A stretch of DNA of 64,000 nt. Source: Microbacterium sp. CSI-V (GTDB lineage: Bacteria > Actinomycetota > Actinomycetes > Actinomycetales > Microbacteriaceae). This document shows, piece by piece, positions 1-64,000 of this stretch. The position numbers and the translations under genes are program-made. The notes beneath the pieces were generated by a model. The model saw nothing but the letters and a program-made list of their open reading frames with translations. It ran no database searches and was not told the DNA's origin. The stretch covers positions 992,001 through 1,056,000 of the forward strand of contig NZ_MTQM01000009.1 in the NCBI RefSeq assembly GCF_001984105.1, in the 5' to 3' direction. Every line of letters starts with the position of its first letter. Position 1 is the stretch's first letter.

Positions 1-506
1 GGACGGATGCCACCGCGCTCACGCGCGCCGAAGCGACCGCGCTCCGGCGCGAGCGGATCGGTATCGTCTTCCAGCAGCCGCAGCTCCTCCCCGCGCTCAC
101 CGCCCGCGAACAGCTGCGCGTGATGGGGGAACTCGGCGGCCGCGGGTCGCGGGCACGGCGCGCGGCCGTACGTTCGCGCGTGGACGAGCTGCTGGATGCC
201 GTCGGCCTCGGCGACCAGGCCGACCGTCGCCCGGCGCAGCTCTCGGGTGGTCAGCGCCAACGCGTGGCGATCGCGCGGGCGCTCGTGCACGAGCCTCGCG
301 TGCTGCTGGTCGACGAGCCCACGAGCGCCCTGGACCGGGAGCGCGGCGCGGCGATCATGGAGCTCCTGTCGCGGCTGACCCGCGAGCGGGACACCGCGAC
401 GCTGCTCGTCACCCATGACCTCGTCCACAGCGACACGCTCGACGAGACCGTCGAGGTGATCGACGGCCGGGCGCGGGTGCGGGAGATCACCACCCGAACG
501 CGTTGA
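1..506 (+). CDS. ABC transporter ATP-binding protein, 3' part
   Basis: This is the C-terminal two thirds of an ABC ATPase; the reading frame is open from base 3, so the start and the Walker A motif lie upstream of the window. Visible motifs in order are the Q-loop (IVFQQPQLLP), the signature LSGGQRQRVAIARAL, Walker B ([12 protein letters not shown]) and the H-loop (LLVTHD). The short domain and this motif set fit the LolD/MacB-type ATPases that pair with FtsX-like permeases for export or lipoprotein and peptide handling. The permease is not in the window, so the substrate is unknown. The last 20 bases overlap the end of the converging gene at 487-849. Confidence 0.9.
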   Translation, partial: TDATALTRAEATALRRERIGIVFQQPQLLPALTAREQLRVMGELGGRGSRARRAAVRSRVDELLDAVGLGDQADRRPAQLSGGQRQRVAIARALVHEPRVLLVDEPTSALDRERGAAIMELLSRLTRERDTATLLVTHDLVHSDTLDETVEVIDGRARVREITTRTR

Positions 507-849
507 ACCACTCCCGGCGCTGGTCGGCTTCGGCCCGCGTCGGGTCACCGCGCCACGTGTCGTGCGGGCTCAGTGTCCCGTCGACCCGCAGGGGGACGAA
601 CGCCCAGCAGACGGGGCAGACGGCCCTCCCGCCCGGGAAGCCGTCCGGGAGGGTCGGGGCGGGTTCGGCGAACGCTCCCGCTCCCGCGCACTCGGGCGGG
701 TCCGCTTGCAGGTCGTTCCATAGCAGCGCACCGCCGCGTCGGTGATGGAGGCCGCGGTGGCCCTTCTCACGCGTGCAGATCTCGCCCTTCCGGCGGCTCA
801 GGCACAGTCGGCGCGCCGCGCCGGGCAGAGCGGCCAGCGTTCGTGTCAT
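487..849 (-). CDS. Small hypothetical protein with Cys/His clusters
   Basis: A 120-residue protein that I do not recognise by name. Residues 16-36 carry a Cys-x8-Cys-x4-GH-x2-GLH pattern, and a CPVC pair occurs near residue 78 followed by a charged C-terminus ending NAFGW. Similar Cys/His layouts occur in small actinobacterial and phage proteins that are presumed to bind zinc; here that is inference. The start is uncertain because the GAAGG before the ATG is too close for a normal ribosome site. It converges with the ABC ATPase and overlaps it tail to tail by 20 bases. It is kept because the C-terminal part is conserved-looking and not a mirror of another gene. Confidence 0.55.
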   Translation of the reverse strand: MTRTLAALPGAARRLCLSRRKGEICTREKGHRGLHHRRGGALLWNDLQADPPECAGAGAFAEPAPTLPDGFPGGRAVCPVCWAFVPLRVDGTLSPHDTWRGDPTRAEADQRREWFNAFGW

Positions 850-1061
850 CCTTCGATTCTCGCGCGTGCTTACGCAGCGGGGGCAGGTGCGCGATGCGCA
901 CGGGGCGGTGGGGTCCGGTGGGGAAAGGGTCGGCGGTCATCGTCGACCACCACCGGCGAGTCGCGGAAACATGTCGACCTCCTGGTCCTTCGACACTGCG
1001 TCAGCGCGAGTCCATGGCCGAGGGGGTTGACTCTCCCGGAGACGGTGCTACCCGCGGGACG

Positions 1062-1307
1062 TCAGCGACCGGCGCGTCGGAGAACGGTGTCGACGGCCGC
1101 GTGGAACGTCAGGTGCTGCGCGACCTCCACCGCGCGGTCGTACCGCGTGCCGCCGAGAGCGACGAACACGGCGCCGACGACCTCCACGTAACCGGCGATC
1201 CGACCCTCGCGGGCGACCTCGTAGAGGTCGAGGTCGATGCGCGTCCAGGGGATCTCGGTGACGATGTTCGGCTGCCCCGGGCGATCGAGCGGAATGTCCA
1301 TGACCAT
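1062..1307 (-). CDS. Hypothetical 81-residue protein
   Basis: No family is recognised. The protein is compact, without a signal peptide or membrane segment. It reads as an alternation of beta-type segments (PNIVTEIPWTRIDLDLYEVA, GYVEVVGAVFVALGG) and a final helix (RYDRAVEVAQHLTFHAAVDTVL). The call rests on this composition and on a clear ribosome site, AAGGAGCTCAC, just before the ATG. It lies 93 bases downstream of the padR gene on the same strand, so the two may share a transcript. A role linked to the PadR regulator is only a guess. Confidence 0.55.
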   Translation of the reverse strand: MVMDIPLDRPGQPNIVTEIPWTRIDLDLYEVAREGRIAGYVEVVGAVFVALGGTRYDRAVEVAQHLTFHAAVDTVLRRAGR

Positions 1308-1400
1308 GTGAGCTCCTTGCGTACCGGGGTGCTCCCAGGGTGCGTCGAGGGGCGGGATGCCGTGCCGGGGTTGACGGATCCGCGAAGGGGCGTTACGCGC

Positions 1401-1952
1401 TCAGAGCGCGCTGCGGACGGGCCGACCGCGGCGGGGGCGCTCGTCCGACAGGTCGAACGGCGCGGCCTCGGCTGCGAGGCGTTCGGCCTCGTCGAGGAAA
1501 CGCGATTCGGCTTCGAGCCGCGTGCGACGCGCAGCGGACACGATGGCGCGGGTCACGGCATCCGAGTTCTCGTCGTCCGGTTCGGCGGTGGCCAGTGCGT
1601 CCTGTACGGCGGCACGCTGGGCGGCGATGACGTCGGCCACGTCGACGCCGGGGAGGGTGAGCGCGAGCGCGATGCGCAGGGCGAGATCGTCGCGGCGGTC
1701 GACGATCGAGGCCGCCCGCAGCCATGCCCGCGCCTCGGCGCGACCGGCGGTGGTCGCCCCCCACAGCACGCGACCCTCGTCGTCGACGCCGCGGTGCTCG
1801 ACGAGGCCGTCGCGTTCGAGTCGTTCGAGGGTCGTGTAGACCTGACCGACGTTCACCGCGACCCCCGTGCGACGCAGGTACTCGGCGCGCAGCTGGGAAC
1901 CGTAGCAATCGCCCTGATCGAGGATCGCTAGCAGGCCCTGGCGCACCGACAT
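1401..1952 (-). CDS. PadR-family transcriptional regulator
   Basis: A 183-residue regulator. The N-terminal winged helix is typical of PadR: MSVRQGLLAILDQGDCYGSQ, then the recognition region GVAVNVGQVYTTLERLERDGLV and the wing with W-G-A-T. A long, helical C-terminal region (about residues 75-165) is the usual dimerisation domain. PadR proteins commonly repress exporters or detoxification genes and are released by a ligand. The gene is divergent from cydA, with 133 bases between the starts that hold two symmetric sequences. It may regulate itself, the small gene downstream, or the ABC exporter at the window edge; the sequence does not decide. Confidence 0.88.
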   Translation of the reverse strand: MSVRQGLLAILDQGDCYGSQLRAEYLRRTGVAVNVGQVYTTLERLERDGLVEHRGVDDEGRVLWGATTAGRAEARAWLRAASIVDRRDDLALRIALALTLPGVDVADVIAAQRAAVQDALATAEPDDENSDAVTRAIVSAARRTRLEAESRFLDEAERLAAEAAPFDLSDERPRRGRPVRSAL

Positions 1953-1973
1953 AGGGACCTCCGACCCACCGCG

Positions 1974-2002
1974 AAAAGCTTTTCCAAGTATATCGTTCGA
2001 TA
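1974..2002. promoter_or_regulatory. Candidate PadR operator region
   Basis: AAAAGCTTTT (1974-1983) is a perfect 10-base palindrome. TATCG-TT-CGATA (1991-2002) is a perfect inverted repeat 39-50 bases upstream of the padR start. TATATCG-rich inverted repeats are common binding sites of actinobacterial PadR proteins. The assignment to this regulator is inferred from position. Confidence 0.5.
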
Positions 2003-2042
2003 CCGAATCACCCTGTTTTCCGCGTGGTGACGCGGGAGTAGC

Positions 2043-2059
2043 CTGTGGTCAGACCACAG
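2043..2059. promoter_or_regulatory. Perfect palindrome upstream of cydA
   Basis: CTGTGGTC-A-GACCACAG is an 8+1+8 perfect inverted repeat ending 26 bases before the cydA GTG. The core TGGTCAGACCA fits the GT-N3-AC half-site layout used by FadR-type GntR regulators. It does not match the Rex operator that controls cydABDC in Streptomyces. It is placed to block transcription or early elongation of cydABDC. Confidence 0.6.
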
Positions 2060-2085
2060 AGAAGACCGTCGATCGGAGACATCCC

Positions 2086-3528
2086 GTGGAGTGGCTCGAC
2101 CCCCTCATGCTGGCTCGGTGGCAGTTCGGACTGACCACCCTGTACCACTTCCTCTTCGTGCCCCTCACGCTCGGGATGTCGCTGGTCGTGGCGATCTTCC
2201 AGACCGTCTGGTACCGCACGGGCGACGTGAAGTGGCTGCACCTCACCCGCTTCTTCGGCAAGATCTTCCTGATCAACTTCGCCATGGGCGTCGTGACCGG
2301 CATCGTGCAGGAGTTCCAGTTCGGCATGAACTGGTCGGCCTACTCCCGCTTCGTCGGCGACGTCTTCGGCGCGCCCCTCGCCTTCGAGGGCCTGCTGGCC
2401 TTCTTCCTCGAAGCGACGTTCATCGGCCTGTGGATCTTCGGGTGGGACAAGCTCCCGCGAGGACTCCACCTCGCGAGCATCTGGCTGGCCAGCATCGGCG
2501 CGACGCTGTCGGCGTACTTCATCATCGCCGCGAACGCGTTCATGCAGAACCCGGTCGGCTACCAGATGTCCGCCGACGGCCACCGTGCCGAGCTGATCGA
2601 CTTCGGGAAGCTGCTGACCAACCCCGTGGCCCTCGCCGCCTTCCCGCACACGATCTTCTCCGGCTGGATGTTCGCGGCGATGATCGTCGTGTCCGTCTCC
2701 GCGTGGCACCTGGCCCGCGGTCGCAACGTCGAGATGATGCGCGCACCGCTGCGGTTCGGCCTGTGGGCGACGGTCGTGTCCTTCGTCCTCGTCGCGATCG
2801 CCGGCGACCAGCTGAGCCTGGTGATGGTGGCCACCCAGCCGATGAAGATGGCCGCGGCGGAAGCGACCTTCAACACCGTGTGCGGGGCGAACGCCTCGTT
2901 CTCGATCTTCACGCTCGGCACCCCCGACGGAACGAGCGAACTGTTCTCGATCCGCGTGCCGTTCCTCCTCAGCATCCTGTCGACGCATTCGCTCGACGGC
3001 TGCGTCGAGGGGATCAACGACCTCAACACGATGTACAGCCAGCAGATGTTCCCGCAGTTCGCCGACCAGGTCGACGGCAACTTCGCCCCCGTCCTGTGGG
3101 TGACGTACTGGGCCTTCCGCTGGATGATCGCGCTGGGCGGTCTCGCGACCCTCATCAGCGTCGTGGGCCTGTGGGTCACGCGCAAGAACGCCAAGCGCCC
3201 GGTCGCCCCGTGGATGTGGCGCGTCGCGATCTGGGCCGCTCCCCTGCCGCTGCTGGGCAGCCTGGTCGGCTGGGTCTTCACCGAGATGGGCCGCCAGCCC
3301 TGGATCGTGTTCGGCCTGATGCTCACGCAGGACGGGGTGTCCCCCAGCGTCCCGGGCTGGAGCGTGCTGATCTCGCTCGTCGCGTTCACCGCGATCTACG
3401 CCACCCTCGCCGTGGTGGAGTTCGGACTCATCAAGAAGTACGCGCAGAAGGGCCCGGATCCGCTGCCCGACCCGAACGCGCCGCGCGAGCCCGACACCGT
3501 CGAGAACACCCCGACGACCGTCTACTAG
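2086..3528 (+). CDS. cydA: Cytochrome bd ubiquinol/menaquinol oxidase subunit I
   Basis: Subunit I of the bd-type terminal oxidase, which oxidises menaquinol and reduces oxygen at high affinity in the membrane without pumping protons. The 480-residue product has about nine membrane segments and starts with the family's RWQFGLTTLYHFLFVPLTLG stretch, in which His21 is the probable heme ligand. GRQPWIVFGLM near residue 400 is the conserved C-terminal quinol-site region. The Q-loop is of the short type usual in actinobacteria. The GTG start is chosen because CGGAGAC sits 5 bases upstream. It is the first gene of cydABDC and is followed 10 bases later by cydB. Confidence 0.97.
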   Translation: MEWLDPLMLARWQFGLTTLYHFLFVPLTLGMSLVVAIFQTVWYRTGDVKWLHLTRFFGKIFLINFAMGVVTGIVQEFQFGMNWSAYSRFVGDVFGAPLAFEGLLAFFLEATFIGLWIFGWDKLPRGLHLASIWLASIGATLSAYFIIAANAFMQNPVGYQMSADGHRAELIDFGKLLTNPVALAAFPHTIFSGWMFAAMIVVSVSAWHLARGRNVEMMRAPLRFGLWATVVSFVLVAIAGDQLSLVMVATQPMKMAAAEATFNTVCGANASFSIFTLGTPDGTSELFSIRVPFLLSILSTHSLDGCVEGINDLNTMYSQQMFPQFADQVDGNFAPVLWVTYWAFRWMIALGGLATLISVVGLWVTRKNAKRPVAPWMWRVAIWAAPLPLLGSLVGWVFTEMGRQPWIVFGLMLTQDGVSPSVPGWSVLISLVAFTAIYATLAVVEFGLIKKYAQKGPDPLPDPNAPREPDTVENTPTTVY

Positions 3529-3538
3529 GAGCACAGTC

Positions 3539-4570
3539 ATGGACCTCGCATACCTCTGGTTCTGGATCGTCGGATTCCTCTTCATCGGCTACTTCGTCCT
3601 GGACGGGTTCGACTTCGGCGTCGGCATGTCGCTCCCCTTCCTCGGAAAGGACGACATCGCCCGCCGGCAGATCATCAACACCATCGGCCCCGTGTGGGAC
3701 CTCAACGAGACGTGGGTGATCGTCGCCGGAGCGGCGCTGTTCGCCTCGTTCCCGGAGTGGTACGCCACGCTGTTCAGCGGGTTCTACCTCCCGCTGCTGC
3801 TGATCCTGCTGGCGCTCATCGCCCGCGGCGTCTCGTTCGAGTACCGCCACCAGCGCGAATCCCTGAAGTGGAAGCGCGGCTTCGACCGGATGATCGTCAT
3901 CGGCTCCGCCGTGCCGGCATTCCTGTGGGGCGTCGCCTTCGCGAACATCGTGCAGGGCGTGCCCCTGGATGCCGACCACGAATACGTCGGGACCCTCTTC
4001 ACGCTGCTCAACCCCTACGGCATCCTCGGGGGCCTGGTGACCCTGCTGCTGTTCTTCACGCACGGCGTGTACTTCGTCGCCCTGAAGACCGACGGTCAGG
4101 TGCGGGCGGACGCCCGCGCCCTGGCGAAGAAGTCGGGCCTGGCCACGATCGTCGCCGCCGCCCTGTTCCTGGTCTGGACGATCATCCAGGCGGCGAACAA
4201 CCAGGCGCCGCTCCTCCTCGGCGTCGTGGCCCTCTCCGGGATCGCCGCGCTCGCGCTCATCGGGTCGTGGGTGGCGAACCTGCGCGACCGCGAGGGCACG
4301 GCCTTCACGCTCGGTGCGATCACGATCGTCACCGCGGTCGGCGCCCTGTTCTTCGCGCTCTTCCCGAACGTCATGCCCTCGACCCTCGAACCGGGTTCGG
4401 GTCTGACCATCGAGAACGCCTCCAGCACCGATTACACGCTCACGATCATGAGCTGGGCGGCGCTCGTGTTCCTCCCGCTCGTCCTGGCGTACCAGGGATG
4501 GACCTACTGGGTGTTCCGCAAGCGCGTCACCCGCGCCCGCATCGAGAAGGCAGCCCTGGTGGCGCATTGA
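3539..4570 (+). CDS. cydB: Cytochrome bd oxidase subunit II
   Basis: Subunit II of the bd oxidase, needed for assembly and stability of the heme-containing complex. The 343-residue product has about nine membrane helices and the family stretch VLDGFDFGVGMSLPFLGKDD near the N-terminus, followed by IGPVWDLNETWVI. AGGAGC lies 7 bases before the ATG. The stop codon overlaps the TTG start of cydD by four bases (TTGA), indicating coupled translation in the cydABDC operon. Confidence 0.97.
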   Translation: MDLAYLWFWIVGFLFIGYFVLDGFDFGVGMSLPFLGKDDIARRQIINTIGPVWDLNETWVIVAGAALFASFPEWYATLFSGFYLPLLLILLALIARGVSFEYRHQRESLKWKRGFDRMIVIGSAVPAFLWGVAFANIVQGVPLDADHEYVGTLFTLLNPYGILGGLVTLLLFFTHGVYFVALKTDGQVRADARALAKKSGLATIVAAALFLVWTIIQAANNQAPLLLGVVALSGIAALALIGSWVANLRDREGTAFTLGAITIVTAVGALFFALFPNVMPSTLEPGSGLTIENASSTDYTLTIMSWAALVFLPLVLAYQGWTYWVFRKRVTRARIEKAALVAH

Positions 4571-6192
4571 CCGACACGACACGGGTGCGCCCCGTCGACC
4601 CCCGACTGGTGCGGTACGCCTCCGCCTCACGCAGCTTCTTCGCGGTGAGCGCGGCGGTGGTCCTGGCCCAGACGGGGGTCGTCGTGGGGTTCGCCTGGGC
4701 TCTCACCTCCGCGCTCGTCGGCGCGATCGACGGGCGGCCGATCGGCGAGCTGACCGGCTTCGTGACGGCCGCGGCGGCGCTGGTCGTCGTTCGGGGCCTC
4801 CTCATCGCGGCATCCGAACGCGTGTCCGCCCGGGGAGCGGCGGCCGCGTCCCTGCAGCTGCGCGAGCGCCTGGTGGCCGCGGTCACGACCCTGGGTCCGG
4901 GGTGGCTCGGTCGCCGCAACGCCGCGTCGCTGTCGGTCACGGCCGGGCACGGCCTCGAAGCCCTCGACGCCTACTTCGGCCGCTACCTCCCGCAGCTCGT
5001 GGCCACCGCGATCACCACCCCCATCCTCATCGGCGCGATCGCCCTCGCCGACCCCCTGTCCGGCCTCACGGTCGTGCTGACGATCCCCCTGATCCCCCTG
5101 TTCATGGTGTTGATCGGCCTGGCGACTCGCGCCGTGCAGAAGAAGCAGTACGGCACCCTCGGCCGTCTCGCTGCCCGGTTCGCCGACACCGTGGAAGGCC
5201 TCGGGACGCTCAAGGCCTTCGGCCGCGAGCACCGCGCTGCGGACACGATCGAGAAGGTCACGCGCGACTACAAGCGCGAGACGATGACGGTGCTGCGCGT
5301 GTCGTTCCTCTCCGGCTTCGCGCTGGAGTTCCTGGCATCCATCTCCGTCGCCATCATCGCCGTGACGATCGGCTTCCGCCTCCTCTCGGGCGACCTGAGC
5401 CTGCTGGTCGGGCTGTTCGTCCTGCTGCTCGCGCCGGAGGCGTACCTGCCGCTGCGCCAAGTGGGCGTGCAGTTCCACGCCGCGTCCGAAGGGGTCGCCG
5501 CGACGGAGGAGATCTTCGACGCCCTGGATGCCGCCCGCCTCGCGCCCACGACCGAGGCCCCCGCCCCCGCGGCGGGGACGGTGCTCGAACTGCACGACGT
5601 CCGCGTGGACCGCGGAGCGCACCGGATGCCGACGGTCTCCCTGTCCGTGCGACCGGGCGAGGTCGTCCTGGTCACGGGCCCGAGCGGAGTGGGCAAGTCG
5701 AGCATCGTCGCCGCGCTCCTCGGCTACGCCGAGCACTCCGGCGAGATCCGCCTGGACGGACGCCCCGTGGCCCACGCCCGCGCCGCCGTCGCATGGGCGG
5801 GCCAGCGGCCCGGACTGGTGTCAGGCACCGTCGCCGAGAACGTCGCCCTCGGCGCCGACGTCGATGCCGACACCATCGCGACGGCGCTCGCCGACGCCGG
5901 CGCCGCCGACCTCGACCCGGCGACCCCGCTCGGCGCGGGCGGCGCGGGGCTGTCGGGAGGGCAGGCGCAGCGCGTCGCCGTCGCGCGCTCCCTCTGCCGC
6001 TCGCGCACCGCCGGGGCGCGGATCCTCGTCCTCGACGAACCCTCGAGCGCCTTGGATGCCGACACCGAAGCGCACGTGTGGCGCACGCTCCGCCGCGAGG
6101 CCGACGCCGGCGCCGGAGTGCTGCTCGTGTCGCACCGCCCGTCGGCGCGGGAGATCGCCGACCGCGTGATCGACCTGGGGGTGCGCGCGTGA
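4567..6192 (+). CDS. cydD: ABC transporter for bd oxidase assembly, CydD
   Basis: One half of the heterodimeric CydDC ABC exporter, required for maturation of cytochrome bd; in E. coli it exports glutathione and cysteine to the periplasm. The 541-residue protein has a type-1 exporter membrane domain (residues about 15-310) and an ATPase domain with Walker A GPSGVGKSS, signature LSGGQAQRVAVARSL and Walker B ILVLDEPSSALD. The TTG start is chosen because it overlaps the cydB stop as TTGA and gives a normal N-terminus (MTDTTRVRPVDPRLVRYASA). The end overlaps cydC by four bases. Confidence 0.94.
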   Translation: MTDTTRVRPVDPRLVRYASASRSFFAVSAAVVLAQTGVVVGFAWALTSALVGAIDGRPIGELTGFVTAAAALVVVRGLLIAASERVSARGAAAASLQLRERLVAAVTTLGPGWLGRRNAASLSVTAGHGLEALDAYFGRYLPQLVATAITTPILIGAIALADPLSGLTVVLTIPLIPLFMVLIGLATRAVQKKQYGTLGRLAARFADTVEGLGTLKAFGREHRAADTIEKVTRDYKRETMTVLRVSFLSGFALEFLASISVAIIAVTIGFRLLSGDLSLLVGLFVLLLAPEAYLPLRQVGVQFHAASEGVAATEEIFDALDAARLAPTTEAPAPAAGTVLELHDVRVDRGAHRMPTVSLSVRPGEVVLVTGPSGVGKSSIVAALLGYAEHSGEIRLDGRPVAHARAAVAWAGQRPGLVSGTVAENVALGADVDADTIATALADAGAADLDPATPLGAGGAGLSGGQAQRVAVARSLCRSRTAGARILVLDEPSSALDADTEAHVWRTLRREADAGAGVLLVSHRPSAREIADRVIDLGVRA

Positions 6193-7883
6193 ACGGGCGG
6201 GTGCGCGGCATCCTGGCCTCCGCGATGCCGTCGCGTCGGCGATTCGCCCCGGCGGTCCTGTCGGGCTTCGGGACGGCCGGGAGCGCGGTGGCGCTCCTCG
6301 CCACGAGCGCGTGGCTGATCGCCCGGGCGGCCGAGCAGCCGCTGGTCATGTACCTCTCCGTCGCGGTCGTCGGTGTCCGGGCGTTCGCCCTCTCCCGCGG
6401 CGTGTTCCGGTACCTCGAACGCCTCGCCGGGCACGACGCGGCCCTCGAACGCCTCGCCGATGTCCGCGCCGACCTCGTGCGCGAGCTCGTGCCGTTGGCC
6501 CCCGACGGGCTCGGCCGCGCGCGCCGCGGCGGGCTCCTGTCGAGCGTGGTCGACGACGTCGAGGAGCTGCAGAACCTGCCCCTGCGGGTCGTGCTGCCCC
6601 TCTCGGTCGCGGCGCTGACCTCGCTCGCGGCGGTCGTGTTCACGGCCTTCGTGTCGTGGCCCGCGGCACTGGTCCTCCTGGCCTGCCTGGCCGCGGCGTT
6701 CGCGGTGTCGGTGGCCGCGGGGTGGGCGGCCGGGGCGCGCGCCGAGCGGGCGATCGCTCCGCTCCGGGCCGACGTCGCCGACGCCGTCCACGACCTCCTC
6801 ACGAACCTCGACGTCCTGACCGCCTACGGCGCCCTCGACACCGCCCGCGCGCGGGTGCGGGCGGCCGACCGGGCGCTGCGCCGCGCGGTCGTGCGGCGCG
6901 GAGCCGCCCAGGGACTCACCTCCGGCACCGTGTCGGTGCTCGCCGGACTCGCGTCGCTGTTCGCGCTCGCCGTCGCCGCGCCCGCCGTCGCGGGCGGCAC
7001 CCTCTCCGGCCCCGGGCTCGCGGTCGTCGTGCTGCTCCCGATGGCGGTGTTCGAGGTGTTCGGGCCGGTGCCGCTGGCGCTCGCGTCGTGGCGGCAGGTG
7101 CGCGCCGCGGCCGAGCGGATCGCCGACGCCGTCCCGTCCGAGATCCCCGAGGGTCTCCCCCGCGACGAGCCCGCGGCCACGGGCACAGCCCCCGTCCTCG
7201 GAGACGGCATCGAGCTGCGGGACGTGCGCGCGCACTGGCCGGCCCGGTCCGACGCCGGACTCGACGACACCGGGCGCATCGCCGATGTCGACCTCCGCGT
7301 CGGTGCGGGCGAGCGCGTCCTCGTCACGGGTCCGAGCGGCGCCGGGAAGACCACGCTCGCCCACGTCCTCGCGAGATTCCTCGATTACGACGGCTCGTTC
7401 ACCATCGGCGGCGTCGAAGCCCGGGACCTCGCCGGCGACGACCTCCGCCGCACGATCGGCCTCGTCGAGCAGTCGCCGTACCTCTTCGACGAGTCGGTGC
7501 GTCAGAACCTGCTGTTCGCGCGCGACGACGCCGGCGACGCCGAACTGACCGCGGTGCTCGCGCGCGTCGGACTCGACGCGTGGGTCGCCGAACGCGGCGG
7601 ACTGGATGCGACGGTCGGCGACCGGGGCGGCCTCGTCTCGGGGGGACAGGCCCAGCGCCTCGCGCTCGCGCGGGCCCTCCTGCGCGGGTTCCCCGTGCTC
7701 GTGCTCGACGAGCCCACCGCGGGCGTCGACCCGGCGGCATCCGACGCGCTCCTGCGCGACCTGCTCGGCGCGGTCGACCGCGGGCGCGCCGTCGTGCTCG
7801 TCTCGCACGTCGATGTGCCCGAGGAACTGGTCGACCGCACCGTACGGCTGGAGGACGGGCGGGTCGTGACCGGACTCAGCTGA
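6189..7883 (+). CDS. cydC: ABC transporter for bd oxidase assembly, CydC
   Basis: Second half of the CydDC exporter. The 564-residue protein begins MNGRVRGILASAMPSRRRF and has six membrane helices (about residues 18-305). The ATPase domain has Walker A GPSGAGKTT, signature VSGGQAQRLALARALL and Walker B VLVLDEPTAGVD. A GTG start overlaps the cydD stop (GTGA). The membrane part is alanine- and arginine-rich, as is common in actinobacterial CydC. It is the last gene of the operon, and its stop overlaps the end of the converging FHA gene by eight bases. Confidence 0.94.
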   Translation: MNGRVRGILASAMPSRRRFAPAVLSGFGTAGSAVALLATSAWLIARAAEQPLVMYLSVAVVGVRAFALSRGVFRYLERLAGHDAALERLADVRADLVRELVPLAPDGLGRARRGGLLSSVVDDVEELQNLPLRVVLPLSVAALTSLAAVVFTAFVSWPAALVLLACLAAAFAVSVAAGWAAGARAERAIAPLRADVADAVHDLLTNLDVLTAYGALDTARARVRAADRALRRAVVRRGAAQGLTSGTVSVLAGLASLFALAVAAPAVAGGTLSGPGLAVVVLLPMAVFEVFGPVPLALASWRQVRAAAERIADAVPSEIPEGLPRDEPAATGTAPVLGDGIELRDVRAHWPARSDAGLDDTGRIADVDLRVGAGERVLVTGPSGAGKTTLAHVLARFLDYDGSFTIGGVEARDLAGDDLRRTIGLVEQSPYLFDESVRQNLLFARDDAGDAELTAVLARVGLDAWVAERGGLDATVGDRGGLVSGGQAQRLALARALLRGFPVLVLDEPTAGVDPAASDALLRDLLGAVDRGRAVVLVSHVDVPEELVDRTVRLEDGRVVTGLS

Positions 7884-8655
7884 GCGAGCCGTCCCCCACG
7901 GGATCCGCGAGGTCGAGCAGCCGGAGATCCATGCGGGTCACGACCCGCGCGGCGACCGCGAACTCCACGAGACGGATCCGCCGGTTGGTCGCATAGGCCC
8001 CGACGCCCCCGCGCAGGCCCGGGACTCCGTGACGGTCGAGCTTGTCGCAGACGTTGTCCAGCTTGCGGTTGAAGCGCGTCAGGGTCCACCCCAGACGCGC
8101 CGCAGCCCGGGCACTGGTCGGGATGTCGCCCAGACCCGCGCTCTCGGAGCGCAGGAGCGGTTCGACCAATGCGACGATCAGTTGGCGTTGCGACAGCGTG
8201 AGGACGATCTCGCCGAGCGATTCCCTCTCCGCGTGCCGGTCACGATCCGCGCCGGCGGGCGCGGGCGCGGAATAGATCGGGGCCGCGACGTACACGCCGA
8301 TCTCGTACGTCGTGGGGCCGGCGCGGAAGACCACGGCGGTATGGCCGAAGACCACCGGGATCCGGCAACCCGGCGGCACCTGCGAGTGGAATCGTCCCTC
8401 TCCGTCCGCGACGGAGAGGGACGTCTGCGTACCGGTGTTCCGGAGGAACCAGATGCCCTCCACGTCGGAGAACTCCGCCAGAGCCGGGTCCAGCTCGGAA
8501 TTGTCGTCGAGCACGAGGTCCCCCGACCTCCCGACCGTGAAGGCGGCGCCCGGAGGCACCGACGTCCATTCCCCGCAGTACTCCAACTGGAGCCCTGCTG
8601 ACGGGATGGACGTCGGCCCCGCGGTCTCGCCCCCGCCTGTCACATCGCCCCCCAT
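7876..8655 (-). CDS. FHA-domain protein with C-terminal helix-turn-helix
   Basis: A 259-residue cytosolic protein. Residues about 10-115 look like a forkhead-associated (FHA) phosphothreonine-binding fold: FTVGRSGDLVLDDNSELDPALAEF, then NTGTQTSLSV. After an Ala/Pro linker comes LTLSQRQLIVALVEPLLRS and a segment resembling a winged helix (SARAAARLGWTLTRFNRKLDNV). FHA plus this LuxR-like tail is seen in actinobacterial proteins thought to turn Ser/Thr kinase signals into transcription. The start at 8655 is preferred to an upstream ATG because GGAGGGG precedes it. It is divergent from the DUF2690 regulator, and the two are probably functionally linked. Confidence 0.75.
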   Translation of the reverse strand: MGGDVTGGGETAGPTSIPSAGLQLEYCGEWTSVPPGAAFTVGRSGDLVLDDNSELDPALAEFSDVEGIWFLRNTGTQTSLSVADGEGRFHSQVPPGCRIPVVFGHTAVVFRAGPTTYEIGVYVAAPIYSAPAPAGADRDRHAERESLGEIVLTLSQRQLIVALVEPLLRSESAGLGDIPTSARAAARLGWTLTRFNRKLDNVCDKLDRHGVPGLRGGVGAYATNRRIRLVEFAVAARVVTRMDLRLLDLADPVGDGSLS

Positions 8656-8780
8656 GGGTCCCCTCCGCTTCCCCCCACGAAAGCGCTTTTCCTGCCGCGC
8701 CCCCATGGGGAGGATTCCCCATGTAGGTTCTCGAAAGCGTCCGGAAGGATCCGTTCCGGACGAATTCGGAAAAGAAGTTC

Positions 8781-9614
8781 ATGTCGTCAGGGGGAGACGC
8801 GGTGGACGAGAGCACGGAGACGACGGCATCCACGGAATCCGGCGAGGATGATCCGATCCACGACTTCGCGGGAGAGCTGCGCCGACTGCGTCTGGACGCG
8901 GGAAGCCCCACCCTGGTGAATCTGCAGCATCGGACCGGAATCTCGCGCAGCGTCCTGTCGGATGCGTTCGCCGGCCGCACTCTGCCGACGGAGCGTACGG
9001 TGTCGGCGCTCGTGAGCGCGCTCGGCGAGGATCCGGAGCCCCTCCTCCGGCGTCGACGGGCGCTCGCCCGCGCGGCCCGCGAAAGCGATGTCGCGACGAC
9101 ACCCTCCGACGAGACGCCGGCCGCGCGGACCATCACCCGCCGCAACGCCGCGCTCCTCTCGGTCGCCGCGTTCACCGTCGGTGTCCTCGGCACCCTTGGG
9201 GGCGTCGCCGTGGTCTCCGCCGTCACCGCACCGCGGATCGGCGAGCCGCAGATCACGGTGGCGAACGGCGTGGACCCCGCCACGTCGCCCTGCATCGACG
9301 ACGCGGCCGTCGCGACCTCGGACACACGAGCGGGTGACTCCCTGCTCGAGATCATCTGGTCCGACAAATGCCAGGCCGGATGGGGGCGTCTCACTCGCTA
9401 CGACGCGCAGGGCGCGGGGAACACCGTGACGATCGCGATCTACCCTCTGACCGCTCCCACGGGACCCCTGCGGATGGAAGCCACCGAGCACGACGTCCAG
9501 GGTGCCTATACTCCGCTGGTCGTCCGTCCGACGCCGGACACCTTGCTGTGCGCGGAGGGCGACTACACGCTGAACGGACGCACCGTCGATCTGGGCGGTC
9601 CGTTGTGCATCTGA
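8781..9614 (+). CDS. Membrane-anchored HTH protein with DUF2690-like domain
   Basis: A 277-residue protein. Residues about 25-80 form an XRE-like helix-turn-helix (FAGELRRLRLDAG, then HRTGISRSVLSDAFAGR). One membrane helix follows at about residues 122-145. The external part has a Cys pair and LLEIIWSDKCQAGWGRLTRY, matching the pattern of DUF2690, a domain found in Streptomyces membrane HTH proteins. The topology suggests an outside sensor joined to an inside DNA-binding domain. An alternative GTG start at 8802 has a better ribosome site (AGGGGGAG) and would remove seven residues. It is divergent from the FHA gene. Confidence 0.75.
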   Translation: MSSGGDAVDESTETTASTESGEDDPIHDFAGELRRLRLDAGSPTLVNLQHRTGISRSVLSDAFAGRTLPTERTVSALVSALGEDPEPLLRRRRALARAARESDVATTPSDETPAARTITRRNAALLSVAAFTVGVLGTLGGVAVVSAVTAPRIGEPQITVANGVDPATSPCIDDAAVATSDTRAGDSLLEIIWSDKCQAGWGRLTRYDAQGAGNTVTIAIYPLTAPTGPLRMEATEHDVQGAYTPLVVRPTPDTLLCAEGDYTLNGRTVDLGGPLCI

Positions 9615-9633
9615 CGATGCCGTGACGCGCGCG

Positions 9634-10683
9634 TCAGGATGCGGGGACGAACCGCACGCGATCCGGCGGAATCGACAGGGTCACGACGTCCCCCGCCGCC
9701 AGGTCGGCCGCCGCCACGGCGTCGATCTCCGCGGCACCGACACCGGCGAGGAGCCGCACACCGGTCGGAGTCGGCTCCAGTCGCACCACCCGCGCGCGCC
9801 ACGCGTTGACCGCAGACTCCCCCACACGTACGTCCGCCGCCCGGAAGACGGCGGCGAGCGCGCGCCCGGTTTCCGCCGCGAGCGCGCGGGATCCGGCATC
9901 CGTCGACTCGAGCCGGACGTCGCCGAGCACCCAGCTTCCGGCGGAGGCCGTGCCTCCGACGCGCTCGAGGCCGGCGATGCGCGCGGCGACGTCGGACGTC
10001 GGCGCCGAGAGCACCTCGCGCACCGGTCCGAGCTGGGTCGCCCGCCCCGCCTCGACGATGAGCAGCCGGTCGGCGAGGATCGCGGCGTCGACGGCGTCGT
10101 GGGTGACGGCGACGGCGGTGACCCCGTCGAGGGCATCACGCAGCATCGTGCGGATCTCGGCGGCGGTCACGGCATCCAGCGCGACGAGCGGTTCGTCCAG
10201 GAGCACGGCCCGCGGCCGGGCGGCGAGGGCGCGGGCCACCGCCACCCGCTGCTGCTCGCCACCGGAGAGCTCGGCCGGCCGACGGTCCCCGACCCCCGGG
10301 AGCCCGACACGGGCGAGCCACGCGTCGGCGTCCGCGCGGGCATCGACGGCCGCGACGCCGGCCGCGCGCGGACCGAAGGCGACGTTCTCGCGCACCGAGA
10401 GGTGCGGGAAGAGCCGCGCATCCTGCCCGAGCAGCACGATGCCGCGCCGCATCGGGTCGGTGCGCACCCGCGGGGGCGCGAAACGGTCGATCACGCGTCC
10501 GTCGAGCGCGATCTCGCCGCCGTCGAGCCGCTGCAGCCCCGCGAGCGCCTCGAGCACCGTGGACTTCCCCGCGCCGCTGCGCCCCATGATGGCCAGCGTC
10601 TCCCCCGGGGCGACGTCGAACGCGACGTCCACGCGGAACGCCCGCCGCTGCACCACGACGTGCGCGGACAGCGCGGCGCTCAC
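9634..10683 (-). CDS. modC: Molybdate ABC transporter ATP-binding protein
   Basis: ATPase of the ModABC molybdate importer. The 349-residue product has Walker A GRSGAGKST, signature LSGGEQQRVAVARAL and Walker B AVLLDEPLVALD, then a C-terminal extension (about residues 230-349) with TOBE/Mop-like repeats (VRLLAGVGAAEIDAVAAADL) that bind oxyanion and regulate transport. The GTG start overlaps the modB stop as GTGA. A 14-base palindrome, TGACGCGCGCGTCA (9623-9636), covers the stop codon between this gene and the converging DUF2690 gene. Confidence 0.93.
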   Translation of the reverse strand: MSAALSAHVVVQRRAFRVDVAFDVAPGETLAIMGRSGAGKSTVLEALAGLQRLDGGEIALDGRVIDRFAPPRVRTDPMRRGIVLLGQDARLFPHLSVRENVAFGPRAAGVAAVDARADADAWLARVGLPGVGDRRPAELSGGEQQRVAVARALAARPRAVLLDEPLVALDAVTAAEIRTMLRDALDGVTAVAVTHDAVDAAILADRLLIVEAGRATQLGPVREVLSAPTSDVAARIAGLERVGGTASAGSWVLGDVRLESTDAGSRALAAETGRALAAVFRAADVRVGESAVNAWRARVVRLEPTPTGVRLLAGVGAAEIDAVAAADLAAGDVVTLSIPPDRVRFVPAS

Positions 10684-11462
10684 GATGCCCCCACGGCCGG
10701 CCGCCAGCCGCGGACGAGCAGCAGCACCGCGATCGCCGTCACCAGCAGCAGGAGCGCGAGCGCGACCGCGGTGCCCTGGCCGACGCCGCCACCGTTGAAC
10801 GCGGTGTAGATCGCGAGGGGCATGGTCTGCGTGACGCCCGGGCGGTTGCCGGCGAACAGGGCGGTGGCGCCGAACTCGCCGATCGCGCGGGCGAAGCACA
10901 GCACGATGCCGGCGACGATGCCCGGCGCGGCCAGAGGCAGGGTCACCCGCCGCAGGATCGTCACCCGCGAGGCACCGAGGGAGGCCGCGGTCCGCTCGAT
11001 CTCGACGCCCGTGCTGCGCAGCGCCCCCTCCACGGCGAGCACGAGGAACGGCAGGGCCACGAACACCTGCGCGAGCACGACCGCGGTCGTGGTGAACGGC
11101 AGGCCCAGCGCGCCGAACCAGCCGTTGCGGCCGAAGAGGTAGAGGAGCGCGACGCCGCCGACCATCGGCGGGAGCACGAGCGGAACCGTCACGAGCGCCC
11201 GGAGGAGCGCCGCGGTCCGGGGGGAGCTGCGCGCGAGGAGAAGGGCGAGCGGGATGCCGACGGCCGCGCACACGAGCGTCGCCACCGCCCCGGTGCCCAG
11301 GGACAGGCCGAGAGCCTGCAGCGCCGTCGGTGAGGTGACGTCGGCGATCAGCGTGGACCATTCCACCCGCGCGACGAGCGCGGTGAGCGGGACGAGGAGG
11401 AAGAGCAGCCCGACCACCGCCGGCACGATCAGCCAGCGGGGAACGTAGCCCGCCCCTCTCAC
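10680..11462 (-). CDS. modB: Molybdate ABC transporter permease
   Basis: Membrane subunit of the molybdate importer. The 260-residue protein has about six helices and the binding-protein-dependent EAA loop (ERTAASLGASRVTILRRVTL, then FARAIGEFGATALFAGN), where the FARAIGEFGA segment is characteristic of ModB/CysT permeases. The GTG start (MRGAGYVPRWLI) overlaps the modA stop and the end overlaps modC, so all three genes are translationally coupled. Confidence 0.93.
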   Translation of the reverse strand: MRGAGYVPRWLIVPAVVGLLFLLVPLTALVARVEWSTLIADVTSPTALQALGLSLGTGAVATLVCAAVGIPLALLLARSSPRTAALLRALVTVPLVLPPMVGGVALLYLFGRNGWFGALGLPFTTTAVVLAQVFVALPFLVLAVEGALRSTGVEIERTAASLGASRVTILRRVTLPLAAPGIVAGIVLCFARAIGEFGATALFAGNRPGVTQTMPLAIYTAFNGGGVGQGTAVALALLLLVTAIAVLLLVRGWRPAVGAS

Positions 11463-12223
11463 GGAGCCCGGAACCCCGCGTCGGCGAGGATCTCCTGCCC
11501 GTCCGCCGAGAGCACGAAGTCGACGAACTCGGCCGCCGCGGCGGGGTTCGGAGCATCGGCCAGCGCGGCGATCGGGTAGCGGTTGACCACGGCATCCGCC
11601 CCCTCCGGCACGATCGAGGCGACGTCGGTGCGACCCACCACGTCGGTGGCGTACACCAGGCCCGCGTCCGCCTCGCCGGCGGCGACCTTGGTGAGCACGG
11701 CCGTGACGTTCTGCTCGGCGCTGGCCGGGGTCACTGTGACACCGGCGTTCGACAGCAACGTCTGCGATGCGGCGCCGCACGGCACCTCCGCCGCGCACAG
11801 CACGGTCGTCACGCGCGCCAGGTCGGCGAGGCTCTGCACCTTCCCGGGGTTGCCGGTCGGCACCGCGATGACCAGGGTGTTGCCCGCGAAGATCCGCGGC
11901 TCGGGTGCCCGGTCGGCGACCTTCGCCATGTTCTTCTCGTCGGCCGAGGCGAAGACGTCGGCGGGCGCTCCCTCGCCGATCTGGGTGGCCAGCGTGCTGG
12001 AGCCGTCGTACACCGCGGTCACCGTGACGCCGGGGTGCCGGGTCTCGAACGCCCGGGCGATCTGGTCGAACGACCGCTGCAGCGACGCCGCCGCGTACAC
12101 CTCGACGGTGCCGGAGAGTCCGTCGGCGGATGCCGCGGGAGCGGACGACGCGGCCGGAGCGGCGCAGCCGGCGAGCAGGGCGCCGGCGGCGAGGAGCGCG
12201 GTGAGGCGGAGGGGGCGTCGCAT
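11459..12223 (-). CDS. modA: Molybdate-binding lipoprotein
   Basis: Extracytoplasmic substrate-binding protein of the molybdate importer, anchored as a lipoprotein. The 254-residue precursor has signal MRRPLRLTALLAAGALLAGC with the lipobox LAGC. The mature part has the ModA fold stretches VEVYAAASLQRSFDQIA, GSSTLATQIGEGAPADVFASAD and NTLVIAVP. The start at 12223 is taken instead of an ATG 12 codons upstream because GAAAGGACC precedes it and the signal peptide then has normal length. It is first in modABC. Confidence 0.94.
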   Translation of the reverse strand: MRRPLRLTALLAAGALLAGCAAPAASSAPAASADGLSGTVEVYAAASLQRSFDQIARAFETRHPGVTVTAVYDGSSTLATQIGEGAPADVFASADEKNMAKVADRAPEPRIFAGNTLVIAVPTGNPGKVQSLADLARVTTVLCAAEVPCGAASQTLLSNAGVTVTPASAEQNVTAVLTKVAAGEADAGLVYATDVVGRTDVASIVPEGADAVVNRYPIAALADAPNPAAAAEFVDFVLSADGQEILADAGFRAP

Positions 12224-12314
12224 GAGGGGTCCTTTCGGCGACACCGACGGCCGCGGCATCCATTGTTCCTCATCTGCGGACCATAGGGCCGATGGAAGCC
12301 GTATTCGCGAGATC

Positions 12315-12710
12315 TCAGGCGCGGGGGGTCTCGACTGTCACGACCGTCGCCTTCACCGAGGCGACCGCCAGAGCGCCGGGCTCGAGAGCGAGCTCCTCGG
12401 CCGCTTCGGCCGACATGAGCGAGACCACGCGGTGCGGACCGCACTGCAGATCGACCTGCGCCATCACCCCGTCGACCCGCACACGCGTGACGATGCCGAC
12501 GAACCGGTTGCGGGCGCTCGAGGACACCCCGGTGGGGTCGTCGGGCTCGTCGGCGAGGGCGACGGCGCGGGCGGCGAGCGCCTCGCCGGGGATCTCCGTG
12601 GGCGTGGCGCCGGTGGTGGGGAGGAGCCCCTGGTCGATCCAGCGGCGCACGGTGTCGTCGCTCACTCCGAGCAGCCGCGCGGCGGGCGCGATGCGGAAGG
12701 TGTTCGGCAT
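12315..12710 (-). CDS. HTH protein with molybdate-binding Mop domain
   Basis: A 131-residue protein with two parts. Residues 5-45 are a MerR/excisionase-type helix (FRIAPAARLLGVSDDTVRRW). Residues about 65-129 are a Mop/TOBE molbindin repeat (NRFVGIVTRVRVDGVMAQVDL, then LALEPGALAVASVKATVVTV). This short layout occurs as a stand-in for ModE in many actinobacteria and would let molybdate control nearby genes. It lies upstream of modA on the same strand and is divergent from moaA with 70 bases between the starts, so it is well placed to regulate both sides. DNA binding is inferred. Confidence 0.85.
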   Translation of the reverse strand: MPNTFRIAPAARLLGVSDDTVRRWIDQGLLPTTGATPTEIPGEALAARAVALADEPDDPTGVSSSARNRFVGIVTRVRVDGVMAQVDLQCGPHRVVSLMSAEAAEELALEPGALAVASVKATVVTVETPRA

Positions 12711-12780
12711 GTCATGACGCTAGCGCCGCGACCCCTCGCACAGCGACCCCGGGCCTCCCCCACTCGCCTAGGCTCGACCC

Positions 12781-13836
12781 ATGGATGCCGTGCGCGAGAC
12801 CGGAGCCCCTCGCGAGGGGGGTCTGCTGGACCGGTTCGGCCGCGTCGCCCGCGACCTGCGCGTGTCGGTGATCGACAAGTGCAATCTGCGCTGCACGTAC
12901 TGCATGCCGGCCGAGGGTCTGCCGTGGATGCCGCAGCAGCAGCTGATGACCGGCGAGGAGATCGCGCGCATCGTCCGCGTCGCCGTCCGCGCCCTCGGGG
13001 CCGAGGAGCTGCGCCTCACGGGCGGCGAACCGCTCGTGCGCAAGGACCTCGAGGACGTCATCGCCCGCATCCGCTTCGATCACCCCGATCTGCCGATCGC
13101 GATGACGACGAACGCCGTGGGGCTCGACCGCCGTGCGCGGGCGCTCAAGGACGCCGGGCTCACGCGCCTGAACGCCTCGCTCGACACGCTGCACCCCGAG
13201 ACCTTCGCCGAGCTCACCCGCCGCCCGCACCTCGACAAGGTGCTCGCGGGGCTCGAGGCGGCCCAGGCCGTGGGCCTCGGGCCCATCAAGATCAACGCGG
13301 TGCTGCTGCGCGGGATCAACGACACCGAGATCGTGCCGCTGGTGGATTGGGCGGTGACCCACGGCTACGAGATGCGCTTCATCGAGGACATGCCGCTCGA
13401 CGGCGACCGGTCGTGGACCGAGACGCAGGTCGTGCCGGCCCGCGAGATCCGCGCCGCCCTCGAGGACGTGTTCGACCTCGCCGCCGACCCCCGCGGTCGG
13501 GGCGCGGCACCGGCCGAACGGTGGGAAGTGCGGCGCCGCGGCGACCGCACGCTCGCCGGGCACGTCGGCATCATCTCCTCGGTCACCGAGCCGTTCTGCG
13601 CCGCGTGCACGCGCACGCGCGTCACCGCCGACGGCCGGGTCCGCTCGTGCCTCTTCTCGCACGAGGAGACCGACCTGCTCACGGCGCTGCGCGACGGCGC
13701 GAGCGACGCCGACCTCGCACAGATCTGGCGGGATGCCATGTGGCGCAAGCCCCGCGCCCACGGTTCCGACCGCGTCGGGCTTGCGCGTGCCGACTTCGTC
13801 CAGCCGGAGCGCACGATGAGCGCGATCGGCGGATGA
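12781..13836 (+). CDS. moaA: GTP 3',8-cyclase (radical SAM)
   Basis: First enzyme of molybdenum cofactor synthesis; with SAM and two 4Fe-4S clusters it converts GTP to 3',8-cyclo-GTP. The 351-residue product shows the radical SAM motif CNLRCTYC (residues about 38-45), LTGGEPLVR, and the C-terminal cluster motif CAACTRTRVTADGRVRSC. It ends in the family's GG tail (SAIGG), which is needed for activity. The stop overlaps moeB by four bases (ATGA). It heads a five-gene plus-strand operon moaA-moeB-moeA-moaC-moaD. Confidence 0.97.
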   Translation: MDAVRETGAPREGGLLDRFGRVARDLRVSVIDKCNLRCTYCMPAEGLPWMPQQQLMTGEEIARIVRVAVRALGAEELRLTGGEPLVRKDLEDVIARIRFDHPDLPIAMTTNAVGLDRRARALKDAGLTRLNASLDTLHPETFAELTRRPHLDKVLAGLEAAQAVGLGPIKINAVLLRGINDTEIVPLVDWAVTHGYEMRFIEDMPLDGDRSWTETQVVPAREIRAALEDVFDLAADPRGRGAAPAERWEVRRRGDRTLAGHVGIISSVTEPFCAACTRTRVTADGRVRSCLFSHEETDLLTALRDGASDADLAQIWRDAMWRKPRAHGSDRVGLARADFVQPERTMSAIGG

Positions 13837-14603
13837 TCCCGCTCGTCGAACCGGTGGCCTCCCTCGCCCCCGAAGAACTCATCCGCACGGCCCGGCACGC
13901 CGTCCTGGCCGGGATCGGCGAAGAAGGTCAGCGCCGGCTCGCGGCCGCCCGCATCGCGGTCGTCGGCGCGGGGGGACTCGGGTCGCCCGTGCTGCTCGCC
14001 CTCGCCGCGGCCGGTGTCGGCGAACTCATCGTGATCGACGACGACGTCGTCGAGCGCACGAACCTGCAGCGTCAACTGATGCACCGCGTGGACGACATCG
14101 GCGCGCCCAAGACGTCATCCGCCGCCCGGGCGATCCACGACCTCTCGCCCCTCACGCACGTGCGCGAGGAGAACTCCCGCCTCACCCCCCAGAACGCCCG
14201 GGATCTCCTCGGCGGAGCCCACGTCGTCATCGACGGCAGCGATACGTTCGACACCCGCAGCGCCGTGGCATCCGCGACCGACGAGCTCGGGATGCCGCTG
14301 GTGTGGGGCGCCGTGCAGGAGTGGTCGGCCCAGGCCACCGTGTTCTGGTCGCGGCCGCCCGAGGGGTACGCGCCGGTGACGCTCGGCGACGTGTTCCCGC
14401 CCGACTCGGTCGGGGAGCCGCCGACGTGCGCGCAGGTGGGCGTGCTCGGCGCGCTGTGCGTGCAGGTGGGCGGGCTGCTCGCCACCGAGGCGATCAAGCT
14501 GATCACCGGCGCGGGCGAACCACTCCTCGGACGCCTCGTCGTCATCGACGCCCTGCGCTCCCGCCACGACATCGTCCCGCTCGCGCCCCGGAGGGCCCCG
14601 TGA
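13833..14603 (+). CDS. moeB: ThiF/MoeB-family adenylyltransferase for MoaD
   Basis: E1-like enzyme that adenylates the C-terminal Gly-Gly of MoaD so that sulfur can be added. The 256-residue protein has the nucleotide motif VVGAGGLGSPVLLALAAAG, the RTNLQRQ loop, DGSDTFDTR and PPTCAQVGVLGAL with the likely active-site Cys. It lacks the paired CxxC zinc cysteines of E. coli MoeB (only two Cys in all) and has no rhodanese domain. Neighbouring moaD and the overlaps on both sides place it in Moco synthesis. Confidence 0.9.
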   Translation: MIPLVEPVASLAPEELIRTARHAVLAGIGEEGQRRLAAARIAVVGAGGLGSPVLLALAAAGVGELIVIDDDVVERTNLQRQLMHRVDDIGAPKTSSAARAIHDLSPLTHVREENSRLTPQNARDLLGGAHVVIDGSDTFDTRSAVASATDELGMPLVWGAVQEWSAQATVFWSRPPEGYAPVTLGDVFPPDSVGEPPTCAQVGVLGALCVQVGGLLATEAIKLITGAGEPLLGRLVVIDALRSRHDIVPLAPRRAP

Positions 14604-15823
14604 CCGATCTGCTCACCGTCGAAGAGCACCGCGCGCGCGTCCTCGCCGCCGTGGAGCCTCTGCCCGTCGAGACCGTCTCGCTCGCCGAGGCTGCGGGCCG
14701 TACGCTCGCCGCGGACGTGCACGCCCGCCACGACCTCCCCGGCGACGACAACTCCTCGATGGACGGGTTCGCCGTGCGTTTCGCCGACGTCGAGGGCGCG
14801 GATGCCGATTCCCCCGCGTCACTGCGAGTGGTCGCCGACCTGCCGGCGGGATCCGACGACGATCCGGCGTTCGGCCCGGGCGAAACGGTGCGGATCATGA
14901 CAGGTGCGCCCGTACCCACCGGCGCCGACGCCATCGTCCCGTTCGAGGACACCACGGGCGGCCTCGCCGACTCGCTCGGCACCGTCGAGGTGCGGCGTGC
15001 GCCCGCCGCCGCGGGGGCGTTCATCCGCCGCCGCGGAGGCGACGTGCGCACGGACGACGTCGTGCTGGCGGCGGGCGAGCGGCTGGGACCGTACGCGCTC
15101 GCGGCCGCCGCGGCCGCGGGCGTCGACCGCGTCGAGGTGCGCCGCCGGCCGCGGGTCGCCGTGGTGTCGACGGGAAGCGAACTCGTGCCGCCGGGAATCG
15201 CTCCGGGCCGCGGTCAGACGCCCGACTCGAACTCCACCCTCTTGGCCTCCCTCGTCGCGGACGCCGACGCCGAGGTCGTCGTCTCCGCGCAGCTCACCGA
15301 TGACCGCAACGCGATCGACGCTCTCCTCGAACACGCGGCCGGTGTCGACGTCGTCATCTTCACGGGCGGTGTGAGCGCGGGGGCGTACGAGCCGGTGCGC
15401 CAGGCCCTCTCCGAGAGGATCGCCTTCGTGAAGGTCGCGATGCAGCCCGGAAAGCCGCAGGCGTTCGGCGTGCTCGACGACGGCCGCCTCGTGTTCGGAC
15501 TCCCCGGCAACCCCGTGAGCGTCGCGGTGTCGTTCGAGGTGTTCGTCCGCCCCGCCCTCCTCGCACTCCAGGGCGGCACCGCCGTCGACCGCCGTCGCGC
15601 CCGGCTCACCGCGTCCGAGCCGTGGAAGACCCCGCCCGGTCGCCGCCAGTACCTCCCCGCCGCGATCGACCTCGTCGAAGGCACGGTTCGCCCCGCCACC
15701 GCGGGCGGCTCCGGCTCGCACCTCGCGGCATCCCTCGCGCGCGCCGAGGCGTTCGCGATCGTCCCGGCCGAGGTGTCCTCCGTCGCCGTCGGCGATCCCG
15801 TCGATGTCATGCTGATTCCATGA
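14600..15823 (+). CDS. moeA: Molybdopterin molybdenumtransferase
   Basis: Inserts molybdate into adenylylated molybdopterin. The 407-residue protein shows [43 protein letters not shown], the substrate-binding [17 protein letters not shown], and [20 protein letters not shown], followed by the C-terminal domain IV. The length is normal for MoeA. The GTG start overlaps the moeB stop (GTGA) and its end overlaps moaC (ATGA). Confidence 0.96.
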
Positions 15824-16299
15824 CCTTCACCCACCTGGATGCCGCGGGCCACGCCCGCATGGTCGACGTCACCGCCAAGCAGCCCACCGTCCGCACCGCC
15901 ACCGCGCGCGGGTTCGTCCGGTGCGCACCCGAGGTGGTCGCCGCCCTCCGCGACGGGACGGCACCGAAGGGCGATGTGCTGGCCGTGGCGCGGATCTCCG
16001 GCATCCAGGCTGCGAAGTCGACGCCGACGCTTCTGCCCCTCGCGCACGTGATCGGCGTGCACCGCGCCTCGGTCGATCTCGAGATCGTCGACGACGGCGT
16101 CGAGATCGAGGCCACCGTCGGCACCGCCGACCGCACCGGAGTCGAGATGGAGGCGCTCACGAGCGTCTCGGTCGCCGCCCTCGCGATCGTCGACATGGTG
16201 AAGGGTCTCGACAAGGGCACGTTCATCGAGAACGTGCGCATCGTCGCCAAGACCGGAGGCAAGTCCGGCGACTGGCACCGTCCCGGGGAGCCCGCGTGA
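15820..16299 (+). CDS. moaC: Cyclic pyranopterin monophosphate synthase
   Basis: Second enzyme of the pathway: rearranges 3',8-cyclo-GTP to cyclic pyranopterin monophosphate. The 159-residue product has the family stretches [45 protein letters not shown], and [20 protein letters not shown] followed by KG near the C-terminus. Length and motif order are standard. Both ends overlap neighbouring genes by four bases. Confidence 0.97.
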
Positions 16300-16532
16300 G
16301 CGTGCGGGTGCGCTATTTCGCCGCCGCGGCGGAGGCGGCGGGAGCGGATGCCGAGGACCGCGGGGAATCCTCGCTCGCGGCGCTGCGCGCGGCGGTGCTC
16401 GCCGACCACCCCGCGCTCGCCGGCATCCTGGACCGTTGCGCCGTGCTCGTCGACGGCGAGCGCCGCGACGACGACGCGCCCCTCGCCGGGGTCGCGCACG
16501 TCGACGTGCTGCCGCCGTTCGCCGGCGGGTGA
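16296..16532 (+). CDS. moaD: Molybdopterin synthase sulfur carrier subunit
   Basis: Small subunit of molybdopterin synthase, a ubiquitin-like sulfur carrier. The 78-residue product begins [17 protein letters not shown] and ends [10 protein letters not shown]; the terminal Gly-Gly is the residue pair that is adenylated by MoeB and thiocarboxylated. The GTG start overlaps the moaC stop. A weak stem (TCGGGTG/CACCCGA, 16537-16565) follows and could end the operon. The large subunit moaE is separate, on the other strand at 17348. Confidence 0.93.
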
Positions 16533-16606
16533 CACCTCGGGTGGCCGTGCTCACGCGTCACCCGATGTTCAACCCGTGCCGCATGCATCAGCCGTAGCCT
16601 GCTGCC

Positions 16607-17326
16607 ATGGGGAGGATCCTCTTTCGACCGGCCGTAGATCCGCGCAGGCAGGTGAGTGCGGCCGCATTCCTGCTCGGGTCGGCTGCTCTGCAGTGCATCG
16701 CCGCAGCCGAACGATGGTTGGTCGCCCCGACGACGTGGACGCGCCGGGATCGCTGGATCGAAGACCATCTCTTCGACTACTCCTACCCCGCCGACCCGTG
16801 GGAGAACATCGGGGCAGCCGCGCAGTGGTTCGGGGCGGGATTCCTTCTGCTGGCCGCGGGCGTGCTCGTGCTCGTCGGCCGAGGGCACGGCCCCGCACCC
16901 GGCCTCTCGAGGATGGCCGCGGTGTCGACGGCGGTGGGCCTCGGCCTCACCGGTGTGCACGCGCTCGCTTCCGGTGTCCTCGGGGCGCCCACGTTCCTCC
17001 AGTGGCCGATCATCCTCTTCAGTGTCGTCGCCTTCGCGGGTCTCATCGTCCTCGTCGCGGTGAGCATCCGGTCGGCGCCGGCGACCGCGCTCACCTCCGC
17101 GCTGCTGTTGATGACCACCGTGCCGGGATACATCTTCGCCTGCTTCGTGATCGCCCCGGCCGTCGTCGGGAGCTCCTCGTACGACACCACACCGCACACC
17201 GAGACGGTCATCGCCGTGGCAACAGCTGCCGCCGCAGCCGTCCTTCTGATCGCCTCGTCGATCTCGGCACTCCGCCGGACGATCGCCCGACGCCCGACCG
17301 GCGAGGCCCGCCTCGCAGAGGTATGA
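16607..17326 (+). CDS. Hypothetical membrane protein
   Basis: A 239-residue integral membrane protein with about six hydrophobic segments (near residues 18-35, 65-90, 100-125, 127-148, 155-185 and 195-220). It resembles the DUF998-type membrane proteins of actinobacteria in its layout, but I do not recognise a definite family. The region WIEDHLFDYSYPADPWENIG between the first two helices is outward-facing in a simple model. It sits between moaD and the converging moaE-mog pair with no overlap, so a part in cofactor synthesis is not implied. Confidence 0.7.
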   Translation: MGRILFRPAVDPRRQVSAAAFLLGSAALQCIAAAERWLVAPTTWTRRDRWIEDHLFDYSYPADPWENIGAAAQWFGAGFLLLAAGVLVLVGRGHGPAPGLSRMAAVSTAVGLGLTGVHALASGVLGAPTFLQWPIILFSVVAFAGLIVLVAVSIRSAPATALTSALLLMTTVPGYIFACFVIAPAVVGSSSYDTTPHTETVIAVATAAAAAVLLIASSISALRRTIARRPTGEARLAEV

Positions 17327-17347
17327 CGCGCGGGCTCAGCCTCGCCG

Positions 17348-17776
17348 CTACCCGCCGAGACCCTTCCATGCCGTCGTGCCGTCGGCCTCGACCTGGCGCT
17401 TCCACACGGGAAGATCGGTCTTGATCGTCTCGATGATGGTGCGGCACACCTCGAACGCCGCCGCGCGGTGACCCGAGGCCACCGCGATGATGACGGCGGC
17501 ATCGCCCACGCCGAGCCGGCCGACGCGGTGACTCACGGCCACGATCGCGTCGGTGCCCGCGGCCGCCTGCTCGGCGATGCGGTGCAGCGCGGCGGGCGCG
17601 TCGGGGTGCGCGCTGTACTCGAGCGCGACGACGGCATCCGTGGCATCCGGGTCGGTGTTGCGGACGCGCCCGACGAACGTCGTGACGGCCCCCGAGGCGT
17701 CGTCCTCGACGGCGCGCAGGTGCGCGTCGAGGTCGAGCGGGTCCTCGGACAGCTGGGCGATGCGGACGGCGCTCAT
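17348..17776 (-). CDS. moaE: Molybdopterin synthase catalytic subunit
   Basis: Large subunit of molybdopterin synthase, which with MoaD converts cyclic pyranopterin monophosphate to molybdopterin. The 142-residue product carries GAVTTFVGRVRNTDPDATD, VALEYSAHPDAP, VSHRVGRLGVGDAAVIIAVA, RAAAFEVCRTIIETIKTDLP and VWKRQ, the family's conserved Lys-containing end. Its start overlaps the stop of mog by four bases, so these two form a small minus-strand operon apart from moaD. Confidence 0.95.
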   Translation of the reverse strand: MSAVRIAQLSEDPLDLDAHLRAVEDDASGAVTTFVGRVRNTDPDATDAVVALEYSAHPDAPAALHRIAEQAAAGTDAIVAVSHRVGRLGVGDAAVIIAVASGHRAAAFEVCRTIIETIKTDLPVWKRQVEADGTTAWKGLGG

Positions 17777-18255
17777 GAGTGGTCTCCTCCGGCGAGTTGA
17801 TCGAGGACGTGCGGGGCCAGCTCGGCGAGAACCGCGATCCCGGATGCCACGGCGCGCGTGGAGCCCGGGAGGTTGACGACGAGGGTCGCGGGGTCGACGA
17901 TCCCGGCGAGGCCGCGCGAGATCACCGCGAGCGGGGTGTCGGCGAGGCCACGGCGCCGGAGTTCCTCGGCGATGCCGGGGAGCTCCCGATCGAGGACGCG
18001 CGCGGTGCCCTCGGGCGTGCGGTCGGTGGGCGCGATGCCGGTGCCACCGGTGGTGACGACGAGTCCGGCGCCCGTCGCGACCGCTCCGCGCACGGCGGCC
18101 TCGACGTTGTCGGCGCCGTCGGGCACGACGACGGGGTCGTCGCAGTCGAACCCCGCCTCGCGCAGGAGCGACACCGCCAGCGGTCCGCCGCGATCCTCGC
18201 GGAGCCCGGCGGCGGAGCGGTCGGACACGGTGATCACGCGGGCGGTGTACGGCAC
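17773..18255 (-). CDS. mog: Molybdopterin adenylyltransferase (Mog/MoaB family)
   Basis: Adenylates molybdopterin before MoeA inserts molybdenum. The 160-residue protein has the family order ITVSDRSAAGLREDRGG, VVPDGADNVEAAV, VVTTGGTGIAPTDRTPEGT, LPGIAEELRRRGLADTPLAVISRGLAG and VVNLPGSTRAVASGI. Mog and MoaB cannot be told apart by length alone; the single-domain form is usual in actinobacteria. It is transcribed with moaE. Confidence 0.92.
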   Translation of the reverse strand: MPYTARVITVSDRSAAGLREDRGGPLAVSLLREAGFDCDDPVVVPDGADNVEAAVRGAVATGAGLVVTTGGTGIAPTDRTPEGTARVLDRELPGIAEELRRRGLADTPLAVISRGLAGIVDPATLVVNLPGSTRAVASGIAVLAELAPHVLDQLAGGDHS

Positions 18256-18264
18256 CGTCCCAGC

Positions 18265-19887
18265 CTAGGCGCGCGTGTCGGCCGCGGACGGGATCGTCTC
18301 GACCTCGGGAACCTCCGGCGGGATGCGCCCGGCCTTCGCCTTCGGCTCGGGATCGTCACGCTGCACCGACTCGGCGGCCGCGGTGATGCGCCGTGCCATG
18401 CCGCTGAAGATGAGCCCGTGGAACGGCAGGACCGACAGCCAGTACAGGCGCCCCGCGAGACCCGTCGGGAAGAAGAGTGCGCGCTGGTCGAACCGCGCCC
18501 CCTCGCCCTCGGGGCTCGCGCGCAGCTCGAGCCACGCACCGCCCGGGACCTTCATCTCGGCGCGGAGGCGCAGCAGGTGACCGGGCTCGATCGCCTCGAC
18601 GCGCCAGAAGTCGAGCGCGTCGCCGACGGTGACGACACTGCGGCTCCGGCGCCCGCGCGCGAGTCCGACGCCGCCGACGAGGCGGTCCATCCACCCGCGG
18701 ATCGCCCACAGGAGCGGTGAGGAGTACCACCCGTTCTCGCCGCCGATGCCCTCGATCACCGACCACAGCTGCGCGGGGCTCGCGCTCGTGCGCATGGTGC
18801 GCTCGTCGGTGTACACGAGGCGCCCCGCCCATTCGGGGTCGCTGGGGAGCGGGTCGCTGGGGGCGCCGGAGACCTCGGAGTCCTGCCAGCTGGTCTCGAT
18901 CGCGTCGTCGTTCACGCGGCCGAGCGCGCGCCGGACGGCCTCGCGGTACGGCATCAACCCGCCCTCGGGGCGCGGCACGAGGTCGTCGATCGCGCGGTCC
19001 TTCACGACGCAGTCGTTCTGCAGCGACTCCACGAGCGGGCGCGCGATCGACTTGGGGATGGGGGTCACGAGGTTCACCCAGTGCGACGCCAGGCGCGGCG
19101 TGAGGACGGGCAGCGACGCGATGGCGCGCTGGTGCAGCCCCGCCTCGAGGGCGTAGCCGTTCATCATCTGCCCGTAGCGCAGCACGTCGGGCCCGCCGAT
19201 GTCAACGGCACGGTTGACGTTGGGAGCCACGCGCGCGGCGCCGAGCAGGTAGTGCAGCACGTCGCGCACGGCGATCGGCTGGATGCGGTTGCGCACCCAC
19301 TTCGGCGCCGGCATGTAGGGCAGGACGTCGGTGAGGTGCCGCACCATCTCGAACGACGCCGACCCCGAACCGATCACGACGCCGGCCTGCAGCACGAGCG
19401 CGGGCACGCCGCTGGCGAGCAGGATCTCACCCACCTCGACGCGCGAGCGCAGGTGCGCCGACAGCGGCGCGTCGTCGGGGTGCAGCCCGCCGAGGTACAC
19501 GATGCGGGAGACGGATGCCGCCGCGGCGGCGTCGGCGACGGTGCGCGCCGCGCGACGGTCGGTGTCCTCGAAGTCGCGCCCGCCGCCCATCGAGTGGATG
19601 AGGTAGTAGAGCACGTCGACGCCGTCGACGGCACGGGCGACCGCCGCCGCGTCGGTCGCGTCGCCCTCCACTGCTTCGACGTCGTGGCCCCAGGGGAACG
19701 CCTCGACGCGCCGGGCGTCGCGGGCGAGCACCCGCACCCGGTAACCGGCCGAGAGGAGGCGGGGCACGAGACGCCCGCCGAGATAGCCGGTCGCGCCGAG
19801 GACGAGCGCGCGCGGCGCGGACCCGTCGGGGCGGGGCTGCGCGACGAGCGCGGGTTCACGACCGGTGGGGGCGGACAGCTCGCTCAT
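18265..19887 (-). CDS. NAD(P)-binding SDR protein with DUF2867 domain
   Basis: A 540-residue two-domain protein. Residues about 25-330 are an extended short-chain dehydrogenase/NmrA-like Rossmann domain: ALVLGATGYLGGRLVPRLL, then VDVLYYLIHSMGGGRDFED. Residues about 365-510 match the DUF2867 fold, with SPLLWAIRGWMDRLVGG, DFWRVEAIEPGHLLRL and LYWLSVLPFHGLIFSGM. Members are annotated as SDR family oxidoreductases of unknown substrate; a quinone- or lipid-related reduction is possible. No clear ribosome site precedes the ATG. It is adjacent to mog but has no visible link to it. Confidence 0.85.
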   Translation of the reverse strand: MSELSAPTGREPALVAQPRPDGSAPRALVLGATGYLGGRLVPRLLSAGYRVRVLARDARRVEAFPWGHDVEAVEGDATDAAAVARAVDGVDVLYYLIHSMGGGRDFEDTDRRAARTVADAAAAASVSRIVYLGGLHPDDAPLSAHLRSRVEVGEILLASGVPALVLQAGVVIGSGSASFEMVRHLTDVLPYMPAPKWVRNRIQPIAVRDVLHYLLGAARVAPNVNRAVDIGGPDVLRYGQMMNGYALEAGLHQRAIASLPVLTPRLASHWVNLVTPIPKSIARPLVESLQNDCVVKDRAIDDLVPRPEGGLMPYREAVRRALGRVNDDAIETSWQDSEVSGAPSDPLPSDPEWAGRLVYTDERTMRTSASPAQLWSVIEGIGGENGWYSSPLLWAIRGWMDRLVGGVGLARGRRSRSVVTVGDALDFWRVEAIEPGHLLRLRAEMKVPGGAWLELRASPEGEGARFDQRALFFPTGLAGRLYWLSVLPFHGLIFSGMARRITAAAESVQRDDPEPKAKAGRIPPEVPEVETIPSAADTRA

Positions 19888-19948
19888 GCCGAAAAGGTAC
19901 GCCCGGCCCCCGACATCCGAGGGGGCTTGACGTCGATAGTGTGAGTGC

Positions 19949-20587
19949 GTGGAGACCGCGTGGGTGCGTCGCGTGCTCGTCGTGGAAGATCAACCGGCGA
20001 TGCGTGTCCTGCTGTGCGACATGCTCGCGCACCGCGGTTTCGAGGTCACCGGCGCGGCCGACGCCGCCGAGGCGACCGGCCTTTTCACGGACACGGATCC
20101 CGATGTGCTGGTGACCGACATCGACCTCGGGTCGCGCCCCTCCGGCGTCGAACTGGCCACGATGCTCACCGGCCTCGCCCCGCACCTCGCCGTCGTCTTC
20201 CTCAGCAGCTTCCCGGGCGCGGTCGCGGGTGCCGGACGCCCCGGCCCGACCCGCGCGGTGTTCGTGTCCAAGCTCGACGTCAGTTCCGCCGACGTCGTGG
20301 TGGATGCCATCGAGGCGGCGCTTCGCACGACGACACCGCCCGCTCCCCCGGTGCCGCAGCGCGCCTCCCCGCTGGCCGGGCTCACCCGCCGGCAGGTCGA
20401 GGTGCTCGCCCTCGTCGCGCGCGGATGGTCGAACGAGCAGATCGCGCGCGAGCGGGGCACGACGACGCGCGCGGTCGAGCGTGCCGTGAGCCGCATCTTC
20501 TCGCGTCTCGGCCTCGGCGCCGCGGGCACGAACCCGCGCGTCCGGGCGAGCGCGCTGTACCTCGCCGAATTCGGCCCCGTCGGGTGA
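19949..20587 (+). CDS. LuxR-type response regulator
   Basis: A 212-residue regulator. The receiver domain (residues 8-125) has the acidic pair ED, the phospho-acceptor in VTDIDLG, the Ser in VVFLSSF and the Lys in VFVSKLD. The C-terminal HTH begins LTRRQVEVLALVARGWSNEQ and continues TTTRAVERAVSRIFSRLGL. The GTG start has no ribosome site, and GATAGT (19935-19940) ends nine bases before it, which suggests a leaderless mRNA. It is coupled to the sensor kinase by a GTGA overlap. Confidence 0.92.
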   Translation: METAWVRRVLVVEDQPAMRVLLCDMLAHRGFEVTGAADAAEATGLFTDTDPDVLVTDIDLGSRPSGVELATMLTGLAPHLAVVFLSSFPGAVAGAGRPGPTRAVFVSKLDVSSADVVVDAIEAALRTTTPPAPPVPQRASPLAGLTRRQVEVLALVARGWSNEQIARERGTTTRAVERAVSRIFSRLGLGAAGTNPRVRASALYLAEFGPVG

Positions 20588-22299
20588 GGACGCTGCTGCG
20601 CGCGGTGGACCGTGCGCTCTCCGGCGGCCGGTTCGTCACGCGCTGGACCTTCGTCGCGATCGCCGCGGTGTCGCTGACCGTCCTGGCGCCGCTCCCCGCG
20701 GGGCTGTCGCCCGCCGAACGTGCTCTGGTCGCGACGGTGACGGCGGCGATCTCCTGCGCCGTGTGGATCGGGGTGGGGCTGGCCGAGCGCGCCCTCGGCC
20801 GCCCGCGCGCACGAGCGTCGCTCGTGGCCGGGGCGCTCGTCGCCACCGCCCTCGGCCGCCCCCTCCTGCTGGACGCGATCTCGCACGCCGCCGGACTCGC
20901 CGTGCTGCCCCCGGCGGATGCTCCGTTGCGTGCGGCCACGAATCTCCTGGTGTGGACGATCGCCCTGGTGGCGACCGCCGTCCTCGTCGACATCGTCCGT
21001 TCGACTCGCGAGACCAATGCCCTGCTCGCCCAGGTCCTCGCGCAGTGGGACGACGGCGCTGCGCGCGTGCGCCGCTACACCGCCGAGGCCCGAGCCGCGG
21101 TCGCGGCCGTCGCGGACACCCTCGAGACGACGCGACCGGACACCGTCGCGGATGTCCGCGCCCTGGCATCCGCTCTCCGCACCCACGCGCGCGACCTCTC
21201 CGCGCGCGCCGACGAAGCGCCCACGACCCCGTTCGCCGGCGGGCTCGTGGATGACCGCCCGCCGGTGCGGACGCCGCTCTCCCTGCGCCTCCCGCCCATC
21301 GGGACGGCAGCACTGCTGTACGGGGTCGCCGTCCTCCCCTACGCCCTTCGCAGCGTCGCCCCGGGGGACCTCCTGCTCGGGCTGATCGGGGCCCTCGCGT
21401 GCGGGTCGGCGGCCGACCTCGTCGCCCGGGTGCCCCCGCTCGCTCGACGTCCCCGGGCCCGGGCCCTCGTCTTCATCGCATCCGCCGTGCTCGTCGGGCT
21501 GGCCCTCACAGCCGTCGCGATGCTGCAGGGCGTCACGCTGCCGCTCGCGGCCGTACCCGCCCTGACCTACCCGGCGCTCGCCCTCGCGCTCGCCCTGGGT
21601 CGTAGCGGACTCCACCGCCTCCGGGTGGAACGCCGGCGGCTGTCGAGTGCGATCGCGGATCGGGGACGCGCCGACGACCTCGGCACGCGCCGGGTCCGGG
21701 CGGGCCTGCACCGCGCTGCCGACCTCGTGCACGCCGACGCCCAGGGCGCGGCGGTGCACTTCACGCTGCGGCATCCGGATGCCGGCCCCGCCGAGGTGGC
21801 CGGATTCCGCGCCGGGATGCTTCCGCTCGCGGCCGCCGTGCGGAGCGTGTTCGACACCCCCGGCCCGCGCGCGACCTCCCTCGCGCCCCTGCTCCGGACC
21901 TGGGGGGCGGCGATGCCCGTCGAGGGGGAGGTCGCCGACGACGCGGCCGCCGCGCTGAACGCCGACCCCGCGCTCGCCGACGATGTCATCGACGTCGTGG
22001 CCGAGGGTCTGCTCAACGCCGCCAAGCACGCGCGCGTGCGGACCGCGCGCGTCGAGGTACGTCTCACGGCGACAGCGGCCGGTCCGCGTCTCCGCGTGCG
22101 AGTGATCTCGCCGGGCACCCCGGTCGCGGGGGCGCGCCTGAGGCCGGGCTCGCGGGCCGGCCGCCTGGGCGCCCGTCTGGCGGCGCGCGGCGGGGACGCG
22201 GAGCTCGAAGCGCTTTTCCTGGTCGCCCACGACCCTGCGACGGCGGGTTCTGTCGTGTGGACCGAACATTCCGGCGATCGGGTCGACCGCCGAGCGTAG
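20584..22299 (+). CDS. Sensor kinase-like protein, partner of the response regulator
   Basis: A 571-residue membrane protein with about eight hydrophobic segments in two groups (residues about 20-140 and 235-345) around a soluble helical stretch. The C-terminus has a HATPase-like N box, VAEGLLNAAKHARV (about 472-485), typical of LuxR-coupled kinases. The usual dimerisation motif is weak (GLHRAADLVHADAQG in place of LHD-type), and I cannot find the DxGxG box that should follow the N box. It may therefore bind a regulator or ligand without normal ATP turnover. The GTG start overlaps the regulator's stop. Confidence 0.8.
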   Translation: MRTLLRAVDRALSGGRFVTRWTFVAIAAVSLTVLAPLPAGLSPAERALVATVTAAISCAVWIGVGLAERALGRPRARASLVAGALVATALGRPLLLDAISHAAGLAVLPPADAPLRAATNLLVWTIALVATAVLVDIVRSTRETNALLAQVLAQWDDGAARVRRYTAEARAAVAAVADTLETTRPDTVADVRALASALRTHARDLSARADEAPTTPFAGGLVDDRPPVRTPLSLRLPPIGTAALLYGVAVLPYALRSVAPGDLLLGLIGALACGSAADLVARVPPLARRPRARALVFIASAVLVGLALTAVAMLQGVTLPLAAVPALTYPALALALALGRSGLHRLRVERRRLSSAIADRGRADDLGTRRVRAGLHRAADLVHADAQGAAVHFTLRHPDAGPAEVAGFRAGMLPLAAAVRSVFDTPGPRATSLAPLLRTWGAAMPVEGEVADDAAAALNADPALADDVIDVVAEGLLNAAKHARVRTARVEVRLTATAAGPRLRVRVISPGTPVAGARLRPGSRAGRLGARLAARGGDAELEALFLVAHDPATAGSVVWTEHSGDRVDRRA

Positions 22300-22310
22300 C
22301 GTCGGCGCCG

Positions 22311-22988
22311 ATGTCCGAACTCTCCTCCCTCCTGCCCCTCGCGGTCGGCATGGCGATCTCGCCGCTGCCGATCGTCGCCGTCGTCGCGATCCTGCTCTCG
22401 GCCCGCGGCCGCACCGCTGCGCCCGCCTACACGGGCGCGTTCCTCGCCGTGACCCTCGCGGTGGTGGCCGTGGGCGCGATCACGTCCGCCGGTGCGTCCT
22501 CCGCGTCCCACGGGAGCGGGGGCAAGATCGTCGTCCTGATCCTCACGGCGCTGCTCACGGTGGGCTTCGCCGCCTTCGCCCTCGTGAGCTGGCTCGGACG
22601 CCCGAAGCCGGGGACCGCGCCCCCGACGCCCGGGTGGCTCGCCGCGGTGGATGCCATCACGCCGGCGCGCGCGGCCGGTCTCGGCCTGCTGATGGCGGCG
22701 ACCAACAGCAAGAACATCCCCCTCGAGCTCAAGGGCGGCGCGGTCCTGGGGGCGGCGCACCTTCCGATGGCGGCGACGGTGCTGCTGTGCGTCGCGCTCG
22801 CTGTGGCGGGATCGCTGACGCTCATCGTCCCCACGGTGCTCGCCGCGACCGGGCTGCCCGGCGTCGGTGCGGCGCTGCGCCGCCTCAAGGACGAGATGAT
22901 CGCCCACAATGCCGTCATCATGACCGTGCTCTTCGCGGTCCTGGCCTCGACCGAGGCCGCCCATCTGATCCGCCAGCTCACCGCGTGA
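22311..22988 (+). CDS. GAP-family (LysE-like) membrane protein
   Basis: A 225-residue membrane protein with about six helices. MSELSSLLPLAVGMAISPLP at the start and TPARAAGLGLLMAATNSKN in the middle are typical of the actinobacterial GAP family (Sap, sulfolipid-1-addressing protein), distant relatives of LysE exporters. The ATG at 22311 is chosen over an upstream ATG inside the kinase gene because the protein then begins at the family's usual residue. In mycobacteria such proteins help place glycolipids in the envelope; the cargo here is unknown. Its end runs into the esterase gene. Confidence 0.82.
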   Translation: MSELSSLLPLAVGMAISPLPIVAVVAILLSARGRTAAPAYTGAFLAVTLAVVAVGAITSAGASSASHGSGGKIVVLILTALLTVGFAAFALVSWLGRPKPGTAPPTPGWLAAVDAITPARAAGLGLLMAATNSKNIPLELKGGAVLGAAHLPMAATVLLCVALAVAGSLTLIVPTVLAATGLPGVGAALRRLKDEMIAHNAVIMTVLFAVLASTEAAHLIRQLTA

Positions 22989-22996
22989 GGACCCCC

Positions 22997-24550
22997 ATGG
23001 ACGCTCCCGTCACCGTCACCGCTCCCGCCGGAACCTTCCGGGGCCTCCTCGACCGCTCGGTACTTTCGTGGCGCGGCATCCGTTTCGCCGTCGCCCCCAC
23101 GGGCGATCGCCGCTGGCGCGACCCCCTCCCCGCCCCGGATGCCGAGGGAGAGGTGGATGCCACCGCCTTCGGCCCCGTCTGTCCCCAGCCCCTGAACCCC
23201 GCCGTGCCGCTCGGCGATGCGGCGGTGGAGGACGAGGACTGCCTGTCCCTGAACGTGTGGGCACCGGCCGCCTCGGCGGAGTCGCCCCGGCCGGTCATGG
23301 TGTGGCTGCACGGCGGCGCCTACACCTTCGGGTCGTCGAGCCAGCCCCTGTACGACGCCACGTCGATGGTGTCCACGGGCGAGGTCGTCGTGGTCACGGT
23401 CAACTACCGTCTGGGCGCCCTCGGCTTCCTCGACCTCTCGGGCGCGGTGCCCGACGGCGGCTTCGACGGCAACCTGGCGCTGAAGGACGTGCTGCTGGCG
23501 CTGCGCTGGGTGAAGCGCAACGTCGCGTCCTTCGGCGGCGACCCCGACCGGGTCACGGTGTTCGGCGAGTCGGCGGGCGGCGGGCTGGTGACCACCCTCC
23601 TGGCGACACCGTCCGCGCGGGGTCTGTTCCACCGCGCGATCGCGCAGTCGTCCCCGGCCTCGAGCGTGTACGGCACGACGCGGGCGCAAAAAGTGGCCCG
23701 CAGCTTCCTCACCCAGCTCGGCATCGACCCCGATGACGCCGGCGCGGCCTCCGCCGTCCGCTCCGCCTCGGTCGAGGCGATCGTGGCCGCGGGCAAGGCC
23801 GTGTACGCCGAGGTCCCCACCACCGACCCGGGCACCCTCGCGTTCGCGCCCGTCGTCGACGGCGATCTGCTCCCGGAGGCCCCGATCGACGCGCTCCGCG
23901 CGGGCCGCGGCATCCCCGTGCCGGTGATGATCGGGACGAACAAGGACGAGGCCTCGTTGTTCTCGTTCATGAAGTCGCCCTTGATCCCCATCACGGGCGA
24001 CCGGATCGACCAGATGTTCGCCGACATGGCGGCCGAGAACACCGGTGTCGAGCTGCCGACCCGAGAGCAGGTGCTCACCGCGTACGAGCACGTCCGTCAC
24101 CGCGCGATCGGGCTGGGGGTGGCGCGCGACATCGGCTTCCGGCTGCCCACGCTGTGGGTCGCCGAGGGCCACTCCACCGTCGCACCGGTGTACCTGTACC
24201 GCTTCGACCACGCCTCGCCGTTCCTGCGCCTCATCGGCCTCGGTGCCACGCACGCCACCGAGCTGCCCTACCTGTGGGGCAATCTCGTGAGCGGCCCGAA
24301 GGACCTCACCTTCCGTCTCGGCGGTCGACGGGTGGCGGAACTGATCTCGGCGCGGATGCAGGCGCGCTGGACCGCGTTCGCGCACGGCGACGAGCCGTCG
24401 GCGCCCGATGCCCCCGCGTGGCCGGTGTTCGCCGCCGACGAGGGAGACACCCGCGCGACCCTCGTGATCGACCGCCACGATGTCGTCGTCGACGACCTCG
24501 ACGGCGAGCTGCGGCGCGCGTGGGGTGACAACATCCTGTCGTTCTCTTGA
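22997..24550 (+). CDS. Type-B carboxylesterase/lipase family protein
   Basis: A 517-residue alpha/beta hydrolase of the carboxylesterase family, probably cytosolic since no signal peptide is present. The catalytic serine lies in VFGESAGGGL; the oxyanion hole is MVWLHGGAYTFGS; the likely acidic residue is in GTNKDEASLF; the histidine is in GATHATELPYLWGN. EDCLSLNVW with its Cys is also family-typical. The ATG at 22997 is chosen because TGAGGA lies six bases upstream; an in-frame GTG at 22985 overlaps the previous stop. The natural ester is not evident. A 66-base hairpin begins directly after the stop codon. Confidence 0.9.
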   Translation: MDAPVTVTAPAGTFRGLLDRSVLSWRGIRFAVAPTGDRRWRDPLPAPDAEGEVDATAFGPVCPQPLNPAVPLGDAAVEDEDCLSLNVWAPAASAESPRPVMVWLHGGAYTFGSSSQPLYDATSMVSTGEVVVVTVNYRLGALGFLDLSGAVPDGGFDGNLALKDVLLALRWVKRNVASFGGDPDRVTVFGESAGGGLVTTLLATPSARGLFHRAIAQSSPASSVYGTTRAQKVARSFLTQLGIDPDDAGAASAVRSASVEAIVAAGKAVYAEVPTTDPGTLAFAPVVDGDLLPEAPIDALRAGRGIPVPVMIGTNKDEASLFSFMKSPLIPITGDRIDQMFADMAAENTGVELPTREQVLTAYEHVRHRAIGLGVARDIGFRLPTLWVAEGHSTVAPVYLYRFDHASPFLRLIGLGATHATELPYLWGNLVSGPKDLTFRLGGRRVAELISARMQARWTAFAHGDEPSAPDAPAWPVFAADEGDTRATLVIDRHDVVVDDLDGELRRAWGDNILSFS

Positions 24551-24616
24551 CGCGTGAGTCGCCAGGATTCGTCGCCTGAGGGCCATCCTGAGCGACACAT
24601 CCTGGCGACTCACGCG
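24551..24616. repeat. 66-base inverted repeat, family 1, left copy
   Basis: Arms 24551-24575 and 24592-24616 (25 bases each, two mismatches) enclose a 16-base loop. The core is GAGTCGCCAGGAT/ATCCTGGCGACTC. It starts directly after the esterase stop. No T tract follows. The second copy is at 26177-26242, on the other side of the ProP-like gene. Confidence 0.9.
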
Positions 24617-24685
24617 GGCTAACACACCCGGGCGGCGACCGACCTCGACTGGAAAACGCGCGCCGATCGCGGTAGGGGTGGAGGT

Positions 24686-26167
24686 ATGAGCCAGCTTCCC
24701 CCCGCGGCATCCGGAACCCCTCGACTCGAGGTCGACGACGTCATCGTCGTCGACAAGAAGCGTGTGCGCACCGCCATCGGCGGCACCGTCGTCGGCAACT
24801 TCATGGAGTGGTTCGACTTCGGCATCTACGGCTACCTGGCCGTGACGTTGGCCGTTGTCTTCACCTCCGACCTGCCCGAGCCGTGGGGCCTGCTGGTGAC
24901 GCTGCTGGGCTTCGCGATCTCCTTCCTCGTCCGCCCGTTCGGCGGGTTCGTGCTCGGCCCGCTCGGCGACCGCATCGGGCGGCAGAAGGTGCTGTTCCTG
25001 ACGATGGCGATGATGGCCACGGCCACCGCGCTCATCGGCATCCTGCCCACCTCCTCCGCGATCGGGCTGTGGGCGATCGTGCCGCTGTACCTGCTGAAGA
25101 TGGTCCAGGGCTTCTCGACCGGCGGCGAGTACGCCGGCGCGACGACCTACGTCTCGGAGTTCTCGCCGGATCGCACACGCGGCTTCTGGTCGTCCTGGCT
25201 GGACGTGGGCTCGTACGTCGGTTTCGCCGCGGGCGCGTCGGCGGTCGCCGTGACGACCGCGATCACCACCGCGGTCTCAGGCGAGAACGCGATGGTCGAC
25301 TACGGCTGGCGGATCCCGTTCCTGCTGGCGATCCCCCTCGGGATCGTCGCGATCTACTTCCGCCTGCGCATCCCCGAGACGCCGTCGTTCGAGCAGACGC
25401 ACGCCGCCGAGGCCGCGCAGGAGACCGGTTCGGACGATCCGATGGCGCGTCAGGGCCTGCGGGGCATCGTCCGCCATCACTGGCGCGCGCTGCTCATCGG
25501 CATCGCGCTGGTCGCCGCGACCAACACCGCCGGCTACGCGCTCACGAGCTACATGCCCACGTACCTCGAGAAGGAGGTGGGCATCTCCAACCTCGGCGCG
25601 GCGGTGGCCACGGTTCCCGTCCTGCTGGTGATGTCGGCGACCCTCCCCCTCATCGGCAGGCTCAGCGACCGGATCGGACGGAAGCCCGTCTACGCGATCG
25701 CGGCCGGTTCGGCGATCGTGCTGCTCGTCCCCGCGTTCCTCATCATGCAGATCGGCGAGCTGTGGGCCGTGATGATCGCCCTGACCCTCGCGGCGGTGCC
25801 GGTGGCGTTCTACGTCGCGATCTCGGCATCCGCTCTGCCCGCCCTCTTCCCCACCGCGTCGCGCTTCGGAGCGATGGCCGTGGCGTACAACATCGCGGTG
25901 TCCCTGTTCGGCGGCACGACGCCGCTGTTCAGCCAGGCGCTCATCGAGTGGACGGGCAACACGCTCATGCCCGCGTTCTACATCATGTTCTTCGCCGCGT
26001 TGGGCCTGGTGGCGCTGTTCGCGATGCGCGAGACCGCGCGTCGACCGCTGCTGGGCTCGGTGCCCGCCGTCGAGACGCCCGCCGAGGCGGAGGCGGTCGT
26101 GGCCCGTCAGGACGAGGACCCGCTCATTGACACCTCGACGATGCCGCTCGCCATCCGCCGCGGCTGA
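24686..26167 (+). CDS. proP: MHS-family MFS transporter, ProP-like proton symporter
   Basis: A 493-residue MFS protein of the metabolite:H+ symporter group with 12 helices. It is close to E. coli ProP in GNFMEWFDFGIYGYLA, LVRPFGGFVLGPLGDRIGRQ, KMVQGFSTGGEYAGA, DYGWRIPFLLAIPLGI and SALPALFPTASRFGAMAVAY, and so probably imports proline, betaine or ectoine under osmotic stress. The C-terminal coiled coil of E. coli ProP, which sets the osmotic threshold, is missing. GTGGAGGT precedes the ATG. The gene is bracketed by two near-identical hairpins. Confidence 0.88.
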   Translation: MSQLPPAASGTPRLEVDDVIVVDKKRVRTAIGGTVVGNFMEWFDFGIYGYLAVTLAVVFTSDLPEPWGLLVTLLGFAISFLVRPFGGFVLGPLGDRIGRQKVLFLTMAMMATATALIGILPTSSAIGLWAIVPLYLLKMVQGFSTGGEYAGATTYVSEFSPDRTRGFWSSWLDVGSYVGFAAGASAVAVTTAITTAVSGENAMVDYGWRIPFLLAIPLGIVAIYFRLRIPETPSFEQTHAAEAAQETGSDDPMARQGLRGIVRHHWRALLIGIALVAATNTAGYALTSYMPTYLEKEVGISNLGAAVATVPVLLVMSATLPLIGRLSDRIGRKPVYAIAAGSAIVLLVPAFLIMQIGELWAVMIALTLAAVPVAFYVAISASALPALFPTASRFGAMAVAYNIAVSLFGGTTPLFSQALIEWTGNTLMPAFYIMFFAALGLVALFAMRETARRPLLGSVPAVETPAEAEAVVARQDEDPLIDTSTMPLAIRRG

Positions 26168-26176
26168 TCCGCTCTC

Positions 26177-26242
26177 CGCGCGAGTCGCCAGGAATCGTCG
26201 CCCGCGGGGCGCCCGAAGCGACAGATCCTGGCGACTCGCGCG
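26177..26242. repeat. 66-base inverted repeat, family 1, right copy
   Basis: Arms 26177-26201 and 26218-26242 (25 bases, three mismatches) around a 16-base loop. Same arm sequence as the copy at 24551, except that the outer pair changed on both arms (TGAGTC/GACTCA there, CGAGTC/GACTCG here), keeping the pairing. It lies between the ends of two converging genes. Confidence 0.9.
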
Positions 26243-26246
26243 CGGC

Positions 26247-28154
26247 TCAGCGACGGCGACCGGTGCCGAACAGGCCCCGGATCACGCCGTTGAGGATCGT
26301 CTTCGTCGACCCCCGGCCGAGCAGGTCGTCGAGCGGCGCGGTCGGAGCGCTGGAGCGCGAACGCGGCGCCGCGGTGCTCTTGAGCAGCCGGTCGTACTCG
26401 CGCTGCGCCTTCTTCTGAGCCTCGGCGTGCGCCTTGTCGATCGCCGCCTGCTGCTTCGCGTACTCGGCCTCGGTCGCCGCCGCCTGTTTCGCGCGCTCCG
26501 CCGCCTCGCGCGCCTCGGTCGCCGCCTGCATGCGCGCCGCCAGGATCTCGCGGGCCGACTCGCGGTCGATCGGGGTGCCGTACCGGGCGAACAGGGGGGA
26601 TGCCGAGACGGCGGCGGCGAGATCGGCGGCGGGGATCGGCGACATCGAGGCCCGCGGCGCGAACAGCCGCGTCCAGGCGACCGGGGTCGGGGTGCCGCGT
26701 TCGTCCATGACGGTCACGATCGCCTCGCCCGTCCCGAGCTCCTGCAGGACCCGCTCGAGGTCGTACCCCGACGCGGGATACGTCCGCACCGACGCGCGCA
26801 ACGCCGTCGCATCGTCGGGGGTGAAGGCGCGGAGCGCGTGCTGGACGCGCGACCCGAGCTGCGCCAACACGTCGCCCGGCACGTCCTTCGGCGTCTGCGT
26901 CACGAAGAAGACCCCCACCCCCTTGGAGCGGATGAGACGGACCGTCTGCGTGATCGCCGCGAGGAAGGCCTTGGACGCGTCGCGGAAGAGCAGGTGCGCC
27001 TCGTCGAAGAAGAACACGAGCTTGGGCTTGTCGAGATCCCCGACCTCGGGCAGCACCTCGTACAGCTCCGCGAGCAGGTACATCAGGAACGTCGAGTACA
27101 GCTCGGGACGCGAGGCGACGTTCGGCACCTCGAGGAGACTCACGACGCCCTCGCCCTCGGCGGTGGTGCGCAGGAACGCCGTCACGTCGAGCTCGGGCTC
27201 GCCGAAGAAGGTGTCGGCGCCGGCCGCCGAGAACGCGATCAGTTCGCGGAGGATGACACCCGCGGTCGCGCCGGAGAGCCCGCCGAGGTCCTTCAGCTCG
27301 CTCTTGCCCTCGTCGCTGGTGAGGAAGGTCAGCACGGACCGCAGATCCGACAGATCGACGAGCGCGAGCCCCTTCTCGTCGGCGTAGTGGAACACGAGGC
27401 CGAGGCTGGACTCCTGCGTCGCGTTCAGACCGAGCACGCGGCTGAGCAGCAACGGACCGAACCCCGACACGGTGGCCCGCACGGGAACGCCCGAGGCCGC
27501 GTCGTCGCCGAGGGCGTAGAACTCCGTCGGGTAGGCCCGCGGCTCCCAGTCCTGCCCCAGGGCGCTCGTGCGCGCGAGGAGCTTCTCGCTCGAGACGCCG
27601 GGGGCGGCGACCCCGGAGAGATCGCCCTTGATGTCGGCCGCGAACACGGGCACCCCGTTCGCCGACAGCTGCTCGGCCAGCAGCTGCAGCGTCCGCGTCT
27701 TGCCGGTTCCCGTGGCCCCCGCCACCAGCCCGTGCCGGTTGGTCATCGCGAGGGGGATCCGGACGGGGACGGATGCCACCGGCCCGCCGTTGACGAGTAC
27801 ACCGAGGTCGAGGGCCCCAGCGGACCCGGCGTACCCGGCGGCGATCGTCGCGACCTGCGCGTCGGTCAGCGGCCCGGCGGCGGGCTCGGGCGCCGGCGCG
27901 GGAGGCTCAGGCGTCGTCGCGGGCTCGGGAGCGGCGGCGGGAGCGGGAGCGGGCCCGGGCGCTGTCTCGGGAGCAGCGGTGGCCGCGGGCGTGGCGGCGA
28001 CACGGGCCCGCGCGGCCGCCGCCTCCGCCGCGGCGAGATCGGCGCGAGCGCGCGCCAACCGGAGCTCGGCCTCGGCCGCCTCGGCCTCGGCTCGGAGTCG
28101 GGCGACCTCGGGGTCGTCGGCGGGACCGGGAACGGACGGCGCGGTGTCGCTCAT
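26247..28154 (-). CDS. HerA-like ATPase (DUF853/YjgR family)
   Basis: A 635-residue cytosolic ATPase of the HerA/FtsK superfamily, DUF853 branch. The N-terminus is a predicted coiled coil (residues about 15-52) followed by a long Ala/Pro-rich linker to about residue 95. Walker A is GLVAGATGTGKTRTLQLL near residue 145, Walker B is LVFFFDEAHLLF, and VFFVTQTPKDVPGDVLAQLG is the conserved downstream motif. A Lys/Glu-rich helical tail near residues 540-600 precedes a final DDLLGRGSTKTILNGVIRG. The cellular task of this family is not established; DNA translocation is presumed from its relatives. Confidence 0.88.
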   Translation of the reverse strand: MSDTAPSVPGPADDPEVARLRAEAEAAEAELRLARARADLAAAEAAAARARVAATPAATAAPETAPGPAPAPAAAPEPATTPEPPAPAPEPAAGPLTDAQVATIAAGYAGSAGALDLGVLVNGGPVASVPVRIPLAMTNRHGLVAGATGTGKTRTLQLLAEQLSANGVPVFAADIKGDLSGVAAPGVSSEKLLARTSALGQDWEPRAYPTEFYALGDDAASGVPVRATVSGFGPLLLSRVLGLNATQESSLGLVFHYADEKGLALVDLSDLRSVLTFLTSDEGKSELKDLGGLSGATAGVILRELIAFSAAGADTFFGEPELDVTAFLRTTAEGEGVVSLLEVPNVASRPELYSTFLMYLLAELYEVLPEVGDLDKPKLVFFFDEAHLLFRDASKAFLAAITQTVRLIRSKGVGVFFVTQTPKDVPGDVLAQLGSRVQHALRAFTPDDATALRASVRTYPASGYDLERVLQELGTGEAIVTVMDERGTPTPVAWTRLFAPRASMSPIPAADLAAAVSASPLFARYGTPIDRESAREILAARMQAATEAREAAERAKQAAATEAEYAKQQAAIDKAHAEAQKKAQREYDRLLKSTAAPRSRSSAPTAPLDDLLGRGSTKTILNGVIRGLFGTGRRR

Positions 28155-28163
28155 GGCGTCAGC

Positions 28164-28868
28164 CTAGGACGGCGCGGAGGACGCGGCATCCGGAACCCGT
28201 CGGTTGCGTCGAAGCGTCGCCCGATCGTCGTCGCGGGCCCGGAGACGGGAGAACACCACCGCGAGCACGAGGGCCGCGCCCGCGCCGACGAGCGCTCCCC
28301 CGACCGTGTCGGAGAGCCAGTGGGCGTGCAGGTAGGTGCGGCTGAACGCCATGAGGACGATCCACGCACCGCCCACCACCCGCACCCACAGGGTCGGGAA
28401 CACGATCGCGGCGACCACCGCGATCGTCGCGGCGTTGGCGGTGTGCCCCGAGGGGAACGAGCCGTAGTCCGCGAGGACGAGGATGTCCTCGGGGCGTGCA
28501 CGGCCGAACGTGTGCTTGAGCACCTGCACGAGGAGGGCGCTCCCCGCGGACGCGGCCAGGAAGTACACCGCCGTCCACCGGCGCCCGGTGAGGAAGAGCG
28601 CGAGCGCTCCCCCCAACGGCACGATGAGGATGGCGGTGATGTAGCCGCCGATCTGGTTCATGACCAGGGCGATCGTGAGCAGCGGCTGAATCGGCGCGGA
28701 GGCGAACAGCTGGTTCCACCACACGTCGATTGCGAACGGACTCGGCCCGCGGAAGTACACCCAGGCCCCGAGCCCGCACGCGAGCGCGATCAGCACCAGA
28801 CCGAGCACGGCGCGGACGCGCTCCGAGCGCACCGTCACGAACGGCGGGGGCGCGGCATCCAGGTCCAT
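28164..28868 (-). CDS. PAP2-family membrane phosphatase
   Basis: A 234-residue membrane protein with about six helices and a complete phosphatidic-acid phosphatase type 2 signature: KHTFGRARP, then FPSGHTANA, then SRTYLHAHWLSD. The active site faces the outside in this family, and the substrates are lipid phosphates or undecaprenyl pyrophosphate. The start at 28868 (MDLDAAPPP) is a choice among several ATGs without a strong ribosome site. It is transcribed with the HerA-like gene, nine bases apart, without a known functional tie. Confidence 0.9.
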   Translation of the reverse strand: MDLDAAPPPFVTVRSERVRAVLGLVLIALACGLGAWVYFRGPSPFAIDVWWNQLFASAPIQPLLTIALVMNQIGGYITAILIVPLGGALALFLTGRRWTAVYFLAASAGSALLVQVLKHTFGRARPEDILVLADYGSFPSGHTANAATIAVVAAIVFPTLWVRVVGGAWIVLMAFSRTYLHAHWLSDTVGGALVGAGAALVLAVVFSRLRARDDDRATLRRNRRVPDAASSAPS

Positions 28869-28944
28869 CGCCCCATGATGCCGTCCCGCCGGGCCTCCCG
28901 GCATCACCGGGACGGGCGGTTCGCCCTCTGCTACTGTTCGGCCC

Positions 28945-30282
28945 TTACGGAGCGAGCCGCTCGACGGTGCGCGGACGCACCAGGAACCACAGCGCCAGCA
29001 CCCCGAGGACCGCACAGCCCACCATCACCGATGCCATGGTCGTGGCGGTGATGCCCGATCCGGTCGCGAGCAGGCCCACGACGGGAGAGATGACGCCCGC
29101 GATGCCGAAGTTCGCGGCACCGATGATCGACTGCGCGGTGCCCGCGGCCTTGCCGTGGCGGTCGAGGGCGAGCACCTGGGCGCACGGGAACGTGAAGCCG
29201 CACGAGGTCATGAACAGGAACAGCGGGATGATCGTGCCCCACAGCCCGAACCCGAGCTGGTCGAAGACGACGATCACGATGCCCCACAGCACGAGCGAGG
29301 CGGTCGAGAACGCGAGCACCCACTGGGGACCGAAGCGCGCGGCGAGGCGCGAGGCGATCTGCACGCCGATGACGAGCCCCACGGAGTTCGCGGCGAAAAG
29401 CACGCCGTACTGCTGCGCGTCGAAGCCGTAGCTCTGCTGGAAGAGGAACGAGGATGCCGACAGGTAGGAGAAGAGTCCGCTGAAGGTCATCGCCCCGATG
29501 ACGAGGACACCGACGAACACCCGGTCCCGGAAGACACTCGCGTACCGCTGCCAGACGGTGGTCGCGCCCTTGCCGCCCCGGCGGGCGGCGGGGAGCGTCT
29601 CCGGCAGGAAGACGATCGCCGAGACAAGCATGACCGTGCCGTAGGCCGCGAGCACCCAGAAGATGCCCCGCCACGGCATGACCGACAGGAGCAACGACCC
29701 CGCGAGCGGCGCGAGCACCGGTGCGACGCCCGAGACCAGGGCGAGGCGCGAGAGCATCACGACCAGCCGGCGACCGCCGAACAGGTCGCGCACGATGGCG
29801 GCCGCGACGACGCCGCCCGCTGCGGCACCGGCCCCCATGAGGACGCGCGCGATCGACAGCGTGCCGAGGGTCGGGGCGAGAGCGGCGAACACGCTCGCGG
29901 CGACGTGCAGGGCCGTGACCGCGAGCAGCGGGATGCGACGACCGACCTTGTCGCTGAGCGGTCCGACGATGAGCTGGCCGAGCGCGAATCCGATCATCGT
30001 GCCCGTGAGGGTCAACTGGATCGCGGCGGCCGAGGTCTGGAAGTCGGCCTCGAGCACCGGGAACGCGGGCAGGTAGAGGTCGATCGTGAAGGGCCCCAGA
30101 GCCGTCAGGGCGCCCAGCAGGACGATGTAGAGGACGCGGCGTCGCGCCGAGATGCTGTCGCCGGGGTGCAGCACGATCGGCGCTGTCGCCGGATTGCTTC
30201 CGAGCGCACGGATGGCGCCCGTCGCCGAGGGCTCGGTGCGGGCGGTCGGGGGGATCACGGGCTGGGAAGCGGTGTCGAGCAC
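28945..30282 (-). CDS. Bcr/CflA-family multidrug MFS exporter
   Basis: A 445-residue 12-helix drug:H+ antiporter. GALTALGPFTIDLYLPAFP at the first helix, LIVGPLSDKVGRRIPLL in loop 2-3 and GVVAAAIVRDLFGGRRLVVM are characteristic of the Bcr/CflA branch (bicyclomycin, chloramphenicol-type drugs). The GTG start at 30282 is chosen as the only early start in frame after the leader hairpin; AAGGA lies about 13 bases before it, which is far. About 35 residues precede the first helix. A palindrome and a hairpin upstream suggest control of both initiation and the leader. Confidence 0.88.
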   Translation of the reverse strand: MLDTASQPVIPPTARTEPSATGAIRALGSNPATAPIVLHPGDSISARRRVLYIVLLGALTALGPFTIDLYLPAFPVLEADFQTSAAAIQLTLTGTMIGFALGQLIVGPLSDKVGRRIPLLAVTALHVAASVFAALAPTLGTLSIARVLMGAGAAAGGVVAAAIVRDLFGGRRLVVMLSRLALVSGVAPVLAPLAGSLLLSVMPWRGIFWVLAAYGTVMLVSAIVFLPETLPAARRGGKGATTVWQRYASVFRDRVFVGVLVIGAMTFSGLFSYLSASSFLFQQSYGFDAQQYGVLFAANSVGLVIGVQIASRLAARFGPQWVLAFSTASLVLWGIVIVVFDQLGFGLWGTIIPLFLFMTSCGFTFPCAQVLALDRHGKAAGTAQSIIGAANFGIAGVISPVVGLLATGSGITATTMASVMVGCAVLGVLALWFLVRPRTVERLAP

Positions 30283-30312
30283 GTCGGTCAGGGGGTCCTT
30301 TTCGCAACACGG

Positions 30313-30336
30313 ACAGCCCGGACGATGCCGGGCTGT
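30313..30336 (-). promoter_or_regulatory. Leader hairpin of the drug exporter gene
   Basis: ACAGCCCGG/CCGGGCTGT is a perfect 9-base stem with a 6-base loop, 31-54 bases upstream of the exporter start. No T tract follows, so it is more likely a translational or stability element than a terminator. Confidence 0.5.
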
Positions 30337-30358
30337 GAATTCGGGGGATCGTCGAACC

Positions 30359-30385
30359 TCGAATCGATTCGACATCGTCATACTA
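30359..30385 (-). promoter_or_regulatory. Promoter -10 and operator-like palindrome of the drug exporter
   Basis: On the minus strand TAGTAT (30380-30385) can serve as a -10 element. Just downstream, at the expected start of transcription, lies the perfect 14-base palindrome TCGAATCGATTCGA (30359-30372). The -35 region is weak. The repressor is not identifiable here. Confidence 0.45.
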
Positions 30386-30517
30386 TCGCGCGGTCCCGGT
30401 TCTCCACCATCCCCCCTCGCGGGTTCCTCCCAGGCCGCCACCGCATTCATCCGCATAGGCTGGGCGGAATCGGCCCGCGCCGAGCCTCCCGCCCCAGAGA
30501 GAGACAGCACAGACCGC

Positions 30518-31225
30518 ATGAGCCCCTCCCCCGACAAGCGCAAGAGCGGCAACCCCGCCACGCAGGCCGACATCGACCTGACCGTCAAGCAGCAACGCGA
30601 GCAGAAGCGACAGGACAAGCTCGCCGAGTACCAGAAGCAGATCGCTCGTCGCAAGCGCAGCAAGCTCGTCTGGTGGGTCGTCGGATCGACCGCCGCCCTC
30701 GCGGTGGTCGCGGTCGTCGTGGCATCCTTCGCGCTCGCCCCGGCTCCGGCCCCCAGCTACCAGGCGGGCAACACGACCGGGCGCGAGATCGAGGGCGTCG
30801 AGACCTTCCAGAACCGCTCCGACCACGTGCAGGGTGCGGTCACGTATGAGCAGACGCCCCCCGCCGGCGGCCCGCACAACCCCTACTGGCTGAACTGCGG
30901 CGTGTACACCGAGCCTCAGCAGAACGAGAACGCGGTGCACTCGCTCGAGCACGGGGCCATCTGGATCACCTACGACCCGGAGCGGGTCGACGCCGACGGA
31001 ATCGCCGCGCTCGAGGCCGTCATGCCCTCCAGCTACGCCATCCTCTCGCCCTACCCGGGCATGGACACCCCCGTCGCCGTGAGCGCGTGGAACCACCAGC
31101 TCAAGGTCGACGACCCCGCCGACCCCCGCATCGCCGAGTTCTTCACCGAGTACTGGCGCAGCCAGAACGCCCCCGAGCCCAACGCCGCCTGCTCGGGCGC
31201 GATCGACGGCCCCGGCAGGGCATGA
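30518..31225 (+). CDS. DUF3105 membrane-anchored protein
   Basis: A 235-residue protein with a charged N-terminus, one membrane helix (residues about 49-72) and an external DUF3105 domain: PPAGGPHNPYWLNCGVYTEP, NAVHSLEHGAIWITYDP and PYPGMDTPVAVSAWNHQL. The conserved His and Cys residues suggest metal or redox chemistry, but no function is established. The start ATG follows a GAGAGAGA stretch. The next gene (DUF305) begins one base after its stop, a pairing seen in many actinobacteria. Confidence 0.88.
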   Translation: MSPSPDKRKSGNPATQADIDLTVKQQREQKRQDKLAEYQKQIARRKRSKLVWWVVGSTAALAVVAVVVASFALAPAPAPSYQAGNTTGREIEGVETFQNRSDHVQGAVTYEQTPPAGGPHNPYWLNCGVYTEPQQNENAVHSLEHGAIWITYDPERVDADGIAALEAVMPSSYAILSPYPGMDTPVAVSAWNHQLKVDDPADPRIAEFFTEYWRSQNAPEPNAACSGAIDGPGRA

Positions 31226-31226
31226 C

Positions 31227-31898
31227 GTGACCGACGACGACACCGCGGCCCGGCCGGCCGCGCGGCGCATCGTCGTCGCGGTGGCCGTGGTCGCGCTGCT
31301 GGCCGTCGCCTTCGCGATCGGACGCTTCACCGCGTTCGGCGCGACCGCCGCCCCCGCCACCCCGTCGACCACCTCCGCCGACGCCGGCTTCGCCCGCGAC
31401 ATGCAGGTCCACCACACGCAGGCGGTGCTCATGGCGATGGAGATCTACCGCAAGACCTCCGACGACGAGCTGCGCACCCTCTCGTACGACATCGCCACCA
31501 CCCAGGCGGGTCAGCGCGGAGAGATGTTCGGCTGGCTCGTGCAGTGGGGCCTGCCGCAGGCGTCGTCCCAGCCGCTGATGCAGTGGATGGCTCCGTCCAG
31601 CGCGCACAGCCACGGCGACACCTCCGCGCTGTCCGAGGACGACCTCCTCTCCCAGATGGGGATGGCGACGGATGCCGAGCTCGACCAGCTCCGCTCGCTC
31701 GAGGGTCAGCCGGCCGACTGCCTCTTCCTCGGCCTCATGATCCGCCACCACGAGGGCGCGATCCCCATGGCCGAGGCCGTGGTCGAGCTCGGCAGCGACC
31801 CCCGGGTGAAGGACGTGGCCCAGACGATCATCACGGGCCAGTCGGCCGAGATCGACGCGATGCGCGACATCCAGACCCGCCTGTCCTGCACCGGCTGA
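31227..31898 (+). CDS. DUF305 protein
   Basis: A 223-residue protein with an N-terminal membrane helix (residues about 14-34) and an extracellular four-helix DUF305 domain. Paired histidine motifs are clear: MQVHHTQAVLMAMEI near the start and MIRHHEGAIPMAEAVVELG near the end, with a central SSAHSHGDTS. The domain is ferritin-like and likely binds metal, in some cases copper. The GTG start lies one base after the DUF3105 stop, so the two proteins are made together. A strong terminator follows. Confidence 0.9.
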   Translation: MTDDDTAARPAARRIVVAVAVVALLAVAFAIGRFTAFGATAAPATPSTTSADAGFARDMQVHHTQAVLMAMEIYRKTSDDELRTLSYDIATTQAGQRGEMFGWLVQWGLPQASSQPLMQWMAPSSAHSHGDTSALSEDDLLSQMGMATDAELDQLRSLEGQPADCLFLGLMIRHHEGAIPMAEAVVELGSDPRVKDVAQTIITGQSAEIDAMRDIQTRLSCTG

Positions 31899-31909
31899 GC
31901 CGGAACAGC

Positions 31910-31950
31910 GAAGGGGCGTGGCATCCGATCGACGGATGCCACGCCCCTTC
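31910..31950. terminator. Bidirectional terminator hairpin
   Basis: A perfect 17-base stem (arms 31910-31926 and 31934-31950, seven-base loop) lies between the converging ends of the DUF305 gene and the sugar permease gene. The stem contains one GGCATCC and one GGATGCC. Confidence 0.88.
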
Positions 31951-31966
31951 GGCGTTCGTGCGGGAC

Positions 31967-32944
31967 TCAGCCCTTCGTCGCGCCGGCGAGGAGACCCCGG
32001 ACGAAGAAGCGCTGCAGCAGGAAGAACACGATCAACGGAACGAGGATCGAGATGAACGTTCCGGCCGACTGCAGGAACCACTGGTCGCCCCACGTCCCCG
32101 ACAGAGAGTTCAACGACTGCGTGAGCGGCAGAGACGACGACGGCGCGAAGATCGTGGCCACGAGCAGGTCGTTCCACACCCAGATGAACTCCAGCACCGC
32201 GAAGGACGCGAGGGCCGGGGCCGCGAGCGGCAGGATCAGGCGGAAGAACACCTGACCGTGCCCGGCACCGTCCACGCGCGCCGCCTCGATGACCTCGTGC
32301 GGGATCTCCGCGATGAAGTTGTGCAGCAGGAAGATCGCCAGCGGCATCGCGAAGATGACGTGGGCGATCCACACCGTCGCGAAGCTGTGCTCCACGCCAC
32401 GCAGCTCGAGCCCGGGGAAGATCGTCACGTCGTTGATCGTGAGACCGCGCGAGAACAGGCTCAGCAGCGGCACGAGGGCCATCTGCAGCGGCACGATCTG
32501 GAGCGCGAAGATGAAGATGAAGAAGAAGTTGCGCCCCTTGAAGTCGATCCACGCGAACGCGTACGCGATGAGCGAGGCGATCGCCAGCGCGAAGAGTACG
32601 ACCGGGATCGTGATGGCCAGCGAGTTCACGAACGAGGCGGCCAGCGTCAGCGCCGTGCCCCCCGACGTCAGAGCGAGACGGTAGTTCTCGAGCGTGAACG
32701 ACGGATCGGTGAAGATGGTCCACCACCCGGTCGACTGCGTGTCGGAGCCGGGACGGAACGACGTGACGAGCAGACCGAACGTCGGGATGGTCCAGAAGAA
32801 CGCGATCGCGACGGCGGCGATCGTGGCCCCCTTGGAGGTGAGACGCTTGCGCGCCATCGCCTCGTGCTTGCGCGTGTCGCGGGCGACCTGACGCGCCGAA
32901 CGCTTGTCGTCGGTGGGCTCGAGCACCACGGTGGAGGTGGTCAT
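31967..32944 (-). CDS. Sugar ABC transporter permease, MalG type
   Basis: A 325-residue permease with six helices of the CUT1 sugar family. The EAA loop is EVIEAARVDGAGHGQVFFRLILPLAAPALA; WTIPTFGLLVTSFRPG follows the first helix. The long polar N-terminus (about 45 residues) is common in Microbacteriaceae. Its ATG overlaps the stop of the MalF-type gene (ATGA). It is the last gene of the three-gene operon, and no ATPase gene follows, so the ATPase is probably a shared MsiK-like protein encoded elsewhere. Confidence 0.92.
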   Translation of the reverse strand: MTTSTVVLEPTDDKRSARQVARDTRKHEAMARKRLTSKGATIAAVAIAFFWTIPTFGLLVTSFRPGSDTQSTGWWTIFTDPSFTLENYRLALTSGGTALTLAASFVNSLAITIPVVLFALAIASLIAYAFAWIDFKGRNFFFIFIFALQIVPLQMALVPLLSLFSRGLTINDVTIFPGLELRGVEHSFATVWIAHVIFAMPLAIFLLHNFIAEIPHEVIEAARVDGAGHGQVFFRLILPLAAPALASFAVLEFIWVWNDLLVATIFAPSSSLPLTQSLNSLSGTWGDQWFLQSAGTFISILVPLIVFFLLQRFFVRGLLAGATKG

Positions 32945-34296
32945 CGCACTTCCCTCTGCTTCCGGATCTGGCGCACGTTGAAGATGATCAGCGGCAGGAC
33001 GAACAGGAACAGCACCACGGCCAGCGCTGCGGAATGCCCGTAGCTCTGGAACCGCTGCTGCTGGTTGACCATCTCGAAGGCGAGGACGGTGGAGTCGTTG
33101 CGCCCACCGGTCATGACCGCGACGATGTCGTAGATCTTCAGGGCGCCGATGGCGATGGTGGTGAGCACGACGATGAGCGACGAGCGGATGCCGGGGACGG
33201 TCACGTTGATGAATCGCTCCCAGGCGTTGGCGCCGTCGAGTTCGGCGGCCTCCATCTGCTCCGGCGGTACCGCCTTGATCGCCGCCGACAGGATGACCAT
33301 CGCCAGGCCCGTCTGGCTCCAGATGAACACGACCACCAGGAGCAGCGTGTTGATCAGCGGGGTCGCCGAGAGCCACGAGACCGGGTCGCCTCCGAACGCC
33401 GTCACGATGGCGTTCAGGATGCCGATCTGGTCGCCCTGACGGAAGTCGTAGACGAACTTCCAGATGATGCCGGCGCCGACGAACGAGATGGCGAACGGCA
33501 TGAAGATGAGGACCTTGAGGAACCGCTCCCCCGCGGCGCGGTCGATGAAGACGGCGTAGGCGAGTCCGATCGCGGTGGCGAAGGTGGGGGCCAGGAGCAC
33601 CCAGATCAGGGTGTTGATGACCGACCAGAAGCCCTCGGGGTTGGTGAAGGTCCAGACGTAGTTGTCGAACCCGACGAAGTTCTGCCCGGTCTTGTCCAGG
33701 AACGACTGCACCAGCGTCGACAGGGCCGGGTACACCAGACCCATCAGCAGGAGGATCGCGGCGGGAGCGGCAAACAGGATGAGCTGGAACAGGTAGCCGG
33801 CGCCCTGACGCGACCGGTAGTCGGCGTAGAACAGGATGCCGCCGAGGATCACCGCGATCGCGAGGACGTAGATCACCGCGTTCTGGTACGGGCGCAGCAG
33901 CATGAAGGCGAGCACGGGGATCGCGAAGCACGCGATCAGGCGGATCCAGAAGTAGCGCTTGCCCGAGCGCGGCGCGTACTCGATGAGCAGCAGCAGCAGC
34001 CCCACGACGGCGCCGAAGACGAGGAGCACCAGCGGGATCTGCACGAGCGGGTTCATCTCGCCGAGCGTCTTGAAGAAGCTGTTCAGCGAGAACCCGATGG
34101 TGGTGGGTTTGGTCTCGGACGGTGCCCGCGTGACCATGAACAGGAACAGCGCCACCACCGCGATGAGCGCGATGACCACGACCGTGACGGTGGTCCGATG
34201 CCTTCGTGCGAGGTTGCGGGATGCCGTCTCGGCATCCGGCGCCTCGTGTCGGGGAGATGCCGCCGGGGGCTTCTCCGCCTGCCTGATCTGAGTCAT
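32941..34296 (-). CDS. Sugar ABC transporter permease, MalF type, with N-terminal extension
   Basis: A 451-residue permease. The C-terminal 290 residues are a normal six-helix CUT1 permease with the EAA loop EQMEAAELDGANAWERFINVTVPGI. Ahead of it lie about 160 residues with some four extra hydrophobic segments (near residues 36-56, 83-106, 116-133 and 138-156), a layout seen in some alpha-glucoside (AglF-like) systems. The ATG at 34296 is preferred to one 19 codons upstream because GGGAGGGAAG precedes it. Confidence 0.9.
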   Translation of the reverse strand: MTQIRQAEKPPAASPRHEAPDAETASRNLARRHRTTVTVVVIALIAVVALFLFMVTRAPSETKPTTIGFSLNSFFKTLGEMNPLVQIPLVLLVFGAVVGLLLLLIEYAPRSGKRYFWIRLIACFAIPVLAFMLLRPYQNAVIYVLAIAVILGGILFYADYRSRQGAGYLFQLILFAAPAAILLLMGLVYPALSTLVQSFLDKTGQNFVGFDNYVWTFTNPEGFWSVINTLIWVLLAPTFATAIGLAYAVFIDRAAGERFLKVLIFMPFAISFVGAGIIWKFVYDFRQGDQIGILNAIVTAFGGDPVSWLSATPLINTLLLVVVFIWSQTGLAMVILSAAIKAVPPEQMEAAELDGANAWERFINVTVPGIRSSLIVVLTTIAIGALKIYDIVAVMTGGRNDSTVLAFEMVNQQQRFQSYGHSAALAVVLFLFVLPLIIFNVRQIRKQREVR

Positions 34297-34371
34297 GACT
34301 TCCCTCCCGAACACGCCGTCGTGCTCATCGATGGACGGGCCGCGCAGCGGCACCGTGTGGGCTTACGGTAC

Positions 34372-34405
34372 CGGTGGGCCGCCCGCCGAAGCGGACGGCC
34401 CACCG
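34372..34405 (-). terminator. Intercistronic hairpin between binding protein and permease genes
   Basis: CGGTGGGCCG/CGGCCCACCG (34372-34381 and 34396-34405) with an inner CCGC/GCGG pairing. It sits just after the binding-protein gene. Such hairpins commonly stabilise or partly stop the message so that the binding protein is made in excess. Confidence 0.65.
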
Positions 34406-34420
34406 ATCTTGCGGTCGGGG

Positions 34421-35752
34421 TCAGTTGTTGTAACCGGCCTGGATGTCGCTGAGCACGGTGTCGGTCGGCGTTCCGTCGATCCAGCTGACCATGCCCTTCC
34501 AGAACGACCCGGCGCCGACGGTGGCCGGCATGAGGTCGGACGCGTCGAAGCGGAGCGTCGTGTCGGGGTTCTGCACGACCTTCATGGCCTCCTGCAGGAA
34601 CTCGCTGGACGCGAGCGACGGGTCGGCACCCTTGTTGGCCGAGATGACGCCGCCGAGCTTCACGCGGGCGTCGGCGAACTCGGGGCTCGACATGAACTCC
34701 GCGACCTTCTGCACGTTCGCGTCGTCGGAGAACGTCGCGACGAATTCGCCGCCACCTTCGACCGACTGCTCGCCTTCCTTCACACCCGGGAGCAGGAACG
34801 CGTAGACGTCGCCGTCGGGAGCGACCTTGACCTCGCCGCCGGAGGCGTTCTTGACCGTGAGGAAGTTCGACGACAGGAACGAGGCCTGGTGGGTCATCGG
34901 GCAGCTGCCGTCGGCGACCTTGGCCGCGACGTCGGCGAAGGCGACCGAGTTGATGCTCTTGACGTCACCGAAGCCCGCGTTGACGTACGAGGGGTTGAGG
35001 AGGATCTCACCCACGGCGTCGAAGGCCTGCTTGATCTGCGGGTCGGTGAACTTGACCTCGTTCGCGACCCACTTGTCGTAGACGTCGGGGCCGGACTGAC
35101 GGAGGACGAGGTCCTCGATCCAGTCGGTGCCGGGCCAGCCCGACGCGTCACCGGAGGCGAAACCGGCGCACCACGGGGCGGCACCCGTCTTCTCCTGGAT
35201 GGTCTTGGTCAGGGCGAGCAGCTCGTCGTAGGTCTTGGGGATCGAGACGCCCCACTCCGTGAACTTCGCCGGCGAGTACCAGACGTAGCCCTTGACGTTG
35301 GCGAGCATCGGAGCGGCGTAGAAGTCGCCGTCCACGGTGCCGTAGGACTTCCAGTCCGCGCCCCAGTACTGGTCGACGTTGGCCGAGACCGTGTCGCTGG
35401 CCTTCTTGACGTCGCCCGTGCCGACGAGAGTCTGCAGGAGACCCGGCTGCGGGACGATCGCGATGTCGGGGGCGTCGCCACCGGTGACCTTGGTCACGAT
35501 GTTGCCCTCGAAGCTCTTGTCGCCGGTGTACTCGACCTTGATGCCCGTGTCCTTCGTGAACTGGTCGAAGGACTGGTTCAGCAGGTCGGCTTCGCTACCG
35601 GTGATGCCGCCGGAGATGCGAACGGTCGTCGTGCCCTCCGAGCCACTGCCGGATCCGCCCGAGTCGCCCTCGGCACAGCCCGCGAGCGCGATCGCACCGA
35701 CCGCCAGCAGTCCGACGGGAGCCAGCAGGCGATACCGCTGTGACATGCCCAT
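34421..35752 (-). CDS. Sugar-binding lipoprotein of ABC transporter
   Basis: A 443-residue extracytoplasmic binding protein with signal YRLLAPVGLLAVGAIALAGC and lipobox ALAGC, then a Gly/Ser linker. The mature protein is of the CUT1 type (alpha-glucoside/AglE-like by stretches such as TGDKSFEGNIVTKV and GTDWIEDLVLRQSGPDVYDK). The ATG at 35752 follows AAAGAGGAGAAA. It is first in the operon. A LacI-type operator overlaps its start of transcription, and the divergent lacI gene carries a second one, so the sugar or a derivative probably induces uptake. Confidence 0.92.
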   Translation of the reverse strand: MGMSQRYRLLAPVGLLAVGAIALAGCAEGDSGGSGSGSEGTTTVRISGGITGSEADLLNQSFDQFTKDTGIKVEYTGDKSFEGNIVTKVTGGDAPDIAIVPQPGLLQTLVGTGDVKKASDTVSANVDQYWGADWKSYGTVDGDFYAAPMLANVKGYVWYSPAKFTEWGVSIPKTYDELLALTKTIQEKTGAAPWCAGFASGDASGWPGTDWIEDLVLRQSGPDVYDKWVANEVKFTDPQIKQAFDAVGEILLNPSYVNAGFGDVKSINSVAFADVAAKVADGSCPMTHQASFLSSNFLTVKNASGGEVKVAPDGDVYAFLLPGVKEGEQSVEGGGEFVATFSDDANVQKVAEFMSSPEFADARVKLGGVISANKGADPSLASSEFLQEAMKVVQNPDTTLRFDASDLMPATVGAGSFWKGMVSWIDGTPTDTVLSDIQAGYNN

Positions 35753-35796
35753 GTGATTTCTCCTCTTTGAGTTCTGTGCTGCATCGGATCCCGTCG

Positions 35797-35808
35797 GGAA
35801 CCGATTCC
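35797..35808. promoter_or_regulatory. LacI-type operator of the sugar operon
   Basis: GGAACCGATTCC is a near-perfect dyad, one base off GGAACCGGTTCC at 35906. It lies at the expected transcription start of the binding-protein gene, just downstream of its -10 element. Confidence 0.82.
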
Positions 35809-35813
35809 AGATC

Positions 35814-35842
35814 ACCGTAGGGGACAACGACGCGTTCCGCAA
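35814..35842 (-). promoter_or_regulatory. Promoter of the sugar transporter operon
   Basis: On the minus strand TTGCGG (35837-35842), 17 bases, TACGGT (35814-35819). The predicted start near 35807 falls inside the operator at 35797-35808. Confidence 0.55.
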
Positions 35843-35905
35843 CAAACTTTGGTCACGACTCAATAACTGGCGGAATATCGCGGCATTTCACCCCGGAGAC
35901 ACAGA

Positions 35906-35917
35906 GGAACCGGTTCC
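35906..35917. promoter_or_regulatory. LacI-type operator upstream of lacI
   Basis: GGAACCGGTTCC is a perfect 12-base palindrome with the central CG dyad typical of LacI-family sites. It is 72 bases upstream of the lacI ATG and implies autoregulation. The two operators are 109 bases apart, which would allow looping by a tetramer. Confidence 0.85.
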
Positions 35918-35988
35918 AGATTCGTCAGTTGTCGGATACTCTTCATGACGTCGACACGGACGTCGAAGATCCTCGAGGAAGACGGCTC

Positions 35989-36996
35989 ATGAGCGGAATC
36001 GCCGATGTGGCACGCCTGGCTGGCGTGTCCAAGTCGACGGCGAGTCGCGCGCTGACGGGCGGCGGCTACGTCTCGGACGACACCCGCCGGCGCGTCACCG
36101 ACGCGGCGGCGACTCTCGGCTACGTCCCCTCCACGAGCGCCGTCAGCCTCGCGACGGGCCGCACGCGCACGGTCGCCCTGATCGTCCCCAAGGTCAACCG
36201 CTGGTACTTCGGCGCGATCATCGAGGGCGTCGAACGCTCGCTGATCTCGCAGGGCTACGACGTCACGCTGTACGTCGCAGAACCCGGCTCGCGCGACCGC
36301 GAGAGCCTGTACTCGAAGTACCTCGCCCGGAAGCGGTTCGACGGGATCATCGCCGTCGCCCTCGAACCCGGTGACAGCGACCTGGAGCGGCTTCTCGCCA
36401 TCGAAAAGCCGACCGTCTGCATCGGGAATCCCCTCCAGGGCATCCCCACCCTGGGCCTGGACAACATCGGCATCACGCGCATCACGACGCAGCACCTCAT
36501 CGCGCTGGGACACACCGACATCGCGTTCGTCGGGAGCACCCCGCCCACCGATGCTCCGGCGCGGGACGTCGACGAACGCTCGATCGGCTACCGGAACGCG
36601 ATGAACGACAGCGGGCTCGCCGTGCGCATCCGCAACGTCCCCTCCACGCTGACGATCACCGACGCCTATGCCGCCGCGGCATCCTTCCTCGCCGACGCCG
36701 CTTCCCGCCCCAGCGGCGTCGTCGCGGCGTGCGACGAAGTGGCCATCGGCGTGATCATCGCGGCGCGGCGCATGGGAATCTCGGTGCCGACCGAGCTCAG
36801 CGTCGTCGGGATCGACGGGCACGACTACGCCGAGATGTTCGCCCTCACCACCGTCGAGCAGTACCCCGAGGATCAGGGCGTCGAAGCGACGCGCCTCCTC
36901 CTGTCCATGCTGGACGGCGAGGCGCCTCCGCCGCGCACGCTCGCCCCGGCGCGCCTCGTGGTGCGCGCCTCGACCGCTCCCCCGCGCAGCGCCTGA
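35989..36996 (+). CDS. LacI-family transcriptional regulator
   Basis: A 335-residue regulator. The N-terminal HTH and hinge are MSGIADVARLAGVSKSTASR, then LTGGGYVSDDTRRRV; the effector domain follows with VALIVPKVNRWYFGAIIEGV, LGLDNIGITRITTQHL and PTELSVVGIDGHDYAEMFAL. The ATG at 35989 has GAGGAA eight bases upstream; an upstream TTG would add 20 residues ahead of the HTH and is rejected. It is divergent from the sugar ABC operon and most likely represses it. Confidence 0.93.
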   Translation: MSGIADVARLAGVSKSTASRALTGGGYVSDDTRRRVTDAAATLGYVPSTSAVSLATGRTRTVALIVPKVNRWYFGAIIEGVERSLISQGYDVTLYVAEPGSRDRESLYSKYLARKRFDGIIAVALEPGDSDLERLLAIEKPTVCIGNPLQGIPTLGLDNIGITRITTQHLIALGHTDIAFVGSTPPTDAPARDVDERSIGYRNAMNDSGLAVRIRNVPSTLTITDAYAAAASFLADAASRPSGVVAACDEVAIGVIIAARRMGISVPTELSVVGIDGHDYAEMFALTTVEQYPEDQGVEATRLLLSMLDGEAPPPRTLAPARLVVRASTAPPRSA

Positions 36997-37001
36997 CGCG
37001 A

Positions 37002-37038
37002 AAAGGGACCCCGGATGCCAGGCATCCGGGGTCCCTTT
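37002..37038. terminator. Bidirectional terminator hairpin
   Basis: A perfect 18-base stem (37002-37019 and 37021-37038, single-base centre) begins AAAGGGACC and ends GGTCCCTTT, between the converging lacI and nuclease genes. The tip is an inverted GGATGCC/GGCATCC pair. Confidence 0.9.
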
Positions 37039-37049
37039 CTCTCTCCGTG

Positions 37050-40000
37050 TCAGTCGGTCTGGCGCACCGAACGGCGGCGGACCACCACGCCCAGACCGAG
37101 CAGCGCCAGGGCGGCCAGGACGCCGGCGCCCATCCACGCGCCGTCGGTCCCGGTGATCGCGAGCGCGCCGTCGCCGGTCGATGCTCCGGCGCCGCCGCCG
37201 ACCGCGGTGCCACCCCCGCCGCCGCCGACGGTCGCGGCATCCGCGAGCCGCAGCGGGACGGTCACGAGCGTCCCCGTCGGCTGAGCGGTGAGCTGCAGCT
37301 CGATCACGTCGAGCGCGTCGGCGGGTACCGTCGCGGTGACGGTCGCCGCTCCTCCGACGACGGCGACCTCGATCGGGTCCCCCGTGCCGAACGACGCCGC
37401 GAGGGACGTGTTCTGCGGTGCGCCGAGCGAAGTGAGGTCGAGGTTCGACACGGTGAGAGCGAACTCGTCCCCGGGCGTGACCTCGGCGGGAACACCCGAG
37501 ACCTGCACGCCGCGCGCCGTGAAGTCGGGGGTGAGGCCGGGGTGCGCGCGGAGGTAATCGATCCATCCGTCGCGGTCGACCAGACCGGAATCGAGCGTGT
37601 TCGCGCCCTCCTGGAAGACCGAGAAGCTGTCTCCGCCCCCGAGCAGGAAGCTGAACGAGCCCACCCGGTACTCCGCCGCCGGGTCGACGGCCACACCGTC
37701 GATCCAGATGCCCAGGACGCGGTCCCCCGCGGGGCGGGAGGCGTCATAGGTGTAGCGGACGTTCTCGGAGACGCCGAGAGCGAGGTTGGTCGTGCCTCGA
37801 CCCGAGGCGTCGCCCCACTGCTGCTCGAACATCACCCGCAGCTGCTCGCCCGTGAGGGTCGTAGTCCACAGGTTGTTCACGAACGGCAGCACCGCGTTGG
37901 CCTCGGCCAGCGTGATCACCCCGTCGGCGTCGTAGAGCAGTTCGGCCCGCAGCCCGCCCGGGTTGACCACCGCGATGTCCGCGCCGCCCCGTTCGGGATC
38001 GGCGAGGGTCTCGCGGAGCGCATCGGCCACCAGCCCGCCGAGGGCGGACTGCTTCGAGCGGTCGTCGCGCTTGCCGCCGGCGTACACGCCGTCGACGTAG
38101 CCGCCCTCCTGGAAGGCGGTCGTGATGTCGGCGGTGACCGATCCGACCGGCTCACGACCGACGACGTCCGCCTCGGCGCGCGCCGCCGCGACGATGTCGT
38201 TCACCTCGGCCACGCGCGGATAGGTCGCGATGAGTTCCGCGTCCAGCGCGGCCCCGGCGTCTGCGTTCGGCGCCGACAGGCGAGGCACGTTGCGGGCCGT
38301 GTAGTCCACCACCTCGCCGCCCTCGTCCACGCTCAGAACGATCTGGCCGATGTTGGCGCCGTAGCTGCCGGTCTGCAGGATCGGGCGGGTGCCGTCGCCG
38401 CCGGGGATCGGCGCATCCCACACGTACTCGGCGTGCGTGTGGCCGGTGAAGATGGCATCCACCGCCGGGTCGGTGTCGTTCACGATCTCCGCGAACGCAC
38501 CGCCCTGGGCGACGGCCTGCTCGAGCGTGGCGGCCGAGCCGCTGAGCTCGGTGCCCTCGTGGTACTGGGCCACGATGACGTCGACCTGATCGTCGATCTC
38601 GGCCACGACTCGGTTGACCTCCGTCACGGGGTCACGGAACTCGATGCCCTGGATGCCCTCCTTCGACACGAGCGTCGGCGTCTGCTGCGTGACCGCCCCG
38701 ATCACACCGACGCGCACACCGTCGACCTCGAAGACGGCGTAGCCGGGCAGCAGCGGCTGTCCGTCCTTGAAGACGTTGGCCGCGAGGTAGGGGAAGTCGG
38801 CGCGATCCGACACGCGCCCGGTCAGGTCGGCCGCACCCTTGTCGAACTCGTGGTTCCCGGTGCCCGAGGCGGCCAGTTCGAGCGCGTTCAGCACGTCGAT
38901 CGTGGGCTCGTCCTGGAACAGCGAGGAGGCGAACAGGGAGGCGCCGATGTTGTCGCCGTTGGAGAGGAACAGCGTGCTCTCGTCGCCGTACTCCGCCCGC
39001 AGCTGCTCGACCGTGCCCGCGAACTTCACGGTGTTGGCGTCGATCCGTCCGTGGAAGTCGTTGATGCCGAGCAGGTTGATGTCGGTCGTCGACGACAGGT
39101 CGAGACCCACGATCACCGGGTCGTGGTCGCTCGAACGGTAGGGCGAGGTCTCGTAGAAGTTCAGCGCGTTGTAGTTGTATCGGCTGTACTCGAGAGCCAG
39201 GGCTTCCACGGCGTTGATGTTCCAGATGTCGGTTCCCGTGACCAGTTCCCGTGCCGACGGCGACGCGAGGACGTGGTCGAGCGAACCGGACTGCCCGTCG
39301 TACGAATACGAGTACTTGCCCGTTCCGGTCTCGAGCGGCTCGAAGCCGAACGAGCGGAGCTTCTCGATCGGGTCCTCCTGCGTGTAGGAGTTGAAGTCGC
39401 CGAGCAGGAACACGTCGTCGGTGCCGAGCGCCGCCGACCGCTCCGCCGCGAAGTTCCCGAGGGCCTCCGCCTGACGGACCCGGTCACCGTTGAAGGCGCC
39501 CTGCATCCCGTCATCGGCGTTGTCGCCGGTCGCGTCGTCGCTCGACCCCTTGGACTTGAAGTGGTTCACGATCGCGAGGATCTTGGCATCCGGATCTCCG
39601 ACCGGGGCGAACGCCTGCGCGAGCGGCTGGCGCGCGTTGGCGAACGCGGGATCGTCGAGGATCACGCTGTCACCCACCGGCTCCACAACGGCCTTCGTGT
39701 AGATGAACGCCGTGCGGATGACGTCCTCGGACGCCGGGAGCGCGGCCGGCGAGGGCACGAACGTCCACTGCTCCGAGCCCGCGGCCTCGTTGAGGGCGCC
39801 GACGAGGGTCGCGAGCGCCGCGTCGCGATCCTTGCCGAACTGCGCCGAATTCTCGATCTCCTCGAGAGAGACCACGTCGGCGCCGAGGCCATTGATCGCC
39901 GCGACGATCTTGGCCTGCTGACGCTGGAGGTTCTCGTCGTTCGCGGCACCGCGGGGGCCGTTGTCGGGGCACTTGTCCGCGGTGATCGGGTTGCCCGCGC

Positions 40001-41630
40001 GGTCTTTGTAGGTCGAGGTGCAGCCGACGCTCTCCGCCGTGGTGGTGAAGTAGTTCAGCACGTTGAAGCTGGAGATCTTGACATTGCCGCCGACCGGCTC
40101 GGGAGCGCTCTTCCGCGTGTTCTCGAAGGATGCCGGCTGCACGGTGGCAGCGTTGGCGACCGTGAGCTGCTCGGTGGGCTGGAACGTCCACACGTCGTTG
40201 CGGAAGTCGAGGATCACCGGGGTCTCGAACGTCACGGCCGCGCCCACGCGCACGGGGTTCTCGAGCGACACGTACGGCAGCGGGTCGTTCTTGCCCGTGG
40301 TGAGGTAGTTCGCCGACGCGCCGTCGTCGAGGATCACACCGCGCGCGTCGTTGTCGGCCACGGCGTCGTCGTACTGCGTCGTGCCGGGCCGGGCGACGTC
40401 CGTGGGGCTGCGCAGCGGCGTCGTGCCGGACGCCAGACCGAGGACGGCATAGCGGTTGGTGTCGTAGTTGTTCGTGACGGTGAACTCACCCGTCGGCGCG
40501 AGGAGCATCCCCTCGAACGACTCGCGGTCCTCTTCCGTCGCCGGCCACGCGATCGCGGCGGGCTGGACCGCCGCGGCCACCTCATCGAGCACGCGCACGC
40601 CGTCCGCGGGCGCGGAGATCTCCGTGAGGAACTTGTACTCGGACACGACGCCGGTGACCTCGACGAAGTCACCCTTCTGCACCTTCGCCGTCGCGGCGGA
40701 CCCGAAGACGAAGACCGCGTCCGACGCGGTGTGCGCGGCGACGTCAATGGCGCCGCCGGTCCCCGGCGTCTGGATGTAGAAGCCGTTGTATCCGCCGGTC
40801 GGGTAGGCCGCCGTGACGACGCCGCGGGTCGTCACCGTGGTCCCCGTGAGCGGCGAGGACTCGCCGGTCCCCTGGATGTCGCGGATGGCGACGGCCTCTC
40901 CCGGCGTCGGCGCCGGTGTCGTCGGCTCGGTCGTCGGCGTGACGGACGGCTCCGGTTCCGGTTCGGCGCCCGAGGAGTTCCGCGGGGTGACCGTCGTGGC
41001 GTTGGTGAAGTCCGCCGAGTTGTCCCCCGTGTCGGTGAAGTCCGTCCGCACGAGAGAGTTGGGGGTCCCGTTGGGACCGTCGACCACGGCCGGCGCCGTC
41101 TCGAAGGCCGCGGCGCTCCCGTAGCCGAGGAAGTCCACGACGCGGGGGTCGTCGACGTCGCCCGCCGGGAGGGCGAGCGACTCGGCGACATTCGCCAGGA
41201 AGAGCTGCCCGTTCGTCCCCGAAGGGTTCAGCCCGGTGCTCGTGGCATCCGGGGTCGGCAGGTCCGCGCCGGTGTCCCCGTTCCCGCGGATGGAGACGAG
41301 GTAGTACCCGCCGGGGGCGATGGAGCCGCTCAGCGCCTGCGTGTTCGCCGCGGACGGCACGTCGGTGCTCGCCGCCGGGCGGTACTGCAGCGACCACCCG
41401 GTGAGGTCCTGCGCGGTGTCGCCGGCGTTGTGGAGCTCGACGAACTTGTCGTTGAAGGGCGCTCCGGCGCTGCCGCCCTTGAGGTAGGCCTCGTTGATCA
41501 CCACCCGGGGGCCGTCGGCGGCGTACGCCGCAGCGGGAACGAGGGCGGATCCGAACAGCGCGGCGCCCAGGACGGCGATGAGGGTCGTGGTGAATCGGCG
41601 CGCGGACGCGCGGGAGGGTGCGTGATGCAT
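37050..41630 (-). CDS. Secreted endonuclease/5'-nucleotidase fusion, wall-anchored
   Basis: A 1526-residue exported protein. In order: signal peptide (TLIAVLGAALFGSALVPAAAYA), lamin-tail domain (VVINEAYLKGGSAGAPFNDK), OB-like region, ExeM/NucH-type endonuclease (about residues 540-850; KISSFNVLNYF, VVSLEEIEN, LLGDFNSY, YRSSDHDPVIV), then a UshA-like metallophosphatase and 5'-nucleotidase (INLLGINDFHGR, LSNGDNIGASLF, GTGNHEFDKG, FTGHTHAEYVW, VVNPGGLRAEL). The end has LAITG, a helix and RRRSVRQTD, a class E-type sortase signal. It probably digests external DNA to nucleosides and phosphate. GGAG precedes the ATG at 41630. Confidence 0.92.
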   Translation of the reverse strand: MHHAPSRASARRFTTTLIAVLGAALFGSALVPAAAYAADGPRVVINEAYLKGGSAGAPFNDKFVELHNAGDTAQDLTGWSLQYRPAASTDVPSAANTQALSGSIAPGGYYLVSIRGNGDTGADLPTPDATSTGLNPSGTNGQLFLANVAESLALPAGDVDDPRVVDFLGYGSAAAFETAPAVVDGPNGTPNSLVRTDFTDTGDNSADFTNATTVTPRNSSGAEPEPEPSVTPTTEPTTPAPTPGEAVAIRDIQGTGESSPLTGTTVTTRGVVTAAYPTGGYNGFYIQTPGTGGAIDVAAHTASDAVFVFGSAATAKVQKGDFVEVTGVVSEYKFLTEISAPADGVRVLDEVAAAVQPAAIAWPATEEDRESFEGMLLAPTGEFTVTNNYDTNRYAVLGLASGTTPLRSPTDVARPGTTQYDDAVADNDARGVILDDGASANYLTTGKNDPLPYVSLENPVRVGAAVTFETPVILDFRNDVWTFQPTEQLTVANAATVQPASFENTRKSAPEPVGGNVKISSFNVLNYFTTTAESVGCTSTYKDRAGNPITADKCPDNGPRGAANDENLQRQQAKIVAAINGLGADVVSLEEIENSAQFGKDRDAALATLVGALNEAAGSEQWTFVPSPAALPASEDVIRTAFIYTKAVVEPVGDSVILDDPAFANARQPLAQAFAPVGDPDAKILAIVNHFKSKGSSDDATGDNADDGMQGAFNGDRVRQAEALGNFAAERSAALGTDDVFLLGDFNSYTQEDPIEKLRSFGFEPLETGTGKYSYSYDGQSGSLDHVLASPSARELVTGTDIWNINAVEALALEYSRYNYNALNFYETSPYRSSDHDPVIVGLDLSSTTDINLLGINDFHGRIDANTVKFAGTVEQLRAEYGDESTLFLSNGDNIGASLFASSLFQDEPTIDVLNALELAASGTGNHEFDKGAADLTGRVSDRADFPYLAANVFKDGQPLLPGYAVFEVDGVRVGVIGAVTQQTPTLVSKEGIQGIEFRDPVTEVNRVVAEIDDQVDVIVAQYHEGTELSGSAATLEQAVAQGGAFAEIVNDTDPAVDAIFTGHTHAEYVWDAPIPGGDGTRPILQTGSYGANIGQIVLSVDEGGEVVDYTARNVPRLSAPNADAGAALDAELIATYPRVAEVNDIVAAARAEADVVGREPVGSVTADITTAFQEGGYVDGVYAGGKRDDRSKQSALGGLVADALRETLADPERGGADIAVVNPGGLRAELLYDADGVITLAEANAVLPFVNNLWTTTLTGEQLRVMFEQQWGDASGRGTTNLALGVSENVRYTYDASRPAGDRVLGIWIDGVAVDPAAEYRVGSFSFLLGGGDSFSVFQEGANTLDSGLVDRDGWIDYLRAHPGLTPDFTARGVQVSGVPAEVTPGDEFALTVSNLDLTSLGAPQNTSLAASFGTGDPIEVAVVGGAATVTATVPADALDVIELQLTAQPTGTLVTVPLRLADAATVGGGGGGTAVGGGAGASTGDGALAITGTDGAWMGAGVLAALALLGLGVVVRRRSVRQTD

Positions 41631-41732
41631 GGGTCTCCAAGTACCGACGCACGCAACGAAAGCGACGCCGGATGGGGGGATCGACGGGGGGTCCCTTAGA
41701 CCGTAAACGAAGACATATCGATTTCCCAGACT

Positions 41733-41759
41733 CCGATGTTTCGAATCGGTGAACATCGG
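41733..41759 (-). promoter_or_regulatory. Inverted repeat upstream of the nuclease gene
   Basis: CCGATGTT-N11-AACATCGG is a perfect 8-base inverted repeat about 100 bases upstream of the nuclease start. On the minus strand it includes GTTCACC, which resembles half-sites of the Streptomyces Pho box. Phosphate control is known for nucH of Corynebacterium glutamicum, but here it is only suggested. Confidence 0.4.
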
Positions 41760-41799
41760 TGTCACCCACGCCGGTACGCGGTGTCATCACGCGGGAACG

Positions 41800-41835
41800 A
41801 CGAAGGCCCGGATGCCGTGGCATCCGGGCCTTCGT
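41800..41835 (-). terminator. Terminator of rplJL
   Basis: Perfect 17-base stem (41800-41816 and 41819-41835, two-base centre) 22 bases after the rplL stop. Its tip is an inverted GGATGCC/GGCATCC pair. Confidence 0.85.
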
Positions 41836-41856
41836 GTACCGCGAAGGTGAACTGAA

Positions 41857-42243
41857 TTACTTCAGGGTCACCGAAGCGCCGGCCTCCTCGAGGGCAGCCT
41901 TCGCCTTCTCGGCGGTCTCCTTGTTCGCGCCCTCGAGCACGGCCTTGGGGGCACCGTCGACGACGGCCTTGGCCTCGCCGAGGCCGAGCGAGGTGAGCTC
42001 GCGCACGACCTTGATGACCTGGATCTTCTTGTCGCCGGCGGCCTCGAGAACGACGTCGAACGAGTCCTTCTCCTCGACCTCTTCGGCGGGGGCGCCACCG
42101 GCGGGGCCGGCAGCGGCCACGGCCACGGGGGCGGCGGCGGTGACGTCGAACGTCTCCTCGAAAGCCTTCACGAACTCGGAGAGCTCGATGAGGGTGAGCT
42201 CCTTGAACGCGTCGAGCAGCTCTTCGGTGCTGAGCTTAGCCAT
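41857..42243 (-). CDS. rplL: Ribosomal protein L7/L12
   Basis: Stalk protein of the 50S subunit that recruits translation factors. The 128-residue product begins [20 protein letters not shown], has an Ala/Gly/Pro hinge ([19 protein letters not shown]) and ends with the factor-binding C-terminal domain ([20 protein letters not shown]). AAGGAG precedes the ATG. It lies 38 bases after rplJ and is followed by a strong terminator. Confidence 0.98.
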
Positions 42244-42281
42244 TGTGTTTCTCCTTGATCGGGATTGTCATCCGGGCCGGG

Positions 42282-42797
42282 TCAGGCCGCGGTGTCCTGC
42301 TTCTCGCGCAGCGCGTCGACCGTGCGAACGGCCTTCGACGGAAGCGCCTGGAAGACGTATGCCGCCTTGGTCATCGTCGCCTTCATCGCACCGGCGAGCT
42401 TCGCCAGCAGGACTTCACGGCTTTCGAGATCGGCGAGCTTGTTGACCTCATCCGCGGTCAGCGGGGCGCCATCGAAGTAGCCGCCCTTCACCACGAGCTG
42501 AGGGTTAGCCTTGGCGAAGGCACGCAGGCTCTTCGCGACGGCGACGGGGTCGCCGTGCACGAACGCGATGGCAGACGGGCCCTTGAGCTCGTCGTCCAGT
42601 CCCGAGACCCCCGCGTTGGCGGCGGCGATCTTGGTCAGCGTGTTCTTCACCACGGCGTACTCCGCGTCCTGACGGATGTCGTTGCGCAGCTGCTTGAGCT
42701 GGGCAACCGTCAGACCGCGGTACTCGGTCAGCAGAACGGCAGTCGAGTTCTCGAAGTGCTTCGTGAGCTCGGCGACCGATGCGTCCTTCTGCGCCAT
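42282..42797 (-). CDS. rplJ: Ribosomal protein L10
   Basis: Base of the ribosomal stalk; binds 23S rRNA and L7/L12 dimers. The 171-residue product begins [20 protein letters not shown] and has [20 protein letters not shown]. The ATG at 42797 is chosen because AAGGAG lies just upstream; the open frame continues a further 32 codons into the leader. In other bacteria the L10-L7/L12 complex binds its own leader to limit synthesis, and a leader with a terminator-like hairpin is present here. Confidence 0.98.
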
Positions 42798-42864
42798 GGC
42801 CACTCCTTGTGTGTACGAGGCGCTCCGCGGGAGCGGGGCGCCGGCCAAGACACCGGGCGACGGC

Positions 42865-42900
42865 AAAAAAGAAGAGCTCCGGCGCAGGCGCACGGAGCTC
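42865..42900 (-). terminator. Attenuator-like terminator in the rplJ leader
   Basis: On the minus strand CGAGCTCCG, 11-base loop, CGGAGCTC, then TTCTTTTTT: an intrinsic terminator 68-103 bases before the rplJ start. It is one of the few hairpins in the window with a T tract and, being inside the leader, suggests attenuation. Confidence 0.78.
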
Positions 42901-43012
42901 GGAATCCCGATCGGGAGGAGTTACGTATACCTGCGCAGGTCCTCTGCCTTTCGGCAGACGCTTCGATCTTCGTGCATGCACGACGATGACCGGCGGTCTT
43001 TGGCTTGCCCCC

Positions 43013-43042
43013 ACTGTACCAAGCCCCGACGCTGTGCGCCAA
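43013..43042 (-). promoter_or_regulatory. Probable rplJ promoter
   Basis: Minus-strand TTGGCG (43037-43042), 18 bases, TACAGT (43013-43018). This predicts a leader of about 205 bases that contains the attenuator. The rest of the 376-base gap between rplJ and the next gene (42798-43173) holds this leader and the hairpin at 43113. Confidence 0.6.
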
Positions 43043-43112
43043 ATCCACGCGGCCCCGGCGTCCGCGGCCGCCCGCGGCGGCCGCCCGCGCTTCCGCGCCC
43101 GCGCGGCCCGAG

Positions 43113-43182
43113 TTCACGTGAAATGACCGAACGCACCCGCTAAATCGCGTCGCGCCGTGCGCACTCGACCAGTTCACGTGAT
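43113..43182. repeat. 70-base hairpin, TTCACGTGA family, left copy
   Basis: Two TTCACGTGA motifs exactly 60 bases apart (43113 and 43173). Inverted arms TCACGTGAAATGACCGA (43114-43130) and TCGACCAGTTCACGTGA (43165-43181) match at 14 of 17 positions. The right arm contains the stop codon of the nuclease gene at 43174. No T tract. Confidence 0.85.
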
Positions 43183-44190
43183 CTCACCGAAAGACGGACG
43201 CGAGGTCGACGGCACGGGAACGCCGAACGCCTGGAGTCTCGCCCGCAGCGCGTCGGGAGTGGCGATGTCGCGCCACCCGCCGCGGGTCACACGCCACTGC
43301 GTGACTCCCCGGATCCAGTCTTCGCGGCGCTTCTCCTCTAGGAGGACTCGCGAAAGCTCGCGACCGTTCCGCAGGCCGTCGTCGATGTATTTGGTCTCAC
43401 CGTCGAACTCCCAGAAGGTCTTCTGCTCGGGAAGGGCGATGTCGACGAAGTAGTCGCGGCCGTTCGGCCCCGCGACGGGAACCTGCAACTCGAAGACACG
43501 GAAACCCAGGCGGGCCAATTGCACACGGGTCAGGCTCTCTCCCGGCAGCTCGGCGCGCCCATCGGCGAACGACAGGACGTACTGCGCGCGAGCGACCCCT
43601 CGGCGACCCGGCGATGTGGCGGCCCTCTCGAGGAGGCGGTCACGCCACCGTCGCTGCAACTCCGAAGAGTACTCGCGTCCATTCACCGACTCACGACGCG
43701 CGGCGGCATCGGCACAGCTCACCCCCAACTCCACGGAACAGGTGCGAGCGACGTCGAACACGGTGCGGTCGAGGGACGTGCAGCGGATACCCCCGATCTC
43801 GACGACGTCCTGATCGGCGAGATGATCGGCATGACGACGAAGGCCCTGCCGCCCTGACATCCGCACGCCCGGGATCGTCGTCGTCTCCACGGGCCACTCC
43901 CCCGCTTCCGGCTGCGCGAGGCCGTGCAGCACAGCGGCGGAGCGATGCGAGATCACCGCCGACGAGCCCGTCATCAATCCGTGTGCCGCAACCACGCGGA
44001 CCAGGTGGCGCCCTTCCGGCCACAGGTCCCTGAACGCGTCCGCGAACACGTAGGCGTCGCGCTGAAGGCGCAGGAGTGCGCCGTCGGCCAGGGCCCCGCG
44101 GAGCGCGGCAGTCGACCCGTCGATGTCCAGCAGCTGTTGCCGCGAGCGAACGATCGCGCGCGCGTCCTCGATCCCCAACCGGCGTGGCAT
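43174..44190 (-). CDS. DUF559/AbiEi-like endonuclease-domain protein (copy 1)
   Basis: A 338-residue protein. The N-terminal half has a winged-helix-like AbiEi-type region (ALLRLQRDAYVFAD, SSAVISHRSAAVLHGLA, DRTVFDVARTCS). The C-terminus has a Vsr-like PD-(D/E)XK core: Asp in YFVDIALPEQK and Glu/Asp in FWEFDGETKY (residues about 250-263). Family members are annotated as type IV toxin-antitoxin AbiEi-domain or DUF559 endonuclease-domain proteins; their substrates are unknown. The last codons (EIT-stop) lie within the hairpin. The same architecture recurs at 55490. No strong ribosome site precedes the ATG. Confidence 0.8.
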   Translation of the reverse strand: MPRRLGIEDARAIVRSRQQLLDIDGSTAALRGALADGALLRLQRDAYVFADAFRDLWPEGRHLVRVVAAHGLMTGSSAVISHRSAAVLHGLAQPEAGEWPVETTTIPGVRMSGRQGLRRHADHLADQDVVEIGGIRCTSLDRTVFDVARTCSVELGVSCADAAARRESVNGREYSSELQRRWRDRLLERAATSPGRRGVARAQYVLSFADGRAELPGESLTRVQLARLGFRVFELQVPVAGPNGRDYFVDIALPEQKTFWEFDGETKYIDDGLRNGRELSRVLLEEKRREDWIRGVTQWRVTRGGWRDIATPDALRARLQAFGVPVPSTSRPSFGEIT

Positions 44191-44295
44191 CCCCCACTGT
44201 GGTCACAGTCCCCGCTCTCCCGCCGCACTTCGCGTCCGCGTTGTGGACGGTTCCGCCTGGGGAGGAGCCGTGACTCCCCCTGCCCGAGGTTCCAT

Positions 44296-44365
44296 TTCAC
44301 GTGAAGTGGCTGAATGTGCGCGGCATGACGGACCACGACGTGTGCCGTCAGCCAGATCACGTGAA
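44296..44365. repeat. 70-base hairpin, TTCACGTGA family, right copy
   Basis: Arms TTCACGTGAAGTGGCTGA (44296-44313) and TCAGCCAGATCACGTGAA (44348-44365) pair at 16 of 18 positions around 34 bases that hold a further CGGCA/TGCCG stem. The two CACGTG cores are again exactly 60 bases apart. It lies in the divergent gap between the DUF559 gene and the YqaJ-like gene, where a terminator would not be expected. Confidence 0.85.
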
Positions 44366-44471
44366 GTGGCGCCCCCGGCGCGCAGCAGCGACCGCCGCCC
44401 ACCCCACCGACCCGCAGGACACACCGCCGCGCCGAACGGCCCGGGCGCCCGACCGGGTTAGTCTCGAACGC

Positions 44472-45146
44472 ATGTCCCCCGAGCTCGTCGCCTCCCGCAG
44501 CGCCGACCTCGAGTCGCGGATCGTCGCCGATTCCCGCGACCGTGTCGCGTGGATCCGGGCGCGCTCGCGCGGCATCACCGCGACCGATGTCGCGACGCTC
44601 ACCAGCACGAATGCGATCGCCCGGGCGGCGGATGCCAAGCTCCTGGGCTCGAACTTCTCGGGCAACGCCTACACGGCGCACGGCCGTCGCCGCGAGCCCG
44701 AGATCGCGGCCTGGGTGGCCGCGACGCACGGCATCCAGCCCTCTTCGGCGCTGTATCACGCGGTCGTGGAGCGGCGGCATCTGGCTACCCCAGACGGCGT
44801 GGTCGTCGACGGGGAGGGACGCATCGTCCTCGCCGAGATCAAGACGACCAACAAGGCGTGGCGCTCGATCCCCCGCACTTACCTGCGGCAGGTGTGGTGG
44901 CAGCAGCACGTCCTGGGCGCCGAGCGCACGCTGGTCGCGTGGGAACAGCACGACGGTTTCGTCCCGGTCGGCGACGAGCCCCGCTGCCAGTGGGTGGATC
45001 GCGACGAGAAGGAGATCGCGTCCCTCGTCCGCCTCGCCACCTCCCTCATCGACGAGCTCTACCGGCGCACGACAGTCGGACGCGTCCCCGCTCCTCGCCC
45101 GGAGCCGACGGAGAGGTACCGCGCGCTCGCGCTCCTCGAGGGATAG
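44472..45146 (+). CDS. YqaJ-family (lambda exonuclease-like) nuclease
   Basis: A 224-residue protein with the YqaJ/lambda-exonuclease core: RSRGITATDVATLTS, GRRREPEIAAWV, LATPDGVVVDGEG and VLAEIKTTNKAWRSIP, giving the Asp and Glu-x-Lys catalytic set, and YLRQVWWQQHVLGAE. Phage members degrade one DNA strand for recombination; chromosomal single copies in actinobacteria have no defined role. No recombinase or SSB gene is adjacent. The ATG at 44472 lacks a strong ribosome site. It is divergent from the DUF559 cassette. Confidence 0.85.
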   Translation: MSPELVASRSADLESRIVADSRDRVAWIRARSRGITATDVATLTSTNAIARAADAKLLGSNFSGNAYTAHGRRREPEIAAWVAATHGIQPSSALYHAVVERRHLATPDGVVVDGEGRIVLAEIKTTNKAWRSIPRTYLRQVWWQQHVLGAERTLVAWEQHDGFVPVGDEPRCQWVDRDEKEIASLVRLATSLIDELYRRTTVGRVPAPRPEPTERYRALALLEG

Positions 45147-45190
45147 TTGACCAGAATCAACCACTTCGCGTATAGTTGATCCTCGTCAAC
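45142..45190. promoter_or_regulatory. MFS-marR promoter with two MarR-type operators
   Basis: Promoter TTGACC (45145-45150), 18 bases, TATAGT (45169-45174). Operator 1, TAGTTGA-N6-TCAACCA (45142-45161, one mismatch), covers the -35; operator 2, TAGTTGA-N6-TCAACTA (45171-45190, perfect), covers the -10. The two are 29 bases apart. The arrangement predicts tight repression by the MarR protein encoded at the end of the same operon. Confidence 0.85.
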
Positions 45191-45242
45191 TAACGCGCCG
45201 ACGTCGTCGCGGCATCCTTCTTCCTCCCCTGGAGAGTTCCGC

Positions 45243-46937
45243 ATGACCTCCTCCCTCCCCGAGACCGCCGCGCCGCGGCGCGTGCTCCCCGCCCTCATCG
45301 GACTGCTGCTCGGCATGTTCGTGTCGATGCTGGCATCCACCGTCGTCTCGACCTCGCTGCCGGTCATCGTCCACGACCTGTCCGGCGACCAGAACGCCTA
45401 CACGTGGGTGATCACCGCGACGCTGCTGACGACCGCCATCTCCACACCGATCTGGGGCAAGCTCGCCGACCTGTTCAACCGCAAGGTGCTGATCCAGGTC
45501 GCGATCGCCATCTTCGTGCTGGCGACGGCCGCCGCCGGGTTCTCGCAGAACACCGACATGCTGATCGCCTTCCGCGCCGTGCAGGGTCTCGGCGCCGGTG
45601 GCCTCGCCGCCCTCAGCCAGGTGATCATGGCCGACATCATCAGCCCGCGCGAGCGCGGTCGCTACATGGGCCTGTTCGGCGCGGTGATGGCCGTCGCCAC
45701 CGTCGGCGGCCCGCTCCTCGGCGGAGTGATCACGGATGCCTTCGGCTGGCGGTTCAACTTCTTCGTCGCCCTTCCCTTCGCGGTGGCGGCGCTCCTCATC
45801 CAGCAGCGCACCCTGCACCTCCCGAAGCGCGCGAAGCGCAAGGTCAAGATCGACTACCTCGGCATCGTGCTGCTCTCGACCGCCGTGTCGCTCCTGCTGA
45901 TCTGGGTGACCAACGCCGGCCGCTCGTTCGACTGGGCCAGCACCGAGACCGTCCTCATGGTCGGCGGAGCCGTCCTCGCGGCGATCCTCTTCGTCGTGGT
46001 GGAGCTGCGCTCGTCCGAGCCGCTCGTGCCGCTCACGCTCTTCCGGGATGCCACCTTCACCCTCGCCACGATCGCCTCGATCGCGACGGGTCTGGCCATG
46101 TTCGGCACCTCGGTGTTCCTCAGCCAGTACATGCAGATGGCCCGAGGCGCCACGCCCACCGAGGCCGGCGTCATGACCATCCCCATGATCGCGGGACTCC
46201 TGCTGGCATCCGTCATCGTCGGTGCCCTCATCACGCGCTTCGGACACTGGAAGCCGTTCCTCATCGTCGGCGGCGTGCTGCTGATCGCCGGCACGTACCT
46301 GCTGTCCACGATCCACTACGACACCAACTTCGCCCTGGTGTCGGTGTACATGTTCCTGCTCGGCGCGGGCGTCGGCATGACGATGCAGAACCTGGTCCTG
46401 ATCGTGCAGAACACCGCCGACCCCGCGCGGATGGGCGCGGCCAGCTCCGGCGTGACGTTCTTCCGCAGCCTCGGCGGCACCATCGGCGTCTCGGTGATGG
46501 GCGCGGTGCTCGCGAGCACGGCTACCGGGCTGTTCACCGACCGCGCGGCCGACCTGCAGGCCGCGATCCTGGGACTCGGCTCGGCCGGCGCCCCGGTCGC
46601 CGAGGCCCTGCAGTCGGGCACGATCCCCCAGGTGTCGAGCCTGCCCGAAACGGTCCGCGTGATCGTCGAGGACGTCTACGCCCAGTCCATCGCCCACGCG
46701 TTCCTCATCGCGGTGCCGGTGGCGGTCGTCAGCCTGCTGGCGATCCTCTTCCTGCCCAACCGCCCGCTCACGCGCATGACGACGTCCGAGCGCGTCTCGG
46801 CGAGCGAAGCAGACCTCGCCACCGTGTCCGTCCCGGCGGGCATGGCGACGCTGTCGACCACGGGGACGGTGGAGACGGTGGATGCCACACGCCGTCACCG
46901 CACCCGCTCGAGCGCCCCGATGGGGGAGGATGGGTGA
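45243..46937 (+). CDS. DHA2-family (EmrB/QacA-like) MFS exporter
   Basis: A 564-residue drug exporter with about 14 helices. Family motifs are STVVSTSLPVIVHDLSG in helix 1, WVITATLLTTAISTPIWGKL, AFRAVQGLGAGGLAALSQ (motif C-like region), and MADIISPRERGRYMGLFGAV. The DHA2 branch exports drugs, dyes or toxic metabolites using the proton gradient. A MarR regulator follows immediately, and the promoter carries two matching operators, so an inducing compound, perhaps the substrate, should release repression. Confidence 0.92.
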   Translation: MTSSLPETAAPRRVLPALIGLLLGMFVSMLASTVVSTSLPVIVHDLSGDQNAYTWVITATLLTTAISTPIWGKLADLFNRKVLIQVAIAIFVLATAAAGFSQNTDMLIAFRAVQGLGAGGLAALSQVIMADIISPRERGRYMGLFGAVMAVATVGGPLLGGVITDAFGWRFNFFVALPFAVAALLIQQRTLHLPKRAKRKVKIDYLGIVLLSTAVSLLLIWVTNAGRSFDWASTETVLMVGGAVLAAILFVVVELRSSEPLVPLTLFRDATFTLATIASIATGLAMFGTSVFLSQYMQMARGATPTEAGVMTIPMIAGLLLASVIVGALITRFGHWKPFLIVGGVLLIAGTYLLSTIHYDTNFALVSVYMFLLGAGVGMTMQNLVLIVQNTADPARMGAASSGVTFFRSLGGTIGVSVMGAVLASTATGLFTDRAADLQAAILGLGSAGAPVAEALQSGTIPQVSSLPETVRVIVEDVYAQSIAHAFLIAVPVAVVSLLAILFLPNRPLTRMTTSERVSASEADLATVSVPAGMATLSTTGTVETVDATRRHRTRSSAPMGEDG

Positions 46938-46938
46938 C

Positions 46939-47403
46939 GTGACCCACGAAGACGACGCCGAGCGGCACGCCGCCGTGCAGGCGCTCGAATCGTCGTTCTC
47001 GGAGTTGATGACCACGTTCCGCCGCTACGTCGCCGAGGCGGCGGAACGGGTCAGCCCGGGAATGCTCCCGGCGACGTTCAAGACGCTGTCGGTCGTGAGC
47101 CGCTTCGGGCCGATGACGCTCTCGGCTCTGGCCGAGCGACTCGCCGCGGACAAGGGCTTCCTGAGCCGGTCGATCAGCGAGCTCGAAGAGATGGGGCTCG
47201 TCACCCGGACGCCCGACCCCAACGACCGGCGGTCGCGTCTCATCGCCGTCACCGAACTCGGTCACGACCGTCTGCGCGATGCCCGCGCCCCGCACGAGAG
47301 CCGCCTGTACGAGGCGCTCACGGACTGGTCGGTCGACGAGATCGGGAACCTCTCGACGATGTTGCACGCCCTCGCCGTGGGCGGGGTCCCCGAGCGGAAC
47401 TGA
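46939..47403 (+). CDS. MarR-family transcriptional regulator
   Basis: A 154-residue winged-helix regulator. The DNA-binding part is PMTLSALAERLAADKGFLSR, then SISELEEMGLVTRTPDPNDR with the RRSRLIAVTELG wing, the MarR hallmark. The GTG at 46939 is chosen because GGAGGA (46925-46930) lies eight bases upstream; an ATG at 46930 in the same frame overlaps the exporter end but lies on that ribosome site. It probably represses its own operon through the sites at 45142-45190. Confidence 0.88.
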   Translation: MTHEDDAERHAAVQALESSFSELMTTFRRYVAEAAERVSPGMLPATFKTLSVVSRFGPMTLSALAERLAADKGFLSRSISELEEMGLVTRTPDPNDRRSRLIAVTELGHDRLRDARAPHESRLYEALTDWSVDEIGNLSTMLHALAVGGVPERN

Positions 47404-47537
47404 TCCTCCGGCCGGCGGCGCCGACGAGGCGACGCGACACGGTGACCGAGGTGTAACACCGCCGAGACAATGTCGCGCTTGACTGAGGGAGTCGAGGCGG
47501 AGTCGCCGTCGACGTGACCCCCGAGGAGGAGCGCCCG

Positions 47538-48560
47538 ATGAGATTCCGATCGTCGCGTCCCGAGGCCAGCGTCGAGGCGCCCGGTCCCACACTTCCCGAG
47601 ACCATGCGCGCCGCGGTCCTGGACGCCCCCGGCGAGCCCGACGCCCTGCACGCCGCGACGGTCCCCGTCCCCACCCCGATCCTCAGCGAGGTGCTCGTCC
47701 GCATCGTCGCGGCCGGCATCAACCCGATCGACGCCAAGACCCGCGCCGGTCGCGGCGCGTGCGGTGCGATCACGTCGTGGCCGGCGACGCTGGGCTACGA
47801 CTTCAGCGGCGTCGTGGTCCAGGCTCCGTACGAGGGGCATCCGTTCCCGCCGGGGACCGAGGTGTTCGGGATGACGCCGACACCGCGGACCCCGGGGACG
47901 TACGCCGAGTACGCGGTCGTCCCCTCCCTCTCTCTCGCCCGCAAGCCCACGTCTCTCTCGCACGTCGAAGCCGCCGGCGTGCCGCTCGCGGCCCTCACCG
48001 CGTGGGGCCTCGTCGTCGAGACGGCGCTGGCGCACGCGAACCAACGCATCCTCATCCACGCCGGGAGCGGCGGGGTGGGGCACTTCGCGGTGCAGTTCGC
48101 CGCCTACTTCGGCGCGCACGTCATCGCCACCGGGTCGCCCCGCAACCTCGACTGGCTCCGCGAGCTGGGTGCGGCGGAGGTCGTGGACCATACCGCGGTG
48201 CGGTTCGAGGATGCCATCGCCGCCGTCGACGTCGTCGTCGACCTCGTGGGCAACGTCCACGACGACACCGGGACGCGGTCGCTCGAGGTCCTGCGTCCGG
48301 GGGGATTGCTCATCGAGGTCCCGACGGGCGCGTGGACCGGCTTCCGCGAAGCGGCCTCGGCGCGCGGCATCCGCTCGACCGGGTACAAGGTGATCCCCGA
48401 CGGGAGCGCACTGGCGACGATCGCGCGCCTCCTGGATTCCGGAGCCGTGCGCGTGTTCGTCGACCGCGTCTTCGATCTCGAGGATGCCGCCGACGCCCAC
48501 CGCGAGCTCGAGAAGGGGCACACGCGCGGCAAGATCGTGCTGCGCGTCAGCGACGACTGA
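47538..48560 (+). CDS. NADP-dependent quinone oxidoreductase-like protein (MDR)
   Basis: A 340-residue medium-chain dehydrogenase/reductase. MRAAVLDAPGEPDALHAATV starts the catalytic fold, GYDFSGVVVQAP and GVPLAALTAWGLVVETA follow, and the Rossmann motif is ILIHAGSGGVGHFAVQFAAYFGAHV. No structural-zinc Cys cluster is present, so it belongs to the quinone-reductase/enoyl-reductase branch. The ATG at 47538 follows GAGGAGGAG; a GTG at 47514 is the alternative. Its end overlaps the end of the converging argP gene by 14 bases. Confidence 0.88.
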   Translation: MRFRSSRPEASVEAPGPTLPETMRAAVLDAPGEPDALHAATVPVPTPILSEVLVRIVAAGINPIDAKTRAGRGACGAITSWPATLGYDFSGVVVQAPYEGHPFPPGTEVFGMTPTPRTPGTYAEYAVVPSLSLARKPTSLSHVEAAGVPLAALTAWGLVVETALAHANQRILIHAGSGGVGHFAVQFAAYFGAHVIATGSPRNLDWLRELGAAEVVDHTAVRFEDAIAAVDVVVDLVGNVHDDTGTRSLEVLRPGGLLIEVPTGAWTGFREAASARGIRSTGYKVIPDGSALATIARLLDSGAVRVFVDRVFDLEDAADAHRELEKGHTRGKIVLRVSDD

Positions 48561-49449
48561 TCCCGTCGGCCGCGAGCACCCGTCGCCCCTCGGCCACGAC
48601 CTCGTCGGCGACCTCGTCGAGGAGCGGCGAGGTGAGGTTCCACTGCTGCCAGAACAGCGGCACGTCGACCGGGTCGCCGCCGAGGCGCACGAGCGTCCCC
48701 TTCGCGAGTCCGTCAGCCGATTGGAATCCGGGCAGCAGCCCCCACCCGAGACCGAGCGACACCGCTGTCGCGAAGTCCTGCGAGGCGGGCACCCGGTGCC
48801 GCGGCGGCGCCGCCACGGGCACACCCCGCGCCGCGAGCCACTGCGTCTGCAGGTCGTCCCGCCGGTCGAAGTCGACGACCGGTGCCGCGGCGAGGCCGGC
48901 GACATCGACGCCCTCGGGGAACCAGCGCGCGGCGAATCCGGCCGACGCGACGGCTTCGTAGCGCAGGACGCCCAGGCTTCGCACGCGACACCCGGTCACA
49001 GGCGTCTCGCGCGAGGTGACCGCCGCCATGACCGCGCCCGACTCGAGGAGCCCGGCCGTGAAGTCCTGATCGTCGCGGTGCAGGTCGAACACGACGGAGC
49101 GTCGCTCCGCGACGCGCTGGAGCGGCGGCAGGAACCACGTCGCGAGCGAATCGGCGTTCACCGCCAGAGGCAGGGATGCCACGGACCCGCCGTCCGCCCC
49201 GATCGCCGTCAGCGCATCGTGCTCGAGGAGGGCGAGCTGGCGCGCCAGCCGGATCACCGCGTCCCCCGCCGCCGTCGCGCGCACCGGCTTCGAGCGGACC
49301 AGAACGACTCGACCCAGCTGATCCTCGAGTGCTCTGAGACGCTGGCTGACGGCCGACGGGGTCAGGCGAAGGCGGCGGGCGGCGGCATCCAGGGTTCCCT
49401 CGTCCACGACGGTCGCGAGCGTGCGGGCAAGGTCGAGCGGGATGGGCAT
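48547..49449 (-). CDS. argP: LysR-family regulator ArgP/LysG
   Basis: A 300-residue regulator: HTH residues 3-60 (LDLARTLATVVDEGTLDAAA, then LRLTPSAVSQRLRALEDQLG) and a substrate-binding-like effector domain (LPLAVNADSLATWFLPPL, FDLHRDDQDFTAGLLESG, QWLAARGVPV, ALGLGWGLLP-like AVSLGLGWGLLPG). These stretches identify the ArgP/IciA/LysG branch, which activates the neighbouring exporter when lysine or arginine is high. It is divergent from lysE, with a dyad between the starts. Confidence 0.92.
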   Translation of the reverse strand: MPIPLDLARTLATVVDEGTLDAAARRLRLTPSAVSQRLRALEDQLGRVVLVRSKPVRATAAGDAVIRLARQLALLEHDALTAIGADGGSVASLPLAVNADSLATWFLPPLQRVAERRSVVFDLHRDDQDFTAGLLESGAVMAAVTSRETPVTGCRVRSLGVLRYEAVASAGFAARWFPEGVDVAGLAAAPVVDFDRRDDLQTQWLAARGVPVAAPPRHRVPASQDFATAVSLGLGWGLLPGFQSADGLAKGTLVRLGGDPVDVPLFWQQWNLTSPLLDEVADEVVAEGRRVLAADGISRR

Positions 49450-49464
49450 GAAGCGATGCTAATG

Positions 49465-49483
49465 GTTCGTCAGAATCATGAAC
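49465..49483. promoter_or_regulatory. LysR-type binding site between argP and lysE
   Basis: GTTC-N11-GAAC, containing the TTC-N11-GAA spacing of LysR boxes (T-N11-A), lies 16 bases upstream of the argP start and 36 bases before the lysE GTG. It fits control of lysE and argP by ArgP. Confidence 0.6.
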
Positions 49484-49518
49484 TGTACTTGACCTCTCCG
49501 CGGCCCTACCGTCGGATC

Positions 49519-50169
49519 GTGCTCTCCTCCCTCGCCGCCGGTTTCGGGCTCGGCCTGTCGCTCATCGTCGCCATCGGCGCGCAGAACCTCTTCGTGCTGC
49601 GCCAGGGCGTGCGCCGCGAGCACGTCCTCGCCGTGGTGGCCGTTTGCGCGGTGTCCGACGCCGTCCTCATCGCGCTGGGCGTCTCGGGCGTCGGCGCGGT
49701 CGTCACCGCGGTGCCGTGGCTCCTGGGCGTCGTGCGCTGGGCGGGCGCGCTGTTCCTCGTCGGCTACGGGATCGTCGCCGCACGGAGGGCGCTGCGCCCC
49801 TCCGGCGCGGTCCTTCACGTCGAACCGGAGACGTCGACCTCGGCCGCGGTCCGCACGCGCACGACCACCACGGCCCGGACCGCCGCCGTGCTCACCTGCC
49901 TCGCGTTGACCTGGCTGAACCCGCACGTCTACCTCGACACGGTGTTCCTCCTCGGATCCGTCGCCGCCACGCACGGCGCGGAGCGCGGCGTCTTCGGCGT
50001 GGGGGCCGCAGCCGCGAGCGTGGTGTGGTTCACGGCGCTCGGCTTCGGCGCGCGCTTCCTCGGACGCTGGCTGGACTCCCCCACGGCGTGGCGGGTGCTC
50101 GACGGCGTCATCGCGCTCGTGATGTGGGCCCTGGCGTTCTCGCTCGTCCTCCCCGTGTTCACCGGCTGA
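49519..50169 (+). CDS. lysE: LysE-family amino-acid exporter
   Basis: A 216-residue membrane protein with about six helices. MLSSLAAGFGLGLSLIVAIG, AQNLFVLRQGVRREHVLAVV, and TCLALTWLNPHVYLDTVFLL are nearly canonical for LysE/ArgO, the exporter of lysine and arginine. The GTG start gives the normal N-terminus; an in-frame ATG at 49462 would place coding sequence on the regulator site. Its divergent argP partner supports the role. Acylphosphatase follows 15 bases later. Confidence 0.93.
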   Translation: MLSSLAAGFGLGLSLIVAIGAQNLFVLRQGVRREHVLAVVAVCAVSDAVLIALGVSGVGAVVTAVPWLLGVVRWAGALFLVGYGIVAARRALRPSGAVLHVEPETSTSAAVRTRTTTTARTAAVLTCLALTWLNPHVYLDTVFLLGSVAATHGAERGVFGVGAAAASVVWFTALGFGARFLGRWLDSPTAWRVLDGVIALVMWALAFSLVLPVFTG

Positions 50170-50184
50170 GGACACAATGGAGGC

Positions 50185-50463
50185 ATGGCAGCCGTCGAGA
50201 TCACCGTCCGCGGTCACGTGCAGGGCGTCGGGTTCCGGTGGGCCCTGCGCGCCGAGGCCGAGCGCGTCGGGGCGACCGGCTGGGTGCGCAATCGCCGGGA
50301 CGGCGCGGTCGAGGCGTACGTCGCCGGAACAGCGACCGCCGTGGAGTCGCTCGTCGCGTGGGCTCAGCACGGTCCCCCGCTGGCGCGCGTCGAGCGGGTC
50401 GAGGTGACCGAGGTCTCGGACGCCGCCGACGGCTCCGGCTTCGAGATCCGCGACTCCGTCTAG
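50185..50463 (+). CDS. acyP: Acylphosphatase
   Basis: A 92-residue enzyme that hydrolyses acyl phosphates such as acetyl or carbamoyl phosphate. The active-site loop is GHVQGVGFRWALRAEAE with the catalytic Arg, and GWVRNRRDGAVEAYVAG contains the conserved Asn. The length is standard. Its last four bases overlap the end of the converging nitronate monooxygenase gene. Confidence 0.96.
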   Translation: MAAVEITVRGHVQGVGFRWALRAEAERVGATGWVRNRRDGAVEAYVAGTATAVESLVAWAQHGPPLARVERVEVTEVSDAADGSGFEIRDSV

Positions 50464-51512
50464 CCGAGCGCGTCGGGCAGCCCCGCGCGCAGTTCGGACA
50501 GGACGTCGGCGGCGTCGTCGAGCCGCGCGAGACCCGCCGCCTGGCCCGCCCACAGCGACAGCAGTTCGCCCTCCCCCGCCGCCGCGGCCGCGGCACGGAA
50601 GACACCCGTGAGCCAGTTCTGGGCGGGAAACGGCGCGATCGCGTCGGCCGCCTCGATCTCGCGGACGGCTCGGTTCGGGATGCCACGCGCCAGCCGCCCG
50701 CTCATGGCCCGCGTCAGCACGGTGTCGGTGTCCTGGGCGGCCGCGATCGCCGCGCGATGGGCCACCGTCGCCGCGGACTGCCGCGTGCGCAGGAACGCGG
50801 TGCCGACCTGCACGCCCTCCGCGCCCAGGGCGAGGGCGGCCGTCACCCCGCGGCGGTCGGCGACACCGCCGGCGGCGATCACGGGCACGGACACGGCGTC
50901 GACGACCTGCGGCACGAGCGCGAACGTCCCCACGAGGGAGTCCGCGGGATCGCGCAGGAACGACACGCGGTGGCCCGCCGCCTCCATCCCGGTGGCGACC
51001 ACGGCGTCCACCCCCGCGTCCTCGAGCGCGACCGCCTCGGCGACCGAGGTGGCGGTGCCGACCAGACGGATGCCGTGCTCCCGGGCGCGCGCCACGGTCG
51101 CGGCATCCGGAGCTCCGAACACCACGCTCACAACGTCGGGCCGGGCGGCGAACACGGCGTCCAGCTGGTCGGGGAGGGCCGGGAGGAACGCGGCGGGCAG
51201 TTCCGGACGCGCGGCCCCGGTGGCCTCGAACAGCGGGGCCGTGGCATCCAGGACCGGGTCGAGATCGACGTCGGAGGGCCCCACCTCGTCACCGCGCGGC
51301 CACCACAGGTTGACGGCGATCGGCCGGTCCGTGGCCGCGCGCAGGCGGCCGATCGTGTCGCGGATGCGCTCGGGCGCGTACCCGTAGAGACCGAACGATC
51401 CGAGACCGCCGCCGTCGCTCACCGCGGCGGTCAGCTCGACGGACGACAGACCCCCGAAGGGCCCGAGGACGATCGGGACGTCGATCCCGAACAGCTCCGT
51501 CAGCCGTGACAC
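50460..51512 (-). CDS. Nitronate monooxygenase (FMN-dependent)
   Basis: A 350-residue TIM-barrel flavoprotein of the NMO/2-nitropropane dioxygenase family. Visible parts are IVLGPFGGLSSVELTAAVSD, LGSFGLYGYAPERI, ATGMEAAGHR with the likely catalytic His, PVIAAGGVADRRGVTAALAL and GAEGVQVGTAFLRT (FMN phosphate site). It would oxidise toxic alkyl nitronates. The GTG start at 51512 lies two bases after the stop of the upstream ABC ATPase gene, so it may be read from that operon although the function is unrelated. Confidence 0.9.
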   Translation of the reverse strand: MSRLTELFGIDVPIVLGPFGGLSSVELTAAVSDGGGLGSFGLYGYAPERIRDTIGRLRAATDRPIAVNLWWPRGDEVGPSDVDLDPVLDATAPLFEATGAARPELPAAFLPALPDQLDAVFAARPDVVSVVFGAPDAATVARAREHGIRLVGTATSVAEAVALEDAGVDAVVATGMEAAGHRVSFLRDPADSLVGTFALVPQVVDAVSVPVIAAGGVADRRGVTAALALGAEGVQVGTAFLRTRQSAATVAHRAAIAAAQDTDTVLTRAMSGRLARGIPNRAVREIEAADAIAPFPAQNWLTGVFRAAAAAAGEGELLSLWAGQAAGLARLDDAADVLSELRAGLPDALG

Positions 51513-51514
51513 GG

Positions 51515-52294
51515 TCAGTCCAGGGGGCGCAGGAGGCGATCGAGGAACCGGCGGGTCCGCTCCTTCTTCGGCGCCGTGAACAGCGCCTCGGGCGCGCCGC
51601 GTTCCACGATGACCCCTTCGTCGAAGAAGAGCACCTCGTCGGCGACCTCGCGCGCGAAACCGAGTTCGTGCGTCACGATGACCATCGTCCACCCCTCGTC
51701 GGCGAGGCCGCGCAGCACCTTCAGCACCTCGCCCACCAGTTCGGGGTCGAGGGCGCTGGTCGGTTCGTCGAAGAGCAGCAGATCGGGCTGCAGCGCGAGC
51801 GCGCGCACGATCCCCACGCGCTGCTGCTGCCCGCCGGAGAGCTCCGACGGGTAGGCGTCGCGCTTCTCGGTGAGCCCCACGCGGTCCAGCAGCGCCTCGG
51901 CGCGGGCGACGGCCTCGGCCTTGGGCACCCCGTGCGCCTGCACCGGACCCTCGATGACGTTCTGCAGCACCGTCAGGTGCGGGAACAGGTTGTGATGCTG
52001 GAAGACCATCGCCGAGCGGTCGCGCATCGCCGCGCGGTCGGACTTCCCCCCCTTCCCGGCGAAGTCGATGGACGGGCCGCCGTCGAAGTCCACGACACCC
52101 GCCTCCGGTGTCTCGAGGGCGTTGAGGCACCGCAGGACCGTGGTCTTGCCCGAACCCGACGGTCCGATCAGAACGAGCACCTCGCCGCGGCGGACCTCCA
52201 GGTCGACCCCGTCGAGCACGCGGTTCGTGCCGAAGTTCTTCACGAGACCCCGAACCTGCAACAGCGGGGTCAGAGCGTCGTCACCGTGCGACAT
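51515..52294 (-). CDS. Polar amino-acid ABC transporter ATP-binding protein
   Basis: A 259-residue ATPase of the GlnQ/HisP/TcyC family: Walker [12 protein letters not shown]-loop [13 protein letters not shown], signature [15 protein letters not shown], Walker [15 protein letters not shown] and H-loop VTHELGFA. An insert around residues 60-85 ([20 protein letters not shown]) is unusual in length. Its start overlaps the permease gene by 14 bases. It works with the binding protein and permease encoded upstream, probably for cystine. Confidence 0.93.
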
Positions 52295-52946
52295 GGCGGT
52301 CGAGCCTCCTCTCGAGCACTCCCTGCCCCGCGGAGAGCACGAGGCAGAACAACCAGTAGATCAGGGCGGCTTCCAGGTAGATCGCCATGAACTCGTAGGA
52401 GAACGCGGCGATGTTCTGAGCCTGCCGGAACAACTCCGTGACCAGGATGAGGGATGCCAGCGAGCTGTCCTTCACGAGCGAGATGAACGTGTTCGACAGC
52501 GGCGGCACCGACACCCGGGCGGCCTGCGGCAGGATGATGCGCGTCAGGGTCTTGCGTGGCGAGAGGCCCACCACGTGGGCCGCCTCCCACTGGCCGCGCG
52601 GGACCGACAGGATCGCGGCGCGGATGACCTCGGCGGCGTACCCGCCGACATTGAGCGAGAACGCGATGACCGCGGCCGGGAACGGGTCGATGACGATCCC
52701 CACCGCCGGCAGACCGTAGAAGATCACGAACAGCTGCACCAGCAGCGGGGTTCCGCGGATGACCGAGATGTAGAACCGCGCGATCCCGCGCAGCACGACG
52801 TTGCGGGACAGCCGCAGCAACGCCATCGCCAGGGCGATGACGAGTCCGATGGCGAACGACGCCAGCGACAGCGGGATCGTCCCCCGCAACCCCGCCAGCA
52901 CCATGGGCCAGAACGAATCGAGCAGCAGGGTCCAGATGTCGTTCAC
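52281..52946 (-). CDS. Polar amino-acid ABC transporter permease
   Basis: A 221-residue permease with five helices of the HisMQ/TcyB type. [37 protein letters not shown] (family hallmark) and the EAA-like loop [20 protein letters not shown] are present. The GTG at 52946 has GAAGGAGG upstream and is preferred to an ATG ten codons earlier. A single permease gene implies a homodimer, as for the cystine system TcyABC. Confidence 0.92.
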
Positions 52947-52972
52947 TCGGCCTCCTTCCAGTCGCGAACGCG

Positions 52973-53014
52973 GCACGCCCGCCCTCCCACGCTAGGCGGG
53001 AGGCGCGGGCGTGC
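52973..53014 (-). terminator. Intercistronic hairpin between binding protein and permease genes
   Basis: GCACGCCCGC (52973-52982) pairs with GCGGGCGTGC (53005-53014), continued by CCTCCC/GGGAGG with one bulged base and a 9-base loop: 16 pairs. It sits in the binding-protein/permease gap, just as in the sugar operon, and probably sets the protein ratio. Confidence 0.75.
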
Positions 53015-53023
53015 GCCGGGGCT

Positions 53024-53827
53024 TTACTTGGTGACGTCGGCGCCGAAGTACTTCTGGCTGATCTCGGCCAGGGTGCCGTCGGCGCGCAGCTCCTCGAGCG
53101 CCGTATCGATGGCATCCGTCAGGGCCTGCTTGTCCTTCGTCGTCGCGAACGCGCTCTCCGAGGTGTCCTCGGTCTCCGCGGCGATCTTCAGACCCGTGGG
53201 GCTGTTCGTCTTCTCGTAGTCGAGGTAGGTCAGCTGGTCGTTGATCGTGGCGTCGACGCGACCCTGCTGCAGCAGAGCGACGGCCTGCGCCCACCCCTCG
53301 ACGGCCTCGACCTGCGCGCCGCTCTCGGTCGCCAGCTCGTACCAGTTGCTGGTCAGCGACTGCGCGGTGGTCTTGCCGGCCAGGTCGGCGAAGCTCGAGA
53401 TCGAGGAGTCGTCCTCCGTGGTGACCACGACCCCGCGCGACACGGTGTAGGGCGAGCTGAACAGGTACTTCTGCTCGCGCTCGGCGTTGATCGAGACCTG
53501 GTTGGCGATGACGTCGAAGCGACCCGCGTCCAGGCCCGCGAAGATGGCATCCCACTGGGTCTCCTGGAAGCGGACCTTCAGCCCCAGCTTGTCGGCGACC
53601 GCCTGCGCGATCTCGACGTCGAAGCCGGTCAGCGTGCCGGACTCGTCGTGGTACGAGAACGGACGGTAGGTGCCCTCGGTGGCGACGGTGAGGGTGCCGC
53701 CGGAGACGAGACCGAAGTCATCGCCCTGCTCGGCCGAACCGGACGTGGAGCCGCCGCTGCACGCGGTCAGCGCGAGCGCGAGGGCGCCGAGGGCGGCGGC
53801 GAGGACGGGAAGACGACGACGGGGCAT
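53024..53827 (-). CDS. Amino-acid (cystine-type) binding lipoprotein
   Basis: A 267-residue binding protein with signal LPVLAAALGALALALTAC (lipobox ALTAC) and a Ser/Gly linker. The mature part has TLTVATEGTYRPFSYHD, LTGFDVEIAQAVADKLGLKV, TQWDAIFAGLDAGRFDVIAN and REQKYLFSSPYTVSRG; the WDAIFAGLDAGRFDVIANQV stretch is close to the cystine receptors FliY/TcyA. The ATG at 53827 follows AAGGAAC. It is first in the operon. Cystine is the best guess for the ligand; other polar amino acids are possible. Confidence 0.9.
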   Translation of the reverse strand: MPRRRLPVLAAALGALALALTACSGGSTSGSAEQGDDFGLVSGGTLTVATEGTYRPFSYHDESGTLTGFDVEIAQAVADKLGLKVRFQETQWDAIFAGLDAGRFDVIANQVSINAEREQKYLFSSPYTVSRGVVVTTEDDSSISSFADLAGKTTAQSLTSNWYELATESGAQVEAVEGWAQAVALLQQGRVDATINDQLTYLDYEKTNSPTGLKIAAETEDTSESAFATTKDKQALTDAIDTALEELRADGTLAEISQKYFGADVTK

Positions 53828-53990
53828 AGCTGTTCCTTGCTGTGGTGCGGGTGAGTTCGGGGGGCGTGCGGGGGCACTCCGGAGGGAAGTGCCCGGGGCG
53901 CACCCCCAGCCCAACATGGATCGACGGGGCATCCTTCCCGGATGACGCCGTGTTGCACGTTCGTGCAGCGCGCGGTGCCGGCCCGGCACG

Positions 53991-54028
53991 CGAAAGCCCC
54001 GCCGGCACGAGGCGCGACGGGGCTTTCG
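53991..54028 (-). terminator. Terminator of rplKA
   Basis: CGAAAGCCCCG/CGGGGCTTTCG (53991-54001, 54018-54028) with a 16-base loop, ten bases after the rplA stop. The rest of the 211-base gap up to 53827 shows only leader sequence of the binding-protein gene. Confidence 0.8.
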
Positions 54029-54038
54029 GCGTGGTGCG

Positions 54039-54731
54039 TCAGACGATGGCGTTGACGTCCAGCGGGATGCCGGGACCGAAGGTGGTCGACACGGCGCCCT
54101 TCTGGATGTAGCGGCCCTTGGAGCTGGACGGCTTGAGGCGGACGATCTCCTCGAGCGCGGCCTTCAGGTTCTCGTCGAGCTGCTCGGTCGAGAACGACGC
54201 CTTGCCCACGACGAAGTGGATGTTGGCGTGCTTGTCGACGCGGAACTCGATCTTTCCGCCCTTGATCTCCTCGACGGCCTTGGCCGGGTTGGGGGTCACG
54301 GTGCCGGTCTTGGGGTTCGGCATGAGGCCGCGGGGTCCGAGGACCTTACCGAGGCGACCGACCTGGCCCATGAGCTCGGGCGTGGCGACGGCCGCGTCGA
54401 ACGCGGTGTAACCGCCGGCGACCTTCTCGATGAGCTCGGCGCCGCCGACCTCGTCGGCACCGGCGGCGAGGGCCGCCTCGGCCGCGGGACCGTTGGCGAA
54501 GACGATGACGCGAGCGGTCTTACCCGTGCCGTGGGGCAGGATGACCGTGCCGCGGACCATCTGGTCGGCCTTGCGGGGGTCGACCGAGAGCTTCAGCGCG
54601 ACCTCGACGGTCGAGTCGAACTTCTTCGAGCCGGTCTCCTTCGCGAGGGCAACGGCCTCGGTCGGGGTGTAGAACGTGTCGGGCGCGACCTTCTCGGCGG
54701 CGGCCCGGTATGCCTTGGACTTGGTAGCCAT
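54039..54731 (-). CDS. rplA: Ribosomal protein L1
   Basis: A 230-residue protein of the 50S L1 stalk. It starts [20 protein letters not shown] and contains [16 protein letters not shown]-like [39 protein letters not shown] and [19 protein letters not shown]. Family length and order are normal. It lies 11 bases after rplK. In other bacteria L1 also represses its own operon by binding the mRNA; no obvious L1-like site was found by eye. Confidence 0.98.
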
Positions 54732-54742
54732 GATTATCTCCC

Positions 54743-55174
54743 TCAGTCCTCGACCGTGATGCCCATGGAACGGGCGGTGCCGGCAATGATCTTGGCCGCA
54801 GCCTCGATGTCGTTCGCGTTCAGGTCGGGCTGCTTGGTCGTAGCGATCTCGCGAACCTGGTCCTTGGTGAGCTTGCCCACCTTGACCGTGTGGGGCGTCG
54901 ACGAGCCCTTGGCGAGACCGGCGGCCTTCTTGATGAGCTCCGCGGCGGGGGGCGTCTTCAGGATGAACGTGAAGCTGCGGTCCTCGTAGACGGTGATCTC
55001 GACGGGGATGACGTTGCCGCGCTGGGCCTCGGTCGCCGCGTTGTACGCCTTGCAGAACTCCATGATGTTGACGCCGTGCTGGCCGAGCGCCGGACCGATC
55101 GGCGGCGCGGGGTTGGCCGCGCCCGCCTTGATCTGGAGCTTGATCAGGCCGGTCACCTTTTTCTTGGGTGCCAT
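54743..55174 (-). CDS. rplK: Ribosomal protein L11
   Basis: A 143-residue protein at the GTPase-associated centre of the 50S subunit. It begins [20 protein letters not shown], followed by [20 protein letters not shown], and ends with [20 protein letters not shown] and the C-terminal RNA-binding helix. The ATG at 55174 follows AGAGGAAAAGG. It normally follows nusG directly; here a 1.2 kb cassette lies between them, and rplK has its own promoter. Confidence 0.98.
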
Positions 55175-55194
55175 ATCCTTTTCCTCTCTCGAGC

Positions 55195-55212
55195 GGATGC
55201 CTCGCGGCATCC
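55195..55212 (-). other. Leader hairpin of rplK made of GGATGCC/GGCATCC
   Basis: GGATGCC-tcgc-GGCATCC is a perfect 7-base stem with a four-base loop, 21-38 bases before the rplK start. It consists entirely of one inverted pair of the window's abundant heptamer. Confidence 0.7.
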
Positions 55213-55279
55213 TCTCTCCCGCACGTCCGGCCGTTCCGGACAGCGGTCGCGCTCGCGCAGACGCACGAGCAACCTCCCC

Positions 55280-55285
55280 ATCATA
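55280..55285 (-). promoter_or_regulatory. Probable rplK promoter (-10)
   Basis: Minus-strand TATGAT, one base from the consensus TATAAT, about 105 bases upstream of the rplK start. The matching -35 region is poor. The 315-base gap between rplK and the next gene (55175-55489) holds this leader, the promoter and the hairpin at 55355. Confidence 0.55.
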
Positions 55286-55354
55286 CGCGATGTCCCGGCA
55301 TCCCCGCTCCCCCACCGGCCGCGCTCGCGCCCGGCGTCCGGCTGAGGCGGGTCA

Positions 55355-55423
55355 CGCATAAACACGGTTCGCGCTCATAAACACGCACGGAGCGTGTTTC
55401 TACGCGCGAGAAGCGTTTATGCG
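55355..55423. repeat. 69-base hairpin, CATAAACACG family, left copy
   Basis: Arms 55355-55386 and 55392-55423 (32 bases, seven mismatches, five-base loop). Each arm has two copies of the CATAAACACG motif, 18-19 bases apart, some degenerate. It separates the rplK promoter region from the DUF559 gene. Confidence 0.88.
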
Positions 55424-55489
55424 AGGGAGGGCAGGAAGTCATCCACAGCCCCGAAGTCCCGCCGGCGGCCGACCTGGCAGTCTCGCCGG

Positions 55490-56449
55490 ATGGATGCCGT
55501 CCCCCGCTCGCTGCGCGCGTCGCCGACCCCCCTGCTCCTCGTGTCGGATACGCCGCGGTCGGGTCCGCCGCCCTGGCGTGACGAGTCGCTGTGGCGAGTC
55601 CGGGCCGGCGTGTACGTCATTCGCGCGGAGTGGGAAGCGCTACCGCCCTGGGAGCGCTACCTCGTTCGCGTCCACGCCTTCGCGCTAGCGCGACCCGATG
55701 CCGTCTTCTCGCACGAAGCCGCGGCGTCACTCCTCGGGCTTCCCGTCTTCGGGCATCCCCGCACGATTCACATCTTCGACGCGCGCCGTTCTCGGTCGGC
55801 GAGATACGGCGATGTCACGGTGCACACGAGCGCCGACAGGCGATCGCAGCACGAGGTCGCCGGCATCCGCATCTCCGCCGTCGAGGACGTGGCGATCGAC
55901 CTCGCACGCGTGTTGCCGCCCGCCTTGGGCCTTGCTGTGGCGGACGCCGCGCTGCGCGCCTTCGACCTCGACGGGGAGCTTCTGCTCGATCGCGCCGCGA
56001 CACAACGAAACGAGTTCGGGCGACGACGTCTTCGATGGGTGCTGTCGCATGCCACCCCTCTGGCAGAGTCTCCTGGCGAGTCCATCAGCCGAGCCGTCAT
56101 CGAATGGTGCGGGTTCCCCACCCCCGAGCTCCAGCGCAACCACCGGGTCGAGGGGCGCATCTTCCGGTCGGACTTCTGCTGGCCGGAGCGGAAGATCCTC
56201 GGCGAGTCGGACGGCTGGCTCAAGTACGGCGCCGACGACCCCGCCGCCGCAGCCGCAGCGGTCCGCGCGGAGAAGTATCGCGAAGACGCGCTTCGGCGGC
56301 AGGGGTGGCGCATCGCTCGGTGGGACTACGCGGGAGCACTCGGAGTGGCGGGGCTCCGCAACGCGCTCACCGCTGCGGGCCTGCGCCCCGAGCGCCACCC
56401 CGAGACCGCCGCCTTGTCCTCGGTGGGGCGCAACGCGCGCTCGACCTGA
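55490..56449 (+). CDS. DUF559/AbiEi-like endonuclease-domain protein (copy 2)
   Basis: A 319-residue protein with the same layout as the gene at 43174 but little overall identity. The N-terminal region has SLWRVRAGVYVIRAEWEALP, FSHEAAASLLGLPVFGHPRT and AVEDVAIDLARVLPP. The C-terminal Vsr-like PD-(D/E)XK core has the Asp in FRSDFCWPERK and Glu/Asp in LGESDGWLKY (residues about 228-241). The distance from core to end is the same in both copies (93 residues). It is read against nusG and rplK and bounded by matching hairpins. The start is uncertain, since no ribosome site precedes the ATG. Confidence 0.8.
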   Translation: MDAVPRSLRASPTPLLLVSDTPRSGPPPWRDESLWRVRAGVYVIRAEWEALPPWERYLVRVHAFALARPDAVFSHEAAASLLGLPVFGHPRTIHIFDARRSRSARYGDVTVHTSADRRSQHEVAGIRISAVEDVAIDLARVLPPALGLAVADAALRAFDLDGELLLDRAATQRNEFGRRRLRWVLSHATPLAESPGESISRAVIEWCGFPTPELQRNHRVEGRIFRSDFCWPERKILGESDGWLKYGADDPAAAAAAVRAEKYREDALRRQGWRIARWDYAGALGVAGLRNALTAAGLRPERHPETAALSSVGRNARST

Positions 56450-56452
56450 CAT

Positions 56453-56519
56453 GCATAAACACGATCGACGCCCATAAACACGGGGGCAGCGTGTTTATAG
56501 GCGTCGATCGTGTTTATGC
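56453..56519. repeat. 67-base hairpin, CATAAACACG family, right copy
   Basis: Arms 56453-56482 and 56490-56519 (30 bases, one mismatch) with a seven-base loop. Each arm has CATAAACACG twice, 18 bases apart. It begins three bases after the DUF559 stop. No T tract follows. Confidence 0.92.
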
Positions 56520-56575
56520 GTGGGGTGCCAGGCGCAACGAGGGCGGCGGATACCGCAGCGGCCGCGCGAAACTCG

Positions 56576-56611
56576 GAACGCCCCGCGCGGCACAGGCCGG
56601 GCGGGGCGTTC
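56576..56611 (-). terminator. Terminator of secE-nusG
   Basis: GAACGCCCCGC/GCGGGGCGTTC (56576-56586, 56601-56611) with a 14-base loop, 16 bases after the nusG stop. Confidence 0.75.
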
Positions 56612-56627
56612 GCGAACGCGCGGGGCG

Positions 56628-57758
56628 TCAGAGCATCTTGGTGACCTGGTCGAACGACAGCTCGACCGGGGTCTCGCGCTCGAAGAGCGACACCAGCACC
56701 GTGAGCTTGCCGCTCTCGGGCTTGATCTCGCTGATCGTGCCGGGCAGACCCGCGAACGAGCCTTCCTTGATCGTGATGGTCTCGCCGGTCTCGAAGTCGA
56801 CCTCGGCGGGGATGACGCGCTGCGCCACGGGAGCACCCTTGGCGGCGCCGCCCTTGGCCGGAGCGGACTCCTTCACCTCGACGAGGCTCTTCAGCATGTT
56901 GAACGCCTCGTCGAAACGCAGCGGCGTGGGGTTGTGGGCGTTGCCCACGAAGCCGGTGACGCCGGGGGTGTGGCGGACGACCGACCAGGTGTCTTCGTTG
57001 AGATCCATGCGCACGAGCACGTAGCCCGGGATGCGCACGCGCGTGACCATCTTGCGCTGGCCGTTCTTGATCTCGACGACGTCCTCCATCGGGACCTCGA
57101 CCTGGTAGATGTCGTCCTCGACCTCGAGCGTCGACTTGCGCTGCTCGATGTTGGCCTTCACCTTGCGCTCGAAGCCCGCGTACGAGTGGATCACGTACCA
57201 CTTGCCCGGCAGCGAACGCAGCTCGGCGCGGAACACCTCGTAGGGGTCGAGGTCTTCGTCGTCGGCGGCGTCCTCGTCGACCGGGGCCTCGGCGGCGTCG
57301 GCGGGAGACACAGACGCCTCGACCTCGTCGACGACGCTCGCGGCGCTGGCGACCTCGTCGACGAAGTCCTCGTCGAGCACGGGCGCGTCGGGCTCGCCGT
57401 TGATGTCGGGACCGTCGTACGGGGTGACCTCGTCGGCGGCCTCGGCGGCCTCTTCGGCGGCTTCTTCTTCGAGCGAGTCGTTGAGCACCTCGGCGGCGGC
57501 CTCGGCCTCGCTGGCCTCGTCGATCTCGAGAGCGTCGTTCACGATGGCGTCGGCCTCCGGGTCGGTGATGTCGATGTCGTCGAGCTCGTCGTCGTCATCG
57601 TCGTTCTCATCGTCGACGATGTGGATGGCGCTGTGCTCGGCCGCGTCGGAGGCGTGCTCCTGGGATGCCAGGATGTCGCCCTCCTGCGCCTCGTCGTCCT
57701 CGCTGGACTGCTCCGCCGTGGGCGCCCAATCGGCGTCGTCGACATATCTTTCAGACAC
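56628..57758 (-). CDS. nusG: Transcription elongation/antitermination factor NusG
   Basis: A 376-residue NusG, twice the E. coli length. Residues 185-376 are the normal NGN and KOW domains ([46 protein letters not shown], then [19 protein letters not shown]). Residues 1-184 are a low-complexity acidic region rich in Asp, Glu and Ala (for example [16 protein letters not shown]). Actinobacterial NusG often has an acidic extension, but this one is long. The GTG at 57758 ([17 protein letters not shown]) gives an actinobacterial-type start. It follows secE by 61 bases. Confidence 0.95.
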
Positions 57759-57819
57759 TGGTGATCTCTTCCGTTCTGGGGCGGCCGCTCGTGGGGCCGC
57801 GCGTCCGCCGAAGCGCCGG

Positions 57820-58095
57820 TCAGGCGCCGGCGGCGCCGGGGATGCCGAATACGGCACTGGTCAGCCACACGAACAGCACGTCGAGGCCGTACACGAGAGC
57901 CATCATGACGACGACGAACCCGAGGACGACGGCCGTGAACTTGACGAGTTCCTGCCGCGTCGGCGTGACGACCTTGCGCAGTTCCGCAATGACCTGACGG
58001 ATGAAAAGAGCGATCCGCGCGAAGAAGTTGAGCTTCTTCTCACGGGGCGCGCCGCGGTCTGCGACGATCTCGCCCTTCGCCTCGTCCTGCGTCAT
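57820..58095 (-). CDS. secE: Preprotein translocase subunit SecE
   Basis: A 91-residue subunit of the SecYEG channel. After a polar N-terminus comes the amphipathic [20 protein letters not shown] segment, then [20 protein letters not shown] with the single membrane helix. This is the normal short actinobacterial form. It lies downstream of tRNA-Trp and upstream of nusG, the usual order. Confidence 0.95.
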
Positions 58096-58138
58096 CGAAC
58101 CACCTAGGTCGCTTCTCGTTGCCAGCGTGTGCTGTGCG

Positions 58139-58211
<73 letters not shown>

Positions 58212-58343
58212 AAGACCCCTCGCGGGGCCCGGGATGCGAAACCGACATGCTTTCGCCAGGAATCTCTCGGGGAGGGATGCCGCCTGTGCGCTAGGCACGG
58301 CGAAAGAATGCAGATTTCTCCTGCACGTCCCAGTCTATGCCAT

Positions 58344-58375
58344 GTCCCCCGGCGTGGCGAACCGCGCCGGGGGAC
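58344..58375 (-). terminator. Terminator of the putrescine operon
   Basis: GTCCCCCGGCG/CGCCGGGGGAC (58344-58354, 58365-58375), a perfect 11-base stem with a 10-base loop, nine bases after the aldehyde dehydrogenase stop. The rest of the gap to the tRNA shows no gene. Confidence 0.8.
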
Positions 58376-58384
58376 GGACACGAC

Positions 58385-59746
58385 TCAGGCCGTGCGGATG
58401 AGCTTCTTGTTCACGAACTCGTCCGCCGCGAGGAGGCCCATCTCGCGGGCGGTGCCGCTGCGCTTCACGCCGCCGAACGGCAGCTCGGGCGAGTCGGCGA
58501 GCACGAGGTTCACGTAGACCATTCCGGCCTCGATCCGCTCGGCGATGCGCTCGGCCTGAGCGGCATCCGTGGTGAAGACGTACGAGCCGAGACCGAATCC
58601 GGTGTCGTTGGCGACGGCGACGGCCTCGTCCTCGCCGGAGACGCGGTAGACGGTCGCCACGGGGCCGAAGAACTCCTCGCCGTAGGCGTCCATGTCGCTC
58701 GTGACGCCCGTGAGCACCGTGCCCGGGTAGAACGCGCCGTCGCGCGTGCCGCCGACCTCCAGCGTCGCGCCCTGGGACACGGCGCGCTGCACCTGCTCGT
58801 CGAGGCGCTCCGCGGCGGCCAGCGACGACAGGGGACCGAGCACGGTGTCCTCGGCGAACGGGTCGCCGACCTTCGCCTCCCCGAGGGCCGCGCTGAACTT
58901 CGACAGGAACGCGTCGTAGAGGTCGTCGACCACGATGAAGCGCTTCGCCCCGTTGCAGGACTGGCCGTTGTTGTCCAGGCGCGCGTCGACGGCGGCTTGG
59001 ACGGCGGCATCGAGGTCGTCGGTGGAGAGCAGGATGAACGGGTCGGACCCGCCGAGTTCGAGGGCGACCTTCTTGAGGTTGCGGCCGGCGATCTCGGCGA
59101 CCGCGGCTCCGGCGCGCTCGGAACCGGTCACCGACACGCCCTGCACCCGCGGGTCGGCGATGATCGTGGCGGCCTGGTCGTTCGTGACGCGGATGTTCAC
59201 GTAGGCGCCCTCCGGCAGCCCCGCATCGCGGTAGATGAGCTGCAGCGCCTCGGCGGACTCGGGGCACTGGGGCGCGTGCTTGAGCAGGATGCTGTTGCCC
59301 ACCGCGAGGTTCGGCGCGGCGAACCGGGCGACCTGGTAGTAGGGGAAGTTCCAGGGCATGATGCCCAGCAGCGGGCCGAGCGCCGAGCGGCGGATGACCG
59401 CGGTACCCTCGCCGAGGATGTCGATCGGGCTGTCGCCGGTGATCTTGTCGATGTTGTCGGCGTAGTACTCGGTGATGTCGGCGGCGAAGTCGACCTCGCC
59501 GAGCGCGGCCTCCAGGGGCTTGCCCATCTCGCGCACGATGATCGCGGCGAGGTCGTCGCGCCGCTCCCGGTGGAGCTCGGCGACGCGGCGGAGCGCCTCG
59601 GCGCGCTGGGCCGGCGCCGTCCGCGACCACGCGCGGTAGCCGTCGTGAGCGGCGGCGAGGGCGGCCTCGACGCCCGCGTCGGACAGGGTGTCGTATTCGG
59701 CGAGGGTCTCCCCCGTGGCGGGGTTGACGACGGCGTAGTCACTCAT
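58385..59746 (-). CDS. NAD(P)-dependent aldehyde dehydrogenase (succinate-semialdehyde type)
   Basis: A 453-residue aldehyde dehydrogenase. MPWNFPYYQVARFAAPNLAV, VSVTGSERAGAAVAE, VALELGGSDPFILL with the catalytic Glu, NNGQSCNGAKRF with the catalytic Cys, and EEFFGPVATVYRV are present. The family oxidises succinate semialdehyde, and related members 4-aminobutyraldehyde. The ATG at 59746 has GGGAG upstream; an ATG at 59788 that overlaps the permease stop would add a Thr-rich leader of 14 residues. As last gene of the operon it completes putrescine breakdown. Confidence 0.9.
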   Translation of the reverse strand: MSDYAVVNPATGETLAEYDTLSDAGVEAALAAAHDGYRAWSRTAPAQRAEALRRVAELHRERRDDLAAIIVREMGKPLEAALGEVDFAADITEYYADNIDKITGDSPIDILGEGTAVIRRSALGPLLGIMPWNFPYYQVARFAAPNLAVGNSILLKHAPQCPESAEALQLIYRDAGLPEGAYVNIRVTNDQAATIIADPRVQGVSVTGSERAGAAVAEIAGRNLKKVALELGGSDPFILLSTDDLDAAVQAAVDARLDNNGQSCNGAKRFIVVDDLYDAFLSKFSAALGEAKVGDPFAEDTVLGPLSSLAAAERLDEQVQRAVSQGATLEVGGTRDGAFYPGTVLTGVTSDMDAYGEEFFGPVATVYRVSGEDEAVAVANDTGFGLGSYVFTTDAAQAERIAERIEAGMVYVNLVLADSPELPFGGVKRSGTAREMGLLAADEFVNKKLIRTA

Positions 59747-59784
59747 GTGGGCTCCCGTATTCGTGGTCGTGGTGGTGGTCGAGG

Positions 59785-61335
59785 TCATCGGGCGAGGCGG
59801 CGGCCCCGACGGGCGCTGGCGGGGGCGTCGATCGAGAGCGTCTCACCGCGGAAGAACGCCGGCCGGCGGAAGTACTGCACCACCATGATGACCGCGCCGA
59901 GCACGATGATGGTCACGCCGAGGACGAACACCAGACCGACGCCGCCGACCTCCGAGCCGCTGCCGTACTCGGGGTTCATGCTGTCGATCAGCGTCGTGAC
60001 GAAGATCACGGCGAGGATGACGCCGCCCACGAGCGGGAACAGCAGGGTGAAGAAGACGTTGCGCACCGAGTCGAACCACTGCTTGCGGAAGTACCAGACG
60101 CACGCGAAGGCCGTCAGCCCGTAGTAGAAGCAGATCATGATGCCTAGGGTCAGGATTGTGTCCGACAGGACGTTGACGCTCACCACCCGCATCACGGCGT
60201 AGAAACCGGCGGCGACGATCGCCGACACGATCGTGGCGTAGCCCGGGGTGAAGAAGCGCGGGCTGACCGCGGCGAACTTCGGCGGCAGCGCGCCGTAGTG
60301 CCCCATGGCGAGCAGGGTGCGGGCAGGGCCGACGAACGTGGACTGCAGCGAGGATGCCGAGCTGGTGAGCACCGCGAGCGAGACGAACGCGGCGAAGGGC
60401 CCCAGGATGGGTCCGGCGAGCGCGAAGAAGGCGTTGTCCTGGATGTCGGCGTTGCCGAGGCCGAACTCGCCGTCGCCGATGCCGGCGAACATGATCATCG
60501 ACACCGCCAGCAGCAGGTACAGGGAGACGATCGTGACGACCGTGATGGTCGCGGCGCGCCCCGGCGTCTTCTCGGGATCCTTGGTCTCCTCGTTCATCGT
60601 GAGGGTGACGTCCCACCCCCAGAAGATGAAGATCGACAGCGAGACGCCCGCGGCGAAGGCGCTGAACGACGACACCGCGAACGGGTTGAACCACGACCAG
60701 TCGAACGGCGTCGGGTCGTAGGCATCCCCTCCGAGGACGTGCGCGACGGCGACCGCGGCGAAGGCGACGAGCACGATCACCTGGAACCCGACGAGCACGT
60801 ACTGCAGCTTCTGCGTCGTCTGCATGTCGCGGTACGACACCACGGTGGCCCCGAGCACGAACAGCAGGCAGACGACGATGTTGACGGGCAGATTGGATGC
60901 CAGGTCGGCGATGCCCGGTTGCCCCGTGAGCTGCGAGATGAGCAGGAACAGGAAGTCGACGGCGATGCCGGCGAGGTTCGACAGGACGATGACGGTCGCG
61001 GCGATGAGTCCCCAGCCGGCCATCCAGCCGATCCAGGGCCCGAACGCCCGGGCGGCCCACGTGAACGAGGTACCCGAGTCGGGCATGCGGTTGTTGAGCT
61101 CGCGGTAGCCGAAGGCGACCAGCAGCATCGGGATGAATCCGACGAGGATGATCGCCGGGACCTGCACGCCCACGGCCCCGACGGTGGGGCCGATCGCGGC
61201 GGTGAAGGTGTAAGCGGGGGCGATGCAGGAGATGCCGATGACGACGGCGCCGAGCAGGCCGATCGTGCCGGCGCTCAGACCCTTCTTCGACAGGCCGCCG
61301 GCGTCGCTGCCGGTGGCGGGTGCGGGAGCGGTCAT
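59785..61335 (-). CDS. APC-family amino-acid/polyamine permease
   Basis: A 516-residue membrane permease with about 12 helices. LLGAVVIGISCIAPAYTFTA, DSGTSFTWAARAFGPWIGWM, FIFWGWDVTLTMNEETKDPE and SSASSLQSTFVGPARTLLAM are typical APC-superfamily features, close to putrescine importers (PuuP-like) and GABA permeases. The ATG at 61335 overlaps the stop of the stress-protein gene (ATGA) and follows GGAAGGACC. Gene context makes putrescine the most likely substrate. Confidence 0.9.
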   Translation of the reverse strand: MTAPAPATGSDAGGLSKKGLSAGTIGLLGAVVIGISCIAPAYTFTAAIGPTVGAVGVQVPAIILVGFIPMLLVAFGYRELNNRMPDSGTSFTWAARAFGPWIGWMAGWGLIAATVIVLSNLAGIAVDFLFLLISQLTGQPGIADLASNLPVNIVVCLLFVLGATVVSYRDMQTTQKLQYVLVGFQVIVLVAFAAVAVAHVLGGDAYDPTPFDWSWFNPFAVSSFSAFAAGVSLSIFIFWGWDVTLTMNEETKDPEKTPGRAATITVVTIVSLYLLLAVSMIMFAGIGDGEFGLGNADIQDNAFFALAGPILGPFAAFVSLAVLTSSASSLQSTFVGPARTLLAMGHYGALPPKFAAVSPRFFTPGYATIVSAIVAAGFYAVMRVVSVNVLSDTILTLGIMICFYYGLTAFACVWYFRKQWFDSVRNVFFTLLFPLVGGVILAVIFVTTLIDSMNPEYGSGSEVGGVGLVFVLGVTIIVLGAVIMVVQYFRRPAFFRGETLSIDAPASARRGRRLAR

Positions 61336-62231
61336 GGCCGCGGTCCTTCCGAGGCGGAGACGTCGGCACGACTGCGTGGCACGACGACGAGGGGGACGGG
61401 GAGTTCGTGCAGCATCTTCGCCGCGGTCGAACCGAGGAACAGGCGGCGGGGCTGCGCGAGGCGGCTGCTGCCGACCATGACGAGCTCGGCGGGATCCCAG
61501 GGGAGGTCGCGCACGGCCTCCTCGATGCTGTCGCCGTCGGCGACCACGACCTCGGCGGCGACGTCGGTGGGCAGCTCGACCCGGGCCTGCGACAGCACCT
61601 CTTCGGCGTGCCGGGCACCGGCGATGCGGATCGCTCCGGTCTCGAGTCCGGGCGGCAGGTCGACGGTCACGAGCGACAGCAGGCGCAGGGGCACGGATGC
61701 CGCGGCCGAGAGCGCGATGCTCTCCTCGCGCAGCACGTCGGCGCCGGGGCGGCTGCCGATCGCGGCCGTGACCCGGCTGATGCCGATCGCGGGGTCGACG
61801 CGCCGCGAGCCCTCGGGCGCCAGCACCACGGGCACGTCCGACGAGTGCAGCAGCTCGGACGCGACCGTCCCGAGCCGGTGCCGCCCGCGGAGGCCCCCGT
61901 TGGCCGCGCCGACCACGATGTAGCCGGCTCCGATCTCGTCGGCGAAGCCCACCAGGCCTTCGGCGAACGAATCGGCGTGCCGGACGTGCTCGCGGTGGGG
62001 CACGGCATCCCCGATCGTGCCGGCCGCCTCGCCGAGCCAGCGCTCGGCCTGCTCTGCCACGAGCCGCGCGTACGCGGCATCCGGGGGCGTGATCACGCTG
62101 CGCGCGTCGTCGGGGAGGACGAGCGCGACCTCGAGCGACGCCCCGATCGCCCGGGCCAACCGGATGCCGAGCGCGAGCGCGTCGGCGCCGGTGTCGGTCG
62201 CGGTGTACCCCACGACCACCGGGGCGGTCAT
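61332..62231 (-). CDS. Universal stress protein, two tandem Usp domains
   Basis: A 299-residue protein made of two Usp folds. The first (residues 1-145) starts VVVGYTATDTGADALALGIR and ends VVGAANGGLRGRHRLGTVAS; the second (about 150-299) has MVGSSRLAQPRRLFLGSTAA. The G-x2-G-x9-GS nucleotide loop is partial in both, so ATP binding is uncertain. Overlaps with puo and the permease gene show that it is a true member of the putrescine operon, perhaps regulating the transporter. Confidence 0.9.
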   Translation of the reverse strand: MTAPVVVGYTATDTGADALALGIRLARAIGASLEVALVLPDDARSVITPPDAAYARLVAEQAERWLGEAAGTIGDAVPHREHVRHADSFAEGLVGFADEIGAGYIVVGAANGGLRGRHRLGTVASELLHSSDVPVVLAPEGSRRVDPAIGISRVTAAIGSRPGADVLREESIALSAAASVPLRLLSLVTVDLPPGLETGAIRIAGARHAEEVLSQARVELPTDVAAEVVVADGDSIEEAVRDLPWDPAELVMVGSSRLAQPRRLFLGSTAAKMLHELPVPLVVVPRSRADVSASEGPRP

Positions 62232-63685
62232 CCGCGGGCCCGTTCGAGGATCTCGTCGGCGGCCCGGTGACCCTGGCGGATCGCGCCGTCGACGTGCTGG
62301 TAGCCGGCACCCGCCATGTCGCTGCACGCGAGGTGGATGGGGCCGACGGGCTCGCGCAGGTCGGCGCCGTAGCGCTGCAGACCGCCGAGGTCGAAGCTCG
62401 CGGCGTAGGCGCCGCGCGTCCACTCCTCGCTGCCCCAGTCGCTCTCGTAGTAGACGACGGGGTTCTTCGCCTCGGGGCCGTAGTAGTGCGAGAGCGATTC
62501 GAGGATGCGCTCCTTGCGCTCCTCGGCGCTCACGCGGAAGAGGTCGTCGGCGTTCTGGTCCGAGACGAACCCGACCAGCGTGCCCCGCTCGTCGCCGTGG
62601 TTGGTGTTGTCGTACGCCTCGTGCGAGAGCTCGTACGGGCTGAACGCGGTGCCCGACAGACCCTGCTCGCGCCAGAACGGGCGGTCGTAGACGGCGTGCA
62701 CCTTGATGACGAAGCCCATCGAGATGTGCTGGTGCATCTGGTGCTGGAGGCGCGGCAGCGGCGGGTCGAACGAGATGCGGGGGTACAGCACGGGGGCGAG
62801 CGCGAGGATCGCGAAGCGGGCGCGCACGGTCACGTCGTCGGTGGTCACGGTGACCCCCGTCGAGGACTTCGCGGCCTCGACGCGGGCGGTCAGCGCGCGC
62901 AGGTCGTCGACGCGGCGTCCGGTCACCGCATCCGCGGGGCGGTCCGCGGCGGCGGATTCCGGACCCCAGACGATGCGGCGCACCGGCTGGTTCAGGAGCA
63001 CGTCGTCGCCCAGACGCTCGGCGAGGAGCTCCGGAACCTGCTGCAGGCCGCCGACCACGCGCTTGTCGAGGATGAAGTCGGCGTCGACGAGGTGCGAGTA
63101 GGAGCCGGCGGAGGCCGCCATGAGCAGCGACTGCAGGAGCGAGAACGTGTGCGTCGGCTTGGTGAGCATCGCGGAGCCCGTGGCGAAGGCGAGGTTTCGC
63201 ACGGCCTCGTCGTCGTCGGTCTGCGCGCGCAGCCACGCGTCCCACGAGATCGTGTCCCACTCGGCGGCGTTCGGGTGCTCCCACGGCTTGTCGGGGTCGA
63301 TCTCGGCGACCATGGCATCCAGTCGCGCCGTGATCTCGTCGATGGCCCGCTCGGTCTCGGGCGCGACCGGGAACATCTCCCCGGTGAAGCGCTTCGCGAC
63401 ACCGTCCGGTCCGACGTAGACGCTGTCGCCCTCGCGGTAGCGGCTGTAGGTCGACAGGCCGAGGTCGGCCACGGTGTCGATGAGCGCCTGCTGGTCGGGC
63501 GAGACCCACTGGCCGCCGAGCTCGAGCATGGCTCCCTCGACGACGTCGGTCCAGAGGCGCCCGCCGACGCGGTCGCGCGCTTCGAGCACGACGACCGACA
63601 GTCCGGCCTTGCGCAGATCGTTCGCGGCGGTCAGGCCTGCGGCCCCCGCACCGATGACGACGACGTCACGCGTGATCTCGTCCAT
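62228..63685 (-). CDS. puo: Flavin amine oxidase, putrescine oxidase-like
   Basis: A 485-residue FAD-dependent amine oxidase. DVVVIGAGAAGLTAANDLRK is the dinucleotide motif, then VVLEARDRVGGRLWTDVVEG, LGGQWVSPDQQALIDTV and HLVDADFILDKRVVGGLQQV, which closely follow the putrescine oxidases of Kocuria and Rhodococcus. GPIHLACSDMAGAGYQHVDG is the C-terminal FAD contact. It would convert putrescine to 4-aminobutanal with oxygen, giving hydrogen peroxide and ammonia. It overlaps the stress-protein gene by four bases. Confidence 0.9.
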   Translation of the reverse strand: MDEITRDVVVIGAGAAGLTAANDLRKAGLSVVVLEARDRVGGRLWTDVVEGAMLELGGQWVSPDQQALIDTVADLGLSTYSRYREGDSVYVGPDGVAKRFTGEMFPVAPETERAIDEITARLDAMVAEIDPDKPWEHPNAAEWDTISWDAWLRAQTDDDEAVRNLAFATGSAMLTKPTHTFSLLQSLLMAASAGSYSHLVDADFILDKRVVGGLQQVPELLAERLGDDVLLNQPVRRIVWGPESAAADRPADAVTGRRVDDLRALTARVEAAKSSTGVTVTTDDVTVRARFAILALAPVLYPRISFDPPLPRLQHQMHQHISMGFVIKVHAVYDRPFWREQGLSGTAFSPYELSHEAYDNTNHGDERGTLVGFVSDQNADDLFRVSAEERKERILESLSHYYGPEAKNPVVYYESDWGSEEWTRGAYAASFDLGGLQRYGADLREPVGPIHLACSDMAGAGYQHVDGAIRQGHRAADEILERARG

Positions 63686-63727
63686 GAAATCTTCTCTCTC
63701 TGCTCCGTGACCCGGGATGGTGCGAAC

Positions 63728-63764
63728 GAGGGGGTGGCTCGTTCGGGTCGTATGCCACCCCCTC
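63728..63764 (-). other. Hairpin between gabT and puo
   Basis: GAGGGGGTGGC/GCCACCCCCTC (63728-63738, 63754-63764), a perfect 11-base stem with a 15-base loop, between the two genes of the same strand. It may partly terminate after gabT or adjust expression of the downstream genes. Confidence 0.65.
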
Positions 63765-63776
63765 GGGTTGTGATGC

Positions 63777-64000
63777 TCAGTGGCGCGCGAGCGCTCCGGC
63801 CACGACGTCGAGACCCTCGTTGAGCAGGTCGTCGCCGATGGACAGGGGCGGGAGGAACCGGATGACGTTGCCGTACGTGCCGCACGTGAGCACGATCACG
63901 CCCTCGGCGATCGCGGCCTTCGCCACGGCCGAGGTGAGGGCCGCGTCGGGGGCGCCGGTGGCGGGGTCGACGAACTCGGCCGCGATCATCGCACCGTGTC
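63777..64000 (-). CDS. gabT: 4-aminobutyrate aminotransferase, C-terminal part
   Basis: The last 74 residues of a class III aminotransferase; the frame is open to the window edge. GAMIAAEFVDPATGAPDAAL and VLTCGTYGNVIRFLPPLSIG are the characteristic end of GabT, which transfers the amino group of GABA to 2-oxoglutarate to give succinate semialdehyde. It is first of the visible putrescine genes, 91 bases before puo on the same strand. The PLP lysine region lies outside the window. Confidence 0.88.
   Translation of the reverse strand, partial: HGAMIAAEFVDPATGAPDAALTSAVAKAAIAEGVIVLTCGTYGNVIRFLPPLSIGDDLLNEGLDVVAGALARH

Follow-up and report, generated by a model that had tools for sequence, protein, structure and literature searches.

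In Microbacterium sp. CSI-V a gene encoding a putative nuclease (gene A) lies between two inverted-repeat elements, and the same arrangement recurs beyond this genome: the actinobacterial gene is often found between two hairpins which co-vary with the encoded protein, and the copies of these hairpins scattered over the genome look like an undescribed kind of self-spreading DNA. REPIN/RAYT systems, in which doublets of REP sequences are accompanied by REP-associated tyrosine transposases, are known palindromic repeats with a dedicated enzyme, and we hypothesize, with a probability of roughly 0.6, that the gene A system is a comparable one run by an unrelated enzyme, a sequence-specific nuclease the cuts of which would lead to copying or conversion of its own element. 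The open-access literature searched yielded no prior description of the pairing between gene and hairpin.

Gene A, its elements and its paralogues

The window, that is, the whole stretch of 64,000 nucleotides that was analysed, contains gene A on the reverse strand at 43174-44190. The gene encodes 338 aa, in which an AbiEi-like DNA-binding module (residues ~11-210) is predicted to precede a Vsr/I-Bth0305I-like nuclease (~214-326). The first-pass annotation had described this gene as adjoining rplJ and as bracketed by two elements with inverted arms, in each of which two TCACGTGA-centred motifs stand at a distance of exactly 60 bp; the observation was confirmed, coordinates and counts being correct. 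The left element, at the 3' end of the gene (43105-43184), and the right element, at its 5' end (44288-44373), measure ~80 bp each and have a roughly palindromic frame. Motif copies are located at 43113-43122 and 43173-43182 in the former and at 44296-44305 and 44356-44365 in the latter, so that the starts (43113 and 43173, 44296 and 44356) keep the 60-bp spacing in both, and the arms, of 30-32 nt, display a complementarity of 73-78%. As had also been noted, the last two codons and the stop codon of gene A lie inside the left element, where ATC ACG TGA was read directly in the second motif copy, and the right element occupies a divergent gap, between the start of gene A at 44190 and the next gene at 44474, a location ill-suited to a terminator. 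For this 224-aa neighbor no Pfam match was found; rplJ, on the other side of gene A, was named by eye. When one mismatch at most is allowed, TTCACGTGAA matches four times in the window, always at gene A, against an expectation of 0.77, and four matches were reached in 2 of 100 shuffles. At 45150-45200 of the window, short repeated sequences of the TTGAC/GTCAA type precede an MFS-like gene, with a MarR-like gene behind (both named by eye), and possibly constitute an operator.

The genome of CSI-V harbors five homologues, gene A included, and four of them (A, B, L004 and L002) are bracketed on both sides, by four different element families. Gene B (55490-56449, forward strand; the start was picked by homology, the longest ORF beginning at 55394) displays 37% identity with protein A over residues 35-324 of the latter, and its hairpins are found at 55354-55423 on the left and at 56451-56521 on the right. 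These belong to the CATAAACACG family, which, at 55.4-56.5 kb, is indeed a different sequence from the gene A hairpin, as the earlier claim that the two are unrelated had it. Relatives of gene B are associated with hairpins of the CATAAACxC type at 68-100% identity and with CGATAAACGCC and CGACAAACGC at lower identity; an exception is the homologue of genome G055, which at 63% identity retains three CATAAAC motifs, and neither the G044 homologue nor the second homologue of G020 shows a shared element. A third family is represented in the window by two solitary hairpins (24551-24616 and 26177-26242), the cognate paralogue, L004, being located outside the window at position 1075746 of contig 5 of this genome. 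The fifth homologue (L005, contig 5 at 5645) is a 179-aa frame without flanking hairpins, and is perhaps a truncated relic.

Two further observations concern the L004 family. An ORF at 24686-26167 is bracketed by the two solitary hairpins of the window, and in a copy at L321:3854-3922 three stem pairs are changed on both arms at once, as if by copying from arm to arm.

Protein A

An AlphaFold2 model of protein A, built with 48 homologues (mean pLDDT 92.5, pTM 0.90), was compared with solved structures, and on this model the protein combines an AbiEi-like DNA-binding part with a Vsr/I-Bth0305I-like nuclease. Foldseek returned AbiEi (6y8q, E 7.9e-5) and Rv2827c (1zel, E 5.2e-4), but Vsr only with E 0.43. 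In a second structural comparison, residues 11-210 were aligned with AbiEi over 171 residues (Z 8.0, rmsd 7.5), and the C-terminal part with the catalytic domain of I-Bth0305I (3r3p; Z 9.6, rmsd 3.0, 94 residues), with Vsr (1vsr; Z 8.8, rmsd 2.8, 102 residues) and with TnsA (Z 6.9); two chains of the Toxoplasma mitoribosome score Z 9.4-9.7 in the same list as I-Bth0305I and Vsr, and consequently the Z scores alone are not decisive for the nuclease fold. Among distant homologues, E218, E261, G264, K267, Y268 and R289 are invariant in 66 of 66 sequences, and D250 and D263 are kept in 65. The retention of these residues suggests that catalysis is probably needed.

An AbiEi-like module plus a Vsr-like nuclease describes the protein better than the plain label DUF559, which the gene had been given at first sight. 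The Pfam DUF559 model (PF04480) has no match to protein A and matches, weakly (E up to 0.1), 2 of the 48 homologues; the AbiEi models of PADLOC match 48/48 and Pfam AbiEi_4 25/48. No Y1 transposase is present among the 11 Pfam families matched by the 48 members. NCBIfam gave single scattered matches only on these members, one of them, to a "transposase" model in 1/48 (E 0.0096), being taken as chance. Searches of single proteins against Pfam and NCBIfam returned nothing useful, and a sequence profile retrieved no relative of protein A with a solved structure.

Flanks of homologous genes

A search with protein A over 149 genomes of the genus gave a match at E <=1e-10 in 125; of 13 relatives in named genomes, 11 are from Microbacterium, two of these being MAGs, and the other two are from an Actinomycetota MAG and from Nocardioides. 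The sample taken from the genus comprised 74 loci, namely the five of CSI-V and 69 high-scoring loci from other listed genomes, and 70 of these have more than 300 bp on both flanks. When left and right flank were aligned locally, the best score exceeded 99% of shuffles in 63 of the 70 loci, the largest shuffled score being 35. Under the same threshold, outer windows passed in 0/70 cases and the flanks of the 224-aa neighbor gene in 2/28; the first and last parts of the gene itself passed in 12/70, and consequently GC-rich coding sequence can reach the threshold of the test. The elements are inverted doublets, the self-inverse score beating all 50 shuffles in 85 of 114.

Across the class, 172 of 296 genomes, belonging to 78 of 114 genera, have a match at E <=1e-20. 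Shared flanking elements were found in 55 of 62 untruncated loci outside the genus (40 of the 62 were hand-chosen from the list, and three truncated loci were left out) and in 13 of 15 family labels, families f37 and f42, with one locus each, having no shared element; altogether, none was found in 7/70 loci of the genus and 7/62 outside it. The best shared match outside the genus is inverted in 36 of the 55 positive loci and direct in 19, and some of the top scores (e.g. L274) correspond to tandem repeats rather than clean hairpins. In Nocardioides agariphilus (L172), where protein identity is 31%, the gene is found between hairpins which are 91% identical to each other. At the rplJ position the gene site is empty in five clade genomes, 568-755 bp separating the leader from the next conserved gene, mostly with another small gene in between.

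A side observation was made on the outer ends of loci L252, L253, L255, L257, L258, L259, L263, L266, L267, L270, L299 and L305, of several other families, which share a TGATCACGTTCA-like sequence; the inner parts of these loci differ and the two ends are mostly inverted.

Covariation of element and protein

Over 63 loci, protein identity is correlated with element similarity (Mantel rho 0.373; 0 of 2000 permutations as high, the largest permuted value being 0.161). An element is shared by 82% of the 11 pairs above 70% protein identity, all of which are in the same context, against 0-1% of pairs below 50%. One conserved genomic position is common to 32 of the 63 loci, and 19 element classes (single linkage) are found there. 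Among same-position pairs of 40-60% protein identity, the elements within a locus are more alike than same-side elements of different loci in 433 of 435 comparisons (medians 66 and 19), three loci (L029, L082 and L085) having been left out by hand as low-complexity; the within-locus similarity leans upward because elements were defined by left-right alignment, yet the largest shuffled score is 35. Compensatory changes in the stems are modest (5/21 and 5/22 pairs), too few to demonstrate selection on the hairpin itself as opposed to the double-stranded motif copies.

The first-pass annotation had suggested that element and gene form one unit, and that each clade would have its own hairpin sequence of the same design, to be checked on the flanks of homologous genes for shared and co-varying inverted repeats. 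The check was run and succeeded, the contrary outcome, of repeats neither shared nor co-varying, being absent: flank sharing within and outside the genus, together with covariation, supports both proposals far beyond the window.

Dispersed copies and their location

In the genome of CSI-V a longer A motif, searched with up to three mismatches, has 47 matches against 4 for the reversed control, the clearer ones occurring mostly as pairs ~51-61 bp apart at about 16 places; the gene A element is therefore also a dispersed family, a property that could not have been recognised from the window by itself. With one mismatch at most, the A-type motif is found 31 times in CSI-V and 14 times in G055 (87% complete), the only two of the 149 genomes in which protein A is present at an identity of at least 78%, and 0-3 times in each of the other 147 (reversed control, 0-1 per genome). 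As each element counts about twice, and two and three matches, respectively, stand beside the gene, these figures correspond to ~14 solitary places in CSI-V and ~7 in G055.

Two other families behave likewise. Pairs of TTGGGGCGC occur in 22 of the 149 genomes (reversed control, 5 matches in 4 genomes), and solitary pairs, gene-adjacent matches being left out, in 17 of the 34 genomes where the cognate gene is present and in 4 of the 115 where it is absent (Fisher 8.6e-10, uncorrected for relatedness and with a cut-off for the cognate gene, E <=1e-75, that was chosen after seeing the list). The exceptions are 16 of the 34 carriers, which have no exact pairs, and the four genomes with pairs that lack the gene at this cut-off, one of which (G004) contains a fragment of a homologue interrupted by two stops. 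A query with the B element gave 38-50 matches in six clade genomes, where gene B has 68-83% identity, against 12-24 in the 12 genomes at 63% or less (Fisher 5.4e-5, genomes uncorrected for relatedness and counts including matches to the rest of the query); among the matches listed, the element region itself appeared in the first six genomes and, at a single place, in G009. In three families, then, copy number follows the gene, with exceptions, all genome counts being taken without correction for relatedness.

The location of the copies was assessed by an iterated profile search for four families over 1.256 Mb of contig 5, with ORFs from a crude caller. The search returned 26 copies, 6 of A (three of relic or mixed type), 4 of B, 13 of L004-type and 3 of L002-type, and 22 of the 26 are intergenic, against 20% of non-coding sequence. 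Six copies are those beside genes A, B and L004, and 20 are solitary. One of the latter is in an ORF; the gaps that hold the others are convergent for 9, tandem for 8 (7 of these copies being closer to the 3' end of the upstream gene) and divergent for 2. Gap lengths predict 26% convergent, 48% tandem and 26% divergent, and the trends, each weak alone, have p values of 0.05 (convergent), 0.04 (tandem) and 0.08 (divergent). Solitary copies are thus mostly intergenic, and a modest lean to the 3' ends of genes is suggestive only. Genome-wide, 14 of 14 solitary A-type places are outside predicted ORFs, one touching an ORF end.

Apparent turnover at shared sites

Five of the 14 solitary A-type places of CSI-V match the flanks of the seven in G055; in two of three places compared the copy is clearly the same, and in the third (L012/L142) the flanks correspond, but the five best matches do not include the element. 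At the site of copy L017, read by eye, a hairpin is present in 12 of 13 genomes with an A homologue of at least 50% identity and in 2 of 5 without one (Fisher 0.044; G027, the gap of which was not readable, is left out). When this site and that of copy L008 are taken together, and the element is compared with 39 gene loci, the flanks of the genome's own gene give the best match in 6 of the 23 cases and one of the three best in 12, of which one (G044) is an empty gap. G055 carries a gene of the TCACGTGA type, yet intact elements of the G009 type at both sites, and CSI-V has elements of the G053/G009 type with no matching gene among its five homologues. This second motif type apparently represents relics of an earlier specificity, and from the comparison of sequences we infer that one motif type may have been replaced by another at the same site, leaving layers of relics. 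At two orthologous intergenic sites searched for clean insertion footprints the sequence is too diverged to define a target duplication, and no insertion, excision or cutting event was seen in the genomes compared.

The second motif type was also noticed beside or among the TCACGTGA type at L024:1442-1700, at L147:1200-1660 and at positions 531937, 1065026 and 1067596 of contig 5. At the orthologous L008 site, another type of simple hairpin (GAGTGTCC...GGACACTC-like) is present in G007, G073, G104, G093, G024 and G063, its sequence being similar in the six.

Discussion

According to the reading that we favor, the AbiEi-like part of protein A would recognise the four motif copies, two direct and two inverted, of its own element, and the Vsr-like part would nick or cut there. 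Repair or replication would then copy the element to other extragenic sites and replace variants at existing ones, and the copies of the genome, including the two which bracket the gene, would thereby track the changing specificity of the enzyme. Within its clade the gene would mostly stay put, the elements forming a dependent and dispersed population. Our confidence rests mainly on covariation and copy number, and the odds were consequently left unchanged when the lean to 3' ends became weaker after a recount. A broader version, which we advance tentatively and with the odds somewhat against it, is that self-propagating palindromic repeats driven by homing-endonuclease-like enzymes are widespread in Actinobacteria, and that upon a change of specificity each enzyme, by cutting elements that repair would replace with a matching copy, would convert its whole repeat population in place, relic layers being left behind.

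The chief alternative is a regulator that acts on many operators. Protein A could be an AbiEi-type autoregulator with a regulon, the pair at the gene serving autoregulation, the dispersed elements regulating other genes and the nuclease acting elsewhere. AbiEi from Streptococcus agalactiae, like Rv2827c, targets its own promoter, where it binds inverted repeats of 23 bp (PMC7319586), the AbiEi fold is predicted for the N-terminal part, and a regulator and its sites would co-vary as observed. Nevertheless, an element is also present behind the gene, copy numbers vary widely among related genomes, and the distribution of the 20 solitary copies, with 9 convergent, 8 tandem (7 of them nearer an upstream 3' end) and 2 divergent, speaks weakly against it (p 0.04-0.08), so that we regard a regulon as unlikely, even if it is the strongest of the alternatives. 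Less probable still is a single-gene transposon with hairpin ends, in which solitary copies would be solo ends or MITE-like derivatives of ordinary whole-unit transposition. The prevalence of inverted flank matches outside the genus, the near identity of some ends, as in Nocardioides, the resemblance of the predicted nuclease fold to TnsA and one element class found in 4 contexts (a number that single-linkage chaining may inflate) are what such a transposon would lead one to expect, but half of the loci compared have one position in common with 19 element classes in it, and the ends differ among those paralogues of a genome that were examined. Likewise, a whole-unit element on plasmids or phages was sought and rejected, with 0 matches among 72,556 plasmid records and one, weak, among 50,697 phage records.

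A role in defence or as a toxin-antitoxin gene, in which the nuclease would attack foreign DNA while the hairpins act as regulatory or self-recognition sites, fits the match of every member to the PADLOC AbiEi models and the strict retention of the nuclease residues; it appears quite improbable, as no adjacent DUF1814 toxin was found at gene A, where the neighbors are rplJ and the 224-aa gene, and as it would leave unexplained why dispersed copies vary in number with the gene. That the elements are ordinary transcription terminators or mRNA stem-loops, alike by chance or base composition, is hardly credible, since for all their lean to 3' ends, their strong stems and the passing of the gene-part control in 12/70 loci, left-right sharing is far above shuffles and outer-window controls, the 5' element stands in a divergent gap, covariation with the protein speaks against it as a full explanation, and a terminator-only reading is rejected on account of sequence families which follow the gene across the 149 genomes, a terminator role being possible for individual copies.

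If the cut-and-copy reading is correct, it would be a remarkable case of convergence that an unrelated enzyme does REPIN/RAYT-like work in another phylum, and a protein family present in more than half of the genomes sampled from the class would gain a role. The many pairs of protein and motif would make DNA recognition by AbiEi-like proteins directly testable. It would also offer an independent system for testing how palindromic repeats spread and persist, questions still open for repeats of the REPIN type (PMC3116915).

Several known systems share features with the one described here. In common with the AbiE type IV toxin-antitoxin system, protein A has a predicted AbiEi N-terminal fold (6y8q; Rv2827c, 1zel), and the binding of AbiEi proteins to inverted repeats of their own promoters (PMC7319586) may have a parallel in protein A; unlike in AbiE, no adjacent DUF1814 (AbiEii) toxin gene was found at gene A, which encodes a fused nuclease domain, and its repeats are also found behind the gene and across the genome. 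The predicted C-terminal fold resembles that of Vsr and of the EDxHD homing endonuclease I-Bth0305I (1vsr, 3r3p), and E218, D250, E261-x-D263 and K267 are conserved in the gene A family, among which counterparts of the EDxHD signature may lie. In contrast to these enzymes, the gene stands free between hairpins, with no intron or intein seen around it, K267, a conserved lysine, follows the E-x-D motif, and the nuclease is fused to an AbiEi-like part. GTAG- and CGTC-tagged REPs are likewise short dispersed palindromes, the latter reported without a dedicated transposase (PMC3733652, in the main text of which the words Actinobacteria and Microbacterium are absent), whereas the present elements have a dedicated enzyme and no such tag in the families read.

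The closest likeness is to REPIN/RAYT. Both consist of inverted doublets of a short palindromic motif, of about this size and extragenic, and in both the enzyme gene adjoins its own repeat and the repeat families are dispersed in the genome (PMC3116915). The bracketing of the enzyme gene by its own repeats, here in 63/70 and 55/62 loci, and dispersed extragenic copies whose abundance follows the enzyme, here with exceptions, are further points in common. The differences are that the enzyme is an AbiEi-like plus Vsr-like nuclease rather than a Y1 (HUH) tyrosine transposase, that GTAG is absent from the L004 and A consensus and, by eye, from the B and L002 copies, and that about 16 A-type places are found in the CSI-V genome against 91-323 REPINs (PMC8049555). 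On account of the enzyme and the tag we do not place the gene A system among REPIN/RAYT systems, although it appears to work in a similar manner.
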